Positions 1-64,000 of a stretch of 64,000 nt of DNA are shown here, in pieces (position 1 is the stretch's first letter; every line of letters starts with the position of its first letter). Origin of the DNA: Lysobacterales bacterium 66-474 (GTDB lineage: Bacteria > Pseudomonadota > Gammaproteobacteria > Xanthomonadales > Rhodanobacteraceae); assembly GCA_001899805.1 (NCBI GenBank), contig MKWP01000015.1:62001-126000 (forward strand), read 5' to 3'. Position numbers and translations under genes: made by a program. Under the pieces are notes generated by a model. The model was not told where the DNA came from. It did no database searches and was given only the letters and a program-made list of their open reading frames with translations.

Positions 1-166
1 ATTGGCCCGCATCGCGCTGGATGCGCCGGTACCCGCCCATCCGGACGGGCTGTTGCGCAGCACGCCGGATCCCGCGGTCCTGGATGCACTGTTCGAGCGA
101 CTGAAGATCGGCCCGCTTACGCGCACCCGCGCGCACCAGGTCCTGCAACGGCAGCCCACGACATGA
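1..166 (+). CDS. 5'-3' exonuclease family protein, C-terminal fragment
   Basis: Only the last 54 codons lie in the window, in the frame starting at base 2 and ending at TGA 164-166. The peptide reads LARIALDAPVPAHPDGLL, then PDPAVLDALFERLKIGPL. It resembles the end of the 5' nuclease domain of DNA polymerase I-type flap exonucleases, where a line ending in 'LATI..DVPL' is followed by 'L..LFE.L.F..L'. The next gene starts inside its stop codon (ATGA), so the two are translationally coupled. The family assignment rests on this short tail, and the full gene upstream would settle it. Confidence 0.5.
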   Translation, partial: LARIALDAPVPAHPDGLLRSTPDPAVLDALFERLKIGPLTRTRAHQVLQRQPTT

Positions 167-726
167 ATCGCGATCCGCATGTCCCCGCCGACGCCGGGGC
201 GCCCGTCGAAATCCTGCACGCAGGCCAATGGCTCACCCTGAAACAGCGCGGGCGCTGGGAATTCGTCGAACGCAACAACCCCCAGGGCGCGGTGATCATC
301 GTCGCGGTCACGCCGGACGACCGCCTGCTGTTCGTCGAGCAATACCGCGTGCCGATCCTGAAATTCACCATCGAGATGCCGGCCGGCCTGATCGGCGATC
401 CCGGCCACGCCGACGACGACAGCGTGGCCGGCGCCGCGCGGCGCGAACTGGAAGAGGAAACCGGCTGGAGTTGCGCGCGCGTGGTGCCGCTGCACATGGG
501 CCCGTCATCGGCCGGCATGAGCACCGAAATGATGTACTTCGTGCGCGCACTGGACTTGCGCAAGGTTGGCGAAGGTGGCGGCGACGAGACGGAAAACATC
601 GTGGTGCACGAAGTGCCGCGCGGCGACGCCGGCGCGTGGTTGCGCGCGATGGTCGAAAAAGGCTATTCCATCGATCCGAAACTGTTCGCGGGCCTGTGGC
701 TTCTCGAACACGGCCACGACGCGTGA
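163..726 (+). CDS. Nudix hydrolase, ADP-sugar pyrophosphatase-like
   Basis: A 187-residue Nudix protein. The Nudix box lies near residues 75-100 and carries the core RELEEETGW (REUxEExGU), which binds Mg and hydrolyses nucleoside diphosphates linked to another group. The first part of the box is stretched by acidic residues (GHADDDSV), so the usual G-x5-E spacing is loose. The N-terminal half (FVERNNPQGAVIIVAV, then LLFVEQYRVPI) resembles NudF/ADP-ribose pyrophosphatases, the likeliest substrate class. The start overlaps the stop of the upstream exonuclease-like gene. The substrate is inferred; the family is clear. Confidence 0.85.
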   Translation: MNRDPHVPADAGAPVEILHAGQWLTLKQRGRWEFVERNNPQGAVIIVAVTPDDRLLFVEQYRVPILKFTIEMPAGLIGDPGHADDDSVAGAARRELEEETGWSCARVVPLHMGPSSAGMSTEMMYFVRALDLRKVGEGGGDETENIVVHEVPRGDAGAWLRAMVEKGYSIDPKLFAGLWLLEHGHDA

Positions 727-727
727 A

Positions 728-1627
728 TCATTTCGCCGCGTCACGTTCCCTGGCCAACTGCGCGTCCAGGGCGCGGGCGGCGGCCGCTGCATAAGCCCTG
801 CACGCACCGGCATCAATCAGCGCCGCGGCATCGTCGGGCGATGTGCGCCGCGCGACCCTCTCCCAGAAATCGCTGGCACCGGGATGCGGGGTCATCAGGA
901 TGTCGCACGGCAGCGCAGCGATCCTGGCGATGGATCGGCGGAACGCGGCGACGTATCGCGGATGATCGCCGAAGCGGTAGCCCGGCGCGGCCAGCGCGGT
1001 GAGGCTGTCGGCGTAGACCATGTGCAGGCAACGCGCGCCTTCGCAGGATGTCCATGTCCACGATGTGCTGCCCGGCGTGTGGCCGGGAGTGTAGTGCGCG
1101 GTCACGGCCACGTTCCCGAGTTGCAGGACTTCACCGTCGCGCACCACGCGCACCTGCTGCACCGGTGTGTAGGTCAATCCGAATCCGTATTGCGGATCGG
1201 CGGGATCGGCGCCACCCGATTTCATCTCGTGCGCGCCTTCGGTACTTGCCAGTACCTGTGCGCCGCTGGCGCGTTGCAATGCCGCGATGCCACCCGCGTG
1301 GTCGGCATGTGCGTGCGAATTGAGGATCCATTTGATGTCGCGTACCCGCAAGCCGAGCTTACGGACATGCGCCTCGATCTGTGCCGCCGATTCGGGCAGG
1401 TCGCCGTCGAACAGCGCCAGCCCCTTCCCCGTGTCGACGAGAATCGCCGAGAGGCCATGCGGCCCCACGTACCACGTGTTGCCGTAAATGCGGAAAGGCT
1501 CCTGTGGCGCGTTCCACTCCACGCGGGCCTTGCTGAAGGACGGTGCCGGCGAAGGCTCCGCGGCGCGGGCTCCGGGCAAGGCCAGCAAGCAACCGGCGAG
1601 GATGATGGGCCATCGGCGTATCGTCAC
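728..1627 (-). CDS. Subclass B3 metallo-beta-lactamase
   Basis: A 299-residue exported zinc hydrolase. An N-terminal signal peptide (WPIILAGCLLALPGARA) is followed by an MBL fold with HAHADHAGG near residue 105, the zinc ligand in TPGHTPGS near 180, and TPHPGASDFW near 245. The last motif is typical of subclass B3 enzymes such as L1 and FEZ-1. Members hydrolyse penicillins, cephalosporins and carbapenems in the periplasm. I take GTG 1627 as start because a GGAGAG lies 5 nt upstream; a TTG at 1645 has no ribosome site. It converges with the Nudix gene and has no adjacent ampR-type regulator. Whether it gives resistance depends on expression. Confidence 0.85.
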   Translation of the reverse strand: MTIRRWPIILAGCLLALPGARAAEPSPAPSFSKARVEWNAPQEPFRIYGNTWYVGPHGLSAILVDTGKGLALFDGDLPESAAQIEAHVRKLGLRVRDIKWILNSHAHADHAGGIAALQRASGAQVLASTEGAHEMKSGGADPADPQYGFGLTYTPVQQVRVVRDGEVLQLGNVAVTAHYTPGHTPGSTSWTWTSCEGARCLHMVYADSLTALAAPGYRFGDHPRYVAAFRRSIARIAALPCDILMTPHPGASDFWERVARRTSPDDAAALIDAGACRAYAAAAARALDAQLARERDAAK

Positions 1628-1729
1628 CGGCACTCTCCGCAGCAAGGAAGACGCGCAGCGTGCACGCGGAACATGAATCGGATGGGACGAAATCGTGTCC
1701 GGATCGGGGCGGGCCGGGCCGGGCTTGTC

Positions 1730-2764
1730 TCAGCCGGGGCCAACGCGCCAGCGCCACACCGCCACCCCGATCCCCGCCACCGCTACCGCAACCAGGATCG
1801 CTGCCGCGAACACCCGCGCATCGAACCAGTACGCGGCCGCGAGGATCGCCAGCGGCACTACGGCAATCGCCAGCGACAGCACCCGATCGCGCCGACGCAC
1901 GCGCGGCAGCAGCCACGCCGCCCCGGCCCACGCCAGCAGCACGGCCAACGCGCGCCGCGCCCATTTGTAGCGCGGCGGCTGCGGCGCGTCGGTGAGCACG
2001 TCGGTCAGGGAATGTCGGCCGATCAGCACCTGTGCGATGGCATCGCCGCCCGGATTCTGCGCCGGGACCAGGGTGCCGTCCTGGTCGCGCGCGAACACGG
2101 TCAGGTCTTCCGGCGCGATGCGCATCCAGCTGATGCGCAGGTCGCCGATCTGCGGACGCGCGGAATTCGCGCTGGTCAACAGCGTGCCGTCGTGGGGCTG
2201 GAACGTCACCGCCATGTTGGGCGGCAACTTCGAGAGGTCCGGTTCGAAAGGCTCGATACCTTCGATCATGTCCGTGAGCGCCGGCGCAAGCTTGAAACCG
2301 GCGACCGCGACATCGGGAGAATCGAACCGCGCGGCGTTGATCGGGAAGGCGCCGGGATTGGCGTGGCCGGCCGGATTGTTGAACGCGGTGGAATCGATCG
2401 GGTGGTCGAACCAGTTCTGTTCGTAGCTGCGCTGTCCGCCGTAGCGGATTTCATTCCACTGGAACATCTCGACCTTGCGCACCAGCGCGGGCGCATCGAC
2501 CGCAACGCCGAATTGCACGTCGCGCGCCGGCGTCTTCACTTCGGGCGCACCGGCCGCCAGCACCAGTTTGCCGTTGGCGGCGGGCCCCGGCATCGCGGCA
2601 CTGCCGGTCAGGACGAAGCCACCCAGCGCATCCTCGCCCAGCACGCGCAAACGATCGGCGTGCTCGGTGAAGCCGAGCAGCAGCAGGCCGAGCAGCATCA
2701 GCACCGCGCCCAGCAGGGCGGCGTTGCGGGAAGCATTGTCGAGGAGTCCGGTCAGGCGATTCAC
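1730..2764 (-). CDS. TMEM43 (LUMA)-family membrane protein
   Basis: A 344-residue protein with one N-terminal hydrophobic helix (about residues 16-32), a large extracytoplasmic domain and three or four hydrophobic segments in the last 90 residues. The central domain has the TMEM43 signature: VEMFQWNE followed by the Y-x2-NW segment, then FNNPAGHANPGAFP. That topology matches the eukaryotic nuclear-envelope protein TMEM43 and its scattered bacterial homologues, whose biochemical role is unknown. The GTG start lies 9 nt after the stop of the upstream MBL-fold hydrolase, so the two are probably cotranscribed. Confidence 0.75.
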   Translation of the reverse strand: MNRLTGLLDNASRNAALLGAVLMLLGLLLLGFTEHADRLRVLGEDALGGFVLTGSAAMPGPAANGKLVLAAGAPEVKTPARDVQFGVAVDAPALVRKVEMFQWNEIRYGGQRSYEQNWFDHPIDSTAFNNPAGHANPGAFPINAARFDSPDVAVAGFKLAPALTDMIEGIEPFEPDLSKLPPNMAVTFQPHDGTLLTSANSARPQIGDLRISWMRIAPEDLTVFARDQDGTLVPAQNPGGDAIAQVLIGRHSLTDVLTDAPQPPRYKWARRALAVLLAWAGAAWLLPRVRRRDRVLSLAIAVVPLAILAAAYWFDARVFAAAILVAVAVAGIGVAVWRWRVGPG

Positions 2765-2773
2765 GCCGCGAGC

Positions 2774-3643
2774 TTACAACGAAGTACCGGCGAAATGCGC
2801 CTGCCCGTCGGTGCTGGCGTAGCGCCCGCGTTCGTCCCTTCGTGGCGCCGCCAACGCGATCCGATGATCGTGGGTGAAGAACAACCGTACGCCACGCCGC
2901 AACTTGTCGTCGAGGAACTCGCGCTTCTCGTCGATCAGCATTTCCGGCGCACGGTCGTAACCCATCGTCACCGGCAGGTGCACCCAGGGCGTGCCCGGGA
3001 TCAGGTCCGCGCAATACACCACGCCGTCCCTGCCGTGCGGACCGACGATCTCCGACAGCATCAATCCCGGCGTATGGCCCTGCGAATAATGGAAGCGCAC
3101 CGCCTTGCCCAACGCGCGCGAATATTCGCCGTCGACTTTTTCGAGGCGCCCGCTGTGTTCGAGCAACGCCGGCACCTCGGGGATGAACGATGCGCGATCG
3201 CGAGGATGCGGGTGGGTCGCACGCATCCAGTGGCCGGCGCTCACGAGGTAGCGCGCGTTCGGAAACAGCAACCGCGGCGGCGCACCCTCTTCCCATTGCG
3301 CCAGCAATCCGCCGACATGATCGAAATGCAGGTGCGACAACACCACTACGTCGATGTCCCCGTGTTGCAACCCGGCTTTCGCCAGCGACTCCAGCAGCAC
3401 ATGGCGTTCTTCCACCACCCCGTAGCGCTCGCGCAGTTTCGGTTCGAAGAACGCGCCGATGCCGGTTTCGAACAACACGTTGCGGCCATCCAGGTCGGTG
3501 GCGAGCAGGCACCGGCAAGCCAGCGGGATGCGGTTCTGTTCGTCCGGCGCGATCCACTTCTGCCACATGGCCTTCGGGGCATTCCCGAACATCGCGCCGC
3601 CGTCGAGTTTCTGGGTATTGCCTTCGATCGACCACAATCGCAT
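2774..3643 (-). CDS. MBL-fold metallo-hydrolase, AHL-lactonase-like
   Basis: A 289-residue cytoplasmic metallo-hydrolase with no signal peptide. The metal motif [10 protein letters not shown] (HxHxDH) is near residue 105, the next ligand in YSQGHTPG near 190, an Asp in VYCADLIPG and a final His in FFTHDH. The arrangement matches the quorum-quenching lactonase/AttM-like branch rather than beta-lactamases. The substrate cannot be told from sequence. The start has a good GGAGAG 6 nt upstream. A degenerate copy of its first 16 codons lies about 190 bp upstream in the same orientation. It is followed within 9 nt by the TMEM43-like gene. Confidence 0.8.
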
Positions 3644-3681
3644 TTGTTTCTCTCCGGGAGTCTAATTGGCGGCGACGGTTG

Positions 3682-3834
3682 CTAGGCTCGACATCCATGC
3701 CTCACCAAGCAACCCGGCCTACGGCTCCTGCCTTCGGCGCTCGCCGGCGCGAGTTGCCATTCAAGGCAACTCGCGAAAGCTCCGGCTCCCCCATCGAGTC
3801 TCTGGGTGTTGCCTTCGATCGAATACAGTTTCAT
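3682..3834 (-). pseudogene. Relic start of a second MBL-fold hydrolase gene
   Basis: Reading the minus strand from ATG 3834, the first 16 codons encode MKLYSIEGNTQRLDGG, nearly identical to the start of the intact gene at 3643 ([16 protein letters not shown]). The differences are synonymous or conservative (R/K, W/Y, K/R), as expected of a copy that diverged under selection as a working gene. The similarity then stops. The frame runs on through palindromic sequence for 34 unrelated residues and ends at 3682. It is best read as a leftover of a tandem paralogue whose body was lost, not as an expressed gene. Confidence 0.7.
3749..3774. repeat. Perfect 10-bp inverted repeat
   Basis: GCGAGTTGCC and its exact complement are separated by the 6-nt loop ATTCAA. 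It lies inside the non-homologous part of the MBL relic. A further GGGTTGCT/AGCAACC pair lies between it and the intact gene, so the region looks like a REP-type palindromic cluster. Confidence 0.6.
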
Positions 3835-3937
3835 GTGGTGCTGCACTGTCTTGCCGATTGCATCCAGGCATCATACCCGGCACGACATCAGCGGCCGCCT
3901 GGCTGCCGATGTTCAATGACTCGCGCCGGCAGTAACA

Positions 3938-3961
3938 AAGGGCCCGCCTTGCGGCGGGCCC
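3938..3961 (-). terminator. Rho-independent terminator of mucD
   Basis: A perfect 9-bp GC-rich stem (GGGCCCGCC / GGCGGGCCC, loop TTGC) lies 34 nt past the stop of the mucD-like gene. On the minus strand it is followed by TTTGTT. Confidence 0.75.
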
Positions 3962-3994
3962 TGGCAAAACAAGCAACGGGTGTACGCGTGACGT

Positions 3995-5434
3995 TTACTT
4001 CTCCGGCACGCTGACTGCGATGAACAGGTTCTGGCCCTGGTGCGAAACCAGCAACAGCACGGTGCTGCCGGGTTTGACGTTCGCGGTCTCGCGACTGAAC
4101 TCGGCAACGCTGTTCACAGGCTTGTTGCCCACCCGCAGGATCACGTCTCCGGGCGACAGGTTGGCTTGCGCGGCCGGTCCCTGGACGTTGGTGATCACCA
4201 CCCCGCCCTTGCCGCTGTAGCCGAGCTGCTGGCGCATGCTCGGGGTGATGTCCTGCACGGCGAGGCCCAGCAGTTTGCTGCCGCTGCCGGCCGCCGGGAC
4301 GTTGGCAAGCAACTCCTGCGAAAGCCCGTTGCGCGGCATCTCGGCCACTTTCACCTTGATGGTCCTGGACTTGCCGTCACGCAGGATGCCGACGTTGATG
4401 TCGGTGCCCGGCGCGGTCATCGCGACGATCGGCGGTATCTGCGCGGACTCGTAGACTTCGTGTCCATTGATCGCCGTGATCACGTCGCCCACTTGCAGGC
4501 CGGCCTTGGCGGCGGGCCCGTCCGGCTGGAGCTGCGCGATCAACGCGCCTTGCGCCTCCTTCAAGCCCTTGGATTTGGCGATGCCTTCGGTGACCGGCTG
4601 GATCGTCACGCCGATCATCCCGCGGCTGACGTAGCCCTTGGTCTTGAGCTGGTTCGCGGCGCTCATCGCGAGGTCGATCGGGATCGAGAACGACAGGCCC
4701 ATCGCGCCGCCGTCGGTCGAGAAGATCTGCGAATTGATGCCGACCACCTGTCCCGCGAGGTTGAACAGCGGACCGCCCGAATTGCCGCGGTTGATCGGCA
4801 CGTCGGTCTGGATGAAGGGCACGGCCGCCTGGTCGCTGCCGAGACTGCGGCCGACGTAGCTGACGATGCCGGCGCTGACCGAATGGTCGAGCGCAAACGG
4901 CGACCCGATCGCGACCACCCATTGGCCGGGCTTCAGGTCGTCGGAATTGCCGATCGCCACGGTCGGCAGGTTCGTGGCATCGATCTTCAGCAGCGCGATG
5001 TCGTAGACCTTGTCCTCGCCGACAACCTTGGCGGGGTAGATGCGATGATTGGTCAGGCGCACCTTCACCGAATCGGCGTTGGCGATCACGTGGCGGTTGG
5101 TGAGGATGTAGCCGTCGGAGGAAATGATGAAGCCCGAGCCCAGCGATTCGCCGCCACGGTCGGGCGGCTGCATCCGCGGCCCCGGCATCCCGAAGAAGCG
5201 GAAAATGTCCGGGATCGGCGGTCCCTGCGTTTGCTGCTGGTCGGGATCGTCGCCGCCCATCTCGCTGGCGTGGTTGTAGTGCGCCACCACGTTCACCACC
5301 GCCGGCCCGTACTTCTGCACGATGCTGGTGAAGTCCGGCAGCGCCACGCCCGGCGCCGCGGCCAGCGCCGCACCGGCACCCGAAAAGCACAACAGAACGA
5401 ATACGGCAGCGAACTGCCTCGCCCGTTTCAACAT
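3995..5434 (-). CDS. mucD: Periplasmic serine protease Do (DegP/MucD)
   Basis: A 479-residue HtrA-family protease-chaperone that degrades or refolds misfolded envelope proteins. A signal peptide (residues 1-26) is followed by a trypsin-like domain with catalytic His115 (TNRHV), Asp145 (YDIALL) and Ser219 (GNSGGP), then two PDZ domains (about 275-370 and 385-475). The length is normal for the family. The start has AAGGAG 7 nt upstream. It lies downstream of rpoE and rseA on the same strand with a 169-nt gap. This rpoE-rseA-mucD order is the standard envelope-stress module, which places mucD in the sigma-E regulon. A hairpin terminator follows. Confidence 0.93.
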   Translation of the reverse strand: MLKRARQFAAVFVLLCFSGAGAALAAAPGVALPDFTSIVQKYGPAVVNVVAHYNHASEMGGDDPDQQQTQGPPIPDIFRFFGMPGPRMQPPDRGGESLGSGFIISSDGYILTNRHVIANADSVKVRLTNHRIYPAKVVGEDKVYDIALLKIDATNLPTVAIGNSDDLKPGQWVVAIGSPFALDHSVSAGIVSYVGRSLGSDQAAVPFIQTDVPINRGNSGGPLFNLAGQVVGINSQIFSTDGGAMGLSFSIPIDLAMSAANQLKTKGYVSRGMIGVTIQPVTEGIAKSKGLKEAQGALIAQLQPDGPAAKAGLQVGDVITAINGHEVYESAQIPPIVAMTAPGTDINVGILRDGKSRTIKVKVAEMPRNGLSQELLANVPAAGSGSKLLGLAVQDITPSMRQQLGYSGKGGVVITNVQGPAAQANLSPGDVILRVGNKPVNSVAEFSRETANVKPGSTVLLLVSHQGQNLFIAVSVPEK

Positions 5435-5603
5435 GAGTGGTCTCCTTGACTGTTTTGCAAACTCGGAATGGGCCGACGCTCGCCCGCGTCACACATCATG
5501 GCTGGCCGCGCGCGGCGCCGTGCGGACGCGATCGGCGTCCGGCAGCGCAGGCACCCGTGTTCGGCAGCGACGAACGCCCGCGCATCCGCCACGGCAATGA
5601 CGT

Positions 5604-6269
5604 TCAGTGGCTGGTGGCGGCGCTGGAAGGCGCCGGTTCCGGCAGCAGCACGATCTGGAACGGCAATCCGGGTTGACCCGCCTGGGAGGATGCGGCAAAC
5701 GGCAACGTCTCGTCGCGTGCATAGGTCGCGCGCCGCAAGTAATCAGGTTGCATCAGGCCGGTGCCATACACGACGCTCGCGGAAGCGGGCTGCGCACCCA
5801 GCACGGTCGGCTGGCGCGCCAACAGCCACGGCGGCGTGGCCGCGTTGGCGGCCGGAGTCGATTCGGCGAGCGAAGTCGCAACCGCGGAATTCGGCGCCGA
5901 CACGCGCTGCTGCGCGATCGACGCGGGCGCCGTGTCGGTCCGGGAGGGTGCATTCAGCATCAGCGCGGCGACCGCCACGCTCGCGGCGATCGCACCGCCA
6001 CCCACGTACCGGGCCCAATGCCGGCGCGCCGGCGGTGCCTGTTCGGCATCGATCGCCGCGGCGATGCGGGCCGCGAAATCGTCGTCGTCCCCCGGCGCGG
6101 ACATCCGCGCGGAATCGGCGGACAGGCAGGCGCGGATCAGGTGCCAGCGCGACCAGGTCGCGGACAACTCCGGATCGTGGTCGAGGCGCCGCAGCAGGAA
6201 ACGGGTGGGCTCGGCGGCCAATTCGCCATCCATCAGGGCGGACAGATCTTCGCGGCTGGTCGGTTCCAT
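5604..6269 (-). CDS. rseA: Anti-sigma-E factor RseA
   Basis: A 221-residue single-pass inner-membrane anti-sigma factor. The N-terminal cytoplasmic part (SREDLSALMDGELA) matches the RseA sigma-binding domain. A transmembrane helix lies at about residues 88-106 (GGGAIAASVAVAALML) and a low-complexity periplasmic tail follows. The family sequesters RpoE and is cut by DegS/RseP when outer-membrane proteins misfold. I start at ATG 6269 because GAGGAAG precedes it; earlier in-frame ATGs at 6284 and 6314 lack a ribosome site. It is directly downstream of rpoE. No rseB is seen next to it. Confidence 0.85.
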   Translation of the reverse strand: MEPTSREDLSALMDGELAAEPTRFLLRRLDHDPELSATWSRWHLIRACLSADSARMSAPGDDDDFAARIAAAIDAEQAPPARRHWARYVGGGAIAASVAVAALMLNAPSRTDTAPASIAQQRVSAPNSAVATSLAESTPAANAATPPWLLARQPTVLGAQPASASVVYGTGLMQPDYLRRATYARDETLPFAASSQAGQPGLPFQIVLLPEPAPSSAATSH

Positions 6270-6314
6270 TGGCGGCTTCCTCATGCAACTCGAATCGGGA
6301 TCGTGCCCATGCAA

Positions 6315-6902
6315 TCAGGCGGCATCGTCGGACAACAGCGGGCGCAGTTTCTCGTCGATCGCCTCGCGGGCCCGGAAAATGCGCGAACGCACCGTGCCGA
6401 TCGGGCAGCCCATGCGTTCGGCGATTTCCTCGTAGGACAATCCCTCGACCTCGCGCAGGGTGATCGCGTCGCGCAATTCTTCCGGCAGCTTTTCGACCGT
6501 GGCGAACACGGTTTGTTCAATCTCGCGGCGGGCCAGTTCGTGTTCGGGGGTGGCTTCGTCGCGCAGGCGGGCGCCAGCGTCGAACTGGACGGCGGTGTCC
6601 GCATCGATGTCCTCGGCCGGCGGCCGGCGGCCCTGCGCGACCAGGTGGTTCTTCGCGGTGTTCACGGCGATCTTGTACATCCAGGTGTAAAACGCGCTGT
6701 CTCCACGGAACGCGCCGATCGCGCGATAGGCGCGGATGAAGGCTTCCTGCGCCACGTCCTCGCACTCGCTCCAGTCGTGCACGTAACGCGACACCAGCCC
6801 GACGATCTTGTGCCGGTACTTGCGCACCAGCAGGTCGAACGCCCGGTTGTCGCCCTTGCGCACGCGCTCCACGAGGGCACGATCGGTTTCCACATCGCCC
6901 AT
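6315..6902 (-). CDS. rpoE: RNA polymerase sigma factor RpoE (ECF, sigma-E)
   Basis: A 195-residue extracytoplasmic-function sigma factor. Region 2 contains DLLVRKYRHKIVGLVSRYV and DVAQEAFIRAYRAIGAFRG. Region 4 contains LREVEGLSYEEIAERM and GTVRSRIFRAREAI, the helix-turn-helix that reads the -35 element. I start at ATG 6902 (AGGAG 10 nt upstream). Longer in-frame starts exist, but the probable sigma-E promoter at 6947-6974 falls inside that extension. It heads the rpoE-rseA-mucD unit and is presumably autoregulated. Confidence 0.93.
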   Translation of the reverse strand: MGDVETDRALVERVRKGDNRAFDLLVRKYRHKIVGLVSRYVHDWSECEDVAQEAFIRAYRAIGAFRGDSAFYTWMYKIAVNTAKNHLVAQGRRPPAEDIDADTAVQFDAGARLRDEATPEHELARREIEQTVFATVEKLPEELRDAITLREVEGLSYEEIAERMGCPIGTVRSRIFRAREAIDEKLRPLLSDDAA

Positions 6903-6946
6903 CGGGGCGGCACTCCTGACTGCGCCGGGGGCGATATGCACCCCCG

Positions 6947-6974
6947 TCTGACCGCGCTCCGCGCGCGAAAGTTC
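6947..6974 (-). promoter_or_regulatory. Probable sigma-E autoregulatory promoter of rpoE
   Basis: On the minus strand, TGAACTT (-35; core AACTT ends at 6969) is followed after 17 nt by TCAGA (-10, 6951-6947), close to the sigma-E consensus GGAACTT / TCTGA. The predicted transcript would start about 35-40 nt before ATG 6902. Matched by eye only. Confidence 0.4.
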
Positions 6975-7089
6975 ACCCGGCTTCGCCATTCCACGTCCCT
7001 TGAATCGCACTCGTCTTGACCATGGTTGGGCCGCCGGACCGTCGAATCAAGCGTAACGCGCAACGAGCGTGCCCTTCAAATGCGCACCG

Positions 7090-9387
7090 TCAACGGGGTT
7101 TGCCAGGCGGGCGCCCGGATTGGGGCTGCAGCGATGGATCGGTCGCGGGTGCACCGGGCGGCACCACCAGCCGGTTGGCCAAGGCCGCCGCCGGCAGCGG
7201 GCGGCAGAACAGATAGCCCTGGGCTGCATCGCAGCCGTGCTCGCGCAGGAAGTCCAGCTGGCGCCGGGTTTCCACGCCCTCCGCGATCGTGCGCACGCGC
7301 CGGCGATGCGCATTGTCGAGGACCGCCGTCACCACCGATTCGTCGTCCGGGTCGCTGCCGATGTTGCGGATGAAACTGTGGTCGATCTTGACGGCATCGA
7401 CGGGCAGGCGCGGCGCGCGGCCCGGCACCGCCGGCGCGCCCCCCGCGTCGTCGACCACGATGCGGCAACCGATCCTGCGCAACGCACGCGCGATCGCGAC
7501 CAGTTCCGCCTGCGGATTGACCAGCACGCCTTCCGGCGTTTCGAGGTCGAGCACGTCCGGTTCCAGTCCGGCATCGCGGCACGCCGCCTGGATCATCGCG
7601 ACCAGGTTCGGTTGCATCCACTGCAGCGCGGACAGGTTGACCGCCAGCCGCAATGCCCGGCCCGTCCGACGCCGCCATCCCGCGATGTCGACGCAAGCCT
7701 GCCGCAGCACCCACTCGCCGATCGAGATGATCAACCCGGTTTCCTCGGCCAGCGGCACGAAGAAGGCGGGACTCAGCATCCCCAGCGCCGGATGGTGCCA
7801 ACGCACCAGCGCTTCCACGGCGACGACGTCGCCGGATGCAAGTTCGATCTGCGGCTGGTAGTGGACGCTCAACTCGCCGTTGCGCTCGGCCTCGCGCAAC
7901 TGCGCTTCCATCTCCAGGTGTTGCCGGTGGGTATCCATCGGCACGTTGCCGAATGCCTTGACGTTGTTGCGGCCTTCGCCCTTGGCGCTGTACATCGCCA
8001 TGTCGGCGTGCCTGACCAGTCCGTCGGTATCCGTCGCGTCGTCCGGATAGACGCTGACGCCTATCGACGTGGTCACGTGCAGTTCGGATCCGTTGTCGAG
8101 CGTCAACGGCGCCTGCATGCCGGCCAGCAGTTTCGACGCGACCCGCGCGACATCGGCGCGACCGTTGACGTGGCGAAGGATCAGCGTGAACTCGTCGCCG
8201 GCGTAGCGTGCGATGGTGTCCGACGCGCGCACCAGGTTGCGCAGCCGTTCCGCCACCGCCACCAGCACCTGGTCGCCCACGGCGTGGCCGAGCGAATCGT
8301 TGATGCCCTTGAAGCGATCCAGGTCCACGAACAACACCGCGAACACCTCGCCGGTGCGGCGCGCATCGTGCAAGGCGGATTCGAGGCGGTCGTGGAACAG
8401 CAGCCGGTTGGGCAGGCCCGTCAATCCGTCCAGCAGGGCGCGATCGCGGTCGCGTCCACGCTCGGCGCGCAATTCCAGAAGTGCCGCGAAGCGCGCCGCG
8501 ACGATTTCCAGCATGGACTGCAAGAGCGTCGTGGCCGGCGCGCCCGCGTGCCGCGAGGCGCACGCCATCACGCCCAGCACATCGCCATGCGCATCGAACA
8601 ATGGCAAAGCCGCGCAGCGCACGCTGCCGGTGGCGCGCGCGTACGCCGCCACTTCCGGCGGCATCGGTGCGCCAGCGCCGACCACCGCCTCGCCGCCCAG
8701 AGCCCGCTGCACGAAGGCTTCCGCGAGCAGGTCGCGTTCGCCCGACATGGACAGGCTGTCCACGCGGCCCAGCGTCTCCAGTGCGCCCGTGGCTGCACTG
8801 CGTTCGGCGACGACCATCATGTCCATGCCGAGCACATGCATCGCGCGTTGCACCAGGCCCGGCATGCCCGCCACGTCGCGGCCGGGCTGGAACAGGCCCG
8901 CGAGGTTGCGCAACACGGTTTCGATGTCGCCGGACGGTAGCGATGTCGATGCGACGGATTGCGCGACTTCGCGAACCGCGGGCGCCGCGGCGGACCCGCC
9001 GCCCGGATCCAGCACATCGCGAATCCGCGTCGCCGCGCCGGCGGCATCGATCGGCACCCGCAACCAGGCCTTGATGTTCAGGCACCCGGCCAAACGCGTA
9101 TCGTCGTGCCGCGCGCCGAAGCGCGTGCCGAACAGGCCGATCACCGGCACGTCGCCGAGCTGCGTGCACAACGCCCGCGACGCGCCGGGCGCGTGCTCGA
9201 AATCGAGAATCGCCAGCGCCGGCCGCGGCGATTTGTCGAGCAACGCACGCGCCTGGCCCAGGCTTCGCGCGCTCAGGATTTCGCCGGCTTCCATTCCGTC
9301 CAGCGCATCGAACAGCACTCGGCGGTCCTCGCGCGCGGCCGCCACCACCAGCACCGGTCGCTCGCCGCCACGCGTCAACGCGACCAT
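7090..9387 (-). CDS. GGDEF-EAL signalling protein with receiver-like and GAF-like N-terminus
   Basis: A 765-residue soluble protein of cyclic-di-GMP metabolism. Domains in order: a degenerate receiver-like domain (about 10-120), a GAF-like domain (about 155-300), a GGDEF domain (about 315-475) with AGDEF in the signature (RYAGDEFTLIL), and an EAL domain (about 495-750) starting VEALVRWHHP. The EAL keeps the first Glu, the Asn of LAVNLSALQ, VKIDHSFI, AEGVET and the Gln of AQGYLF. The loop normally reading DFGTGxSS is altered to DAGGAPAV, so phosphodiesterase activity is doubtful. ATG 9387 has a GGAGAG 3 nt upstream. It is upstream of rpoE on the same strand but 187 nt away. Confidence 0.88.
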   Translation of the reverse strand: MVALTRGGERPVLVVAAAREDRRVLFDALDGMEAGEILSARSLGQARALLDKSPRPALAILDFEHAPGASRALCTQLGDVPVIGLFGTRFGARHDDTRLAGCLNIKAWLRVPIDAAGAATRIRDVLDPGGGSAAAPAVREVAQSVASTSLPSGDIETVLRNLAGLFQPGRDVAGMPGLVQRAMHVLGMDMMVVAERSAATGALETLGRVDSLSMSGERDLLAEAFVQRALGGEAVVGAGAPMPPEVAAYARATGSVRCAALPLFDAHGDVLGVMACASRHAGAPATTLLQSMLEIVAARFAALLELRAERGRDRDRALLDGLTGLPNRLLFHDRLESALHDARRTGEVFAVLFVDLDRFKGINDSLGHAVGDQVLVAVAERLRNLVRASDTIARYAGDEFTLILRHVNGRADVARVASKLLAGMQAPLTLDNGSELHVTTSIGVSVYPDDATDTDGLVRHADMAMYSAKGEGRNNVKAFGNVPMDTHRQHLEMEAQLREAERNGELSVHYQPQIELASGDVVAVEALVRWHHPALGMLSPAFFVPLAEETGLIISIGEWVLRQACVDIAGWRRRTGRALRLAVNLSALQWMQPNLVAMIQAACRDAGLEPDVLDLETPEGVLVNPQAELVAIARALRRIGCRIVVDDAGGAPAVPGRAPRLPVDAVKIDHSFIRNIGSDPDDESVVTAVLDNAHRRRVRTIAEGVETRRQLDFLREHGCDAAQGYLFCRPLPAAALANRLVVPPGAPATDPSLQPQSGRPPGKPR

Positions 9388-9605
9388 GGGCTCTCCGCGA
9401 GAAGCGAGCCATCCGGCGGCAGGCCCGCAACCATCGTCCTGAAGTCCATTGTGTCCATGTCGATTCCCTGGCGGCAATCCTCGAAGAGCGCCACGGCGTT
9501 GGAACTCGAGGTCCCCTGGCGCGCGGCCGACCCGGTCACCCTCCACGATTGACCCGAATCCCTGCCCGCCCGATGATGCTCACGATCCGGCAACGGGAAC
9601 GAGAA

Positions 9606-11660
9606 GTGTTCGACGGTTTGCGATTCAGCCATTGGCAAGCTTCGCCGGGACCCGACGGGGTGCTGGTGCTGACGATGGACCGCGCCGGCAGCCGCGTGAA
9701 CGCACTTTCACGCGCGCTGCTGGACGAACTCGACGCGATGCTGGAACGCATCGCCATCGAACGACCGGCGGCGGTGGTGATCCGATCCGGCAAACCCTCC
9801 GGTTTCGCGGTCGGCGCCGACCTGAAGGAATTCGAGGGCTACGAACGCGCGGGCACGGTGCGCGAGGAAATCGAGCACGGCCAGCGCGTGTTCGAACGCC
9901 TCGCACACCTGCCGATGCCGACTGTCGCCGCGATCCACGGTGCCTGCATGGGTGGCGGCACCGAACTTGCGCTGGCGTGCAGGATGCGCATCGCCGCGCG
10001 TGCGCCGGAAACCCGCATCGCACTGCCCGAAGTACAACTCGGCATCCATCCGGGCTGGGGCGGTATGGCAAGACTGCCGCGCCTGATGGGTGCGCCGAAG
10101 GCCCTGGCGATGATGCTGACCGGGCGTGCGGCGTCGGCCGAACGCGCACTCGCGGAAGGCGTGGTCGATCGACTGGCCGAGCCCGGTGCGTTGCTGGACG
10201 AAGCGAAGAAACTGGCACTGCACCCGGTCACGCGCCCGTTCGCGCAGCGTGCGGTGGCGTGGTGGACCAACTGCTGGCCCGCGCGACAAATCCTCGCGCC
10301 GATCGTGCGCAAGCAGGCGGCCGCCAAGGCGTCGCCGCAACACTACCCCGCGCCGTTCGCGCTGATCGACGTGTGGCGCCGCGGCGGTGGCGACATCGCG
10401 CAGCGGCTCAGGCTGGAAGCACGTTCGGTCGCGAAACTCGCCGCGACGCCCACCGCGCACAATTTGATTCGCATTTTTTTCCTGCGCGAACGCATGCGCG
10501 GGCTGGCCGGCGACACTCCGCACGACATCCGCCATGTGCACGTGGTCGGCGCGGGCGTGATGGGTGGCGACATCGCCGCGTGGAGCGCGCTGCGCGGCTT
10601 CGAGGTGACGTTGCAGGACCGCGAAATGAAGTTCGTGGAACCGGCGCTTGCACGCGCGCGCAAGCTGTTCGAGAAGAACCTGAAGACGCGCGAACGCATC
10701 GAACCGGCGGAGGCACGCCTGACGCCGGACGTCGAGGGCGCCGGCATTGCAACCTCGCAGCTGGCGATCGAAGCCATCTACGAAAACCCCGAAGCCAAGG
10801 AAGCGGTGTACCGTGCGATCGAACCGAAGATCGCGCGCGACGCGCTGATCGCCACCAACACGTCGTCGATTCCGCTGGACGAATTGCGCGGGGCCTTCGC
10901 GGAACCGTGGCGTTTCCTCGGCCTGCACTTCTTCAACCCGGTTGCGCAGATGCCGCTGGTGGAAGTGGTCTGCCACGATCAACTCGAGGAAGTCATCGCG
11001 AAGCGCGCGCTGGCGTGGGTGAAGGCCATCGGCAAGCTGCCGCTGCCGGTCAAGGGCACGCCGGGATTCCTGGTGAATCGGATCCTGGTGCCGTATCTGC
11101 TGGAGGCGGTGCGCTGCCACACCGAAGGCATTCCCGATCCGGTGATCGACCGCGCGGGCAAGCGTTTCGGGATGCCGATGGGGCCAATCGAACTCATCGA
11201 CACCGTGGGGCTGGACGTCGCGTTGTCGGTGGGCAAGGAACTGGGTCCCTTCCTCAACCTGGAGCTTCCCGCGGGCATCGCGGACAAGGTCGAGGGCGGC
11301 AAACGCGGCAAGAAAGACGGCCATGGTTTCTACGTGTGGAAGGACGGCAAGCCCGAGAAGCCGAAAGTGGATTCGGGCTATCGCGCGCCGGACGACCTCG
11401 AAGATCGCCTGATCCTGCCGATGCTCAACGAAGCCGTGGCCTGCCTGCACGACGGCGTGGTCGAGGACGCCGACCTGCTCGATGCCGGCGTGATCTTCGG
11501 CACCGGCTTCGCGCCCTTCCGCGGCGGTCCGATCCAGTACATCCGCGCCACCGGCGCGGGCGTGCTGCGCGAAAGACTGGAAGCACTCGCGAAGACGCAC
11601 GGTCCGCGCTTCGCGCCCAAGCAGGGCTGGTTCAATCCGGCGCTGGCTGCGCAAGCCTGA
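9606..11660 (+). CDS. fadJ: Fatty acid oxidation multifunctional enzyme (FadJ/FadB alpha-subunit-like)
   Basis: A 684-residue bifunctional beta-oxidation protein. The N-terminal enoyl-CoA hydratase domain (about 10-190) has the oxyanion-hole segments KPSGFAVGADLKEF and HGACMGGGTELALACRMR. The C-terminal 3-hydroxyacyl-CoA dehydrogenase has the NAD-binding GAGVMGGDIAAW (about 318) and HFFNPVAQMPLVEVV, followed by two helical domains. It converts trans-2-enoyl-CoA to 3-ketoacyl-CoA. Size and order match the FadJ-like proteins of Xanthomonadales. GTG 9606 begins the conserved VFDGLRF and follows purine-rich sequence; ATG 9573 is an alternative. It is divergent from the GGDEF-EAL gene, and no thiolase partner is adjacent. 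Confidence 0.88.
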   Translation: MFDGLRFSHWQASPGPDGVLVLTMDRAGSRVNALSRALLDELDAMLERIAIERPAAVVIRSGKPSGFAVGADLKEFEGYERAGTVREEIEHGQRVFERLAHLPMPTVAAIHGACMGGGTELALACRMRIAARAPETRIALPEVQLGIHPGWGGMARLPRLMGAPKALAMMLTGRAASAERALAEGVVDRLAEPGALLDEAKKLALHPVTRPFAQRAVAWWTNCWPARQILAPIVRKQAAAKASPQHYPAPFALIDVWRRGGGDIAQRLRLEARSVAKLAATPTAHNLIRIFFLRERMRGLAGDTPHDIRHVHVVGAGVMGGDIAAWSALRGFEVTLQDREMKFVEPALARARKLFEKNLKTRERIEPAEARLTPDVEGAGIATSQLAIEAIYENPEAKEAVYRAIEPKIARDALIATNTSSIPLDELRGAFAEPWRFLGLHFFNPVAQMPLVEVVCHDQLEEVIAKRALAWVKAIGKLPLPVKGTPGFLVNRILVPYLLEAVRCHTEGIPDPVIDRAGKRFGMPMGPIELIDTVGLDVALSVGKELGPFLNLELPAGIADKVEGGKRGKKDGHGFYVWKDGKPEKPKVDSGYRAPDDLEDRLILPMLNEAVACLHDGVVEDADLLDAGVIFGTGFAPFRGGPIQYIRATGAGVLRERLEALAKTHGPRFAPKQGWFNPALAAQA

Positions 11661-11686
11661 TCATCAGGGGCGGATCGCGATCGCAA

Positions 11687-12124
11687 TCATTCCGGCGACA
11701 GCGGCGGCATCACGGCGTTGTTCTGCGAAAACACGATCCACCAGCGCGTACCGTCAAGGATCAGCACGTAATGCATCCGCGTGCGAAGCACGTCACTCCC
11801 GATACTCGGGCGGATGCCGGGCGGGAGTTTGCTGAACCCGGTCAAATCGAGGACAAGGTTGGCGGACGCCGTGAAATCCCCGAGCACGCGAATCTTCATC
11901 TCGCGCACGGCGAGCCGACTTCCCTTGAAAATCGTCGCGAACAGCTCCTCATGCCGTCTCACGTTGGCGTCCCTGTTCTCGAAGCATGCACCGATGATGT
12001 TCACGAACTCGGAGTCTGCCGTGAAATCCCTGCACCAGCCCTCGGCGTCGCCCGCATTCCACGCGGCGACTTGTTCGTCGAGCAAGCGGCGAATCGCATC
12101 TTCATGGACGTTCGATGGCTGCAT
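11687..12124 (-). CDS. NTF2-like protein (SgcJ/DUF4440 type)
   Basis: A 145-residue protein with an NTF2-like fold pattern: AIRRLLDEQVAAWNAGDAEGW, FTADSEFVNIIG, then alternating beta strands ending WWIVFSQNNAVMP. This fold is used for small-molecule binding or catalysis, but no catalytic residue set or ligand can be named. ATG 12124 has GGGAG nearby; a longer frame upstream overlaps the neighbouring gene and is unlikely. It follows the winged-helix/TPR regulator by 22 nt on the same strand, so the two may be cotranscribed. Confidence 0.7.
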   Translation of the reverse strand: MQPSNVHEDAIRRLLDEQVAAWNAGDAEGWCRDFTADSEFVNIIGACFENRDANVRRHEELFATIFKGSRLAVREMKIRVLGDFTASANLVLDLTGFSKLPPGIRPSIGSDVLRTRMHYVLILDGTRWWIVFSQNNAVMPPLSPE

Positions 12125-12146
12125 TCCGTTCTCCCGAAAAGTGGCA

Positions 12147-13958
12147 TCAAAGGCGGCTGTAACCGCGCTCGCCCACCAGGCCCATGCGCTGCGCCAATGC
12201 CTGGAACCGCGGCTGTGCGCGCAGCGCGTTCCAGCTTGCATCGATCTTCAGGAAGATCATGCGGATGTCGTGTTCCCGATGGGCACGCTCAAGTTCATCA
12301 AGCGCCATGCTCGTATCGCCCAACGCAGCGGCCACCGCGGCAAGGCTGGTGGCGGGGACATAGCGGGTCGCGCGGCGCGTCTCCAGTTCATCCCGGACCG
12401 CCCGCGCCTGCCCCCGCTCTCCCGCGCTTGCGCAAGCGATCGCGTACAGCGCCAGCATCTGGCTGGTGCGGTTGGAACTTTCGACGGCGCGATGGAAATC
12501 GGCAAGCGCGGCCCTGATGTCGCCGCGGTCCAGTGCCATCCCACCGCGAACGTGCAACGCGATCCAGAAGTCGGGCTTGAGGTCCAACGCCCGCTGCACT
12601 TGCTTGACGGCCGCCTCGGGTTGCCTGGCTGCGGTATGGAAACCGGCGAGCAAAGCGTTGACCAACGGTGACAACGGATCCAGCGCACGGGCCTCGCGCG
12701 CCTGGGCGATGCCTTCGTCGAAGCGGCCCAGGCTGACCAGCAAATGGCCCAAGGCAAGATGGGCTTCCATCAGGCTCGGATTCAGTTCGATCGCGCGTTT
12801 CAGCGACGCCTCGGCGCCCACCCAATCCCAATCGTGCAACTCGCGGATGCGCCCCTGCGCCGTCAACGCTTCGGCAGAATCGGGGTCAAGCCTCAAGGCC
12901 TGCGCGACGGCTGCCTTGGCCAGGCCGAACATCTCGTCCGGTTCATGGTCGAGATGCACCAGTCCGCGGTAGGCCAGCGCCATGCTGGCGTAAGCGCGGG
13001 TGCAAGCGGTATCGAGATCGAGGGTGCGGCGAAACGCCGACAGCGCCTCGTGCAGGTTCGCCTCGCTCGGGCGCTGCAGCAGGTAGTAGCCGCGCAGGTA
13101 GGCCCGATAGGCGGCGGGGTCGTCGCCGTCGCACGGGCTGCATGCGCGTTCGGGCACGACGATCGGCTTCAACGCAAGGGCCCCGACCACCGCCGTTGAA
13201 ATCCTGTCCTGCAGGGCGAATACGTGGTCGGTACCGACATCGAAGGTGTCGGCGTAGGCGGCGGCGCCATCGGCGACCGACAGCAGGCGCACGTTGACCC
13301 GCACGTTGCCATCGGCTTGCTGCGTCGAGCCGTCGATGACCCAAGCCGCGCCGAGTTGCCGGCCCGCCATGATGGGGTCCTGCAGCTCCTTTCCGAGATG
13401 ATGCGAAGAAGCCAACGCACTCACGCGCAATTCCCGGGAATGGCTCAGCCGCGTGATCAGCGTTTCGGCGAGGCCCAACTCGAACAGTTCGTCGCGCGGG
13501 CCCGAAGACAAAGACCGGAACGGCAGCACCGCAAGTGCCTTCGGCGGATGCGTCCGGATCGGCGTGACATTGGAAACCGCGCCGGCAACAGGTTCCTTCG
13601 CATCGGTTGAACGTCGGCGCTCCACGAACTGGTCCGCCGCCAATTCGGCGACAAAACGATAGCCGCGCCCGGGCACCGTCACGATGTAGCGGTGCTCGCC
13701 CGCGCCGACGCCGAATGCCTTGCGCAGCGCCGAAATCGCCTGGGTTAGGTTGTTTTCCTCGACGACCCTGCCGGCCCAGACGGCGGCCAGCAGTTCGTTC
13801 TTGTCCACCACCCTGCCGCGTTGCTCGATCAGGTACAGCAACACGTCCAGCGCTTTCGAACTGAGCATGATCGGCGCGCGGTCGCGCCCGAACAATTCGC
13901 GCGACACGCCATCCAGCCTGTAGCCGGAAAACTCGTATTGGCGCCGGTCCCCATCCAT
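12147..13958 (-). CDS. Winged-helix regulator with TPR domain (CadC/HilA-like)
   Basis: A 603-residue protein. Residues 1-105 form an OmpR-type winged-helix DNA-binding domain (YEFSGYRLDG, then LSSKALDVLLYLIEQRGRVV and the wing YIVTVPGRGYRFVAEL). A TolB/FlgO-like segment follows (about 135-250, AVLPFRSLSSGPRDELFELG). The rest, from about 310, is tetratricopeptide repeats. There is no receiver domain and no clear membrane helix, so the signal is unknown. It is divergent from the autotransporter-like gene at 14107 with 148 nt between them and could control that gene; this is an inference from position. Confidence 0.8.
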   Translation of the reverse strand: MDGDRRQYEFSGYRLDGVSRELFGRDRAPIMLSSKALDVLLYLIEQRGRVVDKNELLAAVWAGRVVEENNLTQAISALRKAFGVGAGEHRYIVTVPGRGYRFVAELAADQFVERRRSTDAKEPVAGAVSNVTPIRTHPPKALAVLPFRSLSSGPRDELFELGLAETLITRLSHSRELRVSALASSHHLGKELQDPIMAGRQLGAAWVIDGSTQQADGNVRVNVRLLSVADGAAAYADTFDVGTDHVFALQDRISTAVVGALALKPIVVPERACSPCDGDDPAAYRAYLRGYYLLQRPSEANLHEALSAFRRTLDLDTACTRAYASMALAYRGLVHLDHEPDEMFGLAKAAVAQALRLDPDSAEALTAQGRIRELHDWDWVGAEASLKRAIELNPSLMEAHLALGHLLVSLGRFDEGIAQAREARALDPLSPLVNALLAGFHTAARQPEAAVKQVQRALDLKPDFWIALHVRGGMALDRGDIRAALADFHRAVESSNRTSQMLALYAIACASAGERGQARAVRDELETRRATRYVPATSLAAVAAALGDTSMALDELERAHREHDIRMIFLKIDASWNALRAQPRFQALAQRMGLVGERGYSRL

Positions 13959-14106
13959 CGTCGTGCGCTTCAGAAGTTTTCAGAACCCTTCAGTAATTTA
14001 GCAGGACTCTCCGGGAACGGAAGGATGACCATTCGTCCTACTGGCAAGGGTTGCGGCAACCGCACCGGCCAGCGGGTGTCACCCTCCATCCGTCGGGAGC
14101 ACTTCC

Positions 14107-16017
14107 ATGAACACCAGAACGTTGTTGTCGTCGACCCTGGCGCTTGCGATCTCAACCGGCCTGCTGGCCGCCTGCGGTGGTGGCGGCAGCAACGGCATGC
14201 TACGCGCGGACGCGCCTCCCAACCCACCACCGTCGGGCGCGCCGGCCGAGCCGTGTCCGGCTCCGGTCACCGGCGATTGCACGGTAACTCCGAGCAGCGG
14301 ACTCACCTGGACAGAGGGCACGGAGATGACAGGCGGACGCCAAAGCGACCACGCGTTGATCGTGAATGGGGGCGGCATTCTTCACCTCCGTGGCGACTAC
14401 CGCTTCAGTGGGGGTACCACAATCGAGGACGGCGCCACGTTGGTGGTCTGGGACAGCCTGACCTCGGATGTTCATGTCGCAAGCCCGGACCCAGCCAAGT
14501 GGGGAACCGAATGGCCGCAACTGTGGCTGGGCAGCACGCTGAACGGCAATGTCATCAACGACGGCACGCTGAGCCTGCAGCAGCTTTGCGGTACCGGGAT
14601 CGATCAATGCGTCGAGACGCGCCACCCGGTGATCAACGGTGATTACCGGCAAAGTGCCACGGGGCAGTTGCAGGCTACCTTCGGTTGGCCGCTCCAGATC
14701 AACGGCAGCGCCACGATAGATGGCAAGCTCGTATTGCTCGGCAGCGGGGCACTCAATTACGTGTTGCCCTCCGCGCCCGCAAGCGTCCTGGTACTCCATG
14801 CAAACAAGGGAGTAATGGGTCAATTTGCCGATTGGGCCTCGTATTCGCTGTTCCTCACGGGCTCCTTGCGCTATCAGGCAAACGACATCTATTTCGATGC
14901 CACGGCGATTTCGGTTGCGCCCGCAATGGCCGCCGCCAAGGCCGGAGACGCGATCACCCTGCAATCCGCGGCCCATTTCGACGCGGCGCTCGGCAACGCG
15001 GGCACGTGGGCAAATCGGCCTGGCGCTTCGTTCAGCACGACACAGCGCCAGTTCCTTGCGTCGGCGGGAGTGATCCAGCGGCTTCAGGATTACGGCCAGG
15101 CCATCCGAACCTTCGACAGCATGTCCGGACACGGCTACGCCGACGCCGCGGGCTCGCTGCTGCAGCAGGCCGCGCTGCCAGCGCCGGAATTGATGGCACG
15201 GGTCGGCAACCTGCATGCCGGATCGGCATCGGGATCGTGGGCATCGCGAACCGCGATGTTGGCGTCGGGCGCCGGCGCATTCAGTGGTGAACGCGCGGGA
15301 TTCGATCAATGGCTGGGCGATCGCACCTTGCTGGGTTCCAGCTTCGGCTGGAGCGAGGGCAGCCTGCGCTTCGATCGTTCCGGCGGCGCTGCGCGCGACC
15401 AGTCACCGCAATGGGATGTGTATGTGCGGCGCAACGGCAATGGCAACGCGTACGTGTTCGGCGACGTCGGCTACAGCCGCCACCAGCTGGACTTCAACCG
15501 CCGGATCGATCTCGGTATCCGGCGGCAGGCCGCAGGGGCACGGCAAAGTTTCGACCTGATGCGCGCCTACATCGAGACGGGAAGGGATTTCCGCGCCGGC
15601 CAAATCCGGGTGACGCCGTTCGCAGCCGCGAGTTACGCGATGTTGCGTGGCGCGGGCCTGACCGAGCAAGGCAGCACCGGATTCGAGCTGATCGCACAGC
15701 CCGTCACGTACCAGCGCTTCAACGGTATTGCAGGACTGCGGCTGGGAACCACATGGCAAGGCAACGGCGGCCGCTGGACGACCTTGAATCTCGCGACCGG
15801 TTACCGACGGCTCGCGTATTCCCGCGACAACGCGCGCGCCGCGTTCACCGGCAGCCCCGATGTCACGTTCGAACTGATTGGCACGCCGCCTCGGCGCAAC
15901 AGCGGCTGGCTGCAGATGAGCCTGGCCACGGGCGGCGCGCACTGGAACTGGCTGTTGAGCTACGACAGGCAAGCCAGCGATCAAGCCCTGTCACTGGGCG
16001 CGAAACTCGATTTCTGA
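14107..16017 (+). CDS. Autotransporter-like outer-membrane protein with lipobox-type signal
   Basis: A 636-residue exported protein. The N-terminus has a signal with the lipobox-like LLAACGGGGS (Cys22) and a Pro/Ala-rich linker. Residues 55-260 hold repeated short strands (LIVNGGGILHLRGDYRFSGG, LNGNVINDGTLSL, INGDYRQSATGQL) like a beta-helix passenger. From about 385 the amphipathic strand pattern fits an autotransporter beta-barrel, with the final strand ending LGAKLDF and a terminal Phe, the usual BAM signal. No protease or esterase motif is seen in the passenger. A lipidated Cys on an autotransporter is unusual. It is followed 41 nt later by a small exported protein. Confidence 0.72.
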   Translation: MNTRTLLSSTLALAISTGLLAACGGGGSNGMLRADAPPNPPPSGAPAEPCPAPVTGDCTVTPSSGLTWTEGTEMTGGRQSDHALIVNGGGILHLRGDYRFSGGTTIEDGATLVVWDSLTSDVHVASPDPAKWGTEWPQLWLGSTLNGNVINDGTLSLQQLCGTGIDQCVETRHPVINGDYRQSATGQLQATFGWPLQINGSATIDGKLVLLGSGALNYVLPSAPASVLVLHANKGVMGQFADWASYSLFLTGSLRYQANDIYFDATAISVAPAMAAAKAGDAITLQSAAHFDAALGNAGTWANRPGASFSTTQRQFLASAGVIQRLQDYGQAIRTFDSMSGHGYADAAGSLLQQAALPAPELMARVGNLHAGSASGSWASRTAMLASGAGAFSGERAGFDQWLGDRTLLGSSFGWSEGSLRFDRSGGAARDQSPQWDVYVRRNGNGNAYVFGDVGYSRHQLDFNRRIDLGIRRQAAGARQSFDLMRAYIETGRDFRAGQIRVTPFAAASYAMLRGAGLTEQGSTGFELIAQPVTYQRFNGIAGLRLGTTWQGNGGRWTTLNLATGYRRLAYSRDNARAAFTGSPDVTFELIGTPPRRNSGWLQMSLATGGAHWNWLLSYDRQASDQALSLGAKLDF

Positions 16018-16058
16018 CCCGGTCCGGATGTTCCTTCCACACACACGAGGAAATCAGC

Positions 16059-16565
16059 ATGAACATCAAGAAGACAATATTGGCCATGACCGTTCTGGCG
16101 ATGATGACGGCTGCCGGCGTAACCGGAGCCCAGGGAGCCGCGGATCCGCAAACCACCTCCGGCTGGTTCGCCAATCGGATCGTCGGCGCGTATGCGAGTC
16201 ACGCCATGGTCAGGGTTTGCGGATCACCGGGTCCGGACTTTCCCGTGGTCAACACGATCATCTTCAACCAAGGCGGCACGGTCGTCGCCGCGCCGCGGTT
16301 CCCGCCGCAAGGCGCGGACGGCTATTCGCGCACCATAGACCTCGGCACGTGGTCTTACAATCCACGCACGAATCGCTACTCGGTAAGCCTGCACTTTTAC
16401 GGGTTCGTGAACGGCGAGTTCCAAGGCACAACCCATGTGGAGCGCACCCTGCAGATGAGCGCCGACGGCAACTCGGTTTCCGGACCCGTGCACACGACGA
16501 CCTACGCGCCGGACGGCAGCGTGATTCTCGAGCAGTGCGGCACAGCGACTTCAACACGTCAGTAA
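16059..16565 (+). CDS. Exported protein of unknown function
   Basis: A 168-residue protein with a clear signal peptide (residues 1-27, ILAMTVLAMMTAAGVTGAQG). The mature part is rich in beta-strand-like segments (NTIIFNQGGTVVAAP, NRYSVSLHFYGFVNGEFQGT) and has two cysteines, near residues 54 and 160, that could form a disulphide. I do not recognise a family. The start ATG has GAGGAAA 7 nt upstream. It lies 41 nt after the autotransporter-like gene and is probably in the same transcript. Confidence 0.65.
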   Translation: MNIKKTILAMTVLAMMTAAGVTGAQGAADPQTTSGWFANRIVGAYASHAMVRVCGSPGPDFPVVNTIIFNQGGTVVAAPRFPPQGADGYSRTIDLGTWSYNPRTNRYSVSLHFYGFVNGEFQGTTHVERTLQMSADGNSVSGPVHTTTYAPDGSVILEQCGTATSTRQ

Positions 16566-16579
16566 GCCCGCGGAATCGA

Positions 16580-16645
16580 CGCGGCATCCGCCGGCACGGC
16601 GGATGCCGCGCCCGGACAGTGACGCGGGGTTCGTTCCCCGCGTCA
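16580..16645. terminator. Two adjacent strong hairpins between convergent genes
   Basis: The first hairpin (16580-16610) has a perfect 13-bp stem around CGCGGCATCCGCC. The second (16620-16645) has a perfect 10-bp stem, TGACGCGGGG / CCCCGCGTCA, loop TTCGTT; its right arm contains the stop codon of the DMT transporter. They probably act as a bidirectional terminator, although neither has a long T-run. Confidence 0.55.
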
Positions 16646-17512
16646 GGCCGTCGCCAACACCAGTACAGCGGCCACGGCCAGCGCAAGTCCGGCCCAGTTG
16701 AGCCGCCCGATGCGCTCGCCCAGCCACCACACGCCGACCAGAGTGGCCAGCACGATCACGCCGATGTTCATCGCCGAGAACACCAGCGCCGGATCATGCG
16801 CGAGATGGCGATGCGCCTGCACGTAAAAAAGAATGTTGCCGAAATTGAAAGTGCCGAGCAGCACCGCGCCACCCGCGTTGCGCCAATGCCAGTGTGCGCG
16901 CCCGCTTGCGTACAGCCCGACGATCGCGAGCATCGCCAACACGAACGCCAGCACGAACGTCGCCAGCAACACGTCCGCGAACGGCACGCCGGTCAGTTGC
17001 GCCACGCGCTTGAACAGGATGTCGATCGCGCCCATGCCCGCGAACACGATCAGCGGCCACGCCCAGCCGCCCGGCGATCCCGCTCGCGTACCGGAGTCGC
17101 GTTTGCGCAGCACGATGCAGGCAATCGCGACCAGCCCCATGGCCATGCCGGCGCCCTTGCGCCAGGAAAACGCTTCGTCGAACAAAGTGAACGCAGCCAG
17201 CAACGGCAACAGCAACGACAGGCGCTGTGCCGCATCGGTCACCACCACGCCGACCCGCCGCACCGAATACGCGAGCACCACGAACATCGAAGGCAACAGC
17301 ACGCCGAGCGCCACCAACACCCGCCACGCCGGATGCGCCACCGGCAGTTCCAGCAAGGACGGATGCGGGTCGAGCCACGCGACGGTGAGCAACACGGCCA
17401 CCAGGTAGTTGCCCGCGATGGCCTGGCGCACGTCGACGCCGTGGCGCGGTGCGAGCTTCAGCAGCACCGACACCACCACGCTGCACACGACGCTCAGGAC
17501 AATGAAGTGCAT
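16643..17512 (-). CDS. DMT-superfamily (EamA-like) membrane transporter
   Basis: A 289-residue hydrophobic protein with about ten predicted transmembrane helices in two halves, the EamA/DMT layout (VLSVVCSVVVSVLLKLAP at the N-terminus, VFSAMNIGVIVLATLVGVWWLGE in the second half). These proteins export or exchange metabolites, and the substrate cannot be inferred. It is a single gene, convergent with the exported-protein gene and divergent from the ScyD/ScyE-like gene. Confidence 0.8.
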   Translation of the reverse strand: MHFIVLSVVCSVVVSVLLKLAPRHGVDVRQAIAGNYLVAVLLTVAWLDPHPSLLELPVAHPAWRVLVALGVLLPSMFVVLAYSVRRVGVVVTDAAQRLSLLLPLLAAFTLFDEAFSWRKGAGMAMGLVAIACIVLRKRDSGTRAGSPGGWAWPLIVFAGMGAIDILFKRVAQLTGVPFADVLLATFVLAFVLAMLAIVGLYASGRAHWHWRNAGGAVLLGTFNFGNILFYVQAHRHLAHDPALVFSAMNIGVIVLATLVGVWWLGERIGRLNWAGLALAVAAVLVLATA

Positions 17513-17751
17513 GGGCGCAGGATCCCCGATGGCATGGCGGCGAGGGTGCCTGCCGTCCGGTCCGCCAGCCGCCGGCGCTTCAAACCACCGCGCGCGTAAT
17601 CCGAAGCGCGGATTCTCGAATCAACCATGGGGCAGTGGAACCGCATCCGGGTCCGTCCGCCTCCCGGGTCACCGTCGCGCCCGCGACGGTCCGACTCGTG
17701 GGCGCTTGCAGCATCGCCCGACATGCTGCCATTCGAACAGGAGTCGCCAAC

Positions 17752-19029
17752 GTGTCCACCCATCGAGATTCATCCGCCCTCGCACGGCGGCAGCTTAGCG
17801 CGCCATCCGAAACGAATCCTCCCGCCCCGCCTTCGTCGATGCCCACACGCCGGCGCACGCGGCGCGCGGGCATCCTCGGCCTGTCGCTCGCCTTGGCGAT
17901 CGCGTCGGTGCTGCCGATGATGGCGCAGGCGCAAGGCCAATGCGTGGCCACCGCGAGTGGCTTACGCCTGCCCGTCGGCAGCACCATGACCGACGGCGGC
18001 AACCTGCTCGTCGCGGAATCGGGCGACGGCGGCGCGGAATCGGGGCGCATTTCCATCATCGACCGCAACGGCAACCGGCGCACGCTGATCGACGGGATGC
18101 CGTCCGGTCCCTCGGACGTCGGTGACCCTTCGGGCCCGAGCGGGCTGCTGATGCAAGGCCGCAGCCTTTTCGTGACGATCGGCGAAGGAGACGTCGCCGT
18201 CATGGGGCCGCGGCCCGGCACTGCGTTCGAGAATCCGGCGGGACCGTCCTCACCGATATTCAGCTCGGTCCTCGAACTGTTCTTCACCGGCCGCGCCGAA
18301 GCCCGCACGACCGGATTCACCATGACGCGCCGCGACCAGGACGCGCTTGCCAAGGGCAAGCTGGTCCAGTTGCGCGACAGCCGCGGCAATTTCATGTTCA
18401 TCCGCATGGTGACCGACCTGCCGAACTTCACGCCCAGTCCCCTGCCGGATGTTCCGGGCAACATCCACGCGACCAACCCGTTTGCGATCGCCGGATTCGG
18501 GCTCTCCTTCTATGTCAACGACGGCGGGCGCAATTCGACGTGGCGGGTCAACCGTTTCACGGGCGCCGCCTCCGAGTTTGCGAGCTACCCCGACATTCCC
18601 AATCCGCTGTTCGGCCGGGTGGGCGGCCCGGTCATCCAGGCCGTACCCACGGGAATCAACACCGTCGGCCGCCAACTCCTGGTATCGCTGTTCCGCGGCG
18701 CACCCTTCGCGACCGGCGTATCCACGGTGGAAATCCTCGACCCCTTCACGGGCGCGCACAGTCCGCTCATCACGGGATTGACAACGGGCATCGACACCGC
18801 GGTTGAACGGTACCGCGGCAGGGACAACCTGCTGGTCCTGGAGATGGCCGGATCAGGACCGTTCTTCGCGGGCCCCGGCACCCTGCTGCGCTTCCCGAAT
18901 TTCGGAGGCACGCCGGAGACCGTGGCCGACTGCCTGGTCTCGCCCACTTCGATGTCGCTCGACCGCTGGACCGACACGATGTACGTGACCCAGCAGGACG
19001 GCAGCGTGGTACGCGTCCCGTTGCATTGA
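17752..19029 (+). CDS. ScyD/ScyE-family exported beta-propeller-like protein
   Basis: A 425-residue exported protein. From GTG 17752 (GGAG 8 nt upstream) there is a 29-residue leader, then the Arg-rich n-region TRRRTRRAG and a hydrophobic core (ILGLSLALAIASVLPM) ending AQAQG. An ATG at 17839 begins at the signal itself but lacks a ribosome site. The mature part repeats propeller-like blades (GGNLLVAESGDGGAESGRIS, GLLMQGRSLFVTIGEG, LSFYVNDGGRNSTW) and resembles the ScyD/ScyE family, first named in cyanobacterial scytonemin clusters but widespread elsewhere. No scytonemin genes are near, so the name shows homology only. Confidence 0.7.
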   Translation: MSTHRDSSALARRQLSAPSETNPPAPPSSMPTRRRTRRAGILGLSLALAIASVLPMMAQAQGQCVATASGLRLPVGSTMTDGGNLLVAESGDGGAESGRISIIDRNGNRRTLIDGMPSGPSDVGDPSGPSGLLMQGRSLFVTIGEGDVAVMGPRPGTAFENPAGPSSPIFSSVLELFFTGRAEARTTGFTMTRRDQDALAKGKLVQLRDSRGNFMFIRMVTDLPNFTPSPLPDVPGNIHATNPFAIAGFGLSFYVNDGGRNSTWRVNRFTGAASEFASYPDIPNPLFGRVGGPVIQAVPTGINTVGRQLLVSLFRGAPFATGVSTVEILDPFTGAHSPLITGLTTGIDTAVERYRGRDNLLVLEMAGSGPFFAGPGTLLRFPNFGGTPETVADCLVSPTSMSLDRWTDTMYVTQQDGSVVRVPLH

Positions 19030-19098
19030 TCGGGTCGCTTGTTGGAATCGCCGGGCCGCATGCAGGAGGTGCGGTCCGGCGTGCAACCACTACCCCAC

Positions 19099-19632
19099 TC
19101 ACCACACGAGGTCGTCCGGGATGCCATCGTCCTCGGCAGGTGCGTCCGGATCGACCAGCAAGGCCACGGTTTCCGGCGCGATCGCCTGCGCGGCCAGCGC
19201 CACGTCGCGCGCGACCACCAGCGCGCGGCCGCCGTGCATCAGCACGCCGAGTTCGCCGCGGTTCAACTGCTGCAATTGTTCGGGCGTGACATAGACGCGC
19301 CGGATCTTGCCTGCGAATTCGAAGTTGCGCGCCTGCTCGGCATCGGCCTGGTTCTGCGCCTTGCCTTCCAGCAGCACCTGCAGCTTGCGCTTGCGTTCCT
19401 TCTTTTCAGCGGCTTTTTCGCGCGCCTCGCGTTCCGCGGCTTCGCGTTCGGCACGATCGGACTTCGCGCGCAGCGCGAACGCCTGCGCAAGATCGGGCTC
19501 GGCCGGCGCGCGTGGTTTGCCCGGTTCGGGCTTGTGTGCAGTCGGGCGCGGATGCGGCTTCGCCTTCTGGGGCGGTTTCGGCGATGGCTTGAAGCCGGCC
19601 TTCAACAACTGGTCGCGGAGGGAGTCACTCAC
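19099..19632 (-). CDS. DUF2058 family protein (YaiL-like)
   Basis: A 177-residue cytoplasmic protein. The N-terminus (SLRDQLLKAGF) is followed by a Lys/Pro-rich stretch, a charged helical segment at about 55-85 (EREAAEREAREKAAEKKERK), and a C-terminal domain with GKIRRVYVTPEQLQQLNRG and LMHGGRALVVA. This matches DUF2058 proteins, proposed to associate with nucleoprotein but of unknown function. The GTG start is 2 nt after the slyX stop; ugd, slyX and this gene appear to form one unit. Confidence 0.85.
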   Translation of the reverse strand: MSDSLRDQLLKAGFKPSPKPPQKAKPHPRPTAHKPEPGKPRAPAEPDLAQAFALRAKSDRAEREAAEREAREKAAEKKERKRKLQVLLEGKAQNQADAEQARNFEFAGKIRRVYVTPEQLQQLNRGELGVLMHGGRALVVARDVALAAQAIAPETVALLVDPDAPAEDDGIPDDLVW

Positions 19633-19634
19633 GG

Positions 19635-19850
19635 TCAGTAATGCGGCGGTGGAGGCTCGTTCGCCACATCATCGGCCAAGCTGGTGCGCAACGCCGCGAG
19701 GTCGCGGCGCAATTCCGTCAACGCGTTTTCGAGTTTCAGCAGACGCTGCGACTGCTGCGCCTCGCTGTCGTTCAACGAAGCCACCGCGTCGTCGAGGAAG
19801 GTCAGCTTCAACTCGAGTTCGTTCATGCGCTCGTCGTTCGGCGTATTCAT
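19635..19850 (-). CDS. slyX: SlyX family protein
   Basis: A 71-residue coiled-coil protein: an N-terminal helix with heptads (ELELKLTFLDDAVASLN), a second helix (RLLKLENALTELRRDLAAL) and the conserved terminal PPPHY. The family's molecular role is unknown. It sits 6 nt after ugd and 2 nt before the DUF2058 gene. Confidence 0.93.
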   Translation of the reverse strand: MNTPNDERMNELELKLTFLDDAVASLNDSEAQQSQRLLKLENALTELRRDLAALRTSLADDVANEPPPPHY

Positions 19851-19856
19851 CGCTGC

Positions 19857-21203
19857 TCATGCCCCCGCTGCAGAAATACTGCGCCCGCGCCCGATCCCGT
19901 AATAGGCCAACCCGGCCGCTTCGGCCACGGCGGGATCGTACAGGTTGCGGCCGTCGAAAACCGCCGGCGTCTTCAGCATCGCCTTGATGCGCGCGAAGTC
20001 CGGGCTGCGGAACACCTTCCACTCGGTCACCACCGCCAGCGCATCGGCGCCGTCCAGCGCCGCCCACGGGTCATCGCACAACACCAGGTCGTCGCGCTGC
20101 CCGTAGATGCGCGCGGCCTCGCTGCGAGCCTGCGGGTCGAACGCCCGCACCCTGGCGCCGGCCTGCCACAAGGCCTCCATCAACACCCGGCTGGGTGCCT
20201 CGCGCATGTCGTCGGTGTTGGGCTTGAAGGCAAGCCCCCACACCGCGACCGTGAGGCCGGCGAGCTTGCCGTTGAAATGCCGTTCGATCAGGTCGAACAG
20301 CTTGCGTTTCTGGTCGCGGTTCACCGCTTCCACCGCGCCCAGCAGGCGCGCGTCGTACTGGTGCTGGTGCGCGGTACGTTCCAGCGCCTGCACGTCTTTC
20401 GGGAAGCACGAACCACCGTAGCCCGTGCCGGGATAGATGAAGTGATAGCCGATGCGCGGATCGGAACCGATTCCGTGGCGAACCATCTCGACGTCGGCGC
20501 CCACGCGCTCGGCAATGTTGGCGATCTCGTTCATGAAGCTGATCTTGGTCGCCAGCATCGCGTTGGCCGCGTACTTGGTCAGTTCGGCCGATCGCTCGTC
20601 CATCACCACGATGCGGTCGTGGTTGCGGTTGAACGGCGCGTACAGCGCCTTCACCACGTTGACCGCGCGCGGCGAGGAGGCTCCGACGATGATGCGATCG
20701 GGTTTCATGCAATCGTTCACCGCGTCGCCTTCCTTCAGGAACTCGGGGTTGGAGACGACGTCGAACGCGACATCCGCGCCACGTTTTTTCATCGCCGCGG
20801 CGATCTCGGCGCGCACCCGGTCCGCCGTGCCGACCGGTACCGTGGATTTGTCCACGACCACGGCGTAGCGCTCGAGATGTTCGCCGATGCTGCGGGCCAC
20901 CGCGAGCACGTACTTGAGGTCCGCGCTGCCGTCCTCGTCCGGCGGCGTGCCGACCGCGATGAAGATCACGTCGCCATGCGCGACCGCCTTCGCCGCGTCG
21001 GTGGTGAACGCAAGGCGACCCGATGCATGATTGCGCTGCACCAGCGGCTCCAGTCCGGGCTCGAAAATCGGGATCTCGCCGCGTTCGAGTTTCGCGATCT
21101 TGTCCGCGTCCACATCCATGCACAACACGTGGTTGCCCATCTCGGCAAGGCAGGTGCCGGTGACGAGGCCGACGTAGCCGGTGCCGAAGATGGTCAGTTT
21201 CAT
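19857..21203 (-). CDS. ugd: UDP-glucose 6-dehydrogenase
   Basis: A 448-residue nucleotide-sugar dehydrogenase that oxidises UDP-glucose to UDP-glucuronate in two NAD-dependent steps. The N-terminal Rossmann motif is [10 protein letters not shown] (residues 7-16). The catalytic Cys is in [10 protein letters not shown] near residue 262, followed by the family's [18 protein letters not shown] near 326. The length is normal. The product feeds capsule or exopolysaccharide synthesis and lipid A modification, but no polysaccharide genes are adjacent. It is first in the ugd-slyX-DUF2058 unit. Confidence 0.93.
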
Positions 21204-21314
21204 GCGGGGACGCCTTTCACGAAAGCCGCCAGTTTAGCAACGGCAAAAACGAATCTCCGCTGAAGCCGGCACGCACGAAGCCCCGGACGCCACGTCCGCC
21301 CCCGTGGATGCACC

Positions 21315-22259
21315 TCACAGCCGGTCGAGCACCCCTCGCAGGTCGTCCGGCAGCGGCGCGGAGAAACTGTAGGCGCGCTCACCCAGTTCGAATTCGAAGC
21401 GCGCCGCATGCAGGAACATGCGCCTGAGGCCGAGTTTGGCGAAGTGCCGGTTGGCCTCGCGCTCGCCGTACTTCGGATCGCCCGCCAGCGGATAACCCGC
21501 GTACGCGGCGTGCACGCGGATCTGGTGCGTGCGGCCGGTGGCGAGCGTGGCTTCGACCAGACTCGCGTTGTCGTAGCGTTCGATCTGCCTGAAGAACGTC
21601 AACGCCGGTTTGCCTTCATCGTCCACCCGCACCATCCGCTCGCCGCCCTGCAATACCGATTTCCGCAGTGGCGCATTCACGTCGAACTTCGCGCGCCGCA
21701 GCTTGCCGGTCATCAGGCACAGGTACTGCTTCCTGGTTTCACCCGCGCGGATCAGCGCCTGCACGCCGGTCAGCCCGCGCCGCGAACGCGCGAACACCAG
21801 CACGCCGGAGGTATCGCGATCGAGCCGATGCACGAGTTCCAGATGATCCATGGGACGCGCCGCGCGCAGCAGTTCGATCGCTCCGAACGCAATCCCGCTG
21901 CCGCCGTGGCTGGCGATCCCGGCCGGCTTGTCGATGGCGAGGAAATCCTTGTCCTCGAAAATCACGGCCTTGCGGATTTCGTCCAGCATTCCCGGGGGCG
22001 GCGCGCCGGGCTCCGGACGCTCGGCGACCCGCACCGGGGGAATCCGCAACTGGTCGCCCGCCGCCAACCGGGTGTCGGGTTTCGCGCGCTTGCCGTTCAC
22101 CCGCACCTGTCCCGTCCGCAGCAGGCGGTAAATATGCCCTTTCGGCACGCCCTTGAGCATGGCTGCAAGACAATTGTCCAGCCGCTGTCCGTCGCGTTCC
22201 GGGCCGACCTGCACGGTTCGCACGGAACTGAACTCTTGAGCCGAAGTTGCCGTCCCCAT
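21315..22259 (-). CDS. rluC: 23S rRNA pseudouridine synthase RluC
   Basis: A 314-residue pseudouridine synthase. An N-terminal S4 RNA-binding domain (RLDNCLAAMLKGVPKGHIYRLLRTGQVRVNG) is followed by the RluA-type catalytic domain with LELVHRLDRDTSGVLVFA (catalytic Asp in HRLDRDTSG) and ATGRTHQIRVH. RluC modifies U955, U2504 and U2580 of 23S rRNA in E. coli. I start at ATG 22259 (AAGGA 8 nt upstream); the frame is open further but without support. It is divergent from rne, the classic rne/rluC arrangement. Confidence 0.92.
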   Translation of the reverse strand: MGTATSAQEFSSVRTVQVGPERDGQRLDNCLAAMLKGVPKGHIYRLLRTGQVRVNGKRAKPDTRLAAGDQLRIPPVRVAERPEPGAPPPGMLDEIRKAVIFEDKDFLAIDKPAGIASHGGSGIAFGAIELLRAARPMDHLELVHRLDRDTSGVLVFARSRRGLTGVQALIRAGETRKQYLCLMTGKLRRAKFDVNAPLRKSVLQGGERMVRVDDEGKPALTFFRQIERYDNASLVEATLATGRTHQIRVHAAYAGYPLAGDPKYGEREANRHFAKLGLRRMFLHAARFEFELGERAYSFSAPLPDDLRGVLDRL

Positions 22260-22597
22260 TGAAAAAATCCTTCGGGATGATAGGATTGCCCCGCGCCAAA
22301 CAGGCTCTGGCCCCTCATGGGCGACCCTGTACCCTTTCGCCGCGCGGACAAGGCTTCCGCCTGCCATTCCTGACCGGGAGCAGCCGGCACCCTGTAATCG
22401 TAACGTTCGGGTCGACGTTTGCCCACCGTCGCTGACGGTGCGGGGACTCGGGACGCGAACAATCCCATTCATCACCAGCCGGGACCATTGAATGGTTCCG
22501 GCGACTGCCGCCAGGCGCGGCACGTCACCCGGCCGGCCGCCCCATGAAGGCGCCGCCGAAGACGCGATCCGCGCCGCGACGTTCCAAGGAATCCACA
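22260..22597. other. Divergent rluC/rne intergenic region (338 bp)
   Basis: No gene is supported here. It contains a candidate rne promoter (22370-22398), a 7-bp hairpin CACCGTC/GACGGTG (loop GCT, about 22422-22438) and a nearly perfect palindrome around 22480-22500. In E. coli the long rne leader carries hairpins through which RNase E represses its own synthesis; the hairpins here could play that role, which is an inference. Confidence 0.5.
22370..22398 (+). promoter_or_regulatory. Candidate sigma-70 promoter of rne
   Basis: CTGACC (-35) and TGTAAT (-10) are separated by exactly 17 nt. The predicted start is about 22405, giving a leader of roughly 190 nt before rne. Confidence 0.4.
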
Positions 22598-25500
22598 ATG
22601 AAACGCATGTTGATCAACGCGACTCAGCGTGAGGAGTTGCGTGTGGCCATCGTCGATGGCCAGGCCCTGTACGACCTCGACCTCGAAATCCCCTCGCGCG
22701 AACAAAAGAAGTCGAACATCTACAAGGCCCGCATCACCCGGGTCGAACCTTCCCTCGAAGCCTGCTTCGTCGATTACGGCGCCGAACGCCACGGCTTCCT
22801 GCCACTGAAGGAAATCGCCCGCGAATACTTCGCGCAGGGGGTCGACCACAACAAGGCCGGCATCCGCGAACTGCTGAAGGAAGGCCAGCAGCTGATCGTG
22901 CAGGTCGAGAAGGAGGAACGCGGCAACAAGGGCGCCGCGCTCACCACTTATATCTCGCTGGCCGGCCGTTACATGGTGCTGATGCCCAACAGCCCGAACG
23001 CGGGCGGTGTCTCGCGCCGCATCGAGGGCGAGGACCGGCAGGCCCTGAAGGAAGCCCTGCAACACATTTCGGTGCCCGAGGAAATGGGCCTGATCGTGCG
23101 TACCGCCGGCGTCGGCCGCGACGCCGAGGAACTGCAGTGGGACCTCGACTACCTGCTGACCCTGTGGAAGGCCATCTCGGAAGCCGCCGCGGCGCGCTCC
23201 GCGCCGTTCCTGATCTACCAGGAATCCAAACTGTTCATCCGCGCGCTGCGCGACTATTTGCGCGCCGACATCGGCGAAATCCTGATCGACGAACCCGCGT
23301 TGTACGAAGACGCGAAACAGTTCATGCAGCAGGTGATGCCGAACAGCCTGCGCAAACTCAAGCTCTACAGCGACGACGTACCGCTGTTCACGCGCTTCCA
23401 GATCGAAACCCAGATCGAGAGTGCCTACGACCGCAACGTGCGGCTGCCGTCCGGCGGCTCGATCGTGATCGACCCGACCGAGGCGTTGACTTCCATCGAC
23501 ATCAACTCCTCGCGCGCCACCAAGGGCAGCGACATCGAAGACACCGCGTTCCGCACCAATTGCGAAGCCGCGGTCGAAGTCGCGCGCCAGTTGCGCATCC
23601 GCGACCTCGGCGGTCTGGTGGTGATCGACTTCATCGACATGGAAAGCTCGCGCCACCAGCGCGAGGTCGAAGACAAACTGCGCGACGCGCTGAAACTCGA
23701 CCGTGCACGCGTGCAGCTCGGCCGCATTTCGCGTTTCGGCCTGATGGAGCTTTCCCGCCAACGCTTGCGCCCGAGCCTCGATGAATCCACCCAGATCGTG
23801 TGCCCGCGCTGCGAAGGCCACGGCCGCATCCGCGGCATCGAGTCGCTGTCGCTCTCGGCGCTGCGCCTGATCGAAGAGCACGCGATGAAGGAAAACACCG
23901 GGCAGGTGCTGGTGCAGGCGCCAACCCGCGTGGCCAATTTCCTGCTCAACGAGAAGCGTTCCAGCGTGGTCGAAATCGAATTGCGCCACAAGGTGCACGT
24001 GGTGATCGTCGCCGACGAGAACCTGGAAACGCCGCACCTCGAAATCACCCGCATCCGCGAAAGCGAGATGGGCGAGCACGCCAAGCCGAGCTACGAGCGC
24101 CTGACCGAAGTCGCGGCCACGCCGCAACCGCGCATGGGCGTGGTGGTGCACGGCGAGGAACCCGCGGTCAGCGGCATCCAGCGCGCCACGCCGATGCCGC
24201 AGCGCGAGGAAGTCGAACCTGTTTCCGCGCCGATCGCTGCCGCTGCGCCGGCGGCGGCGTCGGGCGGCTTGCTCGGACGCCTGTTCGGCTGGTTCCGTGC
24301 CCCGCCTGCAGCCGAACCCACGCTCGCGGAACTGACACAGGCGCCACGCACGCCGCCACGCAGCGACAACACGGCCCGTCGCGAACGCACGTCCGAACGC
24401 CGTGGCGAGGCATCCAGCCACAACGGCGCGCGCCGCAACGGCCACGATCGTGATCGCGACGGCGATGCCCGCCGCGGGCGCCAGCAGGGCCAGCAGCCAT
24501 CGAAAGGTTCACAGGCCAAACCGAACAAGTCGCGTGCGGAAGATTCGCAGCGCCAGCCGCGCCAGGGCCAGAAGCCGGCGGCATCCGCCGCAGTGAAACC
24601 CGCCGGCGAAACGCACGCCCAGGAAACCAGGCCTGCCCGCAGCGAACCGGCAACGCCGCGACATGAAACGCAGCGCCCGGCTGCAGCAACGCCCGTGTCT
24701 GCGCCCGCCGCCGACCCCATAGCCGCAAAACCCGCTGGCGTGCCCGCAGGCGCTGCTGAAACAAGCACCGCGCCGAACGCAGCGCCCGCCGATGATGCAT
24801 CCGCCGGCACCGGCAAGCGCCGTCGTGGACGCCGTGGTGGACGCCGCCGCAAGCACGCCAACGCGACCGCGCAGAATGGCAACGCACCCGGCGCACCACG
24901 CGATATCGACGACGAAGACGCCGATCGCAGCCATGCGGCTTCCGTTGCGGCGCCGATTGCGCCGCCCGTGAACCGCGCACCGGAACCGTCGCGCGCAGCG
25001 GAAACATCTCCCGCGACGACGGCTCCGGCGGCGCCTTCCGGCGCGCCGTCGCGGGAGAGCGCGCCCACCACCGCGCCGCTGTTCACGACGCCCGAACACA
25101 AGCCGGACACATCGGGGCCGGTCGCCCCGCCGTTGCAACCGGCCGCTGTGGCAAATCCGCAGCCAACCGCCGCGACGCGTGCTCCGATGCCTGTGCACAC
25201 TCCCGAACAACCGGGTACATCCGCCGCGCCGCCCGCCACGCCTGCGCCGATGCCCTCGACGCCGGTGCTACCATCGGCTGCCGTGCGCGCACCGCAACCC
25301 GCACCTGCGCCGCAACCGGCAATCACGACGCCACCCGTAGCGCCTGCCGTGGCCGCCCCGGTCGGCCCGACCGTGTCGGCCGCGCCGAAAACCGAACCCG
25401 TGACGCCATCGCTGTTCGCGGCGCCACCTTCCGCGCGGCCCACCGTGCAACCGCTGCCGCGGCATCCGGCCATCCCGACGCAACGCCCGTTGTCCGGGGC

Positions 25501-25612
25501 GATACGGCCGATCCTGGCGCCGAGCGTGCCGACGACCAAGACCCCGCCAGCCAACCCCGCGCCGCCTGCCGAAGCCCAGCCGCCGTCATCCGACAAGGGC
25601 GCGGCGGAGTAG
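22598..25612 (+). CDS. rne: Ribonuclease E
   Basis: A 1004-residue endoribonuclease, the core of the RNA degradosome and needed for rRNA, tRNA and mRNA processing. The catalytic half has [18 protein letters not shown], the S1 domain (about 35-125), the DNase I-like site with the metal-binding Asp of TSIDINSSR (about 303) and of [13 protein letters not shown] (about 346), and the zinc-link [12 protein letters not shown] (about 404). After about residue 510 the sequence becomes disordered: an Arg-rich stretch (about 585-700), then a long Pro/Ala-rich tail, the usual place for membrane, RNA and partner-binding micro-sites. Start ATG 22598 has AAGGAA 6 nt upstream. Confidence 0.96.
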
Positions 25613-25690
25613 TCCTCCGCCGCGGCATGCCATCCGCATCCCATCCGCACTTCCCGAACGGAGTGCGGGCGGCCCGGGGTCGCTGTGGGG

Positions 25691-26347
25691 TCAGGCCTTG
25701 CCGGTTTGCGAGTGCGCCTCGTCCAGCAGGCCATGCGAAGACAACACGTGTTCCAGCGCGATCGTGTGCGCGACCCCGAGCTTCTCGAACAGGCGTTGCT
25801 TGTAGGTCGACACCGTCTTGGCGCTCAAGTGCAGGCGGTTCGCGACCTCGTTGACCGCCAGGCCGCGCGCCAGCATCAGCGCCACTTCCAGCTCGCGCGA
25901 CGACAGCGACTCCAGCGGCGAACCCTCGCCGTCCACCGCCGCCAGCGCCATCTCGCGCGCGATGGTCGTGTCGAGATAACGCCGTCCCTGCGCGACCGTG
26001 CGCACCGCCTGCAGCAGTTCTTCCGACGGGCAGCCCTTGGTGAGATAACCCAGCGCACCCGATTGCAGCAAGCGGCGCGGGAATTGCGCGTCCTGCACGA
26101 TGGTGAGGATCACGATGTGGGTCGCGATACCCGCGCGCTGCACGCGCTCAGTCAATTCGATGCCGCTCATGCCGGGCATGTGCACGTCGATCAATGCCAC
26201 GTCCGGCTTGGCCTTGCGGATCAACCGCAATCCGTCTTCCGCGTTGCTGGCCTCGCCCAGTACCTCGATGTCGGGCTGCCCAGACAGGATCAGGCGAAAC
26301 CCCGAACGCACCAACTCATGGTCGTCCACCAATACCACGCGAATCAT
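25691..26347 (-). CDS. NarL/FixJ-family response regulator (GacA/UvrY-like)
   Basis: A 218-residue two-component regulator. The receiver domain (1-120) has the phospho-acceptor Asp54 in ALIDVHMPG, the acidic pair DD8-9 and Lys in GYLTKG near 104. The C-terminal LuxR-type helix-turn-helix (about 145-205) contains [22 protein letters not shown] and [17 protein letters not shown]. The segment [17 protein letters not shown] resembles GacA/UvrY rather than NarL. GacA controls small RNAs that titrate CsrA. No sensor kinase is adjacent, which also fits GacA orphans. It converges with rne and is divergent from the PLP-enzyme gene. Confidence 0.88.
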
Positions 26348-26427
26348 GCATCTCTCCCCAGAGTGTGCCGATGCGGGTTCCGGACCACCCTAAACTGCCC
26401 ATCCGGCGATTGCAAGCACACGGCCAT

Positions 26428-26439
26428 TACAATGCGCGC
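26428..26439 (+). promoter_or_regulatory. Candidate leaderless -10 element before the PLP-enzyme gene
   Basis: TACAAT (26428-26433) is followed by GCGCGC and then the ATG at 26440. A 6-nt gap puts the expected transcription start on the A of ATG. No Shine-Dalgarno sequence is present. Confidence 0.45.
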
Positions 26440-27501
26440 ATGCACGCATGGACCCGTCACGCGATCGCGACGCTCGAAGCCGAAGCCGCGCGCTCGGCCG
26501 ACACCCACCTGATCCGCCTCGACCTGCCTGCGTTCCCCGGCATCCCGCTGTACTTCAAGGACGAGTCGGTGCACCCCACCGGCAGCCTGAAGCACCGCCT
26601 TGGCCGGTCGCTTTTCCTGTATGCGATCTGCAACGGCTGGCTGGACGAGGATCGTCCGGTGATCGAGGCCTCCAGCGGCAGCACCGCGATTTCGGAAGCC
26701 TATTTCGCGCGCCTGCTCAACCTGCCGTTCATCGCGGTGATGCCGCGCCGGACGTCGAAACAGAAGATCGCGCAGATCGAATTCTTCGGCGGCATGTGCC
26801 ACCTGATCGATGGCACCGACGTGTACGGCGCAGCGCAGCAACTTGCGCGCGAACGCGACGGCCACTACATGGACCAGTTCACCTACGCCGAGCGCGCCAC
26901 CGACTGGCGCGGCAACAACAACATCGCCGAATCGATCTTCCGCCAGATGCAGCGTGAAGCCGACCCGGTACCGCGCTGGATCGTGGTCAGCGCCGGCACC
27001 GGCGGCACCTCGGCCACTCTCGGCCGCTACATCCGCTACGGCTGCGCGCAACGCGGCGAAACGAAATTGGCGGTGGTCGATCCCGAAAACTCGGTGTTCC
27101 TCGATTACTACGACAGTGGCGACGCCAGCCTGACGCTCGAACGCGGTTCGCGGATCGAGGGCATCGGCCGGCCGCGTGTCGAACCTTCGTTCCTGCCCCG
27201 CGTGATCGATCGCATGTTGCGCGTGCCCGATGCCGACAGCATGGCCGCGTTGCGCGTGCTGGAAAAATTGCTCGGACGTCGCTGCGGCGGTTCGACCGGA
27301 ACGAATTTCGTCGGCGCGCTGCAATTGATGGCCGGGATGAAGGCCGCGGGCGAAACCGGCCCCGTCGTCACCCTGATCTGCGACGGCGGCGAGCGCTACG
27401 CCGGCACGTATTACAACGACGCGTGGCTGGAGGCCGAACATCTCGACGTCGTGGCCGCGCGCACCAGACTCACGCGGCTCGCCAATTCCGGCGAAGCGTG
27501 A
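26440..27501 (+). CDS. PLP-dependent cysteine synthase-fold enzyme (Cds1-type cysteine desulfhydrase-like)
   Basis: A 353-residue fold-type II PLP enzyme. The PLP Lys is probably Lys51 in [11 protein letters not shown], the cofactor loop is [17 protein letters not shown] (about 77), and the phosphate-binding Gly segment is [17 protein letters not shown] (about 186). The long C-terminal part with [16 protein letters not shown] and [16 protein letters not shown] matches the Cds1 subgroup of fungal and mycobacterial L-cysteine desulfhydrases better than CysK or CysM. It would release sulphide and pyruvate from cysteine, though the reaction is inferred from subgroup. A single gene with a probable leaderless promoter. 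Confidence 0.78.
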
Positions 27502-27585
27502 GGGCACCGCGCGCAGCCTGCTTTGCCTGACGACCTGCGCCCGCGACAGCCCCTCCGCGGTTCCTGATCCGGTCACGGCTTCGTG

Positions 27586-27597
27586 CACAATGCGCGC
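27586..27597 (+). promoter_or_regulatory. Candidate leaderless -10 element before the FUSC gene
   Basis: CACAAT (27586-27591) is followed by GCGCGC and the ATG at 27598, the same 6-nt spacing and the same spacer as at 26428. No Shine-Dalgarno sequence is seen. Confidence 0.4.
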
Positions 27598-29682
27598 ATG
27601 AATCTCGCCGCGCGTCTGCAACACCATCCACTGCTGCACGCGCTGGTGCACACCGGCAAGCGCGACGCGCCGTGGACGGTGGCCTTGCGCAACACCGCGG
27701 CGGTCGTGTTGCCGCTGGCAGTCGGCGCCTTGACCGATCACCTGTTCGCCGGCCTCGGCGTTTCCGCCGGCGCGCTCAACACCATGTTTGCCGACCAGCC
27801 TGGCCCCTATCGGCTGCGGCTGCGTCGGATGCTGCTGACCGCATTCGCGGCCGGGATCGCAGCATTCGCGGGCTCCGTGCTCGGACAGTGGCCGCCCGCG
27901 CTGCTGGTCGGCGCGGCAATCTGGGCATTCGGCGCATCGCTGCTGGTCGCGATCGATGCGCACGCCACGCGTGCGGGCCTGACCAGCCTGATCCTGCTGG
28001 TGATCATGGGCGCCGAGCCGCACGCGGCGCCTGCAGCGCTGCCGGCGGCGTTGCTGATCTTCTCCGGCGGCGTGTTGCAGACGTTGTTCGCGATCGCCGC
28101 GTGGCCGCTGCAACGCTACCGGCCGGAACGGCTGGCGCTGGCGCAGGCATTCCGTGGACTCGCCGATTTCTCGCGAGCCGGCATCGCGCACGACAGCGCA
28201 GTCGCGTTGCCGCCCTCGCTCAACGACCTGCAGGCGATGCTGTTCGGCGCCGGACGCGCGCGCGGACGTGCGGTCGAAGCCTTCCGCGTGCTGGCGGAAC
28301 TGGCCGAGCGCATCCGCCTCGAACTGTTTGCGCTTGCCCAGCAGCAATCCCAGTGCGAATCCCCCACCCTGCGCGAAGCGCTGGCCAGCGTGCGCGCGAG
28401 CGCCGCAGACGTCTTGTCGACGATCGCGACGGCGCTCGAACAGGCTGCGCCGCCGCGCTCCGAAGCAGCGCTCGCCACCCATGACGCCGCCGCGAGCACG
28501 ATCGAATCCATGCCGTCGACGGCGGAAGTGGGCATGGCCGCCGCGCGCATCGCCGCGCTCGGCGGCCAGTTGCGCGCCGCCGTGCGCAATGCCGACACCG
28601 CCGGCAGCCGCGGCGAAATCCGCGCGCAGCGAGCGGAATACCGGTTGCCGCGGGCGCTTCAATCCGCCAACCCGCTCGCGACCCTGCGCGCCAACCTGCG
28701 GCTGTCCTCGCCGGCTTGCCGCCACGCGGTGCGCTGCAGCGTGTGCATCGCGATCGCGCTGGGGTTGTCGCACCTGCTGCCCTTGTCGCGCGGCTACTGG
28801 CTGCCGATGACGGTGGCGATCGTGTTGCGCGCAGACTTCGGCGCCACCTGGCGGATCGGTTTGCTGCGCGTCCTCGGCACGCTGGGCGGGCTGTTCCTGA
28901 CCACCGCGGTGCTGCACTTCGGCGGCGTCGGCAATTTCTGGGTTGCGCTGGCCTTGATGGCGGTGCTGTGCTTCGGCTTCCGCGAACTCGCCGCCGTGCA
29001 CTACGGCATCGCGGTGGTGTGCCTGACCGGCATGGTGGTGATCCTGCTGTCCTTCTATGGCGTCCCGGCCGCGGCGTCGGTGCAGGCACGCACCATCGAA
29101 ACGGCGCTCGGCAGCGCGTTGGCCTTGCTCGCCTACCTGGTATGGCCGACCTGGGAACGCGGCCGCGAACGCGGGGCGTTGGCGCAGATGCTGGATGCCT
29201 ATCGCGATTATCTCGCCGCGGTTTTGCACGGCGATGCGCGCGCGCGACGCGAAACCCGGGTGGCCGCGCGCGCCGCTCGCAGCAGCGCGCAGGCTTCGCT
29301 GGACCGCCTGCGCACGGAACCCGCCAGCCGGATCAACCTGCCGCGCGCCGAAGCCCTGGTCGCCCAAGCCAACCGGCTGATCCGTGCGGCGATGACACTG
29401 GAAGCCGCGCGCGGCAGCGCCGACATGCCTTCGAGCCCGGAACTGGATGCATTCGCGCAAGCTTGCGATGCCGCCCTGCGCGAATGCGCGACTGCGCTGC
29501 GGGAGGCACGCCTGCCGCAAGGCGATTGGCCGCTGCGCAAACTGCAGCGCGCACTGGCGGAACCCCTGGCGAAGCGGGACGACGCGCTTGGCGCCAGCCT
29601 GCTCGACGCCGGCGACCGTGTCGTCGATGCGATCGACTCGATGCTGCACGTGCTCGCGGAAGCGCGCTCGCCGAATCCGTAG
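27598..29682 (+). CDS. FUSC-family inner-membrane protein (YccS/aromatic acid exporter-like)
   Basis: A 694-residue membrane protein with two hydrophobic blocks (about residues 35-170 and 380-520), each followed by a soluble helical domain. This is the FUSC layout of YccS and AaeB. The second block has LPLSRGYWLPMTVAIVLR and LRVLGTLGGLFL, close to the FUSC signature (P.W..lt...v..p....t..r...R..GT..G). Relatives export aromatic acids or fusaric acid, but the substrate here is unknown. The neighbouring kynurenine genes make an aromatic acid plausible, by position only. GTG 27583 is an alternative start. Confidence 0.82.
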   Translation: MNLAARLQHHPLLHALVHTGKRDAPWTVALRNTAAVVLPLAVGALTDHLFAGLGVSAGALNTMFADQPGPYRLRLRRMLLTAFAAGIAAFAGSVLGQWPPALLVGAAIWAFGASLLVAIDAHATRAGLTSLILLVIMGAEPHAAPAALPAALLIFSGGVLQTLFAIAAWPLQRYRPERLALAQAFRGLADFSRAGIAHDSAVALPPSLNDLQAMLFGAGRARGRAVEAFRVLAELAERIRLELFALAQQQSQCESPTLREALASVRASAADVLSTIATALEQAAPPRSEAALATHDAAASTIESMPSTAEVGMAAARIAALGGQLRAAVRNADTAGSRGEIRAQRAEYRLPRALQSANPLATLRANLRLSSPACRHAVRCSVCIAIALGLSHLLPLSRGYWLPMTVAIVLRADFGATWRIGLLRVLGTLGGLFLTTAVLHFGGVGNFWVALALMAVLCFGFRELAAVHYGIAVVCLTGMVVILLSFYGVPAAASVQARTIETALGSALALLAYLVWPTWERGRERGALAQMLDAYRDYLAAVLHGDARARRETRVAARAARSSAQASLDRLRTEPASRINLPRAEALVAQANRLIRAAMTLEAARGSADMPSSPELDAFAQACDAALRECATALREARLPQGDWPLRKLQRALAEPLAKRDDALGASLLDAGDRVVDAIDSMLHVLAEARSPNP

Positions 29683-29770
29683 CAGCCTTTGCGAAGCCGG
29701 CCAAGCAAGCCAAGGGCGTTGCCACGGGAACCGTGACCACGGTCGTGCCTGCGCCGCCGCCCCCGTCACC

Positions 29771-29782
29771 TATAATTGCGGC
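29771..29782 (+). promoter_or_regulatory. Candidate leaderless -10 element of the kynurenine operon
   Basis: A perfect TATAAT (29771-29776) is followed by TGCGGC and the ATG at 29783, again 6 nt. There is no Shine-Dalgarno sequence, so the operon's first gene is probably read from a leaderless mRNA. Confidence 0.5.
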
Positions 29783-30808
29783 ATGCTGAAGATCGACGTC
29801 CACTCGCACATCCTGCCGCCGGAGTGGCCCGACCTCGCCGGGAAATACGGCGATCCGCGCTTTCCGGTGATGGTGAACGCCGGCGGCCACCATCGCATCT
29901 ACCGCGACCGCAAGTTTTTCCGCGAGGTATGGAAGAACTCGTTCGACCCGGAGTTCCGGATCGGGGAATGCGGGAAGCTGGGCGTGGACGTGCAAGTGAT
30001 TTCCACCGTGCCGGTGCTGTTCTCGTACTGGGCCAAACCCAACCAGGCGCGCGAACTGCACCGCTACTTGAACGCGCACACCGCCGAGATCTGCCGCCAA
30101 CACCCGCGGCACTATGCAGGCATCGGCACGGTGCCGCTGCAATCACCGCGGCTCGCGATCGAGGAAATGGAACACTGCATCGAGCAGCTGGGGCTGCAAG
30201 GCGTGCAGATCGGCTCGCATGTCAACAACTGGAACCTCGACGCGGCGGAACTGTTTCCGTTCTTCGAAGCCGCGGCCGACCTCGGCGCCGCGATCCTGAT
30301 CCATCCGTGGGACATGATGGGCAAGGAGACCATGCCGAAATACTGGCTGCCATGGCTGGTCGGGATGCCGGCCGAGCAGTCGCGCGCGGCCTGTTCCCTG
30401 ATCTTCGGCGGCGTGCTGGAACGCCTGCCGGGCCTGCGCATCGCGTTCGCGCACGGCGGCGGCTCGTTCCCGTTCACCATCGGGCGCATCGAACACGGTT
30501 TCCGCATGCGCCCCGACCTGGTTGCCGTCGACAACTCGCGCGAACCGCGCGAATATTTCAAGCGCCTGTTCTTCGATTCCTGCGTGCACGACCCGCAGGC
30601 GCTGCGTTATCTTTTCGACGTCGTCGGCGACGATCGCGTGATGCTTGGCACCGACTACCCGTTCCCGCTCGGCGAACAGCAGCCCGGCAGCGGGATCGAC
30701 GCACTGAAACTTCAGCCGCGCCAACGCGAGCGCGCGTTCCACGGGGCCGCGCTGGAATGGCTGGCGCTGCCGATCCAACGCTTCACCAATCTTGCGGAGG
30801 CCTCATGA
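29783..30808 (+). CDS. 2-amino-3-carboxymuconate-6-semialdehyde decarboxylase (ACMSD)
   Basis: A 341-residue amidohydrolase-superfamily decarboxylase. The metal ligands HxH are in KIDVHSHILPPEWPDL (His7, His9), with further conserved HPWDMMGKETMPKYWLPWLVG (about 173), FAHGGGSFPFTIGRIEHGF (about 222) and LGTDYPFPLGE (about 288). Close agreement with human ACMSD runs across the whole length. It diverts the 3-hydroxyanthranilate oxidation product away from quinolinate towards 2-aminomuconate. It is first of a tightly coupled set (ATGA overlap to the next gene) with kynU and kmo. The 3-hydroxyanthranilate dioxygenase and tryptophan dioxygenase are not in the window. Confidence 0.92.
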   Translation: MLKIDVHSHILPPEWPDLAGKYGDPRFPVMVNAGGHHRIYRDRKFFREVWKNSFDPEFRIGECGKLGVDVQVISTVPVLFSYWAKPNQARELHRYLNAHTAEICRQHPRHYAGIGTVPLQSPRLAIEEMEHCIEQLGLQGVQIGSHVNNWNLDAAELFPFFEAAADLGAAILIHPWDMMGKETMPKYWLPWLVGMPAEQSRAACSLIFGGVLERLPGLRIAFAHGGGSFPFTIGRIEHGFRMRPDLVAVDNSREPREYFKRLFFDSCVHDPQALRYLFDVVGDDRVMLGTDYPFPLGEQQPGSGIDALKLQPRQRERAFHGAALEWLALPIQRFTNLAEAS

Positions 30809-31326
30809 AACGCACCGCTGCACCTGCCCTGGCGCTGCTCGGCGCCTGCGCGTTGGCACTCGCACCCGCCGCGTTCGCGGCGGACTATTCGCTGGCCGAC
30901 GGCGCGGTGAAATTCTCCGCGTCGGACGCATGGCCGATGCTGATGGAGAAGCTGGACGGCCCGCGCCAGTTCGTCGCGCTGCAGGTCAAGACCCCGGGCG
31001 ATGCCAACGCCCTCGCGCGCATCACCGTCACCGCCGAACAGGTCGACGGCGTGGCCGGCTTCCAGAAATTCCTCAATGGCGGCACCGAGCGTGCCCGCAA
31101 GTTGCCGGGCTACGTCTCGACCAACTCGCTCGGCGACAGTTCCAGCCTGCGTTACACGGCCACCGAGAACCACGAGAAGAATGCCTACACCGAAAGCTAC
31201 GCGTTCCGCTCCAATCTCGCCATCCAGGTCCGCTGCATCCGCCCGGCCGAGGCGTCTCCGGACTGGCGCGCGACCTTCGATGCAGGCTGCCAGTCGATCG
31301 TGAGCGCCGCCGAAAAAGCTCCATGA
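30805..31326 (+). CDS. Exported protein of unknown function in the kynurenine operon
   Basis: A 173-residue protein with a signal peptide (residues 1-25, LALLGACALALAPAAFA). The mature part has mixed alpha/beta composition (WPMLMEKLDGPRQFVALQV, ARITVTAEQVDGVAGFQKFL) and two cysteines near the end. No family is recognised. It overlaps both neighbours by ATGA (start in the ACMSD stop, end in the kynU start), so it is a structural part of the operon. Confidence 0.7.
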   Translation: MKRTAAPALALLGACALALAPAAFAADYSLADGAVKFSASDAWPMLMEKLDGPRQFVALQVKTPGDANALARITVTAEQVDGVAGFQKFLNGGTERARKLPGYVSTNSLGDSSSLRYTATENHEKNAYTESYAFRSNLAIQVRCIRPAEASPDWRATFDAGCQSIVSAAEKAP

Positions 31327-32630
31327 CGACGATGACCGAAGCGTTCCGCGCGGATGCCGACTGGGCCCGCGCGCAGGATGCGGCTGACCCGCTGCGCGCC
31401 TTCCGCGACGAGTTCCATATTCCAATCCATGATGGGCCGCCGCACGGCGAGGGCGAGCAAACCTACCTGGTCGGCAATTCGCTGGGCCTGCAGCCGCGCG
31501 GCGTGCGGCAGGCCGTGCTTGACGAGCTGGACGACTGGGCACGGTTGGGCGTGGAAGGCCACTTGCACGCGCGCCATCCCTGGCTGCCGTATCACGCGGA
31601 AGTGCGCGACGGACTCGCCGAAGTGGTCGGCGCGGAACCCGCTGAAGTCGTCGCGATGAATTCGCTGACCGCGAACCTGCACTTGTTGATGGTGAGTTTC
31701 TACCGACCCACCCGCGAGCGCCACGCGGTCCTGATCGAGCGCAACGCGTTTCCGTCCGACCGCGACCTCGTCGCTTCGCAGATCCGCTTCCACGGCCACG
31801 ATCCGGCCGAAGCCCTGATCGAACTCGACGGCGACGAACCCGGCGGCACGATTTCCATGCAGGCCATCGAACGTGCGCTGGCCGAGCACGGCCCGCGCAT
31901 CGCGCTGGTGTTGTGGCCGGGCGTGCAATATCTCACCGGGCAGGCGTTCGATCCCGCCGCGGTCGCGAAGCTGGCGCACGCGCAAGGCTGCACGGTCGGC
32001 TTCGACTGCGCGCATGCGGCGGGCAACATCGACCTCGCCTTGCACGACTCGGGTTGCGATTTCGCCGCGTGGTGTTCCTACAAATACCTCAACTCCGGTC
32101 CCGGCGCGGTCGCGGGCGCCTTCGTGCACGCCCGGCACGCGCGCGCCAGGCTGCCGCGCTTCGAGGGCTGGTGGGGCCGCAATGAAGCCACGCGTTTCGA
32201 AATGCGCCCCGAGTTCGAATCCACTGCCGGGGCCGATGGCTGGCAGTTGTCCAACCCGCCGATCCTGGCACTGGCGCCGCTGCGGGTCTCGCTGGACATT
32301 TTCCAGCGCGCGGGCATGCAGCGCCTGCGCGAGAAGTCGAAGCGGCTTACCGCCTACCTCGCGTGGCTGCTCGAAACCCGGCTCGGCGACACGCTGGAAA
32401 TCGCGACGCCCTCCGAACCCGAACGCCGTGGCGCGCAGTTGTCCCTGCGCGTGCGCGCCGGCCGCGACGCCGGCCAGTCGCTGTTCGACAGCATGACCGC
32501 GCAGGGCGTGCTCGGCGATTGGCGCGAACCCGACGTGATGCGCATCGCGCCCACGCCGCTTTACAACACCTACTCCGACTGCCTGCGTTATGCCGAAGCC
32601 GCGCTGGCATGGCGCCGGCAACACGCATGA
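31323..32630 (+). CDS. kynU: Kynureninase
   Basis: A 435-residue fold-type I PLP enzyme that cleaves kynurenine or 3-hydroxykynurenine to anthranilate or 3-hydroxyanthranilate plus alanine. Family segments: TYLVGNSLGLQP (about 49), MNSLTANLHLLMVSFYRP (about 113), FDCAHAAGNIDLALHD (about 228), the PLP Lys254 in WCSYKYLNSGPGA, and WWGRNEATRFEM (about 283). The length is normal. It starts inside the preceding stop (ATGA) and ends inside the kmo start (ATGA). Confidence 0.95.
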   Translation: MTTMTEAFRADADWARAQDAADPLRAFRDEFHIPIHDGPPHGEGEQTYLVGNSLGLQPRGVRQAVLDELDDWARLGVEGHLHARHPWLPYHAEVRDGLAEVVGAEPAEVVAMNSLTANLHLLMVSFYRPTRERHAVLIERNAFPSDRDLVASQIRFHGHDPAEALIELDGDEPGGTISMQAIERALAEHGPRIALVLWPGVQYLTGQAFDPAAVAKLAHAQGCTVGFDCAHAAGNIDLALHDSGCDFAAWCSYKYLNSGPGAVAGAFVHARHARARLPRFEGWWGRNEATRFEMRPEFESTAGADGWQLSNPPILALAPLRVSLDIFQRAGMQRLREKSKRLTAYLAWLLETRLGDTLEIATPSEPERRGAQLSLRVRAGRDAGQSLFDSMTAQGVLGDWREPDVMRIAPTPLYNTYSDCLRYAEAALAWRRQHA

Positions 32631-33997
32631 ACGCGAACACGCGTCCACCCGCCACGATCATCGGCGCCGGCCTGGTCGGCTCGCTGCTGGCGACGCTGCT
32701 GGCGCAGCGCGGCTTCGACGTGGAAGTGTTCGAGCGCCGGCCCGATCCGCGGCTACATGGCTTCCTCGGCGGGCGTTCGATCAATCTCGCGCTGGCCGAG
32801 CGCGGGTTGAATGCGTTGCGCAAGGCCGGCCTCGCCGACGTGGTGCTCGCGCAGGCGGTGATGATGCGCGGCCGGATGGTGCACGCGCCGGACGGTTCGA
32901 CCAACCTGCAGCGCTACGGCCTGGATGATTCCGAAGTGATCCGGTCCGTCTCGCGCGGCGGCTTGAACATCCTCTTGTTGAATGCCGCCGAACGTGCGGG
33001 AGCCAGGCTGCATTTCGACGCGGCGTTGGCAGACGCGGATTTCGAAAGCGGCGACATCACGCTTGCAAGCCACGACGGCAGCGTGCGGGCGCATCGCGCC
33101 GGGTCCCTGCTGGGCTGCGACGGCGCCGGCTCCGCATTGCGCGCGGCGCTGTCGAAGGCGACAGACCTCGGTGAACGCGTCGAACCCCTGGGGCACGGTT
33201 ACAAGGAACTCGAGATCCCGCCCCCCGAGGGTGGCGGCTTCGCCATCGAAGCCAATGCCCTGCACATCTGGCCGCGCGGCAACTACATGTGCATCGCCCT
33301 GCCCAACACCGAAGGCAATTTCACCGTCACCTTGTTCCTGCCGAACGAAGGCCCGTTCCCGAGCTTCGCGACGCTGCCCGGCGCCGCGACCGCGCGCGGT
33401 TTCTTCGAGGACCAGTTCGCCGATGCGCTGGCGCTGATGCCGACCTTCGACGAAGACTGGGACGCGCATCCTGTCGGGCAACTCGCGACGCTGTACCTCG
33501 AACGCTGGCATCTTCGCGGACGCGCGGTGCTGCTGGGTGATGCCGCGCACGCGATCGTGCCGTTCCATGGCCAGGGCATGAACGCGGGCTTCGAGGACGC
33601 GGTGGAACTCGCCGCCTTGCTGGCCGCGCAGCCCGGCGATCCCGCGGCGGTGTTCGCCGAGTTCGCGGCGCGGCGCAAACCGAATGCGGACGCGATCGCG
33701 GCGATGTCGCTGGTCAATTACATCGAGATGCGCGACGGCGTCGCGGATCCGCATTACCTGCTGAAGCGCGAGCTCGCCGCCGCGTTGACTGTGCGCGCGC
33801 CCACACATTTCAAGTCGCATTATCGAATGGTCAGCTTCACTTCGTTACCCTACGCCGATTGCCTCGAACGCGACCGGCGCCAGGATGCACTGATGGAAAC
33901 CCTGCTGGCGGGCCACGACCGCCTCGAAGGCATCGACCTTGGCGCCGCGAGCGAACGCGTGCGGCGCGAACTTCCACCCCTGCCACAAGGCATTTGA
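32627..33997 (+). CDS. kmo: Kynurenine 3-monooxygenase
   Basis: A 456-residue FAD-dependent hydroxylase. The dinucleotide motif is GAGLVGSLLATLLAQRGF (13-30), followed by GGRSINLALAERG (about 48), the DG motif LLGCDGAGSALR (about 163) and GDAAHAIVPFHGQGMNAGFEDAVEL (about 305). A C-terminal helix lies around YRMVSFTSLPY. It converts kynurenine to 3-hydroxykynurenine using NADPH and O2. It is last in the ATGA-coupled kynurenine set. Confidence 0.94.
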   Translation: MNANTRPPATIIGAGLVGSLLATLLAQRGFDVEVFERRPDPRLHGFLGGRSINLALAERGLNALRKAGLADVVLAQAVMMRGRMVHAPDGSTNLQRYGLDDSEVIRSVSRGGLNILLLNAAERAGARLHFDAALADADFESGDITLASHDGSVRAHRAGSLLGCDGAGSALRAALSKATDLGERVEPLGHGYKELEIPPPEGGGFAIEANALHIWPRGNYMCIALPNTEGNFTVTLFLPNEGPFPSFATLPGAATARGFFEDQFADALALMPTFDEDWDAHPVGQLATLYLERWHLRGRAVLLGDAAHAIVPFHGQGMNAGFEDAVELAALLAAQPGDPAAVFAEFAARRKPNADAIAAMSLVNYIEMRDGVADPHYLLKRELAAALTVRAPTHFKSHYRMVSFTSLPYADCLERDRRQDALMETLLAGHDRLEGIDLGAASERVRRELPPLPQGI

Positions 33998-34001
33998 GCG
34001 C

Positions 34002-34418
34002 ATGCCATTGCCCGAATCGATCCGGCGAGTCTGGACCGAAACCGAGTACCGCGTGCGCTTGCCCTATGGTGGGCATGCGACCATCTGGTGCGGCGCGCCG
34101 TTGCCGGTGCCTTTGCTGGCGATGCTGCGTCGCGCCGACGATCCGTGGGGCTACATCACGGCCTGGAACCCCGCCGGCGTATTGCTGCCGCTCGCCACCA
34201 ACAGGATCCGCCAGCGGCGCCTGCGCGACGAATTGAAGGGCGACCGCCTGCGTTATTTCGGCGGCATCGGCATCGGCCCCAGCGACTGGCGCGAGCCCAG
34301 CCTGTTCGTTCCGGGCATGACCCATTCCCAGCTCGATGCCATGGCGCGCCGGTTCGGACAGCTCGCCGTGGTGCGGGGGACGGGCGCGGGACCGGCGGAG
34401 CTCCATGAATTGATTTGA
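34002..34418 (+). CDS. DUF3293 family protein
   Basis: A 138-residue cytoplasmic protein beginning 4 nt after the kmo stop. The conserved elements are GYITAWNPAGVLLPLATNR, a short helix (RRLRDELKGDRLRYFGGIG) and WREPSLFVPGM, the DUF3293 pattern. Function is unknown. Its position may be just read-through from the kynurenine operon. Confidence 0.78.
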   Translation: MPLPESIRRVWTETEYRVRLPYGGHATIWCGAPLPVPLLAMLRRADDPWGYITAWNPAGVLLPLATNRIRQRRLRDELKGDRLRYFGGIGIGPSDWREPSLFVPGMTHSQLDAMARRFGQLAVVRGTGAGPAELHELI

Positions 34419-34481
34419 GTTGGATCCGCGCCTCGGCGCGTGGACAGTGGCGCATGACGCCACGACAATACGCGGTCGCCC

Positions 34482-35120
34482 ATGATGCCGTCCTCCGCCA
34501 CCCCGGCGCCGCTGCTGTCGGCGCACCGCCTCGCGTTCTCGCGCAACGACGAGCCCGTGTTCGGGCCGCTGGATTTCAGCATCGGCCGTGGCGAGACCGT
34601 ACTGGTCGAAGGCGACAACGGCTCCGGCAAGACCACCTTGTTGCGCGTGTTGGCCGGCATGTTGCCACCCAGCGCAGGCGAAATCCGGTTCGAAGGCGCG
34701 CCCGCGACGCGCGACGTGTGCGATGGCCGCCTGCTCTGGCTGGGCCACCGATCCGGCATGAACGAATCGCTGAGCGCACGCGAGAACCTCGAGTTCCTCG
34801 CGGGGCTGTACGGCGTGCACGCCGACGTGGATGCGGAAGCCGCCATGCAGCGGGTCGGCATCGCCGGCTGGATCGACGAGCCCTTGCGCGCGCTTTCCGC
34901 GGGACAGAAGAAGCGCGTTGCGCTGGCGCGCCTGCTGCTGTTGCCGGGCGACCTGTGGCTGCTGGACGAACCCTACGCCAACCTCGACCGGCACGGCATC
35001 GAACTCGTGAACGCGCTGGTCACCGGGCATTGCGCAGGCGATGGCGCCGCGCTGGTGACCAGCCACGGAGCGGTGCGTTTCGCCGATCCGTGCGCGCGGC
35101 ATATCCATCTGGAGGCGTGA
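34482..35120 (+). CDS. ccmA: Cytochrome c maturation ABC transporter ATPase CcmA
   Basis: A 212-residue ABC ATPase. Walker A is GDNGSGKTTLLRVLAG (about 44), the signature is LSAGQKKRVALARLLL (about 141) and Walker B is LWLLDEPYANLD (about 163). With CcmB it forms the CcmAB ATPase, which releases holo-CcmE from CcmC/D. It is first of the nine-gene ccm operon. ATG 34482 is followed by a second ATG. Confidence 0.94.
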   Translation: MMPSSATPAPLLSAHRLAFSRNDEPVFGPLDFSIGRGETVLVEGDNGSGKTTLLRVLAGMLPPSAGEIRFEGAPATRDVCDGRLLWLGHRSGMNESLSARENLEFLAGLYGVHADVDAEAAMQRVGIAGWIDEPLRALSAGQKKRVALARLLLLPGDLWLLDEPYANLDRHGIELVNALVTGHCAGDGAALVTSHGAVRFADPCARHIHLEA

Positions 35121-35132
35121 ACCCGCGGTCCG

Positions 35133-35876
35133 ATGGTCAGCACCCCTTCCAATGCACTCGGACCCACCCGCGCACGACAAGGGCAAGCCGCGCGCACGCC
35201 GACCGCGTGGCACGCCTGCCGCGCGCTGTTGCGGCGCGACTTCGTGCTGGCCTGGCGGCGGCGCGGCGAACTGTTCCTGCCGCTTTTGTACGCGGTGATC
35301 GTGACCGCGTTGTTCCCGTTCGCGCTCGGCCCCGACCCGCAATTGCTCGGCCGGATCGCCGGCGGCGTGCTGCTGGTGATCGTGGTGCTGGCGATGCTGC
35401 CCGCACTGGACTCGATGTTCCGCTCCGACCTCGAGGACGGCACGCTGGAGCAATGGCTGCTGGCGCCGCAGCCCTTGGCGCTGCTGGCCTTGACGCGGGT
35501 CATCGCGCACTGGCTGACCACGGTCCTACCCTTGCTCGTCGTGATGCCGCTTCTGGGAGCCCTGCTCGACCTGCCCGCCGGGGTGCTGCCGGTTCTGCTG
35601 GTGGCGTTGCTGTTGGCGACGCCTTTGCTGGCACTGCTGGGGTCGGTGTTGTCGGCCCTGGCGGCGGGCGCGCGCCGCTCTGGTATCCTGCTCGCGCTGA
35701 TGTTGTTGCCGCTGGCAGTGCCGGTGGTGATCTTCGCCGCCGGTGCCATTGCCGCGGCGCAGTCGGGCATGCCGTACCTCGCCCCGTTGGCGTGGCTGGC
35801 CGCGGCGCTGGCCATGGCGATCGTGCTGGCGCCGCTCGCATGCGCGGCAGCCCTTCGGATCGCGGTTGAAAGTTGA
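35133..35876 (+). CDS. ccmB: Heme exporter membrane subunit CcmB
   Basis: A 247-residue membrane protein with six predicted helices and the CcmB pattern: ALLRRDFVLAWRRRGELFLPLLYAV near residue 30, DLEDGTLEQWLLAPQPL near 98, then hydrophobic helices to the end. It has a slightly long 25-residue N-terminus. It lies 12 nt after ccmA and 1 nt before ccmC. Confidence 0.92.
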   Translation: MVSTPSNALGPTRARQGQAARTPTAWHACRALLRRDFVLAWRRRGELFLPLLYAVIVTALFPFALGPDPQLLGRIAGGVLLVIVVLAMLPALDSMFRSDLEDGTLEQWLLAPQPLALLALTRVIAHWLTTVLPLLVVMPLLGALLDLPAGVLPVLLVALLLATPLLALLGSVLSALAAGARRSGILLALMLLPLAVPVVIFAAGAIAAAQSGMPYLAPLAWLAAALAMAIVLAPLACAAALRIAVES

Positions 35877-35877
35877 C

Positions 35878-36657
35878 ATGTCACGCAGCTACATCCCTCA
35901 CTGGATTCATTGGCTCGGCTCGCCGCCGAACTTCTACCGTTTCGCGGGTGCGTGGCGCCCGTGGCTGATGGCCGCCGCGCTGGCCGCCGGGGCGATCGGC
36001 CTGTACGGCGGGCTGGTATTGGCACCACCGGATTACCAGCAGGGTGACGCCTACCGCATCATCTTCATCCACGTGCCGAGCGCGTGGATGAGCCTCGCCA
36101 TCTACGCGGGCATGGCGGTCGCGGGACTCATCGCCCTGGTGTGGCGGGTGAAATTGGCCGAAGTGATCGCGATGGAAAGCGCGCCGATCGGTGCCGCATT
36201 CACGCTGGTCACGCTGGTCACGGGTTCGCTCTGGGGCAAGCCGATGTGGGGCACCTGGTGGACCTGGGACGCACGATTGACTTCCGAGCTGGTGCTGCTG
36301 TTCCTGTACCTCGGCGTCATCGGGCTGTACCACGCCTTCGAGGATCGCCGCCGCGGCGCACGCGCCGCTTCGCTGCTGGCGCTGGTCGGCGTCGTCAACC
36401 TGCCGATCGTGCACTACTCGGTGCAGTGGTGGAACACCTTGCACCAGGGCTCGACGGTGGATCTCTTCGGGCGCTCCTCGATCGCGCCGTCGATGTTGTG
36501 GCCGCTGCTGGTGATGGCGCTGGCCACGCACCTGTATTACTTCGCCAGCATTCTCGGGCGTGCGCGCACCGACCTGTTGTCGCTGGAGAGCGGCAAGCAG
36601 TGGGTGCGCGAGCTGGTCGAGGAACAACCTGCACAACGACAGGGAGCACCTACCTGA
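35878..36657 (+). CDS. ccmC: Heme transport protein CcmC
   Basis: A 259-residue six-helix membrane protein. The tryptophan-rich motif WGKPMWGTWWTWDARLTSELVL (about 121) is the family's heme-handling signature. Conserved His residues are in FIHVPSAWMS (about 62) and VNLPIVHYSVQWWNTLHQG (about 177). It attaches heme to CcmE with the help of CcmD. It is followed by a palindromic insert that separates it from ccmD. Confidence 0.94.
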   Translation: MSRSYIPHWIHWLGSPPNFYRFAGAWRPWLMAAALAAGAIGLYGGLVLAPPDYQQGDAYRIIFIHVPSAWMSLAIYAGMAVAGLIALVWRVKLAEVIAMESAPIGAAFTLVTLVTGSLWGKPMWGTWWTWDARLTSELVLLFLYLGVIGLYHAFEDRRRGARAASLLALVGVVNLPIVHYSVQWWNTLHQGSTVDLFGRSSIAPSMLWPLLVMALATHLYYFASILGRARTDLLSLESGKQWVRELVEEQPAQRQGAPT

Positions 36658-36658
36658 C

Positions 36659-36793
36659 ATGATGCACTGGCTCGCGCTTTTCTGCCCCCTTGAGTCAAGG
36701 GGGCGACCGATTCCAAAAGGAATCGGTGGGGGTTGTGGAGGCACGCATTCCATTGCGTCGGTCGCGTCAATGCCTGATGGAGCGATGAACTGA
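36659..36793 (+). repeat. Palindromic insert between ccmC and ccmD with a duplicated ccmD start
   Basis: The sequence around ATG 36659 (CTGACATGATG, then TGGCTCGC) is repeated at the real ccmD start, ATG 36795. Between the copies lie a perfect 21-bp palindrome (36684-36704, GCCCCCTTGA arms) and a perfect 8-bp hairpin (36707-36726, CCGATTCC, loop AAAA). The first start would give a 44-residue frame, MMHWLALF then unrelated residues, out of phase with ccmD. It looks like an insertion that duplicated, or was repaired by copying, the gene start. Confidence 0.7.
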
Positions 36794-36794
36794 C

Positions 36795-36989
36795 ATGATG
36801 GATTGGCTCGCAATGGGTGGATATGCCGCCTACGTGTGGCCTGCGTACGCGGTGTTCTTCGCCGTGCTGGCATGGGACTGGCTGGCGCCGAGTTTCCGCA
36901 AGCGCAAATTGATGCGCGAACTGCATGGTCGCATCGCGCGCGAGCAAACCCGCAACACGCGCGTTCCGCGCGCGGAGGCCTCGGCATGA
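36795..36989 (+). CDS. ccmD: Heme exporter protein CcmD
   Basis: A 64-residue single-helix membrane protein: short N-terminus, one helix (YAAYVWPAYAVFFAVLAWDWL), and a basic cytoplasmic tail (SFRKRKLMRELHGRIARE). This is the CcmD pattern; the protein helps release heme-CcmE from CcmC. It overlaps ccmE by ATGA. Confidence 0.9.
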   Translation: MMDWLAMGGYAAYVWPAYAVFFAVLAWDWLAPSFRKRKLMRELHGRIAREQTRNTRVPRAEASA

Positions 36990-37561
36990 ACCCGGTTCGC
37001 AAGCGCCGCCTGATCATCACGCTGCTGATTCTGGGCGCGGTCGCGATCGCGACCGGCCTGTCGGTGTTCGCGCTGCAGCGGAACATGACCTACCTGTATT
37101 CGCCCACGGAAGTCGATGCCGGCAAGGCACCGGACGGCCATGCATTCCGGCTGGGCGGCATCGTCAAGGAAGGCAGCATCCACCGCACGCCCGGCTCGCT
37201 CACCACCGACTTCGTGATCACCGACCGTTTCCAGAGCATCCCGGTGCAATACACCGGCATCCTGCCGGACCTGTTCCGCGTCGGCCAGAGCACCATCACC
37301 ACCGGCAAGATGGAGAACGGCACCTTCGTCGCGACCACGGTGCTGGCCAAGCACGATGAAACCTACATGCCGCCGCAGGTGGAACAGGCGATCGCGAAGG
37401 CCAGGGAGGAGCACCGGATTCCTCCGGGCGATTCCCCTCCCCCGCCTGCGGGGGAGGGCCAGGGTGGGGGCAAGTCGGCGAATTCCCCCCGTCCGCCCTC
37501 CGGGCACCTTCCCCCGCAAGCGGGGCAAGGAAAAACTTCTGACGCCGCGGTGCAACAGTGA
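36986..37561 (+). CDS. ccmE: Heme chaperone CcmE with a repeat-derived C-terminal extension
   Basis: A 191-residue periplasmic heme chaperone. One N-terminal membrane anchor (about 9-30) is followed by an OB-fold domain with heme-binding His123 and the HxxxY Tyr127 in LAKHDETYMPP. The family usually ends soon after this segment. Here the frame continues through a palindromic repeat that adds about 40 Pro/Gly-rich residues (PPPPAGEGQGGG, PRPPSGHLPPQAGQG). The extension is translated from the repeat at 37433-37535 and is probably unstructured. Starts in the ccmD stop (ATGA) and overlaps the ccmF GTG. Confidence 0.93.
   Translation: MNPVRKRRLIITLLILGAVAIATGLSVFALQRNMTYLYSPTEVDAGKAPDGHAFRLGGIVKEGSIHRTPGSLTTDFVITDRFQSIPVQYTGILPDLFRVGQSTITTGKMENGTFVATTVLAKHDETYMPPQVEQAIAKAREEHRIPPGDSPPPPAGEGQGGGKSANSPRPPSGHLPPQAGQGKTSDAAVQQ
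37433..37535 (+). repeat. Palindromic mini-element inside the 3' end of ccmE
   Basis: A perfect 11-bp hairpin (37435-37458, CCCTCCCCCGC / GCGGGGGAGGG) and a second hairpin (about 37507-37530, CCCCGC/GCGGGG flanked by CCTT/AAGG) bound a GGTGGGGG...CCCCCC core. It resembles the widespread intergenic repeat of this group but here is read in frame as the tail of CcmE. Confidence 0.75.
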
Positions 37562-39543
37562 ACCCCGAACTCGGCCAGATCGCACTGATCCTCGCGCTGT
37601 TGTTGAGCGGCCTGCAGTGTGCGTTGCCGATCATAGGCGCGTGGCGCGGCAGCAAGCCGCTGATGGCGACTGCGCCGACCCTTGCGGTCGGGCAATTCGT
37701 GTTCGTCGCACTGGCGTTCGGGATCCTGATGTGGTCGTTCTGGACCAACGATTTCTCGGTGGCTTACGTCGCGCAGAATTCCAACCTCGACCTGCCGTGG
37801 TTCTACAAGCTGTCGGCGGTATGGGGCGCGCACGAAGGTTCGCTGCTGCTGTGGATGCTGATCCTCAACCTCTGGACGGTCGCGCTGGTCGCCGTACTGG
37901 GAACCCGGCTGCCGCAGGAATTCTTCGCGCGCGTGGTCGGCGTGCTGGGGTTCGTGGCGTTCGGGTTCCTGTTGTACATGATCGCGACGTCCAATCCGTT
38001 CGTGCGGCTGTTTCCGGTACCCGCGAACGGCGCGGACTTGAACCCGGTGCTGCAGGATCCCGGCCTGGTGTTCCATCCGCCCACGCTGTACATGGGCTAC
38101 GTTGGTTTCAGCGTGGCCTTCGCGTTCGCGATCGCCTCGCTGCTCGGCGGTGAACTGAAATCGACCTGGGTGCGATGGGCACGGCCGTGGACCAACGTCG
38201 CGTGGGGATTCTTGACCCTCGGCATTGTCGCCGGCAGCGCGTGGGCGTACTACGAACTCGGCTGGGGCGGCTGGTGGTTCTGGGATCCGGTCGAGAACGC
38301 CTCGTTCATGCCGTGGCTGATCGGCGCCGCGCTGATCCACGCGCAGGCGATCACCGACAAGCGCGACGGCCTGCGCGCGTGGACGCTGCTGTTGTCGATC
38401 TTCGGTTTCGCGTTCTCGCTGCTCGGCACGTTCCTCGTCCGTTCCGGGTTGCTGACCAGCGTGCACGCGTTCGCCTTCGCGCCCGCGCGCGGCGTGTTCA
38501 TCCTCGTCTACCTCGCGGTGGTGGTCGGCGGCTCGCTGCTGCTGTACGCACTGCGCGCGCCCAAGGTCACCGGCGGCAAATCGTTCGCGCTGGCCTCGCG
38601 CGAAACGCTGATGGTGATCGGCAATCTCATGTTGACGGTCGCCTGCGCAATGGTGCTGCTGGGCACGCTTTATCCGCTGGTCGGCGAGGCACTCAACATC
38701 GGACGCATCTCGGTCGGGCCGCCCTACTTCGGCCCGCTGTTCCTGATCCTGATGACGCCGCTGGTGCTGGCGCTGCCGTTCGGGCCGTTGTCGCGCTGGG
38801 GCAAGGCCGATCTCGGCGTGTGGAAGCGTGCGTTGATCCGCGTCGTCGCACTGGCCGTGACGGCCGGGATCATCGGCTTCATCATCGGCGCGCGCAGCTT
38901 CATGGATTTGTTGGGCATCACCGCCGCGGTGTGGGTGATGGCCGGCGTAGTGATGTTCGCGATCAAGCGCTGGCGCGAGGCGCCGCGCGGCAAGCGTTAC
39001 CCGTTCGAGATGCTGGGCATGATGCTGGCGCACTTCGGCATCGGCGTGTTCATCGCCGGCGCCATCCTGACGCGTTCGATGAGCGTCGAGCAGGACGTCA
39101 GCATGAAGCCCGGGAGCACGGTGCAGGTCGGCAACTACGACTTCCACTTCAACGGCGTCACCGAAACACCGGGCCCGAACTATCGCGCCGAGCAGGGCAG
39201 CGTGAGCGTGTCCCGCAACGGCAGGCAGGTTGCGATGTTGCATCCGCAGAAACGGACCTACTCGGGCGGGCAGGTGCAAACGGAAGCCTCGATCCAGGCC
39301 GGCGTGTTCCGCGACCTGTACGTGTCGCTGGGCGACCCGATCGGCGACGGCGCATGGTCGCTGCGCGTGTACGACAAGCCCTTCGTGCGCTGGATCTGGG
39401 GCGGCGGCGTGTTGATGATGCTGGGCGGCTTCGTGGTGGTGCTGGACCGTCGCTTCCGCCTGAAGCGCGCGCCGGAACCGGAGCCCGTGCACGCAAAGCC
39501 GGAGCCGGAAGCACCGCGCAAGCTGGCGGAAGGCGAAGCGTGA
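37558..39543 (+). CDS. ccmF: Heme lyase CcmF
   Basis: A 661-residue polytopic membrane protein (about 15 helices) that ligates heme to apocytochrome c. The signature GWGGWWFWDPVENASFMPWL is near residue 238. An earlier LSAVWGAHEGSLLLWML is near 84 and a large periplasmic loop lies towards the C-terminus. It starts with GTG overlapping the ccmE stop and ends overlapping the GTG of the next gene. Confidence 0.95.
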   Translation: MNPELGQIALILALLLSGLQCALPIIGAWRGSKPLMATAPTLAVGQFVFVALAFGILMWSFWTNDFSVAYVAQNSNLDLPWFYKLSAVWGAHEGSLLLWMLILNLWTVALVAVLGTRLPQEFFARVVGVLGFVAFGFLLYMIATSNPFVRLFPVPANGADLNPVLQDPGLVFHPPTLYMGYVGFSVAFAFAIASLLGGELKSTWVRWARPWTNVAWGFLTLGIVAGSAWAYYELGWGGWWFWDPVENASFMPWLIGAALIHAQAITDKRDGLRAWTLLLSIFGFAFSLLGTFLVRSGLLTSVHAFAFAPARGVFILVYLAVVVGGSLLLYALRAPKVTGGKSFALASRETLMVIGNLMLTVACAMVLLGTLYPLVGEALNIGRISVGPPYFGPLFLILMTPLVLALPFGPLSRWGKADLGVWKRALIRVVALAVTAGIIGFIIGARSFMDLLGITAAVWVMAGVVMFAIKRWREAPRGKRYPFEMLGMMLAHFGIGVFIAGAILTRSMSVEQDVSMKPGSTVQVGNYDFHFNGVTETPGPNYRAEQGSVSVSRNGRQVAMLHPQKRTYSGGQVQTEASIQAGVFRDLYVSLGDPIGDGAWSLRVYDKPFVRWIWGGGVLMMLGGFVVVLDRRFRLKRAPEPEPVHAKPEPEAPRKLAEGEA

Positions 39544-40103
39544 ACGAAGCCGCACGCAAACCCCTCGGCCGTTTCGTGCCGCTGGTCGTGTTCGCCGCAC
39601 TGGTGGCGTTCTTCGTGGTCGGCCTGGTCTGGAACCAGAGCCATGACGCGCGTTTCGTGCCGTCGCCCCTGATCGACAAGCCGGCACCGGATTTCCGTCT
39701 GCCTCGGCTGGAGCGTCCCACCGAGTTCGTCACCAAGGCCGACCTGCTGGGCAAGCCCTACCTCATCAATGTGTTCGCCAGTTGGTGTTTCGCCTGCGGC
39801 GACGAACATCCGGTGCTGATGGCGTACCGCGACAAGTTCGGCATCCCGCTGGTCGGCTACGACTACAAGGATGCGCCGCAGGATGCACGCGCGTGGCTGC
39901 AGCGCCACGGCGATCCGTACCACGAAGTGATCACCGACCAGTCCGGCGACACCGCGATCGACTTCGGCGTGTACGGCGCGCCGGAAACCTACCTGATCGA
40001 TGCGCAGGGCATCATCCGTTACAAGCACATCGGACCGTTGACGCCGGAAGTGATCGCGAAGGAACTCGAACCGAAGATTCGCGCCCTGGAGCAAGGCACA
40101 TGA
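39540..40103 (+). CDS. ccmG: Thiol:disulfide interchange protein CcmG/DsbE
   Basis: A 187-residue membrane-anchored thioredoxin-like protein that reduces apocytochrome c or CcmH. The N-terminal anchor (about 11-30) precedes a thioredoxin fold with active site WCFAC (Cys83, Cys86), preceded by GKPYLINVFAS. The cis-Pro segment YGAPETYLID is near 150. The GTG start overlaps the ccmF stop. The stop overlaps ATG 40100, the probable original start of ccmH. Confidence 0.93.
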   Translation: MNEAARKPLGRFVPLVVFAALVAFFVVGLVWNQSHDARFVPSPLIDKPAPDFRLPRLERPTEFVTKADLLGKPYLINVFASWCFACGDEHPVLMAYRDKFGIPLVGYDYKDAPQDARAWLQRHGDPYHEVITDQSGDTAIDFGVYGAPETYLIDAQGIIRYKHIGPLTPEVIAKELEPKIRALEQGT

Positions 40104-40121
40104 AGCGCCTGTTCGCCATGC

Positions 40122-40244
40122 TTTTCCCCTCTCCCTTCGGGAGAGGGTGCCCCGAAGGGGCGGGTGAGGGTTCGGTGCGAAGCGGCAGTTCGCAACCACC
40201 CCGAACCCTCACCCCTGCCCCTCTCCCGAAGGGAGAGGGGAATA
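40122..40244 (+). repeat. Long inverted-repeat mini-element inserted at the start of ccmH
   Basis: Two near-identical arms of about 45-50 nt face each other; each begins with the hairpin CCCCTCTCCC / GGGAGAGGGG and continues with GTGAGGGTTCGG. They flank a short core (TGCGAAGCGGCAGTTCGCA). The element is MITE-like and of a type very common in Xanthomonadales genomes. It is in frame between ATG 40100 (MKRLFAML) and ATG 40247 (147 nt, 49 codons). Its right end, GAGGGGAATACC, supplies a ribosome site for the downstream ATG. Confidence 0.8.
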
Positions 40245-40246
40245 CC

Positions 40247-40687
40247 ATGCGGCACTCATGGCTGCGCTGGATCGTTGCAGCGATTTTGATGATTTGCGCT
40301 ATCGCGCCGGCAGTGGCGATCGACCCGCTGCCGTTCCAGAACGAGGCCCAGCGCGACCGCTTCCAGCACCTGACCGGCGAACTGCGTTGCATGGTCTGCC
40401 AGGACGAAAGCCTGCTCGCCTCCAATGCCGATTTCGCCAAGCAGCTGCGGCGGCAGATTTTCGACATGATGCAGCAGGGCAAGAGCGACAAGGAAATCAA
40501 GGACTGGCTGGTCGCGCGCTATTCCACATTCATTTTGTACGATCCGCCACTCGCACCGAGCACCATCGCGCTGTGGTTCGGGACGCCGGCGATCCTGCTG
40601 ATCGGAGCGGGCGTCGTGGTCGTGCTGTTGCGCCGGCGCACGCGCCCCTCGAACGCGATTGCCGAAGAACCCGGAGACGATTGGTGA
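40247..40687 (+). CDS. ccmH: Cytochrome c maturation protein CcmH
   Basis: A 146-residue thiol oxidoreductase that handles the CXXCH cysteines of apocytochrome c. Signal/anchor (residues 1-24), redox motif LRCMVCQ (Cys48, Cys51), then a C-terminal helix (ALWFGTPAILLIGAGVVVVLL). The ATG used follows GAGGGGA contributed by the inserted repeat. The frame is also open from ATG 40100, which overlaps the ccmG stop, so a longer form with a repeat-encoded 49-residue N-terminus is possible. The original gene probably began at 40100. Confidence 0.92.
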   Translation: MRHSWLRWIVAAILMICAIAPAVAIDPLPFQNEAQRDRFQHLTGELRCMVCQDESLLASNADFAKQLRRQIFDMMQQGKSDKEIKDWLVARYSTFILYDPPLAPSTIALWFGTPAILLIGAGVVVVLLRRRTRPSNAIAEEPGDDW

Positions 40688-41751
40688 CCGTCCGCTTCCT
40701 CGTCATCGCCGCCATCATGGTGGTGGCCGCCCTCGCCTGCGCGCTGGTGCCGATGCTGCGCGCCGCGCGCCGCGAGGGCCGCCCACGCGCGCCCTTCATG
40801 CTGGCCTTGCTGCTGGCGTTGGCGACGCCACCCGCGGTACTGGCGATGTACCTCACGGTCGGCACGCCGCAGGCACTACAGCCCGCTCCGGTCGCGGACC
40901 AGTCCAACCTCGCCGAAGCCACCGAACAACTCAAGGCCAGCCTCGCGGAGAAACCGGACGATGCGCAGGGCTGGGCACTGCTGGCACAGGCGTATTCGGC
41001 GCTGGGCAAGCCGCACGAGGCGCAGGACGCACTCGAACACCTGTTGAGGTTGAAGCCCGGCGACCCCGATGCCATGGTCGCGTGGGTCGAGGCCACGGCG
41101 GAAACCAACCCCACCCACTTGATCGACGATGCCTCGCGCACGAAACTGCAGCGCGCGCTGCAGATCGAGCCGACCCATCAACGCGCGCTGTGGCTGCTCG
41201 GCATCAGCGACTTCCAGCGCAGCGATTACGCCGACGCCGCGAAGCAGTGGAAAACCCTGGTGCCGCTGCTGGAGCCGGGTTCCAGGGTCGCCGCGACCGT
41301 GCAACAGGAATTGGCGGAAGCCGAAGCACGCGCAGGCGGAACGCGGGATGTGGTGGCGGCAACGGCCGATTCCGCGCCGCTGTCGTCATCCACGGCCGGC
41401 ACCGGCGCGGTTGCGCTGGAGGTCACCGTCAAGCTCGACCCGAAGCTTGCCGACAAGGTGCAGCCGGGCGACACGTTGTTCGTGTTCGCGCGTGCCGTCG
41501 ACGGTCCACCGATGCCGTTGGCGGTCGCACGATTGAAGGCCGCCGAGCTGCCCGTGCAGGTCGCGCTGACCGATGCGATGGCGATGACGCCTGCGCTGAC
41601 CCTTTCGAAGTTCGCGAAGGTCAGCATCGCCGCGCGCATCAGCAGGAGTGGCAACGCCCTGCCGCAGGCAGGCGACCTGGAATCCGCGCCCGTCGAAGTC
41701 GCCACGGATTCGCACACTCCGGTCGCGCTGACGATCGACAAGGTGGACTGA
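40684..41751 (+). CDS. ccmI: c-type cytochrome biogenesis protein CcmI
   Basis: A 355-residue apocytochrome c chaperone. Two N-terminal membrane helices (about 5-25 and 38-58) precede a TPR domain (about 75-215: AQGWALLAQAYSALGKPHEAQ, RALWLLGISDFQRSDYADAAKQW), then a C-terminal beta domain (about 240-350) with DTLFVFARAVDGPPMPLAV. It corresponds to the CcmH C-terminal/NrfG-like half found fused in E. coli. GTG start overlaps the ccmH stop. Last of the ccm operon. Confidence 0.92.
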   Translation: MTVRFLVIAAIMVVAALACALVPMLRAARREGRPRAPFMLALLLALATPPAVLAMYLTVGTPQALQPAPVADQSNLAEATEQLKASLAEKPDDAQGWALLAQAYSALGKPHEAQDALEHLLRLKPGDPDAMVAWVEATAETNPTHLIDDASRTKLQRALQIEPTHQRALWLLGISDFQRSDYADAAKQWKTLVPLLEPGSRVAATVQQELAEAEARAGGTRDVVAATADSAPLSSSTAGTGAVALEVTVKLDPKLADKVQPGDTLFVFARAVDGPPMPLAVARLKAAELPVQVALTDAMAMTPALTLSKFAKVSIAARISRSGNALPQAGDLESAPVEVATDSHTPVALTIDKVD

Positions 41752-41789
41752 AAACCTGGGTCCGGGGATTCGAAGGAGCTGGTTTTCCG

Positions 41790-41897
41790 CAAAGGACGCG
41801 AAGAACGCGAAAAACAGCAAAAGCCTTCTGGTCAAAAAGTTGCTTCTGGTTTGTCCTTCCCTTTGCGTACTTTGCGTTCTTCGCGGATCAGATCCTG
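41790..41897. repeat. Imperfect inverted repeat between ccmI and the MetX-family gene
   Basis: The left arm (CCGCAAAGGACGCGAAGAACGC) and right arm (GCGTACTTTGCGTTCTTCGCGG) are imperfect complements about 60 nt apart. Such CGCAAAGACGC-type repeats are common between genes in this group. The rest of the 207-nt gap shows no gene. Confidence 0.55.
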
Positions 41898-41958
41898 ATT
41901 CTTGGCGATCTCCGCCGCACTCGCTACCCTTGCGAATCCCGTTTGCAAACGATCCGCC

Positions 41959-43116
41959 ATGGCCGACGCCCGCCAATACTTCGACCTGCCCTCGCCGTTC
42001 GCGATGAAGCGCGGTGGCGAATTGCGCGGCGCGCAACTGGCGTATGAAACCTGGGGCACGTTGAACACCGCGCGCGACAACGCGGTGCTGATCCTCACCG
42101 GGCTTTCACCGAGCGCGCACGCCGCCAGCAACGCGGTCGATGGTTCGCCTGGCTGGTGGGAAGACATCATCGGCCCCGGCAAGGCCATCGACACCCGCAG
42201 GTGGTTCGTGGTCTGCCCGAATTCGCTGGGCAGCTGCAAGGGTTCGACCGGACCCGCCTCGACCAACCCGGCAACCGGCGACATCTACCGGCTCGATTTC
42301 CCGGACCTGTCGCTGGAAGACATCGGCAACTCCGCCGTCGAACTCGCGCGCGGACTGGGCATCGAACGCCTCGCTGCGTTGTTCGGTTGCTCGATGGGCG
42401 GGATGTCGGCACTGGGCGGCCTTGCGCACCACCCCGGATTCGCGCACGCACACGTATGCGTGTGCAGCGCACCGCGCGCACAACCGTTCGCGATCGCGAT
42501 CCGCTCCCTGCAGCGTGAGGCGATCCGGCTGGACCCGGCCTGGAACGAGGGCCGCTACGATGATGCACGTTATCCCGAAGCGGGCATGAACATCGCGCGC
42601 AAGCTCGGCGTCATCACCTATCGCTCGGCGCTGGAATGGAGCGGGCGTTTCGGCCGCATCCGGCTCGACCCCGGTGACCGCGAGGACGATCCGTTCGGCG
42701 CCGAGTTCCAGATCGAGTCGTACCTGAACGCACACGCGCGCCGTTTCACGCGTGCGTTCGACCCCAACTGCTATTTGTACCTGTCGCGTGCGTCGGACTG
42801 GTTCGACCTTGCCGAATACGGCGGCGCGCCTGATCCTGCGACCGCGGTACGCAACGCGCTGGCGAAGATGAAGCTGGAACGTGCACTGGTGATCGGCGTG
42901 GAGACGGATATCCTGTTTCCGCTGGAGCAGCAGCAGCAGCTCGCCGAGGACCTGCGCACCACCGGCACCGACACCACTTTCGTCGGCCTCGATTCACCGC
43001 AGGGCCACGACGCCTTCCTCGTCGACACCGGACGTTTCGGCGCCGCCATCGGCGCGTTCATGGAGACGCTCTTCGGCGACTTTCCGGACCAGGACGGCTG
43101 CTTGCCACACCCATGA
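41959..43116 (+). CDS. metX: MetX-family O-acyltransferase (homoserine or serine)
   Basis: A 385-residue alpha/beta-hydrolase acyltransferase. The nucleophile elbow is FGCSMGGMSAL (about 139), the Asp is in GVETDILFPLEQQQQ (about 316) and the His in SPQGHDAFLVD (about 349), preceded by the family's NSLGSCKGSTGPAS. Family members acylate homoserine for methionine synthesis. In Xanthomonas a MetX relative is reported as a serine O-succinyltransferase for cysteine synthesis, so the substrate here is open. The next gene is a cysteine dioxygenase-like protein, which keeps the sulphur amino acid theme. No Shine-Dalgarno sequence is evident. Confidence 0.88.
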   Translation: MADARQYFDLPSPFAMKRGGELRGAQLAYETWGTLNTARDNAVLILTGLSPSAHAASNAVDGSPGWWEDIIGPGKAIDTRRWFVVCPNSLGSCKGSTGPASTNPATGDIYRLDFPDLSLEDIGNSAVELARGLGIERLAALFGCSMGGMSALGGLAHHPGFAHAHVCVCSAPRAQPFAIAIRSLQREAIRLDPAWNEGRYDDARYPEAGMNIARKLGVITYRSALEWSGRFGRIRLDPGDREDDPFGAEFQIESYLNAHARRFTRAFDPNCYLYLSRASDWFDLAEYGGAPDPATAVRNALAKMKLERALVIGVETDILFPLEQQQQLAEDLRTTGTDTTFVGLDSPQGHDAFLVDTGRFGAAIGAFMETLFGDFPDQDGCLPHP

Positions 43117-43138
43117 GGCGACGTTATAAGCTTATGCC

Positions 43139-43726
43139 ATGGCCATGGATTTTCCCGGACGCGACCAGCTGATAGCCGCTTTCGACGCCGCGGTCGCAGC
43201 CAGCGACACCGCCAGCACCATGCGCGCACTGCGCTCCGGCCTTTGCGACGCCATCCACTCCGGAAACGTGCGCCTTCCCGACTGCGTGTTCGAAGGTTGC
43301 CGCGAACACTACGCGCGGCGCGAACTTTATCGCAGCCCCCGACACGGCTACTGCGTCATCGCGATGACCTGGAACCCCGGCCAGGGGACGCCCATCCACG
43401 ACCACTCCGGCATGTGGTGCGTCGAGGCCGTGTGGCGCGGCGCGCTGGAAGTGGTGCAATACGAACTGCGCGAGCACGACGACCAGCGCTACCACTTCGT
43501 GCCCGCGGGTGCGATCCAGGCCGGCACGGGATCGGCCGGCAGCCTGATCCCTCCGCACGAACACCACACCATCCGCAACGCGAGCGACACCGACATCGCG
43601 GTCAGCGTGCACGTCTACCAGAACGAGATGACCCACTGCAACGTGTTCGAGTCCGAGCACGGCGAGTGGTACCTGCGGCACCCGCGCGAACTGCACCTGG
43701 ACGCCGTTTCCCCCGCCACCCCCTAG
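43139..43726 (+). CDS. Cysteine dioxygenase family protein
   Basis: A 195-residue cupin thiol dioxygenase. Iron ligands HxH are in GTPIHDHSGMWCVEAVWRG (about 82-87) with the third His in VSVHVYQNEM (about 155). The Cys of MWCVEA lies where mammalian CDO has the Cys of its Cys-Tyr crosslink, and YARRELY holds the substrate-carboxylate Arg. These features favour a cysteine (or 3-mercaptopropionate) dioxygenase forming a sulfinate. ATG 43139 is preceded by TATAAG and no Shine-Dalgarno sequence. It is 22 nt after the MetX-family gene. Confidence 0.85.
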   Translation: MAMDFPGRDQLIAAFDAAVAASDTASTMRALRSGLCDAIHSGNVRLPDCVFEGCREHYARRELYRSPRHGYCVIAMTWNPGQGTPIHDHSGMWCVEAVWRGALEVVQYELREHDDQRYHFVPAGAIQAGTGSAGSLIPPHEHHTIRNASDTDIAVSVHVYQNEMTHCNVFESEHGEWYLRHPRELHLDAVSPATP

Positions 43727-43774
43727 CCCGAAAGCGCCGGTTCCCGCATACTAGGCGGCTTGCCGGACAACCCG

Positions 43775-43861
43775 GCCGAAGTGGCGGAATCGGTAGACGC
43801 AGCGGACTCAAAATCCGCCGCCCTTAAAAGCGTGAGGGTTCGAGTCCCTCCTTCGGCACCA
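43775..43861 (+). tRNA. tRNA-Leu (anticodon CAA)
   Basis: An 87-nt tRNA with a long variable arm. Acceptor GCCGAAG pairs with CTTCGGC, with discriminator A and encoded CCA. The anticodon stem GCGGA/TCCGC holds the loop CTCAAAA, giving anticodon CAA. The T-arm GGGTTCGAGTCCC is standard. Confidence 0.95.
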
Positions 43862-43905
43862 ATGGGTTACGCCCATTACCTCGCGCAATTCCTGATCTGC
43901 GAGGC

Positions 43906-44700
43906 TTGTCCTTCTTGCCCGATCCGACGACCGACGGCATGCACCATGCGATACGACCCGACGGTCGGCGCGTGGTGACGAAACAGCGCAGCGACGCGGC
44001 CCCGGACTTCTTCGAAGCCGAGGCGCACGGGATTGCGGCCTTGCGCAGCGCGAACGCGTTGCGCGTCCCCGACGTGCTGGAATTCGACCGGCACCACATC
44101 GTCCTAGAAGACCTGGGACGAGGTCGGCCGGCGCTGGACTACTGGCAGCGCGCCGGCACCGGGTTGGCACGCCAGCACGCCCGCATCGGCGAACATTTCG
44201 GTTTCGGGCACGGCGGGTATTGCGGCGATTCTCCGCAGGACAACACACCCGACGACGACGGCTGGCGTTTCTTCGCCGATCGCCGCCTGCAGCCGCAACT
44301 GCGACGTGCCCGCGATCGCGGCCTGGTCGAAACGCGCGACGCCACGCGCATCGAATTCCTGTGCGCGAACCTGCGCGAGCGCATTCCCGACATGCCCCCG
44401 GTCTTGCTGCACGGAGACCTGTGGTCGGGCAACCTGCATGTCTGCAGCGATGGCGCGCCCGCGCTGATCGACGCCGGTGCCGTACACCACGGATGGGCGG
44501 AGGCGGAACTCGCGATGCTCGGCTTGTTCGGTTCGCCGCCGCAGGCGTTCTTCGATGCCTACGCGGAACTCGTGCCGCTGCGCCGCGACTGGCGCGAGCG
44601 TGCGCCGCTCTACAACCTCTACCATCTGTTGAACCACGTCAATTTGTTCGGCCGGGGCTACTTGCCCGCGTTGCGCGCCGCGCTCGATGCATGCGCGTGA
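43906..44700 (+). CDS. Fructosamine kinase-like protein, short N-terminus
   Basis: A 264-residue protein of the fructosamine/ketosamine-3-kinase family, which phosphorylates sugar adducts on protein amines. Visible motifs: the ATP-site Lys in GRRVVTKQR, FEAEAHGIAALR, VLEDLGRG (hinge), the catalytic LLHGDLWSGNLH (about 165) and the metal Asp in PALIDAGAVHHGWAEAELAM. The usual first strand and Gly-rich loop are shortened: the protein begins about 20 residues late, right after the tRNA-Leu. The start (TTG 43906, or ATG 43939) is uncertain. The gene may have lost its 5' end at the tRNA. Confidence 0.82.
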   Translation: MSFLPDPTTDGMHHAIRPDGRRVVTKQRSDAAPDFFEAEAHGIAALRSANALRVPDVLEFDRHHIVLEDLGRGRPALDYWQRAGTGLARQHARIGEHFGFGHGGYCGDSPQDNTPDDDGWRFFADRRLQPQLRRARDRGLVETRDATRIEFLCANLRERIPDMPPVLLHGDLWSGNLHVCSDGAPALIDAGAVHHGWAEAELAMLGLFGSPPQAFFDAYAELVPLRRDWRERAPLYNLYHLLNHVNLFGRGYLPALRAALDACA

Positions 44701-44713
44701 GTCGCGTACACGT

Positions 44714-46636
44714 TCAAAGGTCGCGTGCCACCCGGAACCCCACGCGCCCGCTGCGCGTATCGGCCGTCGCGCCCTGGCGGAACGAGGAGCGATCCTGGTC
44801 AGGCGCGCTGCCCCAGGAACCGCCGCGGATCACGCGCTCGCCACAACCGGGGTTGACCCATGCGCTGCCGTCGGTGGGCGCACGCACATAGTTCTCGTGC
44901 CAGCAGTCCACGACCCACTCGGACACATTGCCGCTCATGTCGTACAGGCCGAACGGATTGGCCAGGAAACTCATCACCGGCGCGGGGCCCCAGTACCCGT
45001 CGTTGTAACCCGAAAACGCGTTGGCCCAGCTGCGGTGCGAGGGTGAACGGTCGCCGCTGCCGGTGAGATTCTCGACCTTCTGCTTCGGCGTACCCTCGCC
45101 CCACCAGTAGGTCGTGGTGGTACCGGCACGTTCGGAATACTCGTATTCGGCTTCGGTCGGCAGCCGATAGCGCTTGCCGGTGTGCCTGGACAGCCACTCC
45201 GCGTACGCGTGCGCGTCGTTCCACGACACGTTGACGACCGGATCGTTGTCCCTGGCGCGCTGGCCGGCGTAGTCGTCCTGCCAGCCCGCGCCCGACCGCA
45301 TCTGCATGCGCCCGTTGGCCTCGTCGTACACCGACGCGCCGCCCAGCCGGTCGGAATCCGGCACGTACCCTGAAGTGCGCACGAACACGCGGAACTCGGC
45401 AACGGTGACTTCCGCCCGCGCGAGCGCGAAACCCTTGGCGATCGTCACTTCATGGTGCGGCTGTTCGGCGCTGGTCTGCGAACGGCTGCGTTGCGGCGCG
45501 CCCATCAGGAAGCTGCCGCGCGGCACCACCACCATCGCCGGCGCCTGTCCGACGATATCGAGGAAATGGTCGGTGAACACCTGGCCGGGGTGGTAGCTCG
45601 CGTACTCGCGTGCGTTCTCCACCCTGGCCAGGAATGCGTCGGTCGAAGCGCCGAGCGTGCCGGCCTGGTCGGCGAGTTTCAGCGCGAGGTCAAGGTTGCC
45701 GGCGTCCAGTGCCGACTGCGCCTGCACCATCAGGTTGTCGGCTCGCCCGCCGCGCATGGCCACGATGCGCGTGCGTGTCTGCGCGAGCGCGGACGACGAC
45801 GGCAGGATCGCCGCGGCATCCGCCAGCGCCGCGTCCGCCTTGGCATCGTTGTTTTGCGCGGCGGCGGTGAGGGCGCGATCCAGCGCGGCCTGCTGCACGC
45901 GCTGCAGGCCCTGGCGTGCCACCACGTTCTCGGGATCGAGGATGAGCACCTTGCGGTAAACCGCCAGCGCGGTGTCGTCACCGGGCCCTTCCAGCTTGTC
46001 TTTCTGCACCAGCTCCGATGCCTGCTCCAGCAAAGGCTGCACCTTGTCCGCGGCATCGATGCGCGCGGACAGCGCGGCGATGTCGCCATCGCGACCCGGC
46101 AATTGCTTGAGCGCTTCGAGGCCGGCGCGCGCCGCGTCGGCATCGCCGCTCGCGAGCGATTGCTGCGCATTCGCGACCAGCCGCGCGTGCAGCAAGGACA
46201 CCGCGGACTTCACGTGCGGATCCTCGGGGGCCTGGCGGACGGCCTCCAGCACCAGCGCCAGAGCGCTGTCCTTGTCGGGACCGGCCAGATTGCCGCCGCG
46301 CGCGGCCTTGCCGGCAGCGGCCAGCAATTCGGAAATCTTGCCATTGCCGGCGACGCCGAATGAACCTTCGCGCGCGCGCGCCGCGATCACCGCCGTGGGC
46401 GCCAGCGAAATCGGAGGACCCGCGTTGAGTTCGGATTCGGCGGGGGTCAACCTTGGCGGCGCCGTCGCAGCGCGCGACGGCGCACCGGAGGTCGTGTGCG
46501 AATGCGATTTCAGGATCGCCGGCTCGACCTTCAATGCCGCCGGGAAGAACCGGTACACCAGCGCGAACACCAGCAACAGCACGCCGATCGCGCCGCCTAT
46601 CGCGTGCTGACGGGTAACGGATTGCGGATTCGGCAT
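44714..46636 (-). CDS. Membrane-anchored TPR-like protein with formylglycine-generating-enzyme domain
   Basis: A 640-residue protein. One membrane helix (about 14-31, GGAIGVLLLVFALVYRFF) is followed by a helical repeat region (about 100-360) rich in Ala/Leu. The C-terminal SUMF1/FGE-type domain (about 380-640) has MVVVPRGSFLMGAPQ, VNVSWNDAHAYAEWLSRHTGKRYRLPTEAEYEY, GLYDMSGNVSEWVVDCW and RVIRGGSWG. Such domains oxidise a Cys of sulfatases or act as non-enzymatic scaffolds. No sulfatase is near, and the paired active-site cysteines are not both evident, so a scaffold or lectin-like role is likelier. ATG 46636 is used; a longer frame overlaps rnd. Confidence 0.78.
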   Translation of the reverse strand: MPNPQSVTRQHAIGGAIGVLLLVFALVYRFFPAALKVEPAILKSHSHTTSGAPSRAATAPPRLTPAESELNAGPPISLAPTAVIAARAREGSFGVAGNGKISELLAAAGKAARGGNLAGPDKDSALALVLEAVRQAPEDPHVKSAVSLLHARLVANAQQSLASGDADAARAGLEALKQLPGRDGDIAALSARIDAADKVQPLLEQASELVQKDKLEGPGDDTALAVYRKVLILDPENVVARQGLQRVQQAALDRALTAAAQNNDAKADAALADAAAILPSSSALAQTRTRIVAMRGGRADNLMVQAQSALDAGNLDLALKLADQAGTLGASTDAFLARVENAREYASYHPGQVFTDHFLDIVGQAPAMVVVPRGSFLMGAPQRSRSQTSAEQPHHEVTIAKGFALARAEVTVAEFRVFVRTSGYVPDSDRLGGASVYDEANGRMQMRSGAGWQDDYAGQRARDNDPVVNVSWNDAHAYAEWLSRHTGKRYRLPTEAEYEYSERAGTTTTYWWGEGTPKQKVENLTGSGDRSPSHRSWANAFSGYNDGYWGPAPVMSFLANPFGLYDMSGNVSEWVVDCWHENYVRAPTDGSAWVNPGCGERVIRGGSWGSAPDQDRSSFRQGATADTRSGRVGFRVARDL

Positions 46637-46655
46637 GCGCTCGCGGCGACTGGCT

Positions 46656-46680
46656 GTTATCGTGCAGGGTTCACGATAGC
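46656..46680. promoter_or_regulatory. Inverted repeat in the divergent gap before rnd
   Basis: TATCGTG and CACGATA are separated by 7 nt (CAGGGTT), with two more pairs outside. It lies between the divergent FGE-like gene and rnd and could be an operator; no factor can be named. Confidence 0.3.
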
Positions 46681-46722
46681 AAACCCATCCCGAATGGAAC
46701 ACCACTTCCCGCGACGCCTGCC

Positions 46723-47808
46723 ATGAGTGCGACCTGGATCGACCACGCGAACGCCCTGCCAAGCCCCGGCGGGCACGCCCCGCTCGGGCTCGACACCGAG
46801 TTCATGCGCCGCAACACCTTTTTCCCCAAGCTTGCGCTGGTGCAGGTCGCGCACGCGCACGATCAGTGGCTGGTCGACCCGCTGGCCTTCGACGCCGGCG
46901 CGGACCTGCGCGCGTTGATCGCCGGGCGTGCCTGCGTGATGCACAGCGCGGGCGAGGACATGGAAGCGCTCGCGCCGTTGCTTGGCGATGTCGCGCTCGA
47001 CCTGTTCGATACCCAGATCGCCGCCGCCTTGTGCGGACTGGGCCCGGGCCTCAGCTACCAGAAACTGGTCGCGGTGCTGCTCGGCATCGCGATCCCCAAG
47101 GACGAAACCCGTTCGGACTGGCTGCAACGCCCGCTCACGGCCAGCCAACTCGAATATGCCGAACAGGACGTCGCCCATCTCGCAGCGTTGCACGAAAGAT
47201 TGTCGGCGGAGTTGCGGCAGCTCGGGCGCAGCGACTGGCACGCCGAGGATTGCACGCGACTGGTGCAGCGCGCGCGGCAAAGCCGGACGCAGGCGGATCG
47301 CCAACCGCAACGCGGCTTCGCCACGGCGGCGGACTGGCCTGCCGAAACACAGGCGCGGCTGCGACGGGTACTGCTGTGGCGCGACGACGCCGCGCGCAAG
47401 CTCGACCGCCCGCGCCCGTGGATACTCGACGACGCCCATGCGCTGGCCTTGTCGCAACAGCCGCCCGCGACTTCACAGGAATTGTTCGAGCGCGTGCAGG
47501 GCCAGCGTGCCTTGCGCGGACCACAGCGCGGCGAATTGTTCGTCCTGTTGCGCACACCGGCGACGCCGGAAGAATTGGCCGAACTTGCGCCGATCCCACC
47601 TGCCCCGAAAGGCGAAACCAAACGCGCGGTCGACGCGATGCGCGACGTGGTGCACGTCGCCGCCACGAAACTCGGCCTGCCCGCCGGCCTGTTGTGCCCG
47701 CGTCGATTGATCGAGGAGCTGGCGGTGACACGCACCTGGCCCGCGGGTCTCGAAGGCTGGCGTCGATCCTTGTTGGAAGCGCAATTGGCACCACTCGTGC
47801 CGGGCTGA
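46723..47808 (+). CDS. rnd: Ribonuclease D
   Basis: A 361-residue 3'-5' exoribonuclease that trims tRNA precursors. The DEDDy site is LGLDTEFMRRNTFFPKL (Exo I, about 22), MHSAGEDMEAL (Exo II, about 73) and LEYAEQDVAHLAAL (Exo III, about 142), preceded by SDWLQRPLT. Two HRDC-like helical regions follow (about 210-285 and 300-350). A tRNA-Ala lies 137 nt downstream. Confidence 0.93.
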   Translation: MSATWIDHANALPSPGGHAPLGLDTEFMRRNTFFPKLALVQVAHAHDQWLVDPLAFDAGADLRALIAGRACVMHSAGEDMEALAPLLGDVALDLFDTQIAAALCGLGPGLSYQKLVAVLLGIAIPKDETRSDWLQRPLTASQLEYAEQDVAHLAALHERLSAELRQLGRSDWHAEDCTRLVQRARQSRTQADRQPQRGFATAADWPAETQARLRRVLLWRDDAARKLDRPRPWILDDAHALALSQQPPATSQELFERVQGQRALRGPQRGELFVLLRTPATPEELAELAPIPPAPKGETKRAVDAMRDVVHVAATKLGLPAGLLCPRRLIEELAVTRTWPAGLEGWRRSLLEAQLAPLVPG

Positions 47809-47944
47809 TCCGCGACGCGGCACCTTGCCAATACAAAAGCTTGGCGCGCAGCCGCATACCGGCTACCATACGCGGCTCGCTGGCGCGCAACGCGCCGGTG
47901 CGGCAAGCGCCGGATCCGGACGCCCTGCCAGGACAACTCAACGT

Positions 47945-48020
47945 GGGGCGGTAGCTCAGCTGGGAGAGCGCTGCGTTCGCAATGCAGAGGTCGAGGGTTC
48001 GATCCCCTTCCGCTCCACCA
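47945..48020 (+). tRNA. tRNA-Ala (anticodon CGC)
   Basis: A 76-nt tRNA. Acceptor GGGGCGG pairs with CCGCTCC (one G-T), the D-arm has TAGCTCAGCTGGGAGAGC, the anticodon loop TTCGCAA gives CGC, and the T-arm is GAGGGTTCGATCCCCTT. CCA is encoded. Confidence 0.95.
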
Positions 48021-48045
48021 CTTCCATCTCGCGGGACCCGCCGCC

Positions 48046-48930
48046 TCAGCGATCGCGATGGACGATGTAGCGCGCCAGCCAGCGCAGCGGTTCGGCGGCA
48101 CCGCCGAAGGGTTCCAGCGCAGCCAGCGCGTCGGCGTACAGGGCATCCGCGCGCTGCCTGGCATGGTCGAGTCCCATCAGCGACGGATAAGTTGCCTTGC
48201 CGCGCACGGCATCGGCGCCCTGGGTCTTGCCGGTGAGCGCCTGGTCGCCCTCCACGTCCAGCACATCGTCCTTGATCTGGAACGCGAGCCCCATGTTTGC
48301 GGCGAAGCGGTCCAGCGCATCGCGCGTCGCCCCCGGCAGGCCCGGCACCGCGCAGCACGGCATCAGCACCGCGGCGCGGATCAGCCTGCCGGTCTTGTCG
48401 CGATCGAGCGCCTCGAGGTCGTCGACGGCCAATTGCCTGCCTTCGGATTCCAGGTCCACCGCCTGGCCGCCGGTCATCCCGAGCGAGCCGGTCGCGGAAG
48501 CGAGGATCGCGATCATGCCCAGCCGTTCGGCGGCGGCGTGCACGCCATCGCCGGCCAGGATTTCGAAAGCGCGCGTATGCAGCGCATCACCCGCGAGGAT
48601 CGCGGTGGCGACGCCGAAAGCCTTGTGGGTGGACGGCTTGCCGCGCCGCAACGCGTCGTCGTCCATAGCCGGCAGATCGTCGTGGACCAGCGAGAAGGCG
48701 TGCACGCATTCGACCGCGCACGCGGCATCGTCCAGGCGGTCCGCGGCCACGCCCAGCGTCTCGCCGGCCGCGTAGCACAGCAGCGGACGCACGCGCTTGC
48801 CGCCGCCCAGCACCGAATAGCGCATCGCCGCGTGCAGCGTGGCCGGACGCGTGCCTTCGGCCGGCAGGCGGGCATCCAGCGCCTGTTCGACGCGCTCCAG
48901 GTAGCCGGCTGCGCGGTCCGCGAATGACAT
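48046..48930 (-). CDS. ispA: Farnesyl diphosphate synthase
   Basis: A 294-residue trans-prenyltransferase that joins DMAPP with two IPP units. The first Asp-rich motif is LVHDDLPAMDDDALRRG (about 85) and the second is AFQIKDDVLDVEGD (about 222). LGGGKRVRPLLCYA is near 38. ATG 48930 has AAGGAAG 7 nt upstream. Members of this family sit beside dxs in MEP-pathway bacteria; here it stands divergent to the squalene synthase gene with 187 nt between, consistent with supplying FPP to that enzyme. Confidence 0.93.
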   Translation of the reverse strand: MSFADRAAGYLERVEQALDARLPAEGTRPATLHAAMRYSVLGGGKRVRPLLCYAAGETLGVAADRLDDAACAVECVHAFSLVHDDLPAMDDDALRRGKPSTHKAFGVATAILAGDALHTRAFEILAGDGVHAAAERLGMIAILASATGSLGMTGGQAVDLESEGRQLAVDDLEALDRDKTGRLIRAAVLMPCCAVPGLPGATRDALDRFAANMGLAFQIKDDVLDVEGDQALTGKTQGADAVRGKATYPSLMGLDHARQRADALYADALAALEPFGGAAEPLRWLARYIVHRDR

Positions 48931-49117
48931 GGGTTGCTTCCTTGGGCGAGCGACGGGCCGTGGATATCGCGCGAGCCTAGCGAGACCCCGCGGCGCATGT
49001 CAAAACACGGCCTGCCGCCGCACCCGTCAAGGCCACCGACACGCGACTTCCACCTCGTCTTCACGCACAATGGCTAGGATCAACTGGCCGGACGCAAAGG
49101 TTCCGAGGAGTAGCAGG

Positions 49118-50254
49118 ATGATGACCCATGCTGCCGCGCGCAACCCGCGGCAAGCCGCCGAGGCGTACCAGGACCTGGTCCTGCCGGAAGTGTCGCGCAC
49201 CTTCGCGTTGACGATTCCGCAGCTCGACCCGCGCCTGCGCACGGTGATCGCGAACGCCTACCTGCTGTGCCGGATCGCCGACACCATCGAGGACGAGCAA
49301 GCGCTGCCATCCGACGTCAAGCAACAGTTCCACGACCGCTTCACCCGGGTGGTCGCCTCCACCGAGGATCCGCATTCGTTCGCGCGCGACCTCGCACCGC
49401 TGCTGCACGGCAACACGCTGGCAGCCGAACGAGACCTGGTCGCGAACACCGCGTCCATCATCGCGGTCACCGACGGCTTCAACCTCGCCCAGCGCGAATC
49501 GCTGGCGCGCTGCGTGCGCACCATGTGCACCGGCATGCCGGACTTCGAGCGCCACGCCAGCACCGCAGGCCTCGCCGACCTGCGCGAGATGGACCGCTAC
49601 TGCTACTACGTGGCGGGCATCGTCGGGCAGACCCTCACCGACCTGTTCTGCGACTACTCGCCGCGGATCGCCGAGCGGCGCGAGGCTATGTCGAAGCTGG
49701 ACGTGTCGTTCGGCCAGGGCTTGCAGATGACCAACATCCTCAAGGATTTCTGGGAGGACCGCGATCGCGGCGTATGCTGGTTGCCGCACGACCTGTTCGC
49801 GCGCGCCGGCGTCAGGCTGGAAGACATCCGCCGCAGCGACATCCCGGCGGCCTTCGGGCGCGGCTACGCGCAACTGATCGGCATCGCGCACAGCCACTTG
49901 CGCAACGCGCTGGAATACACCCTGCTGGTCCCCGAGAAGGAAACCGGCATCCGCCGCTTCTGCCTGATCGCGCTGGGCCTTGCGATGCGCACGCTGGCGT
50001 CGATCCTCGCGCAACCCGACTTCACCGCGGGCACGCAAGTGAAGGTGTCGCGCCAGGTCGTCAAGAAGATCGTGATCGCCTCGCGGCTGTTCGCCGGCTA
50101 CAGCCGAGTGTTGCAACGCTGGTTCGCGCGGCTTGCCGACGGTTTGCCGCTGCAGGCCCTGGCCGACGACTGGCGCGGCCTGCTGCCCGATCCGCGCGCG
50201 GCGTGGCCGCGCAGCGATGCCTGCGGGCCGGCCCACGCGATGCCGCTCAAATAA
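49118..50254 (+). CDS. Squalene synthase, eukaryote-like single-enzyme type
   Basis: A 378-residue head-to-head prenyl synthase. It has SRTFALTIPQLD (26-37), the first Asp motif RIADTIED (52-59), GMPDFERH, the motif EMDRYCYYVAGIVGQTLTDLF (about 145), and the second Asp motif FGQGLQMTNILKDFWEDRDRG. These match squalene synthases of the FDFT1/ERG9 kind, which condense two FPP and reduce with NADPH in one protein. HpnC and HpnD have different first-motif regions, and no HpnE is in the window. The C-terminal membrane anchor of eukaryotic forms is not evident. ATG 49118 has GAGGAG 7 nt upstream. shc begins 3 nt after the stop. Confidence 0.88.
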   Translation: MMTHAAARNPRQAAEAYQDLVLPEVSRTFALTIPQLDPRLRTVIANAYLLCRIADTIEDEQALPSDVKQQFHDRFTRVVASTEDPHSFARDLAPLLHGNTLAAERDLVANTASIIAVTDGFNLAQRESLARCVRTMCTGMPDFERHASTAGLADLREMDRYCYYVAGIVGQTLTDLFCDYSPRIAERREAMSKLDVSFGQGLQMTNILKDFWEDRDRGVCWLPHDLFARAGVRLEDIRRSDIPAAFGRGYAQLIGIAHSHLRNALEYTLLVPEKETGIRRFCLIALGLAMRTLASILAQPDFTAGTQVKVSRQVVKKIVIASRLFAGYSRVLQRWFARLADGLPLQALADDWRGLLPDPRAAWPRSDACGPAHAMPLK

Positions 50255-50257
50255 GCC

Positions 50258-52201
50258 ATGGCAGCCGACCCCGGACTCTCGCGGCACCCTTCCCCGACGA
50301 GCCATGCAGGGTCCGGCGCGCAGCCCCGCCTGGGCGACGCGATCGACGCCGCGCGCACGCGCCTGCTCGCGCGCCAGCACGCCGATGGTTTCTGGCAATA
50401 CGAACTCGAAGCGGACTGCACCATTCCCGCCGAATACATCCTGATGCTGCACTACCTCGGCGAATCCGATCGCCTGCTGGAAGCGCGGCTCGCCGCCTAC
50501 CTGCGCGATCGCCAGTGCCGCGACGGCGGCTGGCCACTGTATCCCGAAGGCGCGCTGGACGTGAGTTGCAGCGTGAAGTGCTATTTCGCGCTGAAGCTGG
50601 CCGGCGACCGCGCCGACGCGCCGCACATGCAACGGGCGCGCGCGGCGATCCTGGCGCGCGGCGGCGCCGCGCGCAGCAACGTGTTCACCCGCATCGCGCT
50701 GGCGCTGTTCGGCGAATTGCCGTGGCGCGGCGTGCCGTTCCTGCCGGTCGAGATCGTGCTGCTGCCGCGCTGGTTCCCGTTCAACCTGTCCAAGGTGTCG
50801 TACTGGTCGCGCACCGTGATGGTGCCGCTGTCGGTGCTGACCTCCCTGAAACCGCGCGCCGCGAACCCGCGCGGCGTGCACATCCGCGAATTGTTCGTCA
50901 CGCCTCCCGAGCGGGAAAAACATTATTTCCATCCGCGCTCGTTGTTGAACCGCGTGCTGTTCGTCTGCGAAGAAGCGATGCGTCGCCTCGAAGCGCTGAT
51001 CCCGAAACGATTGCGCGGGCGCGCGCTGCGCCGCGCCGAGGCGTGGATCCTCGAGCGCCGCAACGGCGACGGCGGCCTGGGCGCGATCTTTCCTGCGATG
51101 GTCAACGCCCATGAGGCGCTTGCCCTGTTCGGTTACCCGCCGGAACACCCCGTGCGCCGCGAAACCCGCAAGGCCATCGACGACCTGCTGGTGATCCGGA
51201 ACCGCGAAGCGTGGTGCCAGCCCTGCGTGTCGCCGGTGTGGGACACCGGGCTCGCCTGCCTGGCCCTGCAGGAAGACCCCGACGCGCCGGAAGCCGCCAC
51301 GCGGCGCGCGCTGGATTGGCTGGTTTCGCGCCAGTTGCGCGACGAGCCCGGCGACTGGCGCAGCTACCGCCCCGACCTGGCGGGCGGCGGCTGGGCCTTC
51401 CAGTTCCGCAACGACGCCTATCCCGACCTCGACGACACCGCTGTGGTGGCGCGCGCGCTGCAGCAATCGCCGCAACGCGCGCGGTACGCGCAAGCCATCG
51501 AGCGCGCGGCCGACTGGCTGTGCGGCATGCAGTCGAAGCGCGGCGGTTTCGCCGCATTCGACGCCGACAACGACCACCAGTGGCTCAACCAGATCCCGTT
51601 CGCCGACCACGGCGCCCTGCTCGATCCACCGACCAGCGACGTCAGCGGCCGCGTGCTGACGCTGTTGTCGTTGCTCGATCGCGCGCAGGATCGTACGATC
51701 CGCGAACGCGTGCTGCGCTTCCTCGTGGCCGAACAAACGCCGGAGGGCGCGTGGTTCGGGCGCTGGGGCACCAATTACATCTACGGCACATGGTCGGTGC
51801 TGGCCGCGCTGAGCGCGGCCGGCATGCCGGGCGACGCACCGACCTTCCGGCGCGCGCTGAAATGGCTGAAGTCGGTGCAGCAAGCCGACGGCGGTTGGGG
51901 CGAGGGCAACGACAGTTACCTCGATCCCGGACTGCGCGGCCGCGGTGCGCGCAGCGGACCGGCGCAGACCGCGTGGGCACTGCTGGCGTTGATGTCCGCG
52001 GGCGAAGCCGACAGCCCGGCGGTCGCGCGCGGCATCGACTATCTGCTGAAAACGCAGGTCGACGGCGAATGGCACGACGCGTGTTTCAACGCGCCCGGTT
52101 TCCCGCGCGTGTTCTACCTGAAATACCACGGCTACAGCCGCTATTTCCCGTACTGGGCACTGGTGCGTTACCGCAATGTCCGCGCCCGCCGCACAAGTTG
52201 A
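50258..52201 (+). CDS. shc: Squalene-hopene cyclase
   Basis: A 647-residue class II triterpene cyclase that protonates and cyclises squalene to hopene/hopanol. Catalytic DxDD is DLDD at residues 390-393 in YPDLDDTAVVA. Several QW repeats are visible (QHADGFWQYEL, GGGWAFQFR, QSKRGGFAAFD, TPEGAWFGRWG, QADGGWGEG). NPRGVHIRELFVTPPEREKHY is in the middle. The length is normal. It lies 3 nt after the squalene synthase and overlaps hpnG by 26 nt. Confidence 0.96.
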   Translation: MAADPGLSRHPSPTSHAGSGAQPRLGDAIDAARTRLLARQHADGFWQYELEADCTIPAEYILMLHYLGESDRLLEARLAAYLRDRQCRDGGWPLYPEGALDVSCSVKCYFALKLAGDRADAPHMQRARAAILARGGAARSNVFTRIALALFGELPWRGVPFLPVEIVLLPRWFPFNLSKVSYWSRTVMVPLSVLTSLKPRAANPRGVHIRELFVTPPEREKHYFHPRSLLNRVLFVCEEAMRRLEALIPKRLRGRALRRAEAWILERRNGDGGLGAIFPAMVNAHEALALFGYPPEHPVRRETRKAIDDLLVIRNREAWCQPCVSPVWDTGLACLALQEDPDAPEAATRRALDWLVSRQLRDEPGDWRSYRPDLAGGGWAFQFRNDAYPDLDDTAVVARALQQSPQRARYAQAIERAADWLCGMQSKRGGFAAFDADNDHQWLNQIPFADHGALLDPPTSDVSGRVLTLLSLLDRAQDRTIRERVLRFLVAEQTPEGAWFGRWGTNYIYGTWSVLAALSAAGMPGDAPTFRRALKWLKSVQQADGGWGEGNDSYLDPGLRGRGARSGPAQTAWALLALMSAGEADSPAVARGIDYLLKTQVDGEWHDACFNAPGFPRVFYLKYHGYSRYFPYWALVRYRNVRARRTS

Positions 52202-52919
52202 GGACGCCGGTCGCGACGTCACCGGCCCCGCTGTGATCGGATTGATCGTCGCCCTGCCCGCCGAAGCCCGCAGCATGGGCATGCGTGACACACGCCCGGG
52301 CGCCTGCGTGCGCTGGCACGAAGGTTGGGCGGCGGTCTCGGGCACCGGCCCGTACAACGCCATGCGCGCGGCCGAGCGCCTGCTCGCCTGCGGCGTGACC
52401 CGGCTGGCGAACTGGGGCGTGGCCGGCGCACTGGACGCCGATCTCGCGCCCGGCGACCTGCTGGTCCCGGATCGCATCCTGTACGCGCACGGCGACCCCG
52501 GATTCGGCGTCGACCCGGACGCCGGCGCGAGGCTCGCCGCGATCTTCGCCGGGTCGCTGCGGGTACGCCGCGGCGCGCTGTGGTCGGTGCAACAACCGCT
52601 CGCTTCGCAGGCCGACAAGCGCGCTCTCGCGGCGCGCAGCGGCGCGCGTGCGGTGGACATGGAAGCCGCACCGATAGCCGCGGTCGCGGCGCGCGCCAGG
52701 CTGCCGTTCGTCGCGGTGAAGGCGATCTGCGATCCGGTGACCCGCGAGGTGCCGCGAAGCATCGCGCAGACGATCGGCGACCGCGGCGTCTCGATGCGGA
52801 TGCTGGCGGCGATCGTGCTGGGCGGCCCCTCGACCTGGCACGCAACGCACGCCCTGGCGCGTGATTTCGCACGGGCGCGACGCACGCTCGCGGCGGCCGC
52901 GCGGCTGTCCGCCGCATGA
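52176..52919 (+). CDS. hpnG: Hopanoid-associated phosphorylase HpnG
   Basis: A 247-residue nucleoside phosphorylase-like protein. GLIVALPAEARSMG starts the fold, ANWGVAGALDADLAPGDLLVPDRI is in the middle, and AVDMEAAPIAAVAARARLPFVAVKAICD holds the active-site Glu. HpnG cleaves adenine from adenosylhopane to give ribosylhopane (or its phosphate), the step after HpnH. It overlaps the end of shc and shares ATGA with hpnA. Confidence 0.9.
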   Translation: MSAPAAQVEDAGRDVTGPAVIGLIVALPAEARSMGMRDTRPGACVRWHEGWAAVSGTGPYNAMRAAERLLACGVTRLANWGVAGALDADLAPGDLLVPDRILYAHGDPGFGVDPDAGARLAAIFAGSLRVRRGALWSVQQPLASQADKRALAARSGARAVDMEAAPIAAVAARARLPFVAVKAICDPVTREVPRSIAQTIGDRGVSMRMLAAIVLGGPSTWHATHALARDFARARRTLAAAARLSAA

Positions 52920-53908
52920 GCGCGCGGGTCCTCGTCAGCGGCGCCAGCGGATTCGTGGGATCGGCGGTGACTCGCGCGCTGCTGCGCCACGGTTACGCGG
53001 TGCGTGCATTGGTGCGTCCGGCCGGCGACACGGCCAACCTCGACGGCCTCGACGTCGAGATCGTGCGCGGCGACCTGCTCGACGCGCCATCGCTGGAACG
53101 CGCGCTCGCCGGTTGCGAAGGCCTGTTCCACGTCGCCGCCGACTACCGCCTGTGGGCACGCGATCCGCACGAGATCCGCAAGGCCAACGTGCGCGGCACC
53201 CATAACATCCTGCTCGCCGCACAACGCTGCGGAGTGCGGCGTGTCGTGCACACGTCCAGCGTCGCAACGCTCGGCCTGCACGCCGACGGCACGCCGGCCG
53301 ACGAAGCCACGCCCGCGCGCCTCGCCGACATGATCGGTGCGTACAAGCGTTCCAAGTTCCTTTCCGAGGCGCTGGCGCGACGCTGCGCCGACGCGGGCCG
53401 CGACATCGTGATCGTGAATCCTTCGGCGCCGGTGGGTCCGCGCGACCGCAAGCCGACCCCGACCGGCCGCACCATCCTCGACGCCGCGCGCGGACGCATG
53501 CCGGCGTATGTCGATACCGGGCTCAACATCGTGCACGTGGACGACGTGGCCGAGGGCCACGTGCTCGCCTACGAGCATGGCCAACGCGGCCGACGCTATG
53601 TGCTGGGCGGCGAAAACATGAGCCTGCGCGACATACTGCAAACGGTCGCCGCACTCGCCGGCCGCCACGGGCCCTGGCTGAAGCTGCCGCACGGCGTGGT
53701 ACTGCCGGTCGCCCACGGCGCCGAAGCCTGGGCACGCGTCACGGGCATCGCGCCGAGCATCACGGTGGATGGCGTGAAACTGGCCCGCCACCATATGTAT
53801 TTCTCCAGCCTCCGCGCCGAAACCGAACTCGGCTACCGTGCACGGCCGGCGCGGGAAGCGCTGGCGGACGCAATACAATGGTTCCAGGACAATGGGTATC
53901 TTGTCTGA
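52916..53908 (+). CDS. hpnA: Hopanoid-associated sugar epimerase HpnA
   Basis: A 330-residue NAD-dependent epimerase/dehydratase (SDR). The cofactor motif is VLVSGASGFVGSAVTRALL (5-23), the catalytic Tyr-Lys pair is probably in IGAYKRSKFLSE (about 142), and VVNPSAPVGPRDRKPTPTG is the HpnA-like segment near 163. Its substrate in hopanoid biosynthesis is not established. It begins in the hpnG stop. A 152-bp repeat follows before mvaD. Confidence 0.88.
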   Translation: MSARVLVSGASGFVGSAVTRALLRHGYAVRALVRPAGDTANLDGLDVEIVRGDLLDAPSLERALAGCEGLFHVAADYRLWARDPHEIRKANVRGTHNILLAAQRCGVRRVVHTSSVATLGLHADGTPADEATPARLADMIGAYKRSKFLSEALARRCADAGRDIVIVNPSAPVGPRDRKPTPTGRTILDAARGRMPAYVDTGLNIVHVDDVAEGHVLAYEHGQRGRRYVLGGENMSLRDILQTVAALAGRHGPWLKLPHGVVLPVAHGAEAWARVTGIAPSITVDGVKLARHHMYFSSLRAETELGYRARPAREALADAIQWFQDNGYLV

Positions 53909-53936
53909 CCTTGGCCCATATTCGGTGATTTTCGAT

Positions 53937-54088
53937 CGTCATTCCGGGGCCACCGCCGCTCCATGGGCGATGACGCGGGGAGCGGCCAGGGACGGCCGCG
54001 TTTCGAGGAGTGAGGAAACCCGGAATCGGTTCGCGTTGAAAAACCCGATTCCGGGTTCTGCCCGCAGGCGGGCAGCCCCGGAATGACG
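53937..54088. mobile_element. MITE-like 152-bp element with 14-bp perfect terminal inverted repeats
   Basis: CGTCATTCCGGGGC (53937-53950) and its exact complement (54075-54088) bound the element. Inside is a perfect 13-bp hairpin (AACCCGGAATCGG / CCGATTCCGGGTT) and a smaller GCCCGC/GCGGGC hairpin. No coding frame is supported. No clear target-site duplication was seen. It separates the hopanoid genes hpnF-G-A from the mevalonate genes. Confidence 0.75.
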
Positions 54089-54130
54089 AAGAGAAGAATG
54101 TGCCCCACGACTGAAAACGAGTCACGACGG

Positions 54131-55126
54131 ATGACTGCGCCAATCCGGTACGCCACTGCCACAGCGCAGCCCAACATCGCGCTGGTCAAGTACTGGGGCA
54201 AACGCGACGACGAGCTGAACCTGCCCGCGGCGGGTTCGTTGTCGGTCACGCTGGATGCGCTGCACACGCGCACGTCGGTGCGTTTCGATCCCGCGCTCGA
54301 CGCAGACGACGTCCTGTTGAACGGCGAGCGCGACGCGGCACAGACCCGCAAGATCGGCGCGTTCCTCGACCTGTTCCGCGCACGCGCCGGGGTCGAAACC
54401 CGCGCGCGCGTCGAATCCGGCAACGACTTTCCGACCGGCGCGGGATTGGCATCGTCCGCATCCGGGTTCGCGGCACTCGCCGTGGCAGCCGATCGCGCGC
54501 TGGGGCTGAACCTCGCCTCGCGCGAACTGTCGCTGCTGGCACGTCGCGGCTCCGGTTCGGCGGCGCGTTCGATCTTCGGCGGTTTCGTGGAAATGGCCGC
54601 GGGCAAGCGCGAAGACGGCGAGGACGCGTTCGCGGCGCCGTTGCTGGATGCCGTGGCATGGCCGCTCGAGGTCGTGGTGGCGATCACCACCCGCGCGAAG
54701 AAAGCCATCACTTCGCGCGACGGCATGGACCACACGCGCAAGACCTCGCCGTTCTACCGCGACTGGATCGCCACCGCGAACGCCGACCTCGGCGATGCGC
54801 GCGTGGCGGTGCTGGCGCGCGATTTCGACAAGCTGGCGCGGCTTGGTGAAGCCAGTTGCCTCGCGATGCACGCGGTGATGCTGTCCGCGCGCCCCGGCCT
54901 GATCTACTGGAATGCCGCGACGCTCGACTGCATGCGCTGCATCCATGCCCTGCGCCGCGAAGGCGCAGGCGTATTCTTCACCATCGACGCCGGCCCGCAG
55001 GTGAAGGCGGTCTGCCTGCCCGGACACGCCGCACGCGTCGCCGCCGCGCTGCGCGAGGTGCAAGGCGTCGAGGAAGCGCAAATCAGCGGCCTCGGCGAAG
55101 GCGCGCGTGTCGAGGCCGGCGCTTGA
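54131..55126 (+). CDS. mvaD: Diphosphomevalonate decarboxylase
   Basis: A 331-residue GHMP-superfamily enzyme that makes IPP from mevalonate diphosphate using ATP. Motifs: AQPNIALVKYWGKRD (about 10), LPAAGSLSVTLD (about 30), PTGAGLASSASGFAALAVA (about 101), GSGSAARSIFGGFVEM (about 142), then FFTIDAGPQVKAVCLPG near 281. The length is normal. ATG 54131 is chosen; an upstream ATG in the repeat is out of family. It overlaps the next gene (TTGA). Confidence 0.93.
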   Translation: MTAPIRYATATAQPNIALVKYWGKRDDELNLPAAGSLSVTLDALHTRTSVRFDPALDADDVLLNGERDAAQTRKIGAFLDLFRARAGVETRARVESGNDFPTGAGLASSASGFAALAVAADRALGLNLASRELSLLARRGSGSAARSIFGGFVEMAAGKREDGEDAFAAPLLDAVAWPLEVVVAITTRAKKAITSRDGMDHTRKTSPFYRDWIATANADLGDARVAVLARDFDKLARLGEASCLAMHAVMLSARPGLIYWNAATLDCMRCIHALRREGAGVFFTIDAGPQVKAVCLPGHAARVAAALREVQGVEEAQISGLGEGARVEAGA

Positions 55127-56148
55127 CGTCGATTGTCGCCAGCGCACCCGGCAAACTGGTATTGCTGGGCGAATACGCGGTGCTGGAAGGCGCACCGGCG
55201 CTGGCGCTGGCGGTGGATCGCCGCGCACGCGCGACGCTGGCGCCTGCCACTGACGACGCCTGGGAAATCGTGTCGCCAACATTCGGGGTGGAAGCCCGCT
55301 TGCGGATGGACGGCGCCGGCGCCGCGTGGTCGGATGCGGCGCCGGACGCGCTTGCATGGGTTGCGACCCTGCTCGGTCAGTTTCATCCAGGGGCGCACCT
55401 GCCGCCTTGCCGCGTCGAACTCGACAGCGATGCATTCCACGTCGAGCACGCCGGCAAGCCGGCCAAGCTGGGCCTGGGATCGAGCGCCGCGCTGGCGGTC
55501 GCCCTGCTCGGCGCGTTGCACGCGATCGCGCAGAAACCCGCACCGACGCTGGACGAATGCGTGCGGACACATCGCGCGATCCAGCACGGCCACGGCAGCG
55601 GCATCGATATCGCCGCGTCGTTTTCGGGTGGTTTGCTGCGCTACCAGCTGGATGGGAACGCGACGCGCAGCGTCCCGGCCAGGTTGCCTGAAGGCCTGCG
55701 CTGGCGCTGCGTTTACAGCGGCCGCCCGGCTTCGACCCGCGCGATGCTGGCAACCGTCGCGGGGTGGCGTGAACGCGACCCCGCTGCCTTCGCGCACTGC
55801 ATGCACGAACTCGCTACAATTTCTTCACGCGGTATTGACGCCTTGGCCGCCAACGATGCCGCCGCCTTCCTGTCCTGTCTCCACGATTACGCAACATCCC
55901 TGGCCCGCTTCGGTGAAGCCGCGGGCGCGGACATCGCCAGCCGCGAGCATCGGGCGATCGCCGCGATCGCCGCGGATTGCGGGTGCGTCTACAAGAGCTG
56001 CGGCGCCGGCGGCGGTGACATAGGCGTCACGTTTGCCGTGGAAGATACGCGGTTGCGGGATTTCTCCGCGCGCGCGTTGCGCGCCGGCTTTCCCGTGATC
56101 GGGCTGGAAGCGGACCCCACGGGTCTGGAGGTCGTTTCGAACGTTTGA
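55123..56148 (+). CDS. Phosphomevalonate kinase
   Basis: A 341-residue GHMP kinase. ASAPGKLVLLGEYAVLEGAPALALAVDRR opens the protein (ATP/substrate side), the Gly-rich loop is KLGLGSSAALAVALLGAL (about 111), HGHGSGIDIAASFSGGLLRY is near 154 and KSCGAGGGDIGVTF near 290. These match ERG8/MvaK2-type phosphomevalonate kinases and not mevalonate kinase. It makes mevalonate diphosphate for MvaD. It starts with TTG 55123 overlapping the mvaD stop. A separate GHMP gene here means the kinase half of the next protein need only do the first phosphorylation. Confidence 0.88.
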   Translation: MTSIVASAPGKLVLLGEYAVLEGAPALALAVDRRARATLAPATDDAWEIVSPTFGVEARLRMDGAGAAWSDAAPDALAWVATLLGQFHPGAHLPPCRVELDSDAFHVEHAGKPAKLGLGSSAALAVALLGALHAIAQKPAPTLDECVRTHRAIQHGHGSGIDIAASFSGGLLRYQLDGNATRSVPARLPEGLRWRCVYSGRPASTRAMLATVAGWRERDPAAFAHCMHELATISSRGIDALAANDAAAFLSCLHDYATSLARFGEAAGADIASREHRAIAAIAADCGCVYKSCGAGGGDIGVTFAVEDTRLRDFSARALRAGFPVIGLEADPTGLEVVSNV

Positions 56149-56168
56149 GACTTTGCAAGGAATCCAAG

Positions 56169-58427
56169 ATGGACCAGTCGAGATTTCCGGGTTTCTACAA
56201 GTTGTCGGTGTCCGAGCGCGTGAACCTGGTGCGCGAGCGGGGCCTGCTTTCACGCGAGGATTTCCAGACCCTGTCCAGCGGCGCGCACACGCTCAACGTC
56301 GCGCGCGCCGACAAGATGATCGAGAACGTGATCGGCGTGATGGGACTGCCGCTCGGACTCGGCCTCAACTTCCTGATCAACGGCAAGGACCACGTGGTGC
56401 CGCTGGTGGTCGAGGAACCCTCGATCGTGGCGGCGTTGTCCTCGGCCGCGAAGCTGGTGCGTGCCGCAGGCGGTTTCACCACGCGCAGCACCGATCCGAT
56501 CCTGATCGGCCAGGTGCAGATCGTCGATTGCGACAATTCCGCTGCGGCGCAAACCGCGCTGCTGCAACGCAAGCAGGAAATCCTGAACCTCGCCAACAGC
56601 CTGCACCCGAAGATGGTGGCACGCGGCGGCGGCGCCAGGGACATCGAGGTACGCATCCACCCGGCCGCCGATGGCCGCCGCGACATGGTGGTGCTGCACC
56701 TGCTGGTGAATACCTGCGACGCGATGGGCGCCAACATGGTCAACACCATGTGCGAAGGCGTGGCGCCGCTGGTGGAAGGCATCACCGGGGGCAAGGTGTT
56801 CCTGCGGATCCTTTCCAACCTCACCGACCGCGCGTTGGTGTGGGCGAAAGCCGTGATCCCGACGAAACTCCTTGCAGAAAGAGGTTTCGACGGCGAGCAG
56901 GTGCGCGACGGGATCATCCTCGCCAATGACCTCGCGGTGTGCGATCCGTACCGCGCCGCCACCCACAACAAGGGCATCATGAACGGCGTGGATGCAGTCG
57001 CGCTCGCGACCGGCAACGACTGGCGCGCACTGGAAGCCGCCGCGCACGCCTACGCCGCACGCGGCGCGCACTACAGCTCGCTGACGCGCTGGTACAAGGA
57101 CGACCAGGGCAACCTCGTCGGCAACATCGAGATGCCGATGAAGGTCGGCACCGTGGGCGGCAACCTGCAATCGAACGCCACCGTCGCGCTCAACCTGCGC
57201 GTGCTGAAAGCCGGAAGCGCGCGCGAATTGGCGGAAATCATGGGCGCGGTCGGCCTGGCGCAGAACTTCTCCGCGCTGCGTGCACTGGTCACCGACGGCA
57301 TCCAGCAAGGCCACATGACCTTGCACGCGCGCTCGGTGGCCGTTAGCGCGGGCGCGACGCCGGAGATATTCGAAACCGTGGTCGAGCGCCTGCTCGACAG
57401 CGGCGAGATCAAGGTGTGGAAGGCCAAGGAGATCATCGCCGAAGTGCAAACCCATGCCAAACCCGAAGCCAGGACGGTCGCGCAGGGTTTCGAGCCGGTC
57501 GAGGAAGCCGAATACGCGACCGGCTACGGCAAGGCGATCCTGCTCGGCGAACACGCGGTGGTGTACGGCCGCCACGCGATCGCGGTGCCGGTGCCGATGG
57601 CGATCCGCGCGCGCGCCGAGGAATCGAACGACGGCACGCAACTCATCATTCCGCGCTGGGGTGTCGAATCACGCCTGCACCCCGGCACGAAGCACCCGGG
57701 CTCGTTCCTGCAATCGCTGGAAATGATCCTGCAAAAACTCGAACTCACCGATCGGCCACTGCGCATCCAGGTCTACCCCAACCTGCCGCGCGCCAACGGC
57801 CTCGGTGGTTCGGCCGCGCTCGCCGTGGCGGTGATCCGCGCGCTTGGCCACCACTGCGCACTGGGCCTCACGGACCAGCAGGTGTGCGAGCTTGCCTACG
57901 AATGCGAACGCGTCGCCCACGGCACGCCGTCCGGCATCGACAACACCGTCGCGACCTACGGCCAGCCGCTGCTGTTCCAGCGCGGCGAACCGCCGGTGAT
58001 CGAGCCGCTGCATTTCGCCAGGCCGCTGCCGATGGTGATCGGCCTGTCGGGCGTGGAAAGCCTGACCGCGCGCACCGTCGGCCGCGTGCGCGAGGCGTGG
58101 CAGCGCAACCGGAAACTCTACGAGCGCATCTTCGACGAGATCGATTCGCTGGCGATGCAGGGCATCAAGGCACTGGAAGCGTGGGACCTGCAACAGTTCG
58201 GCGAGTTGATGAACATCTGCCAGGGCCAGTTGAACGCGCTGCAGGTATCGAGCTGGGAACTGGAAGAAATGATCCAGGTCGCACGCGCCAACGGCGCGGT
58301 GGGCGCCAAGCTCACCGGCGGCGGCGGCGGCGGCGCGATGATCGCGTTGTGCCCGGATGATCCGGGCCGCGTGGTGCGTGCGTTGCAGCAGGCGGGCTAT
58401 CAGGCGATGGAGAGCAGCATTGGGTGA
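56169..58427 (+). CDS. HMG-CoA reductase (class II) fused to mevalonate kinase
   Basis: A 752-residue protein with two complete enzymes. Residues 1-430 are a class II HMG-CoA reductase: Glu83 in VVEEPSIVAALS, Lys268 in THNKGIMNG, Asp284 in ATGNDWRA and His382 in GIQQGHM align one-for-one (offset 0-1) with the catalytic residues of the Pseudomonas mevalonii enzyme. Residues 450-752 are a GHMP mevalonate kinase: GYGKAILLGEHAVVYG (Lys455), LPRANGLGGSAALAVAV (540-556), HGTPSGIDNTVATYG (Asp591) and KLTGGGGGGAM (714). The linker (about 430-450) is short. It would turn HMG-CoA into 5-phosphomevalonate. AAGGA lies before ATG 56169. The idi start overlaps its end. No frameshift or internal stop is seen. 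Confidence 0.93.
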   Translation: MDQSRFPGFYKLSVSERVNLVRERGLLSREDFQTLSSGAHTLNVARADKMIENVIGVMGLPLGLGLNFLINGKDHVVPLVVEEPSIVAALSSAAKLVRAAGGFTTRSTDPILIGQVQIVDCDNSAAAQTALLQRKQEILNLANSLHPKMVARGGGARDIEVRIHPAADGRRDMVVLHLLVNTCDAMGANMVNTMCEGVAPLVEGITGGKVFLRILSNLTDRALVWAKAVIPTKLLAERGFDGEQVRDGIILANDLAVCDPYRAATHNKGIMNGVDAVALATGNDWRALEAAAHAYAARGAHYSSLTRWYKDDQGNLVGNIEMPMKVGTVGGNLQSNATVALNLRVLKAGSARELAEIMGAVGLAQNFSALRALVTDGIQQGHMTLHARSVAVSAGATPEIFETVVERLLDSGEIKVWKAKEIIAEVQTHAKPEARTVAQGFEPVEEAEYATGYGKAILLGEHAVVYGRHAIAVPVPMAIRARAEESNDGTQLIIPRWGVESRLHPGTKHPGSFLQSLEMILQKLELTDRPLRIQVYPNLPRANGLGGSAALAVAVIRALGHHCALGLTDQQVCELAYECERVAHGTPSGIDNTVATYGQPLLFQRGEPPVIEPLHFARPLPMVIGLSGVESLTARTVGRVREAWQRNRKLYERIFDEIDSLAMQGIKALEAWDLQQFGELMNICQGQLNALQVSSWELEEMIQVARANGAVGAKLTGGGGGGAMIALCPDDPGRVVRALQQAGYQAMESSIG

Positions 58428-59019
58428 CCGGCAAGACAATCGGGTGGTGTCGTTCGATTCCGAACGCTTGATCCTGGTCGACGAGATGGATCGCGAGATC
58501 GGCCACGCCAGCAAGGCCGACGCGCACGCCGGCCGCGGCATCCTGCACCGCGCGTTCTCGCTGTTCGTGTTCAACCCCGCGGGAGAACTGCTGCTGCAGC
58601 AGCGCGCGGTCGCGAAACCCTTGTGGCCCGGCTACTGGGCCAACAGTTGCTGCAGCCATCCGCGCGGTGGCGAGGACATGGACACCGCGACGCAGCGGCG
58701 TTTGCACGAAGAGCTTGGCTTCACCTGCCCGCTCGAGTTCATCTACAAGTTCCAGTACCACGCCGAGTATGGCGACGCCGGTTCGGAGACCGAACTGTGC
58801 TGGGTGTACGTCGGCGTGTCCGATGCGCCGGTGCGCGTCAACGAAACCGAAATCGCCGCGTGGCGTTACGTGAAGCCGGAAGACCTCGACCGCGAGATCA
58901 CGGAATCGCCCGAACACTTCACGCCATGGCTGAAGCTGGAATGGCAGCGGTTGCGCAGCGAATTCGCCAACCGCTTGCCGGGCAGCGACGAACCGCCGCG
59001 CCGCCAGCGCGAAGCCTGA
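58420..59019 (+). CDS. idi: Isopentenyl-diphosphate isomerase, type 1
   Basis: A 199-residue Nudix-fold isomerase converting IPP to DMAPP, needed in organisms that make IPP by the mevalonate route. The active-site Cys is in GYWANSCCSHPRGGED (about 77) and the Glu pair in GSETELCWVYVG (about 120). LILVDEMDREIGHASK opens the domain. The start is unusual: TTG 58420 overlaps the fusion gene's stop with GGAGAG upstream. In-frame GTGs at 58444 and 58447 follow GACAAT and are an alternative. Confidence 0.92.
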   Translation: MGDRQDNRVVSFDSERLILVDEMDREIGHASKADAHAGRGILHRAFSLFVFNPAGELLLQQRAVAKPLWPGYWANSCCSHPRGGEDMDTATQRRLHEELGFTCPLEFIYKFQYHAEYGDAGSETELCWVYVGVSDAPVRVNETEIAAWRYVKPEDLDREITESPEHFTPWLKLEWQRLRSEFANRLPGSDEPPRRQREA

Positions 59020-59194
59020 TCCGCGCGCCAATCGGCGTGCCGTTGCCGCGCTGGTCCTGAAAAACCCGTTAACCTGCCGGGCGGCGCCTCAACGCCGCGT
59101 TGACACGCGGCGGTCCAACATGCAGGCAGACGGGCTCCGCGCGAAACATGCGGGGGCCGGCACGACGCCCAGGCGCGCCGCAGGAGATTCGAGC

Positions 59195-60325
59195 ATGTCG
59201 ATTCCCGTTCGCCAACAATTGAAGGTTGCCACCTACATCATCGGGCGCCGCCTGCACGGCGTGAAGCGTTATCCGCTCACGCTGATGCTGGAGCCGTTGT
59301 TCCAGTGCAACCTCGCCTGCCCAGGTTGCGGCAAGATCGATTACGACTCGCACATCCTGAAGCAGCGCCTGTCGGTCGAAGAGTGCCTTGCGGCGGTCGA
59401 CGAATGCGGCGCGCCGATGGTGTCGATCCCTGGCGGCGAGCCGCTGATCCACCATGACATCAAGCAGATCGTCGAAGGCATCATCGCGCGCGGCAAGTAC
59501 GTGTACCTGTGCACCAATGCGATCCTGCTGGAAAAGAAGCTCGACCTGTTCACGCCCTCGGACCACCTGACGTTTTCGGTGCACCTCGACGGCATGCGCG
59601 AGCGCCACGACGAAAGCGTGGGCCGCGAAGGCATCTTCGACATCGCGGTGTCGGCGATCCGCGCCGCCAAGCAGCGCGGATTCCGCGTCAACATCAACAC
59701 CACGCTGTTCACCACCGCGAAACCCGACGAGGTCGCCGAGTTCTTCGACTTCGCCAGCAACGACCTGAAGGTCGACGGCATCACGGTGTCGCCGGGTTAC
59801 CACTACGAGCATGCGCCGCGCCAGGACGTGTTCATGGGACGCCGGCAATCGAAGGAATTGTTCCGCAACATCTTCAAGCGCAGGAAGGCCACGCACGGCA
59901 AATGGCCGTTGTCGCACTCCAGCCTGTTCCTCGACTTCGTGTGCGGCAACCAGGGCTACCAGTGCAGCGCATGGAGCATGCCGTGCCGCAACGTGTTCGG
60001 CTGGCAAAAGCCGTGTTATCTGCTGGTGGATGAGGGCTACGAGAAGACCTTCTCCGACCTGATGCACAACACCAAGTGGGACAACTACGGCGTCGGCCGC
60101 AATCCGAAATGCGCGAATTGCATGGCGCATTGCGGATTCGAAGGCACCGCCGCTGCCGACGCGTTCGCGCATCCGCTGAAGGCCCTGTGGACCAGCCTGC
60201 GCGGCCCGAAACTCACGGGGCCTTTCGCCACCGATCCGCCGATCCTGTACGACACGCCGGAGCCGAACCAGCGCCACCCGCACAGCAACATCCCGATCGC
60301 TCACTTCGGCGGTATCCAGCACTGA
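59195..60325 (+). CDS. hpnH: Adenosyl-hopene transferase HpnH (radical SAM)
   Basis: A 376-residue radical SAM enzyme that adds the 5'-deoxyadenosyl group to diploptene, the first step of C35 hopanoid side-chain extension. The cluster motif CNLACPGC (Cys38, 42, 45) is followed by GGEPLIHHDIKQIVEG. HpnH-typical segments are SIPVRQQLKVATYIIGRRL at the start and KCANCMAHCGFEGTAAADAF near the end. ATG 59195 follows AGGAGATTC. The 175-nt gap after idi holds no gene. Confidence 0.95.
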   Translation: MSIPVRQQLKVATYIIGRRLHGVKRYPLTLMLEPLFQCNLACPGCGKIDYDSHILKQRLSVEECLAAVDECGAPMVSIPGGEPLIHHDIKQIVEGIIARGKYVYLCTNAILLEKKLDLFTPSDHLTFSVHLDGMRERHDESVGREGIFDIAVSAIRAAKQRGFRVNINTTLFTTAKPDEVAEFFDFASNDLKVDGITVSPGYHYEHAPRQDVFMGRRQSKELFRNIFKRRKATHGKWPLSHSSLFLDFVCGNQGYQCSAWSMPCRNVFGWQKPCYLLVDEGYEKTFSDLMHNTKWDNYGVGRNPKCANCMAHCGFEGTAAADAFAHPLKALWTSLRGPKLTGPFATDPPILYDTPEPNQRHPHSNIPIAHFGGIQH

Positions 60326-60347
60326 CGGCGCGCATGGGGCAGCGAGC

Positions 60348-61466
60348 ATGATCCTGCTGATCCCCGCCGCCCTCGCCCTGGCTTGCTGGATCGGCGTATT
60401 GCTCGCACCGTGGCGTGCGTGGCTTTGCCGCGAACGTCTGGAGGCCGATCCGGCACCATTGAAGCCGCGCCTGGATTTCACGGTGTTGATCCCCGCCCGC
60501 AACGAAGCGCGGGGGATCGGCGAAACCCTGCGCGCGCTTGCCCTCGCCGCGCCCGACGCACCGGTGATCGTGATCGACGACCAATCGAGTGACGACACCG
60601 CGGCCATCGCGCGCACCAGCGGCCTGCCGAACCTCACCGTCATCCCCGGCACGCCGCCGCCGATTGGCTGGACCGGCAAACTGTGGGCGTTGCAGCAAGG
60701 CCTCGAACACGTCGCCACGCCACGGGTGTTGTTGCTGGATGCCGACATCCGGCTCGCGCCGGGCATCGTCCCGCCGCTGCAACGCAAGGCCGACGAAGGT
60801 TGCGCGCTGGTATCGCTGTGCGCGGAACCGCTCTGGAGTGGTATGGCCACCCGCTGGCTGATGCCTGCATTCGTGTATTTCTTCAAGCTGCTGTACCCGT
60901 TCGCGCTGGCCAACCATCAAGGATCGCAGGTGGCCGCAGCGGCGGGTGGCGTGATCCTGGTCGACCGCGCCGCGTTGCTCGACGCCGGCGGCTTCGGCGC
61001 ATGGCGCGACGCGATCATCGACGACTGCGCGCTGGCCGCGCACGTCAAGCGCAGGGGCTACCGGTGCTGGATCGGATTGACGCATGGCGCGACCAGCCGG
61101 CGCCGCGCGGGCTTTCGCGACATCGCGCACATGGTCGCACGCACCGCGTTCGTGCAGTTGCACGAATCGCTGTTGCTGACGCTTGCGGTTTCGGTCCTGC
61201 TCGTCGTGGCATTCTGGATGCCGTTTCCCGCGATCGCATCCGGCATGGGCGACACGGTTCGCGTGGTCGGCATGCTGGCCGCCCTCGCGATGTTCGCGTG
61301 CCATCTGCCCACGCTGATGTACTACCGCCGCAACCCGCTGGCCGCGTTGCTGCTGCCGCTTGCGGCGACGTTCTTTCTCGCGGCGACCTGGTACTCCGCG
61401 TGGCGCGCGCTGGCCGGCACCCGCTCGGTATGGAAAGGCCGCAGCTACCGTCGCGAGGCGGGTTGA
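60348..61466 (+). CDS. hpnB: Hopene-associated glycosyltransferase HpnB
   Basis: A 372-residue family 2 glycosyltransferase in the membrane. One N-terminal helix (2-20) is followed by a GT-A domain with FTVLIPARNEARGIGETL (about 44), VIVIDDQSSDDTAA (about 75) and LLLDADIRLAPG (about 128), then several membrane helices. The family is found with hopanoid genes, but its acceptor is not established. It is 22 nt after hpnH and abuts the acyltransferase gene (TGAATG). Confidence 0.88.
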   Translation: MILLIPAALALACWIGVLLAPWRAWLCRERLEADPAPLKPRLDFTVLIPARNEARGIGETLRALALAAPDAPVIVIDDQSSDDTAAIARTSGLPNLTVIPGTPPPIGWTGKLWALQQGLEHVATPRVLLLDADIRLAPGIVPPLQRKADEGCALVSLCAEPLWSGMATRWLMPAFVYFFKLLYPFALANHQGSQVAAAAGGVILVDRAALLDAGGFGAWRDAIIDDCALAAHVKRRGYRCWIGLTHGATSRRRAGFRDIAHMVARTAFVQLHESLLLTLAVSVLLVVAFWMPFPAIASGMGDTVRVVGMLAALAMFACHLPTLMYYRRNPLAALLLPLAATFFLAATWYSAWRALAGTRSVWKGRSYRREAG

Positions 61467-62762
61467 ATGCAACGCCGCGTCGCTGCCGATGTTTCCCTGC
61501 ACGGCGTGCCGGCGGCGTTGCCCGCCGAGGCACCTGAGGTCAATCCGTTCGGCACGTGGCTGCTCGAAATGGGGTTCGACCTGTTCCTGTGTTCGGCCTA
61601 CCGCCGCGAAATCCTGCTCCCGGACGGCTTCCACATCGCACCGGGCACGTTGATTGCCTCGAACCACCAGCGCGACGTCGACGGTCCCATGCTGGGCACG
61701 TTGCTGGTGCAAAGGCGCGGGCTGCGTTTCAAGTGGCCGCTGCCGTTCTACGCGACCCGCGAAGACTTGTTCCGCCCCGGCATCCTGTCGCGCCTGACCG
61801 TGCACTGGCCACGGCCGTTGTCGGCGTTGCTGGGGCATGTCTCGCTGGCGTGGTTCTTTCCGCTCGGCCATGCCGAGCCGATGCGGCGGGTGCGCGAATT
61901 CACGTTGGGCGAGGCCCTGCGCGCGCTGTCCGACGCGGGTTGCGGCGACGAGGATTGCGCATCGCTGTTGAACGCACGCGGCCGCCGCGAACTCGCGGTG
62001 ACGCCCGGCGACGCGCGCCTGCGCGACGTCCTCGACCATGCCGATGCACGCTTCGAGGCATGGTGGGGATTGCGCAGGCTGACGCTGCCGGCGCTGCAGA
62101 AAATCGCGCCCGCGTTTCACGCCACCGTGTCCGCGCAGCTCGCCCATTTCGCCGGACGGCTCGACCGCGGCCACTGCGTGTACTACGCTCCCGAAGGCAC
62201 GATTTCGATGGACGGCCATTTCGATCGCATCCGCGCCGGATTCTTCCGGCTCGCCCATGCAGCCGAAGCCCCGCCGTGGATCCAGCCGATGGCCCTGAGT
62301 TACGACAGCCTCGCGCCGGGGCGTTCGCGGGTCGTGTTGAGGATCGGGCGGCATTTCCGTGCCGACACTTCGCTCGATCGCCGCGCTTTCGACACGACGC
62401 TGCGCCGTTCGATCCTGTCGCTGGCACCGATCACCCCGAGCCACCTGCTGGCGCGCTTCCTGTCGCAGGGACCGGAACGTTTCACGCGCCACGAATTCAC
62501 GGATTGGCTGGCGCGCAATCTCGCCGCGTTGCATGCACAGGGGGCATCGCTCGATCCGCTCTGGTCGCGCGTTTCCATTCAGGCGTTGGCAAGACGACGA
62601 TTGCGCTGGATGGTCCGCAAGCGGCTGCTGGCGCGCGATGGCAGCGGCTTCCGCAACACTTGCCCGCGCGGTGCGGAACCCGGCTGGCAGCATCCTGCGA
62701 ATGTCGTGCGCTATCTCGACAACAGCCTTGCCGACCTCGCGCCGGACCTGCAGGCATGCTGA
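61467..62762 (+). CDS. PlsC-like acyltransferase of unassigned substrate
   Basis: A 431-residue protein with the two main motifs of glycerophosphate-type acyltransferases: SNHQRDVDG (HX4D, His67 and Asp72) and YYAPEGTISMDG (PEGT, about 242). The spacing between motifs is about 170 residues, longer than in PlsC (about 75), and there is a long C-terminal part with Arg-rich helices. I know no named family with this architecture. It sits between hpnB and the flippase-like gene, coupled to both (TGAATG; 7-nt overlap), so a hopanoid-linked or glycolipid acyl transfer is plausible. This is inference from position. Confidence 0.68.
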   Translation: MQRRVAADVSLHGVPAALPAEAPEVNPFGTWLLEMGFDLFLCSAYRREILLPDGFHIAPGTLIASNHQRDVDGPMLGTLLVQRRGLRFKWPLPFYATREDLFRPGILSRLTVHWPRPLSALLGHVSLAWFFPLGHAEPMRRVREFTLGEALRALSDAGCGDEDCASLLNARGRRELAVTPGDARLRDVLDHADARFEAWWGLRRLTLPALQKIAPAFHATVSAQLAHFAGRLDRGHCVYYAPEGTISMDGHFDRIRAGFFRLAHAAEAPPWIQPMALSYDSLAPGRSRVVLRIGRHFRADTSLDRRAFDTTLRRSILSLAPITPSHLLARFLSQGPERFTRHEFTDWLARNLAALHAQGASLDPLWSRVSIQALARRRLRWMVRKRLLARDGSGFRNTCPRGAEPGWQHPANVVRYLDNSLADLAPDLQAC

Positions 62763-63760
62763 AAGCGCTGTCGCACGCGCGCGCCCTGCTGAAACCGCAG
62801 GTGATCCTGCCGGTGCTGCTGGCGGTCGCCCTGCTGGTATTCGCGTTCAGCCTGGGCGACGTGCGCACGGTCATCGCGCGTGTCGGCAAGCTGCCGATGC
62901 ACGTGCTGTGGATCTCGCTGGCTTCCGCGGCGTGCTATCTCGCCTGCAAGGCCGCACAACTGAAGCTGATGCTCACCCAGATCGACGTGAGGATTCCCGC
63001 GCGCCCGTTCTGGCTCGCGTTTGCGGTGGGCGAATTGACGGTCACGCTGCCGCTGGGGATGTTCTCGCAGAACTGGGTGCTGTCCGCGGCGCGCCGCGTC
63101 CACATCGGCCGCAGTTCGGCCGCGACGGTGATGATGGTGCTGGCCGAGGTCGCGGTGGTGTTCCTGTTCCTCGCGGTGGCCGGCATCCCGGGATGGCCCG
63201 ACACGCGCCCGCTGGCGGTCGCGTTGCTGGTAGCCATCGGGCTGGCGCTGCTCGGCCTCTTGCTGTTCGAGCACCGGGCGCACGCCTTGGTGCCCCGGCT
63301 GCGCCATCGTTGGGCGCGGCGCGGCGCGGAAGCCGGCCTGGAGATGCTGGGCGGCCTGCGCAAGTTGTCCACACCCGTGATGTTGGCGATCAGCATCGTG
63401 CTGGCTGCGGTGTATCTGGGCGCGCTGACCTATGCTTTCTGGTTCGTCGGACGCGGGATGGGCGTGCATCATCTCGACTACCTCACGTCCACGACGATCT
63501 ACATGTTTTCGCTGGCGGTGATCCTGGTCGGGGCCGGGCTTTTCAGCCAGATCGGCACCGTGGAATTGCTGGGCATGCTGGCGGCGCGCGCGTGGGGCAT
63601 CGGCTACACCGACGGCCTGGCGATGATGCTTGGTTTCCGCATCGTGTGGACGGGGTCGATGTGGTTGCTGTGCCTGCCGATCGTGGCGCTGATGTGGCGC
63701 GAAATGCCATCGCACCCGCGTTCGCCTTCAATCGATCGCCGCAAGAAAGTTTCCCGTTGA
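62756..63760 (+). CDS. Flippase-like membrane protein (lysylphosphatidylglycerol synthase TM-region type)
   Basis: A 334-residue protein with about eight transmembrane helices and the pattern of UPF0104/LPG-synthase transmembrane domains: ACYLACKAAQLKLML, WLAFAVGELTVTLPLGMFSQNW, and SLAVILVGAGLFSQIGTVELLGMLAARAWG (the conserved P/G...G..E segment). HpnL proteins of hopanoid clusters are of this type, although the homology could be to the wider superfamily. It overlaps the acyltransferase by 7 nt and ends the hopanoid block. Its 3' end overlaps the convergent glycosyltransferase gene by 33 nt. Confidence 0.75.
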   Translation: MLKALSHARALLKPQVILPVLLAVALLVFAFSLGDVRTVIARVGKLPMHVLWISLASAACYLACKAAQLKLMLTQIDVRIPARPFWLAFAVGELTVTLPLGMFSQNWVLSAARRVHIGRSSAATVMMVLAEVAVVFLFLAVAGIPGWPDTRPLAVALLVAIGLALLGLLLFEHRAHALVPRLRHRWARRGAEAGLEMLGGLRKLSTPVMLAISIVLAAVYLGALTYAFWFVGRGMGVHHLDYLTSTTIYMFSLAVILVGAGLFSQIGTVELLGMLAARAWGIGYTDGLAMMLGFRIVWTGSMWLLCLPIVALMWREMPSHPRSPSIDRRKKVSR

Positions 63761-64000
63761 CGCCGAAACGTCCATGCGAGGGATGCCTTGTGCGGCACGC
63801 GCGCGTTCCAGGTCGCGCGGAATGTCGAGGTGCTTCTGTTCCACCGACCACACATGCCCGCGTTCGCGGTGGAATTGCGCCAGGTATTCCTGCTCGCTCT
63901 GCCCCGGCGTCGCCACGAACAACGCCTTGCGGCCGAGCCCCGCGAGTTCCATCAGCGTGGTGTAACCCGAGCGCGTCATCACCAACCTGGCGCGATTGAG
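63728..64000 (-). CDS. Glycosyltransferase (GT28/MurG-like), C-terminal fragment
   Basis: The last 90 codons of a gene running in from beyond the window on the minus strand. RLVMTRSGYTTLMELAGLGRKALFVATPGQSEQEYLAQF matches the UDP-sugar-binding C-terminal motif of GT-B enzymes of the MurG/UGT type. The sequence is open to base 64000. It converges with, and overlaps, the flippase-like gene. The exact substrate is unknown. Confidence 0.7.
   Translation of the reverse strand, partial: LNRARLVMTRSGYTTLMELAGLGRKALFVATPGQSEQEYLAQFHRERGHVWSVEQKHLDIPRDLERARAAQGIPRMDVSASTGNFLAAID

Follow-up and report, generated by a model that had tools for sequence, protein, structure and literature searches.

Class II HMG-CoA reductases (HMGRs) form dimers or hexamers, and mevalonate kinases (MvKs) form dimers. 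Enterococcus MvaE is a natural fusion of an acetoacetyl-CoA thiolase with a class II HMGR, in which the thiolase is located on the N-terminal side; the corresponding PDB entry, 7m1z, bears the name of a thiolase. The best solved relatives of the reductase described here are the Pseudomonas mevalonii HMGR (1qax) and 6dio, with which the whole fold can be aligned, including the C-terminal flap part, at 410 and 400 bits, respectively. The P. mevalonii HMGR shares the catalytic Glu/Lys/Asp/His set of the protein. Both 1qax and 6dio are standalone enzymes that carry Asp in the cofactor helix, whereas the protein described here has His146 and Arg152 and an attached kinase. The mevalonate kinases 2hfs and 2x7i score 142 and 137 bits against its GHMP kinase half but are separate chains, and none of the 48 matched sequences in the PDB spans both halves.

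Domain make-up of the fusion

The window (the whole stretch of 64,000 nucleotides that was analysed) contains a single stop-free frame of 752 residues that runs from ATG to TGA and comprises the following parts:

56169..58427, plus strand: HMGR–MvK fusion protein P0001, 752 residues, coordinates including the stop codon
56169..57329, plus strand: class II HMGR core, residues 1-387 (NCBIfam TIGR00532, 419 bits, cut-off 259.95), with invariant E83, K268, D284, and H382, and with H146 and R152 in the cofactor helix
57330..57446, plus strand: small C-terminal part of HMGR (the flap), residues 388-426, conserved; the 1qax alignment reaches residue 422
57447..57521, plus strand: tether, residues 427-451, variable in sequence and length
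57522..58424, plus strand: mevalonate kinase, residues 452-752 (NCBIfam TIGR00549, 237 bits over residues 454-727, cut-off 163), with K455, S548, E580, D591, and a Gly-rich stretch at 717-722

The presence of an HMGR, a variable tether, and an MvK in one uninterrupted frame is confirmed. The first-pass annotation had described two full-length, catalytically intact enzymes on one chain that join consecutive steps, HMG-CoA reductase and then mevalonate kinase; both halves exceed the cut-offs of these families and keep the catalytic residues, in full agreement with that description. Pfam places HMG-CoA_red at residues 14-387, GHMP_kinases_N at 517-597, and GHMP_kinases_C at 666-744, and the match to the NADPH family TIGR00533 reaches just 56 bits against a cut-off of 441.8. 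No thiolase family was found on P0001 with Pfam or NCBIfam, and the protein is therefore not of the MvaE type. A stop codon or frameshift was looked for near residues 430-450 and is absent, and independent assemblies read on through this region without a break. Intact fusions are found in the single-contig genomes G004, G014, and G032, and another carrier, G475, has one contig of 4,978,541 bases in a 5.0 Mb genome. ATG 56169 is taken as the start of the fusion because the conserved match begins there, at residue 1-4 of the ATG version in all of the best 80 of 333 relatives, and a Shine-Dalgarno-like AAGGA lies upstream; the TTG at 56145 given by a mechanical list of open reading frames was rejected on the same ground.

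Among the 92 distinct fusions, that of the window included, Glu83, Lys268, Asp284, His382, Lys455, and Asp591 are identical throughout, and the same holds for Ser548 and Glu580. In the wider set that also includes the Calditrichota fusions (114 rows), Glu83 is unread (X) in one row, and the other seven residues are identical in all 114. The mean share of the commonest residue in this set is 0.78 for the HMGR core, 0.73 for the flap part (computed over residues 389-426), and 0.70 for the kinase, with 0.31 for the tether, the length of which ranges from 13 to 30 residues. Pairwise distances of the HMGR half and the kinase half are correlated across the 114 rows (r 0.88; 0 of 999 permutations as high). 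This correlation, together with the variability of the tether, suggests that the two enzymes travel together and that the join is a loose tether; since the tether is not conserved, built-in channelling appears improbable, and a conserved tunnel at the junction is unlikely.

The mevalonate operon and its hopanoid neighbourhood

The fusion resides in an operon with the order diphosphomevalonate decarboxylase (MDD), phosphomevalonate kinase (PMK)-like kinase, fusion, and type I isopentenyl-diphosphate isomerase (IDI), in which neighbouring genes overlap or are separated by short gaps. From 48929 to 61466 of the window, this operon is interleaved with hopanoid genes:

48929..50254, plus strand: squalene/phytoene-synthase family protein (PF00494, 179 bits; TIGR01559, 120.8 bits, under cut-off)
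50258..52201, plus strand: squalene-hopene cyclase (TIGR01507, 799.5 bits)
52176..52919, plus strand: HpnG-like phosphorylase (TIGR03468, 143.8 bits, under the cut-off of 187)
52916..53908, plus strand: HpnA (TIGR03466, 487.6 bits)
54083..55126, plus strand: MDD, P0002 (TIGR01240, 292 bits, cut-off 171)
55123..56148, plus strand: GHMP kinase P0003, probable PMK by position and conserved synteny
58444..59019, plus strand: type I IDI (NF002995, 170 bits, and TIGR02150, 154 bits, both over cut-off)
59120..60325, plus strand: HpnH, radical SAM adenosyl-hopene transferase (TIGR03470, 517.8 bits)
60348..61466, plus strand: HpnB-like glycosyltransferase (TIGR03469, 306.2 bits, under the cut-off of 379)

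The start of P0003 overlaps the stop of the MDD gene by 4 bases, and its matches remain under all cut-offs (TIGR00549, 94.5 bits; TIGR01220, 89.5 bits). Where the IDI gene starts is uncertain: with the ATG at 58357 it would overlap the fusion, and the GTG at 58444 is the better fit to the start of the family. In a set of 80 loci (L021-L100), 76 extend far enough downstream to hold an IDI gene, and all 76 have an IDI match 20-237 bases after the fusion, on its strand; MDD and PMK lie upstream in 52 of the 62 loci that extend far enough on that side. In 24 of 25 further loci, mostly from Calditrichota, IDI again follows the fusion on the same strand; at L212, IDI was not seen within 1.6 kb downstream of the fusion. 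Hopanoid genes (squalene-hopene cyclase or hpn) are near the fusion in 21 of the 50 loci with enough flank, indicating that the hopanoid link is lineage-bound. The squalene-synthase-like gene of the window encodes one protein, which resembles TIGR01559 more than it does HpnC or HpnD, with all matches below cut-off.

The genes of the window that were scanned revealed no HMG-CoA synthase. A divergent HMG-CoA synthase, P0005, is encoded at G000:C15:1080291-1081775 (L105, L116), unlinked to the operon, and scores 157 bits against TIGR01835, for which the cut-off is 360. The classical mevalonate pathway here is represented by HMGR, MvK, and MDD over their cut-offs and by the HMG-CoA synthase P0005 and the PMK-like P0003 below theirs. 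In a set of 61 genomes (its own and 60 relatives), P0005 accompanies the fusion in 17 of the 20 genomes that carry the latter, one of these matches being a 42-residue fragment, and HMG-CoA synthase was not found in the fusion genomes G002, G045, and G060. In the 41 genomes of this set without the fusion, P0005 found no match except for one weak hit (G024, E 2e-4). At the loci L030, L081, L221, and L226, HMG-CoA synthase shares the locus of the fusion.

Distribution, origin, and the MEP pathway

The first-pass annotation had suggested a search for other single chains with both domains, and this search revealed that the fusion is widespread in gammaproteobacteria and reaches other phyla, so that it is not an isolated case or a product of assembly. 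Full-length fusions occur in 20 of the 61 genomes: in 14 of the 16 of the genus, in 1 of the 21 in the rest of the family, and in 5 of the 24 in the rest of the order. A contig scan confirmed 333 relatives, the best 80 of which all cover nearly the whole query; these 80 include cultured Rhodanobacter lindaniclasticus, Dyella, Wenzhouxiangella, Litchfieldella, and Marinobacter, as well as metagenome-assembled genomes (MAGs) with the labels Actinobacteria, Nakamurella, Calditrichaeota, and Melioribacteraceae. Besides gammaproteobacteria, the carriers comprise MAGs labelled Actinomycetota or Ignavibacteriota and at least 35 of the 40 genomes sampled from Calditrichota. The fused state of 123 of the 138 fetched loci with an HMGR match (92 distinct sequences) is not a frequency, because the loci were mostly fetched with the fusion as query and some genomes were counted twice. 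A sample of 369 genomes of the class contains HMGR over cut-off in 72, with a frame of more than 750 residues in 10 and a kinase inside that frame in 9; the tenth, an 847-residue frame in G297, was rejected as a fusion, as it lacks a mevalonate kinase. Other gammaproteobacteria of this sample carry HMGR unfused. The fusions at L073 and L076, from two MAGs labelled Actinobacteria, are almost identical and occupy a separate long branch; a binning error is possible for these MAGs. A very divergent gammaproteobacterial fusion with 51% identity (G225:C16, L221) occurs in a genome with a second, separate HMGR elsewhere.

Calditrichota, the phylum of G452 (whose record is labelled Calditrichia), was sampled with 40 genomes. 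The whole fusion is present in 32 of these and truncated copies that span the junction in 3 (G484, G494, and G500), whereas G486, G504, and G508 hold only pieces that do not span it; no fusion was found in G497 and G507. The two halves of G508 are found on different contigs (G508:C280 and G508:C230), each at a contig end, with the break near query residue 409. The fusion is present in 2 of 57 genomes from the family to which the Melioribacteraceae MAG belongs, and none of 46 matched plasmid records covers 80% of the query.

The origin of the fusion was approached through two trees of the HMGR half, both of which are quick searches. In the first, of 97 rows, 10 same-genus rows were omitted beforehand; in the second, of 83 rows, 34 of the 97 rows (including 5 long standalone rows) and 6 of 25 newly fetched ones were omitted. 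The 15 standalone enzymes comprise 5 class-sample loci that were matched well by tblastn and 10 of the 46 plasmid records. A single branch separates the fused HMGR halves from 10 standalone enzymes in the 83-row tree with an SH-aLRT of 100, and from 15 standalone rows in the 97-row tree with an SH-aLRT of only 81. A single origin of the fusion is likely but not proven, because standalone biosynthetic class II enzymes from other phyla are scarcely sampled in these trees. In the 83-row tree, the Calditrichota rows form a well-supported group together with 2 rows from the family of the Melioribacteraceae MAG and 2 gammaproteobacterial rows.

Dxr and IspH were searched for as markers of the MEP pathway. 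Neither was matched in the 20 fusion genomes of the 61, and both were matched in the 41 genomes without the fusion, one of which, G052, has a Dxr match that is partial and below cut-off. Within the window's genus, G011 and G015 contain Dxr and IspH but no fusion, and the other 14 genomes show the reverse; absence is less telling in incomplete genomes such as G008 (73% complete) and G007 (81%). The strict mutual exclusion of fusion and MEP pathway that held in the 61 genomes was rejected as a general rule by fusion genomes that contain Dxr. Among 50 fusion genomes chosen from the best 80, Dxr was not matched in 40, is over cut-off in 9 (all nine of which also contain IspH), and present as a weak fragment in 1. 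In the class sample, Dxr is absent in 8 of the 9 true fusion genomes and present in 1. Four of the 40 Calditrichota genomes have Dxr over cut-off (G496, G497, G508, and G510), and in G509 it is found in pieces; three of these four have fusion matches, those of G508 being pieces only, and G497 has none. Taken together, the operon, its co-occurrence with the absence of Dxr and IspH, and the HMG-CoA synthase indicate that the MEP pathway has given way here to a mevalonate pathway with the fusion at its core. The distribution fits a history in which the mevalonate operon was gained and the MEP genes were subsequently lost, with the dual genomes in between, although this order of events is one that we infer.

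Mode of action and comparison with known systems

The explanation as a whole that we consider very probable is that P0001 is a bifunctional enzyme of the mevalonate pathway, with its halves tethered 1:1 and the reductase subject to a pull by the kinase. The N-terminal half would convert HMG-CoA into mevalonate, with NADPH as the probable cofactor; the C-terminal half would phosphorylate this mevalonate in an ATP-dependent step, while the short flexible tether would fix the 1:1 ratio of the halves and their nearness. The irreversible, ATP-driven kinase step would pull the reversible class II reductase forward and thereby keep free mevalonate low. Together with the neighbouring PMK-like kinase, MDD, and IDI and the HMG-CoA synthase encoded elsewhere, the fusion would form a mevalonate pathway that appears to be the only visible isoprenoid source in this genome, in which Dxr and IspH were not found.

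The cofactor and the direction of the reductase bear on this explanation. According to PMC13370337, which cites Miller and Kung, enzymes that use NADH carry Dx(V/L)xxxL and those that use NADPH carry (H/Y)xSxxxR, and a study of the Ruegeria enzyme (PMC12292504) reports that an Asp-to-Lys exchange at a cofactor-binding Asp opens the use of NADPH; this Asp is taken to be at the same position as residue 146 of the fusion. Position 146 is Asp in 13 of the 15 standalone class II enzymes, and none of the fusions has this Asp of the degradative, NADH-dependent P. mevalonii type: it is replaced by His in 91 of the 92, all of which also contain Arg152, and by Gln in one. Arg152 is found in 92 of 92 fusions and in 113 of 114 rows of the wider set, and at the third position of the NADPH motif none of the 92 fusions has Ser, the residues there being K, N, R, Q, or H. 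Judged from these residues, use of NADPH and a reductive direction of the HMGR half are likely. That the HMGR half is instead degradative, oxidising mevalonate to HMG-CoA as in P. mevalonii while the kinase half competes for it or salvages it, is suggested by the best NCBIfam label (TIGR00532, 'degradative'), by the P. mevalonii type of the best solved relatives, and by the 10 plasmid-borne standalone relatives, 3 of which adjoin a TRAP-transporter gene and 1 an HMG-CoA lyase gene; nevertheless, the replacement of Asp146 by His, the neighbouring MDD, PMK-like kinase, and IDI, and the 20 relatives without Dxr or IspH as another source of isoprenoids render it extremely unlikely.

True channelling, in which the active sites or an oligomer of fused chains would pass mevalonate on without release into the bulk, as the first-pass annotation had considered possible, agrees with the consecutive nature of the two steps, with a fusion that occurs across phyla and whose halves co-vary, and with the retention of the flap part directly ahead of the tether. 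However, a tether that varies in sequence and in length does not resemble a built tunnel, and other gammaproteobacteria carry an unfused HMGR, so we regard channelling as unlikely. Names of GHMP kinases are easily misassigned, and the fusion adjoins a gene for another GHMP kinase, which might point to a different substrate of the kinase half or to a regulatory relic; this is very unlikely given a TIGR00549 score over its cut-off and the invariance of Lys455, Ser548, Glu580, and Asp591, and the fused kinase is the sole MvK over cut-off among the matches listed for 15 true fusion genomes. Many of the loci come from MAG data, in which two genes could have been joined by an error of assembly or frame, but such an artefact is refuted because the homologues share the junction; with the same junction in 92 distinct sequences and single-contig genomes among the carriers, its probability is negligible. 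The tethered bifunctional enzyme is the reading that we retain. A bolder extension of it, in which an oligomer of fused chains would retain mevalonate within a reductase–kinase cluster and a portable operon would have repeatedly displaced the MEP pathway after transfer across phyla, with the dual genomes of Rhodanobacter, Dyella, Litchfieldella, and Marinobacter caught midway, is speculative and rather improbable.

A natural and widely kept single chain of reductase and kinase offers a testbed for the effects of fusion on flux and on mevalonate leakage. As carriers without MEP markers, dual-pathway genomes, and two MEP-only non-carriers of the same genus exist side by side, the individual steps by which an essential pathway is replaced become open to study. 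The 'degradative' label could mislead the annotation of genomes that bear the fusion.

The earlier remark that no fusion of HMGR with MvK could be named from known bacteria agrees with the open-access literature, in which, judged by titles and the starts of abstracts among the matches listed, no description of such a fusion was met. In the main text of a 2026 survey (PMC13001223), as covered by a term search, IspDF is the only fusion named. Frames of 756-760 residues that encode HMG-CoA synthase followed by MvK, with both halves over cut-off, were observed at L186:223-2505 and L183:196-2466, and L180 and L190 are alike to these by phmmer, with the kinase over cut-off; the four frames belong to the genomes G162, G113, G377, and G278 of other gammaproteobacteria. 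At L188:2327-3808 (minus strand, script count; G086), a stop-free stretch of 494 residues with MDD followed by IDI reaches the edge of the locus and may be a third mevalonate fusion. In the HMG-CoA synthase–MvK frames, MvK is likewise fused to an enzyme of the mevalonate pathway, but the partner is a different one, the steps joined are not consecutive, and HMGR occupies a separate frame. In comparison with MvaE, in which the thiolase precedes the reductase, the fusion described here has the next downstream enzyme attached on the C-terminal side. Its families are known, and so is the habit of fusion, as exemplified by MvaE; an earlier listing may exist elsewhere, and what appears to be new is the pairing of HMGR with MvK and its wide, informative distribution.
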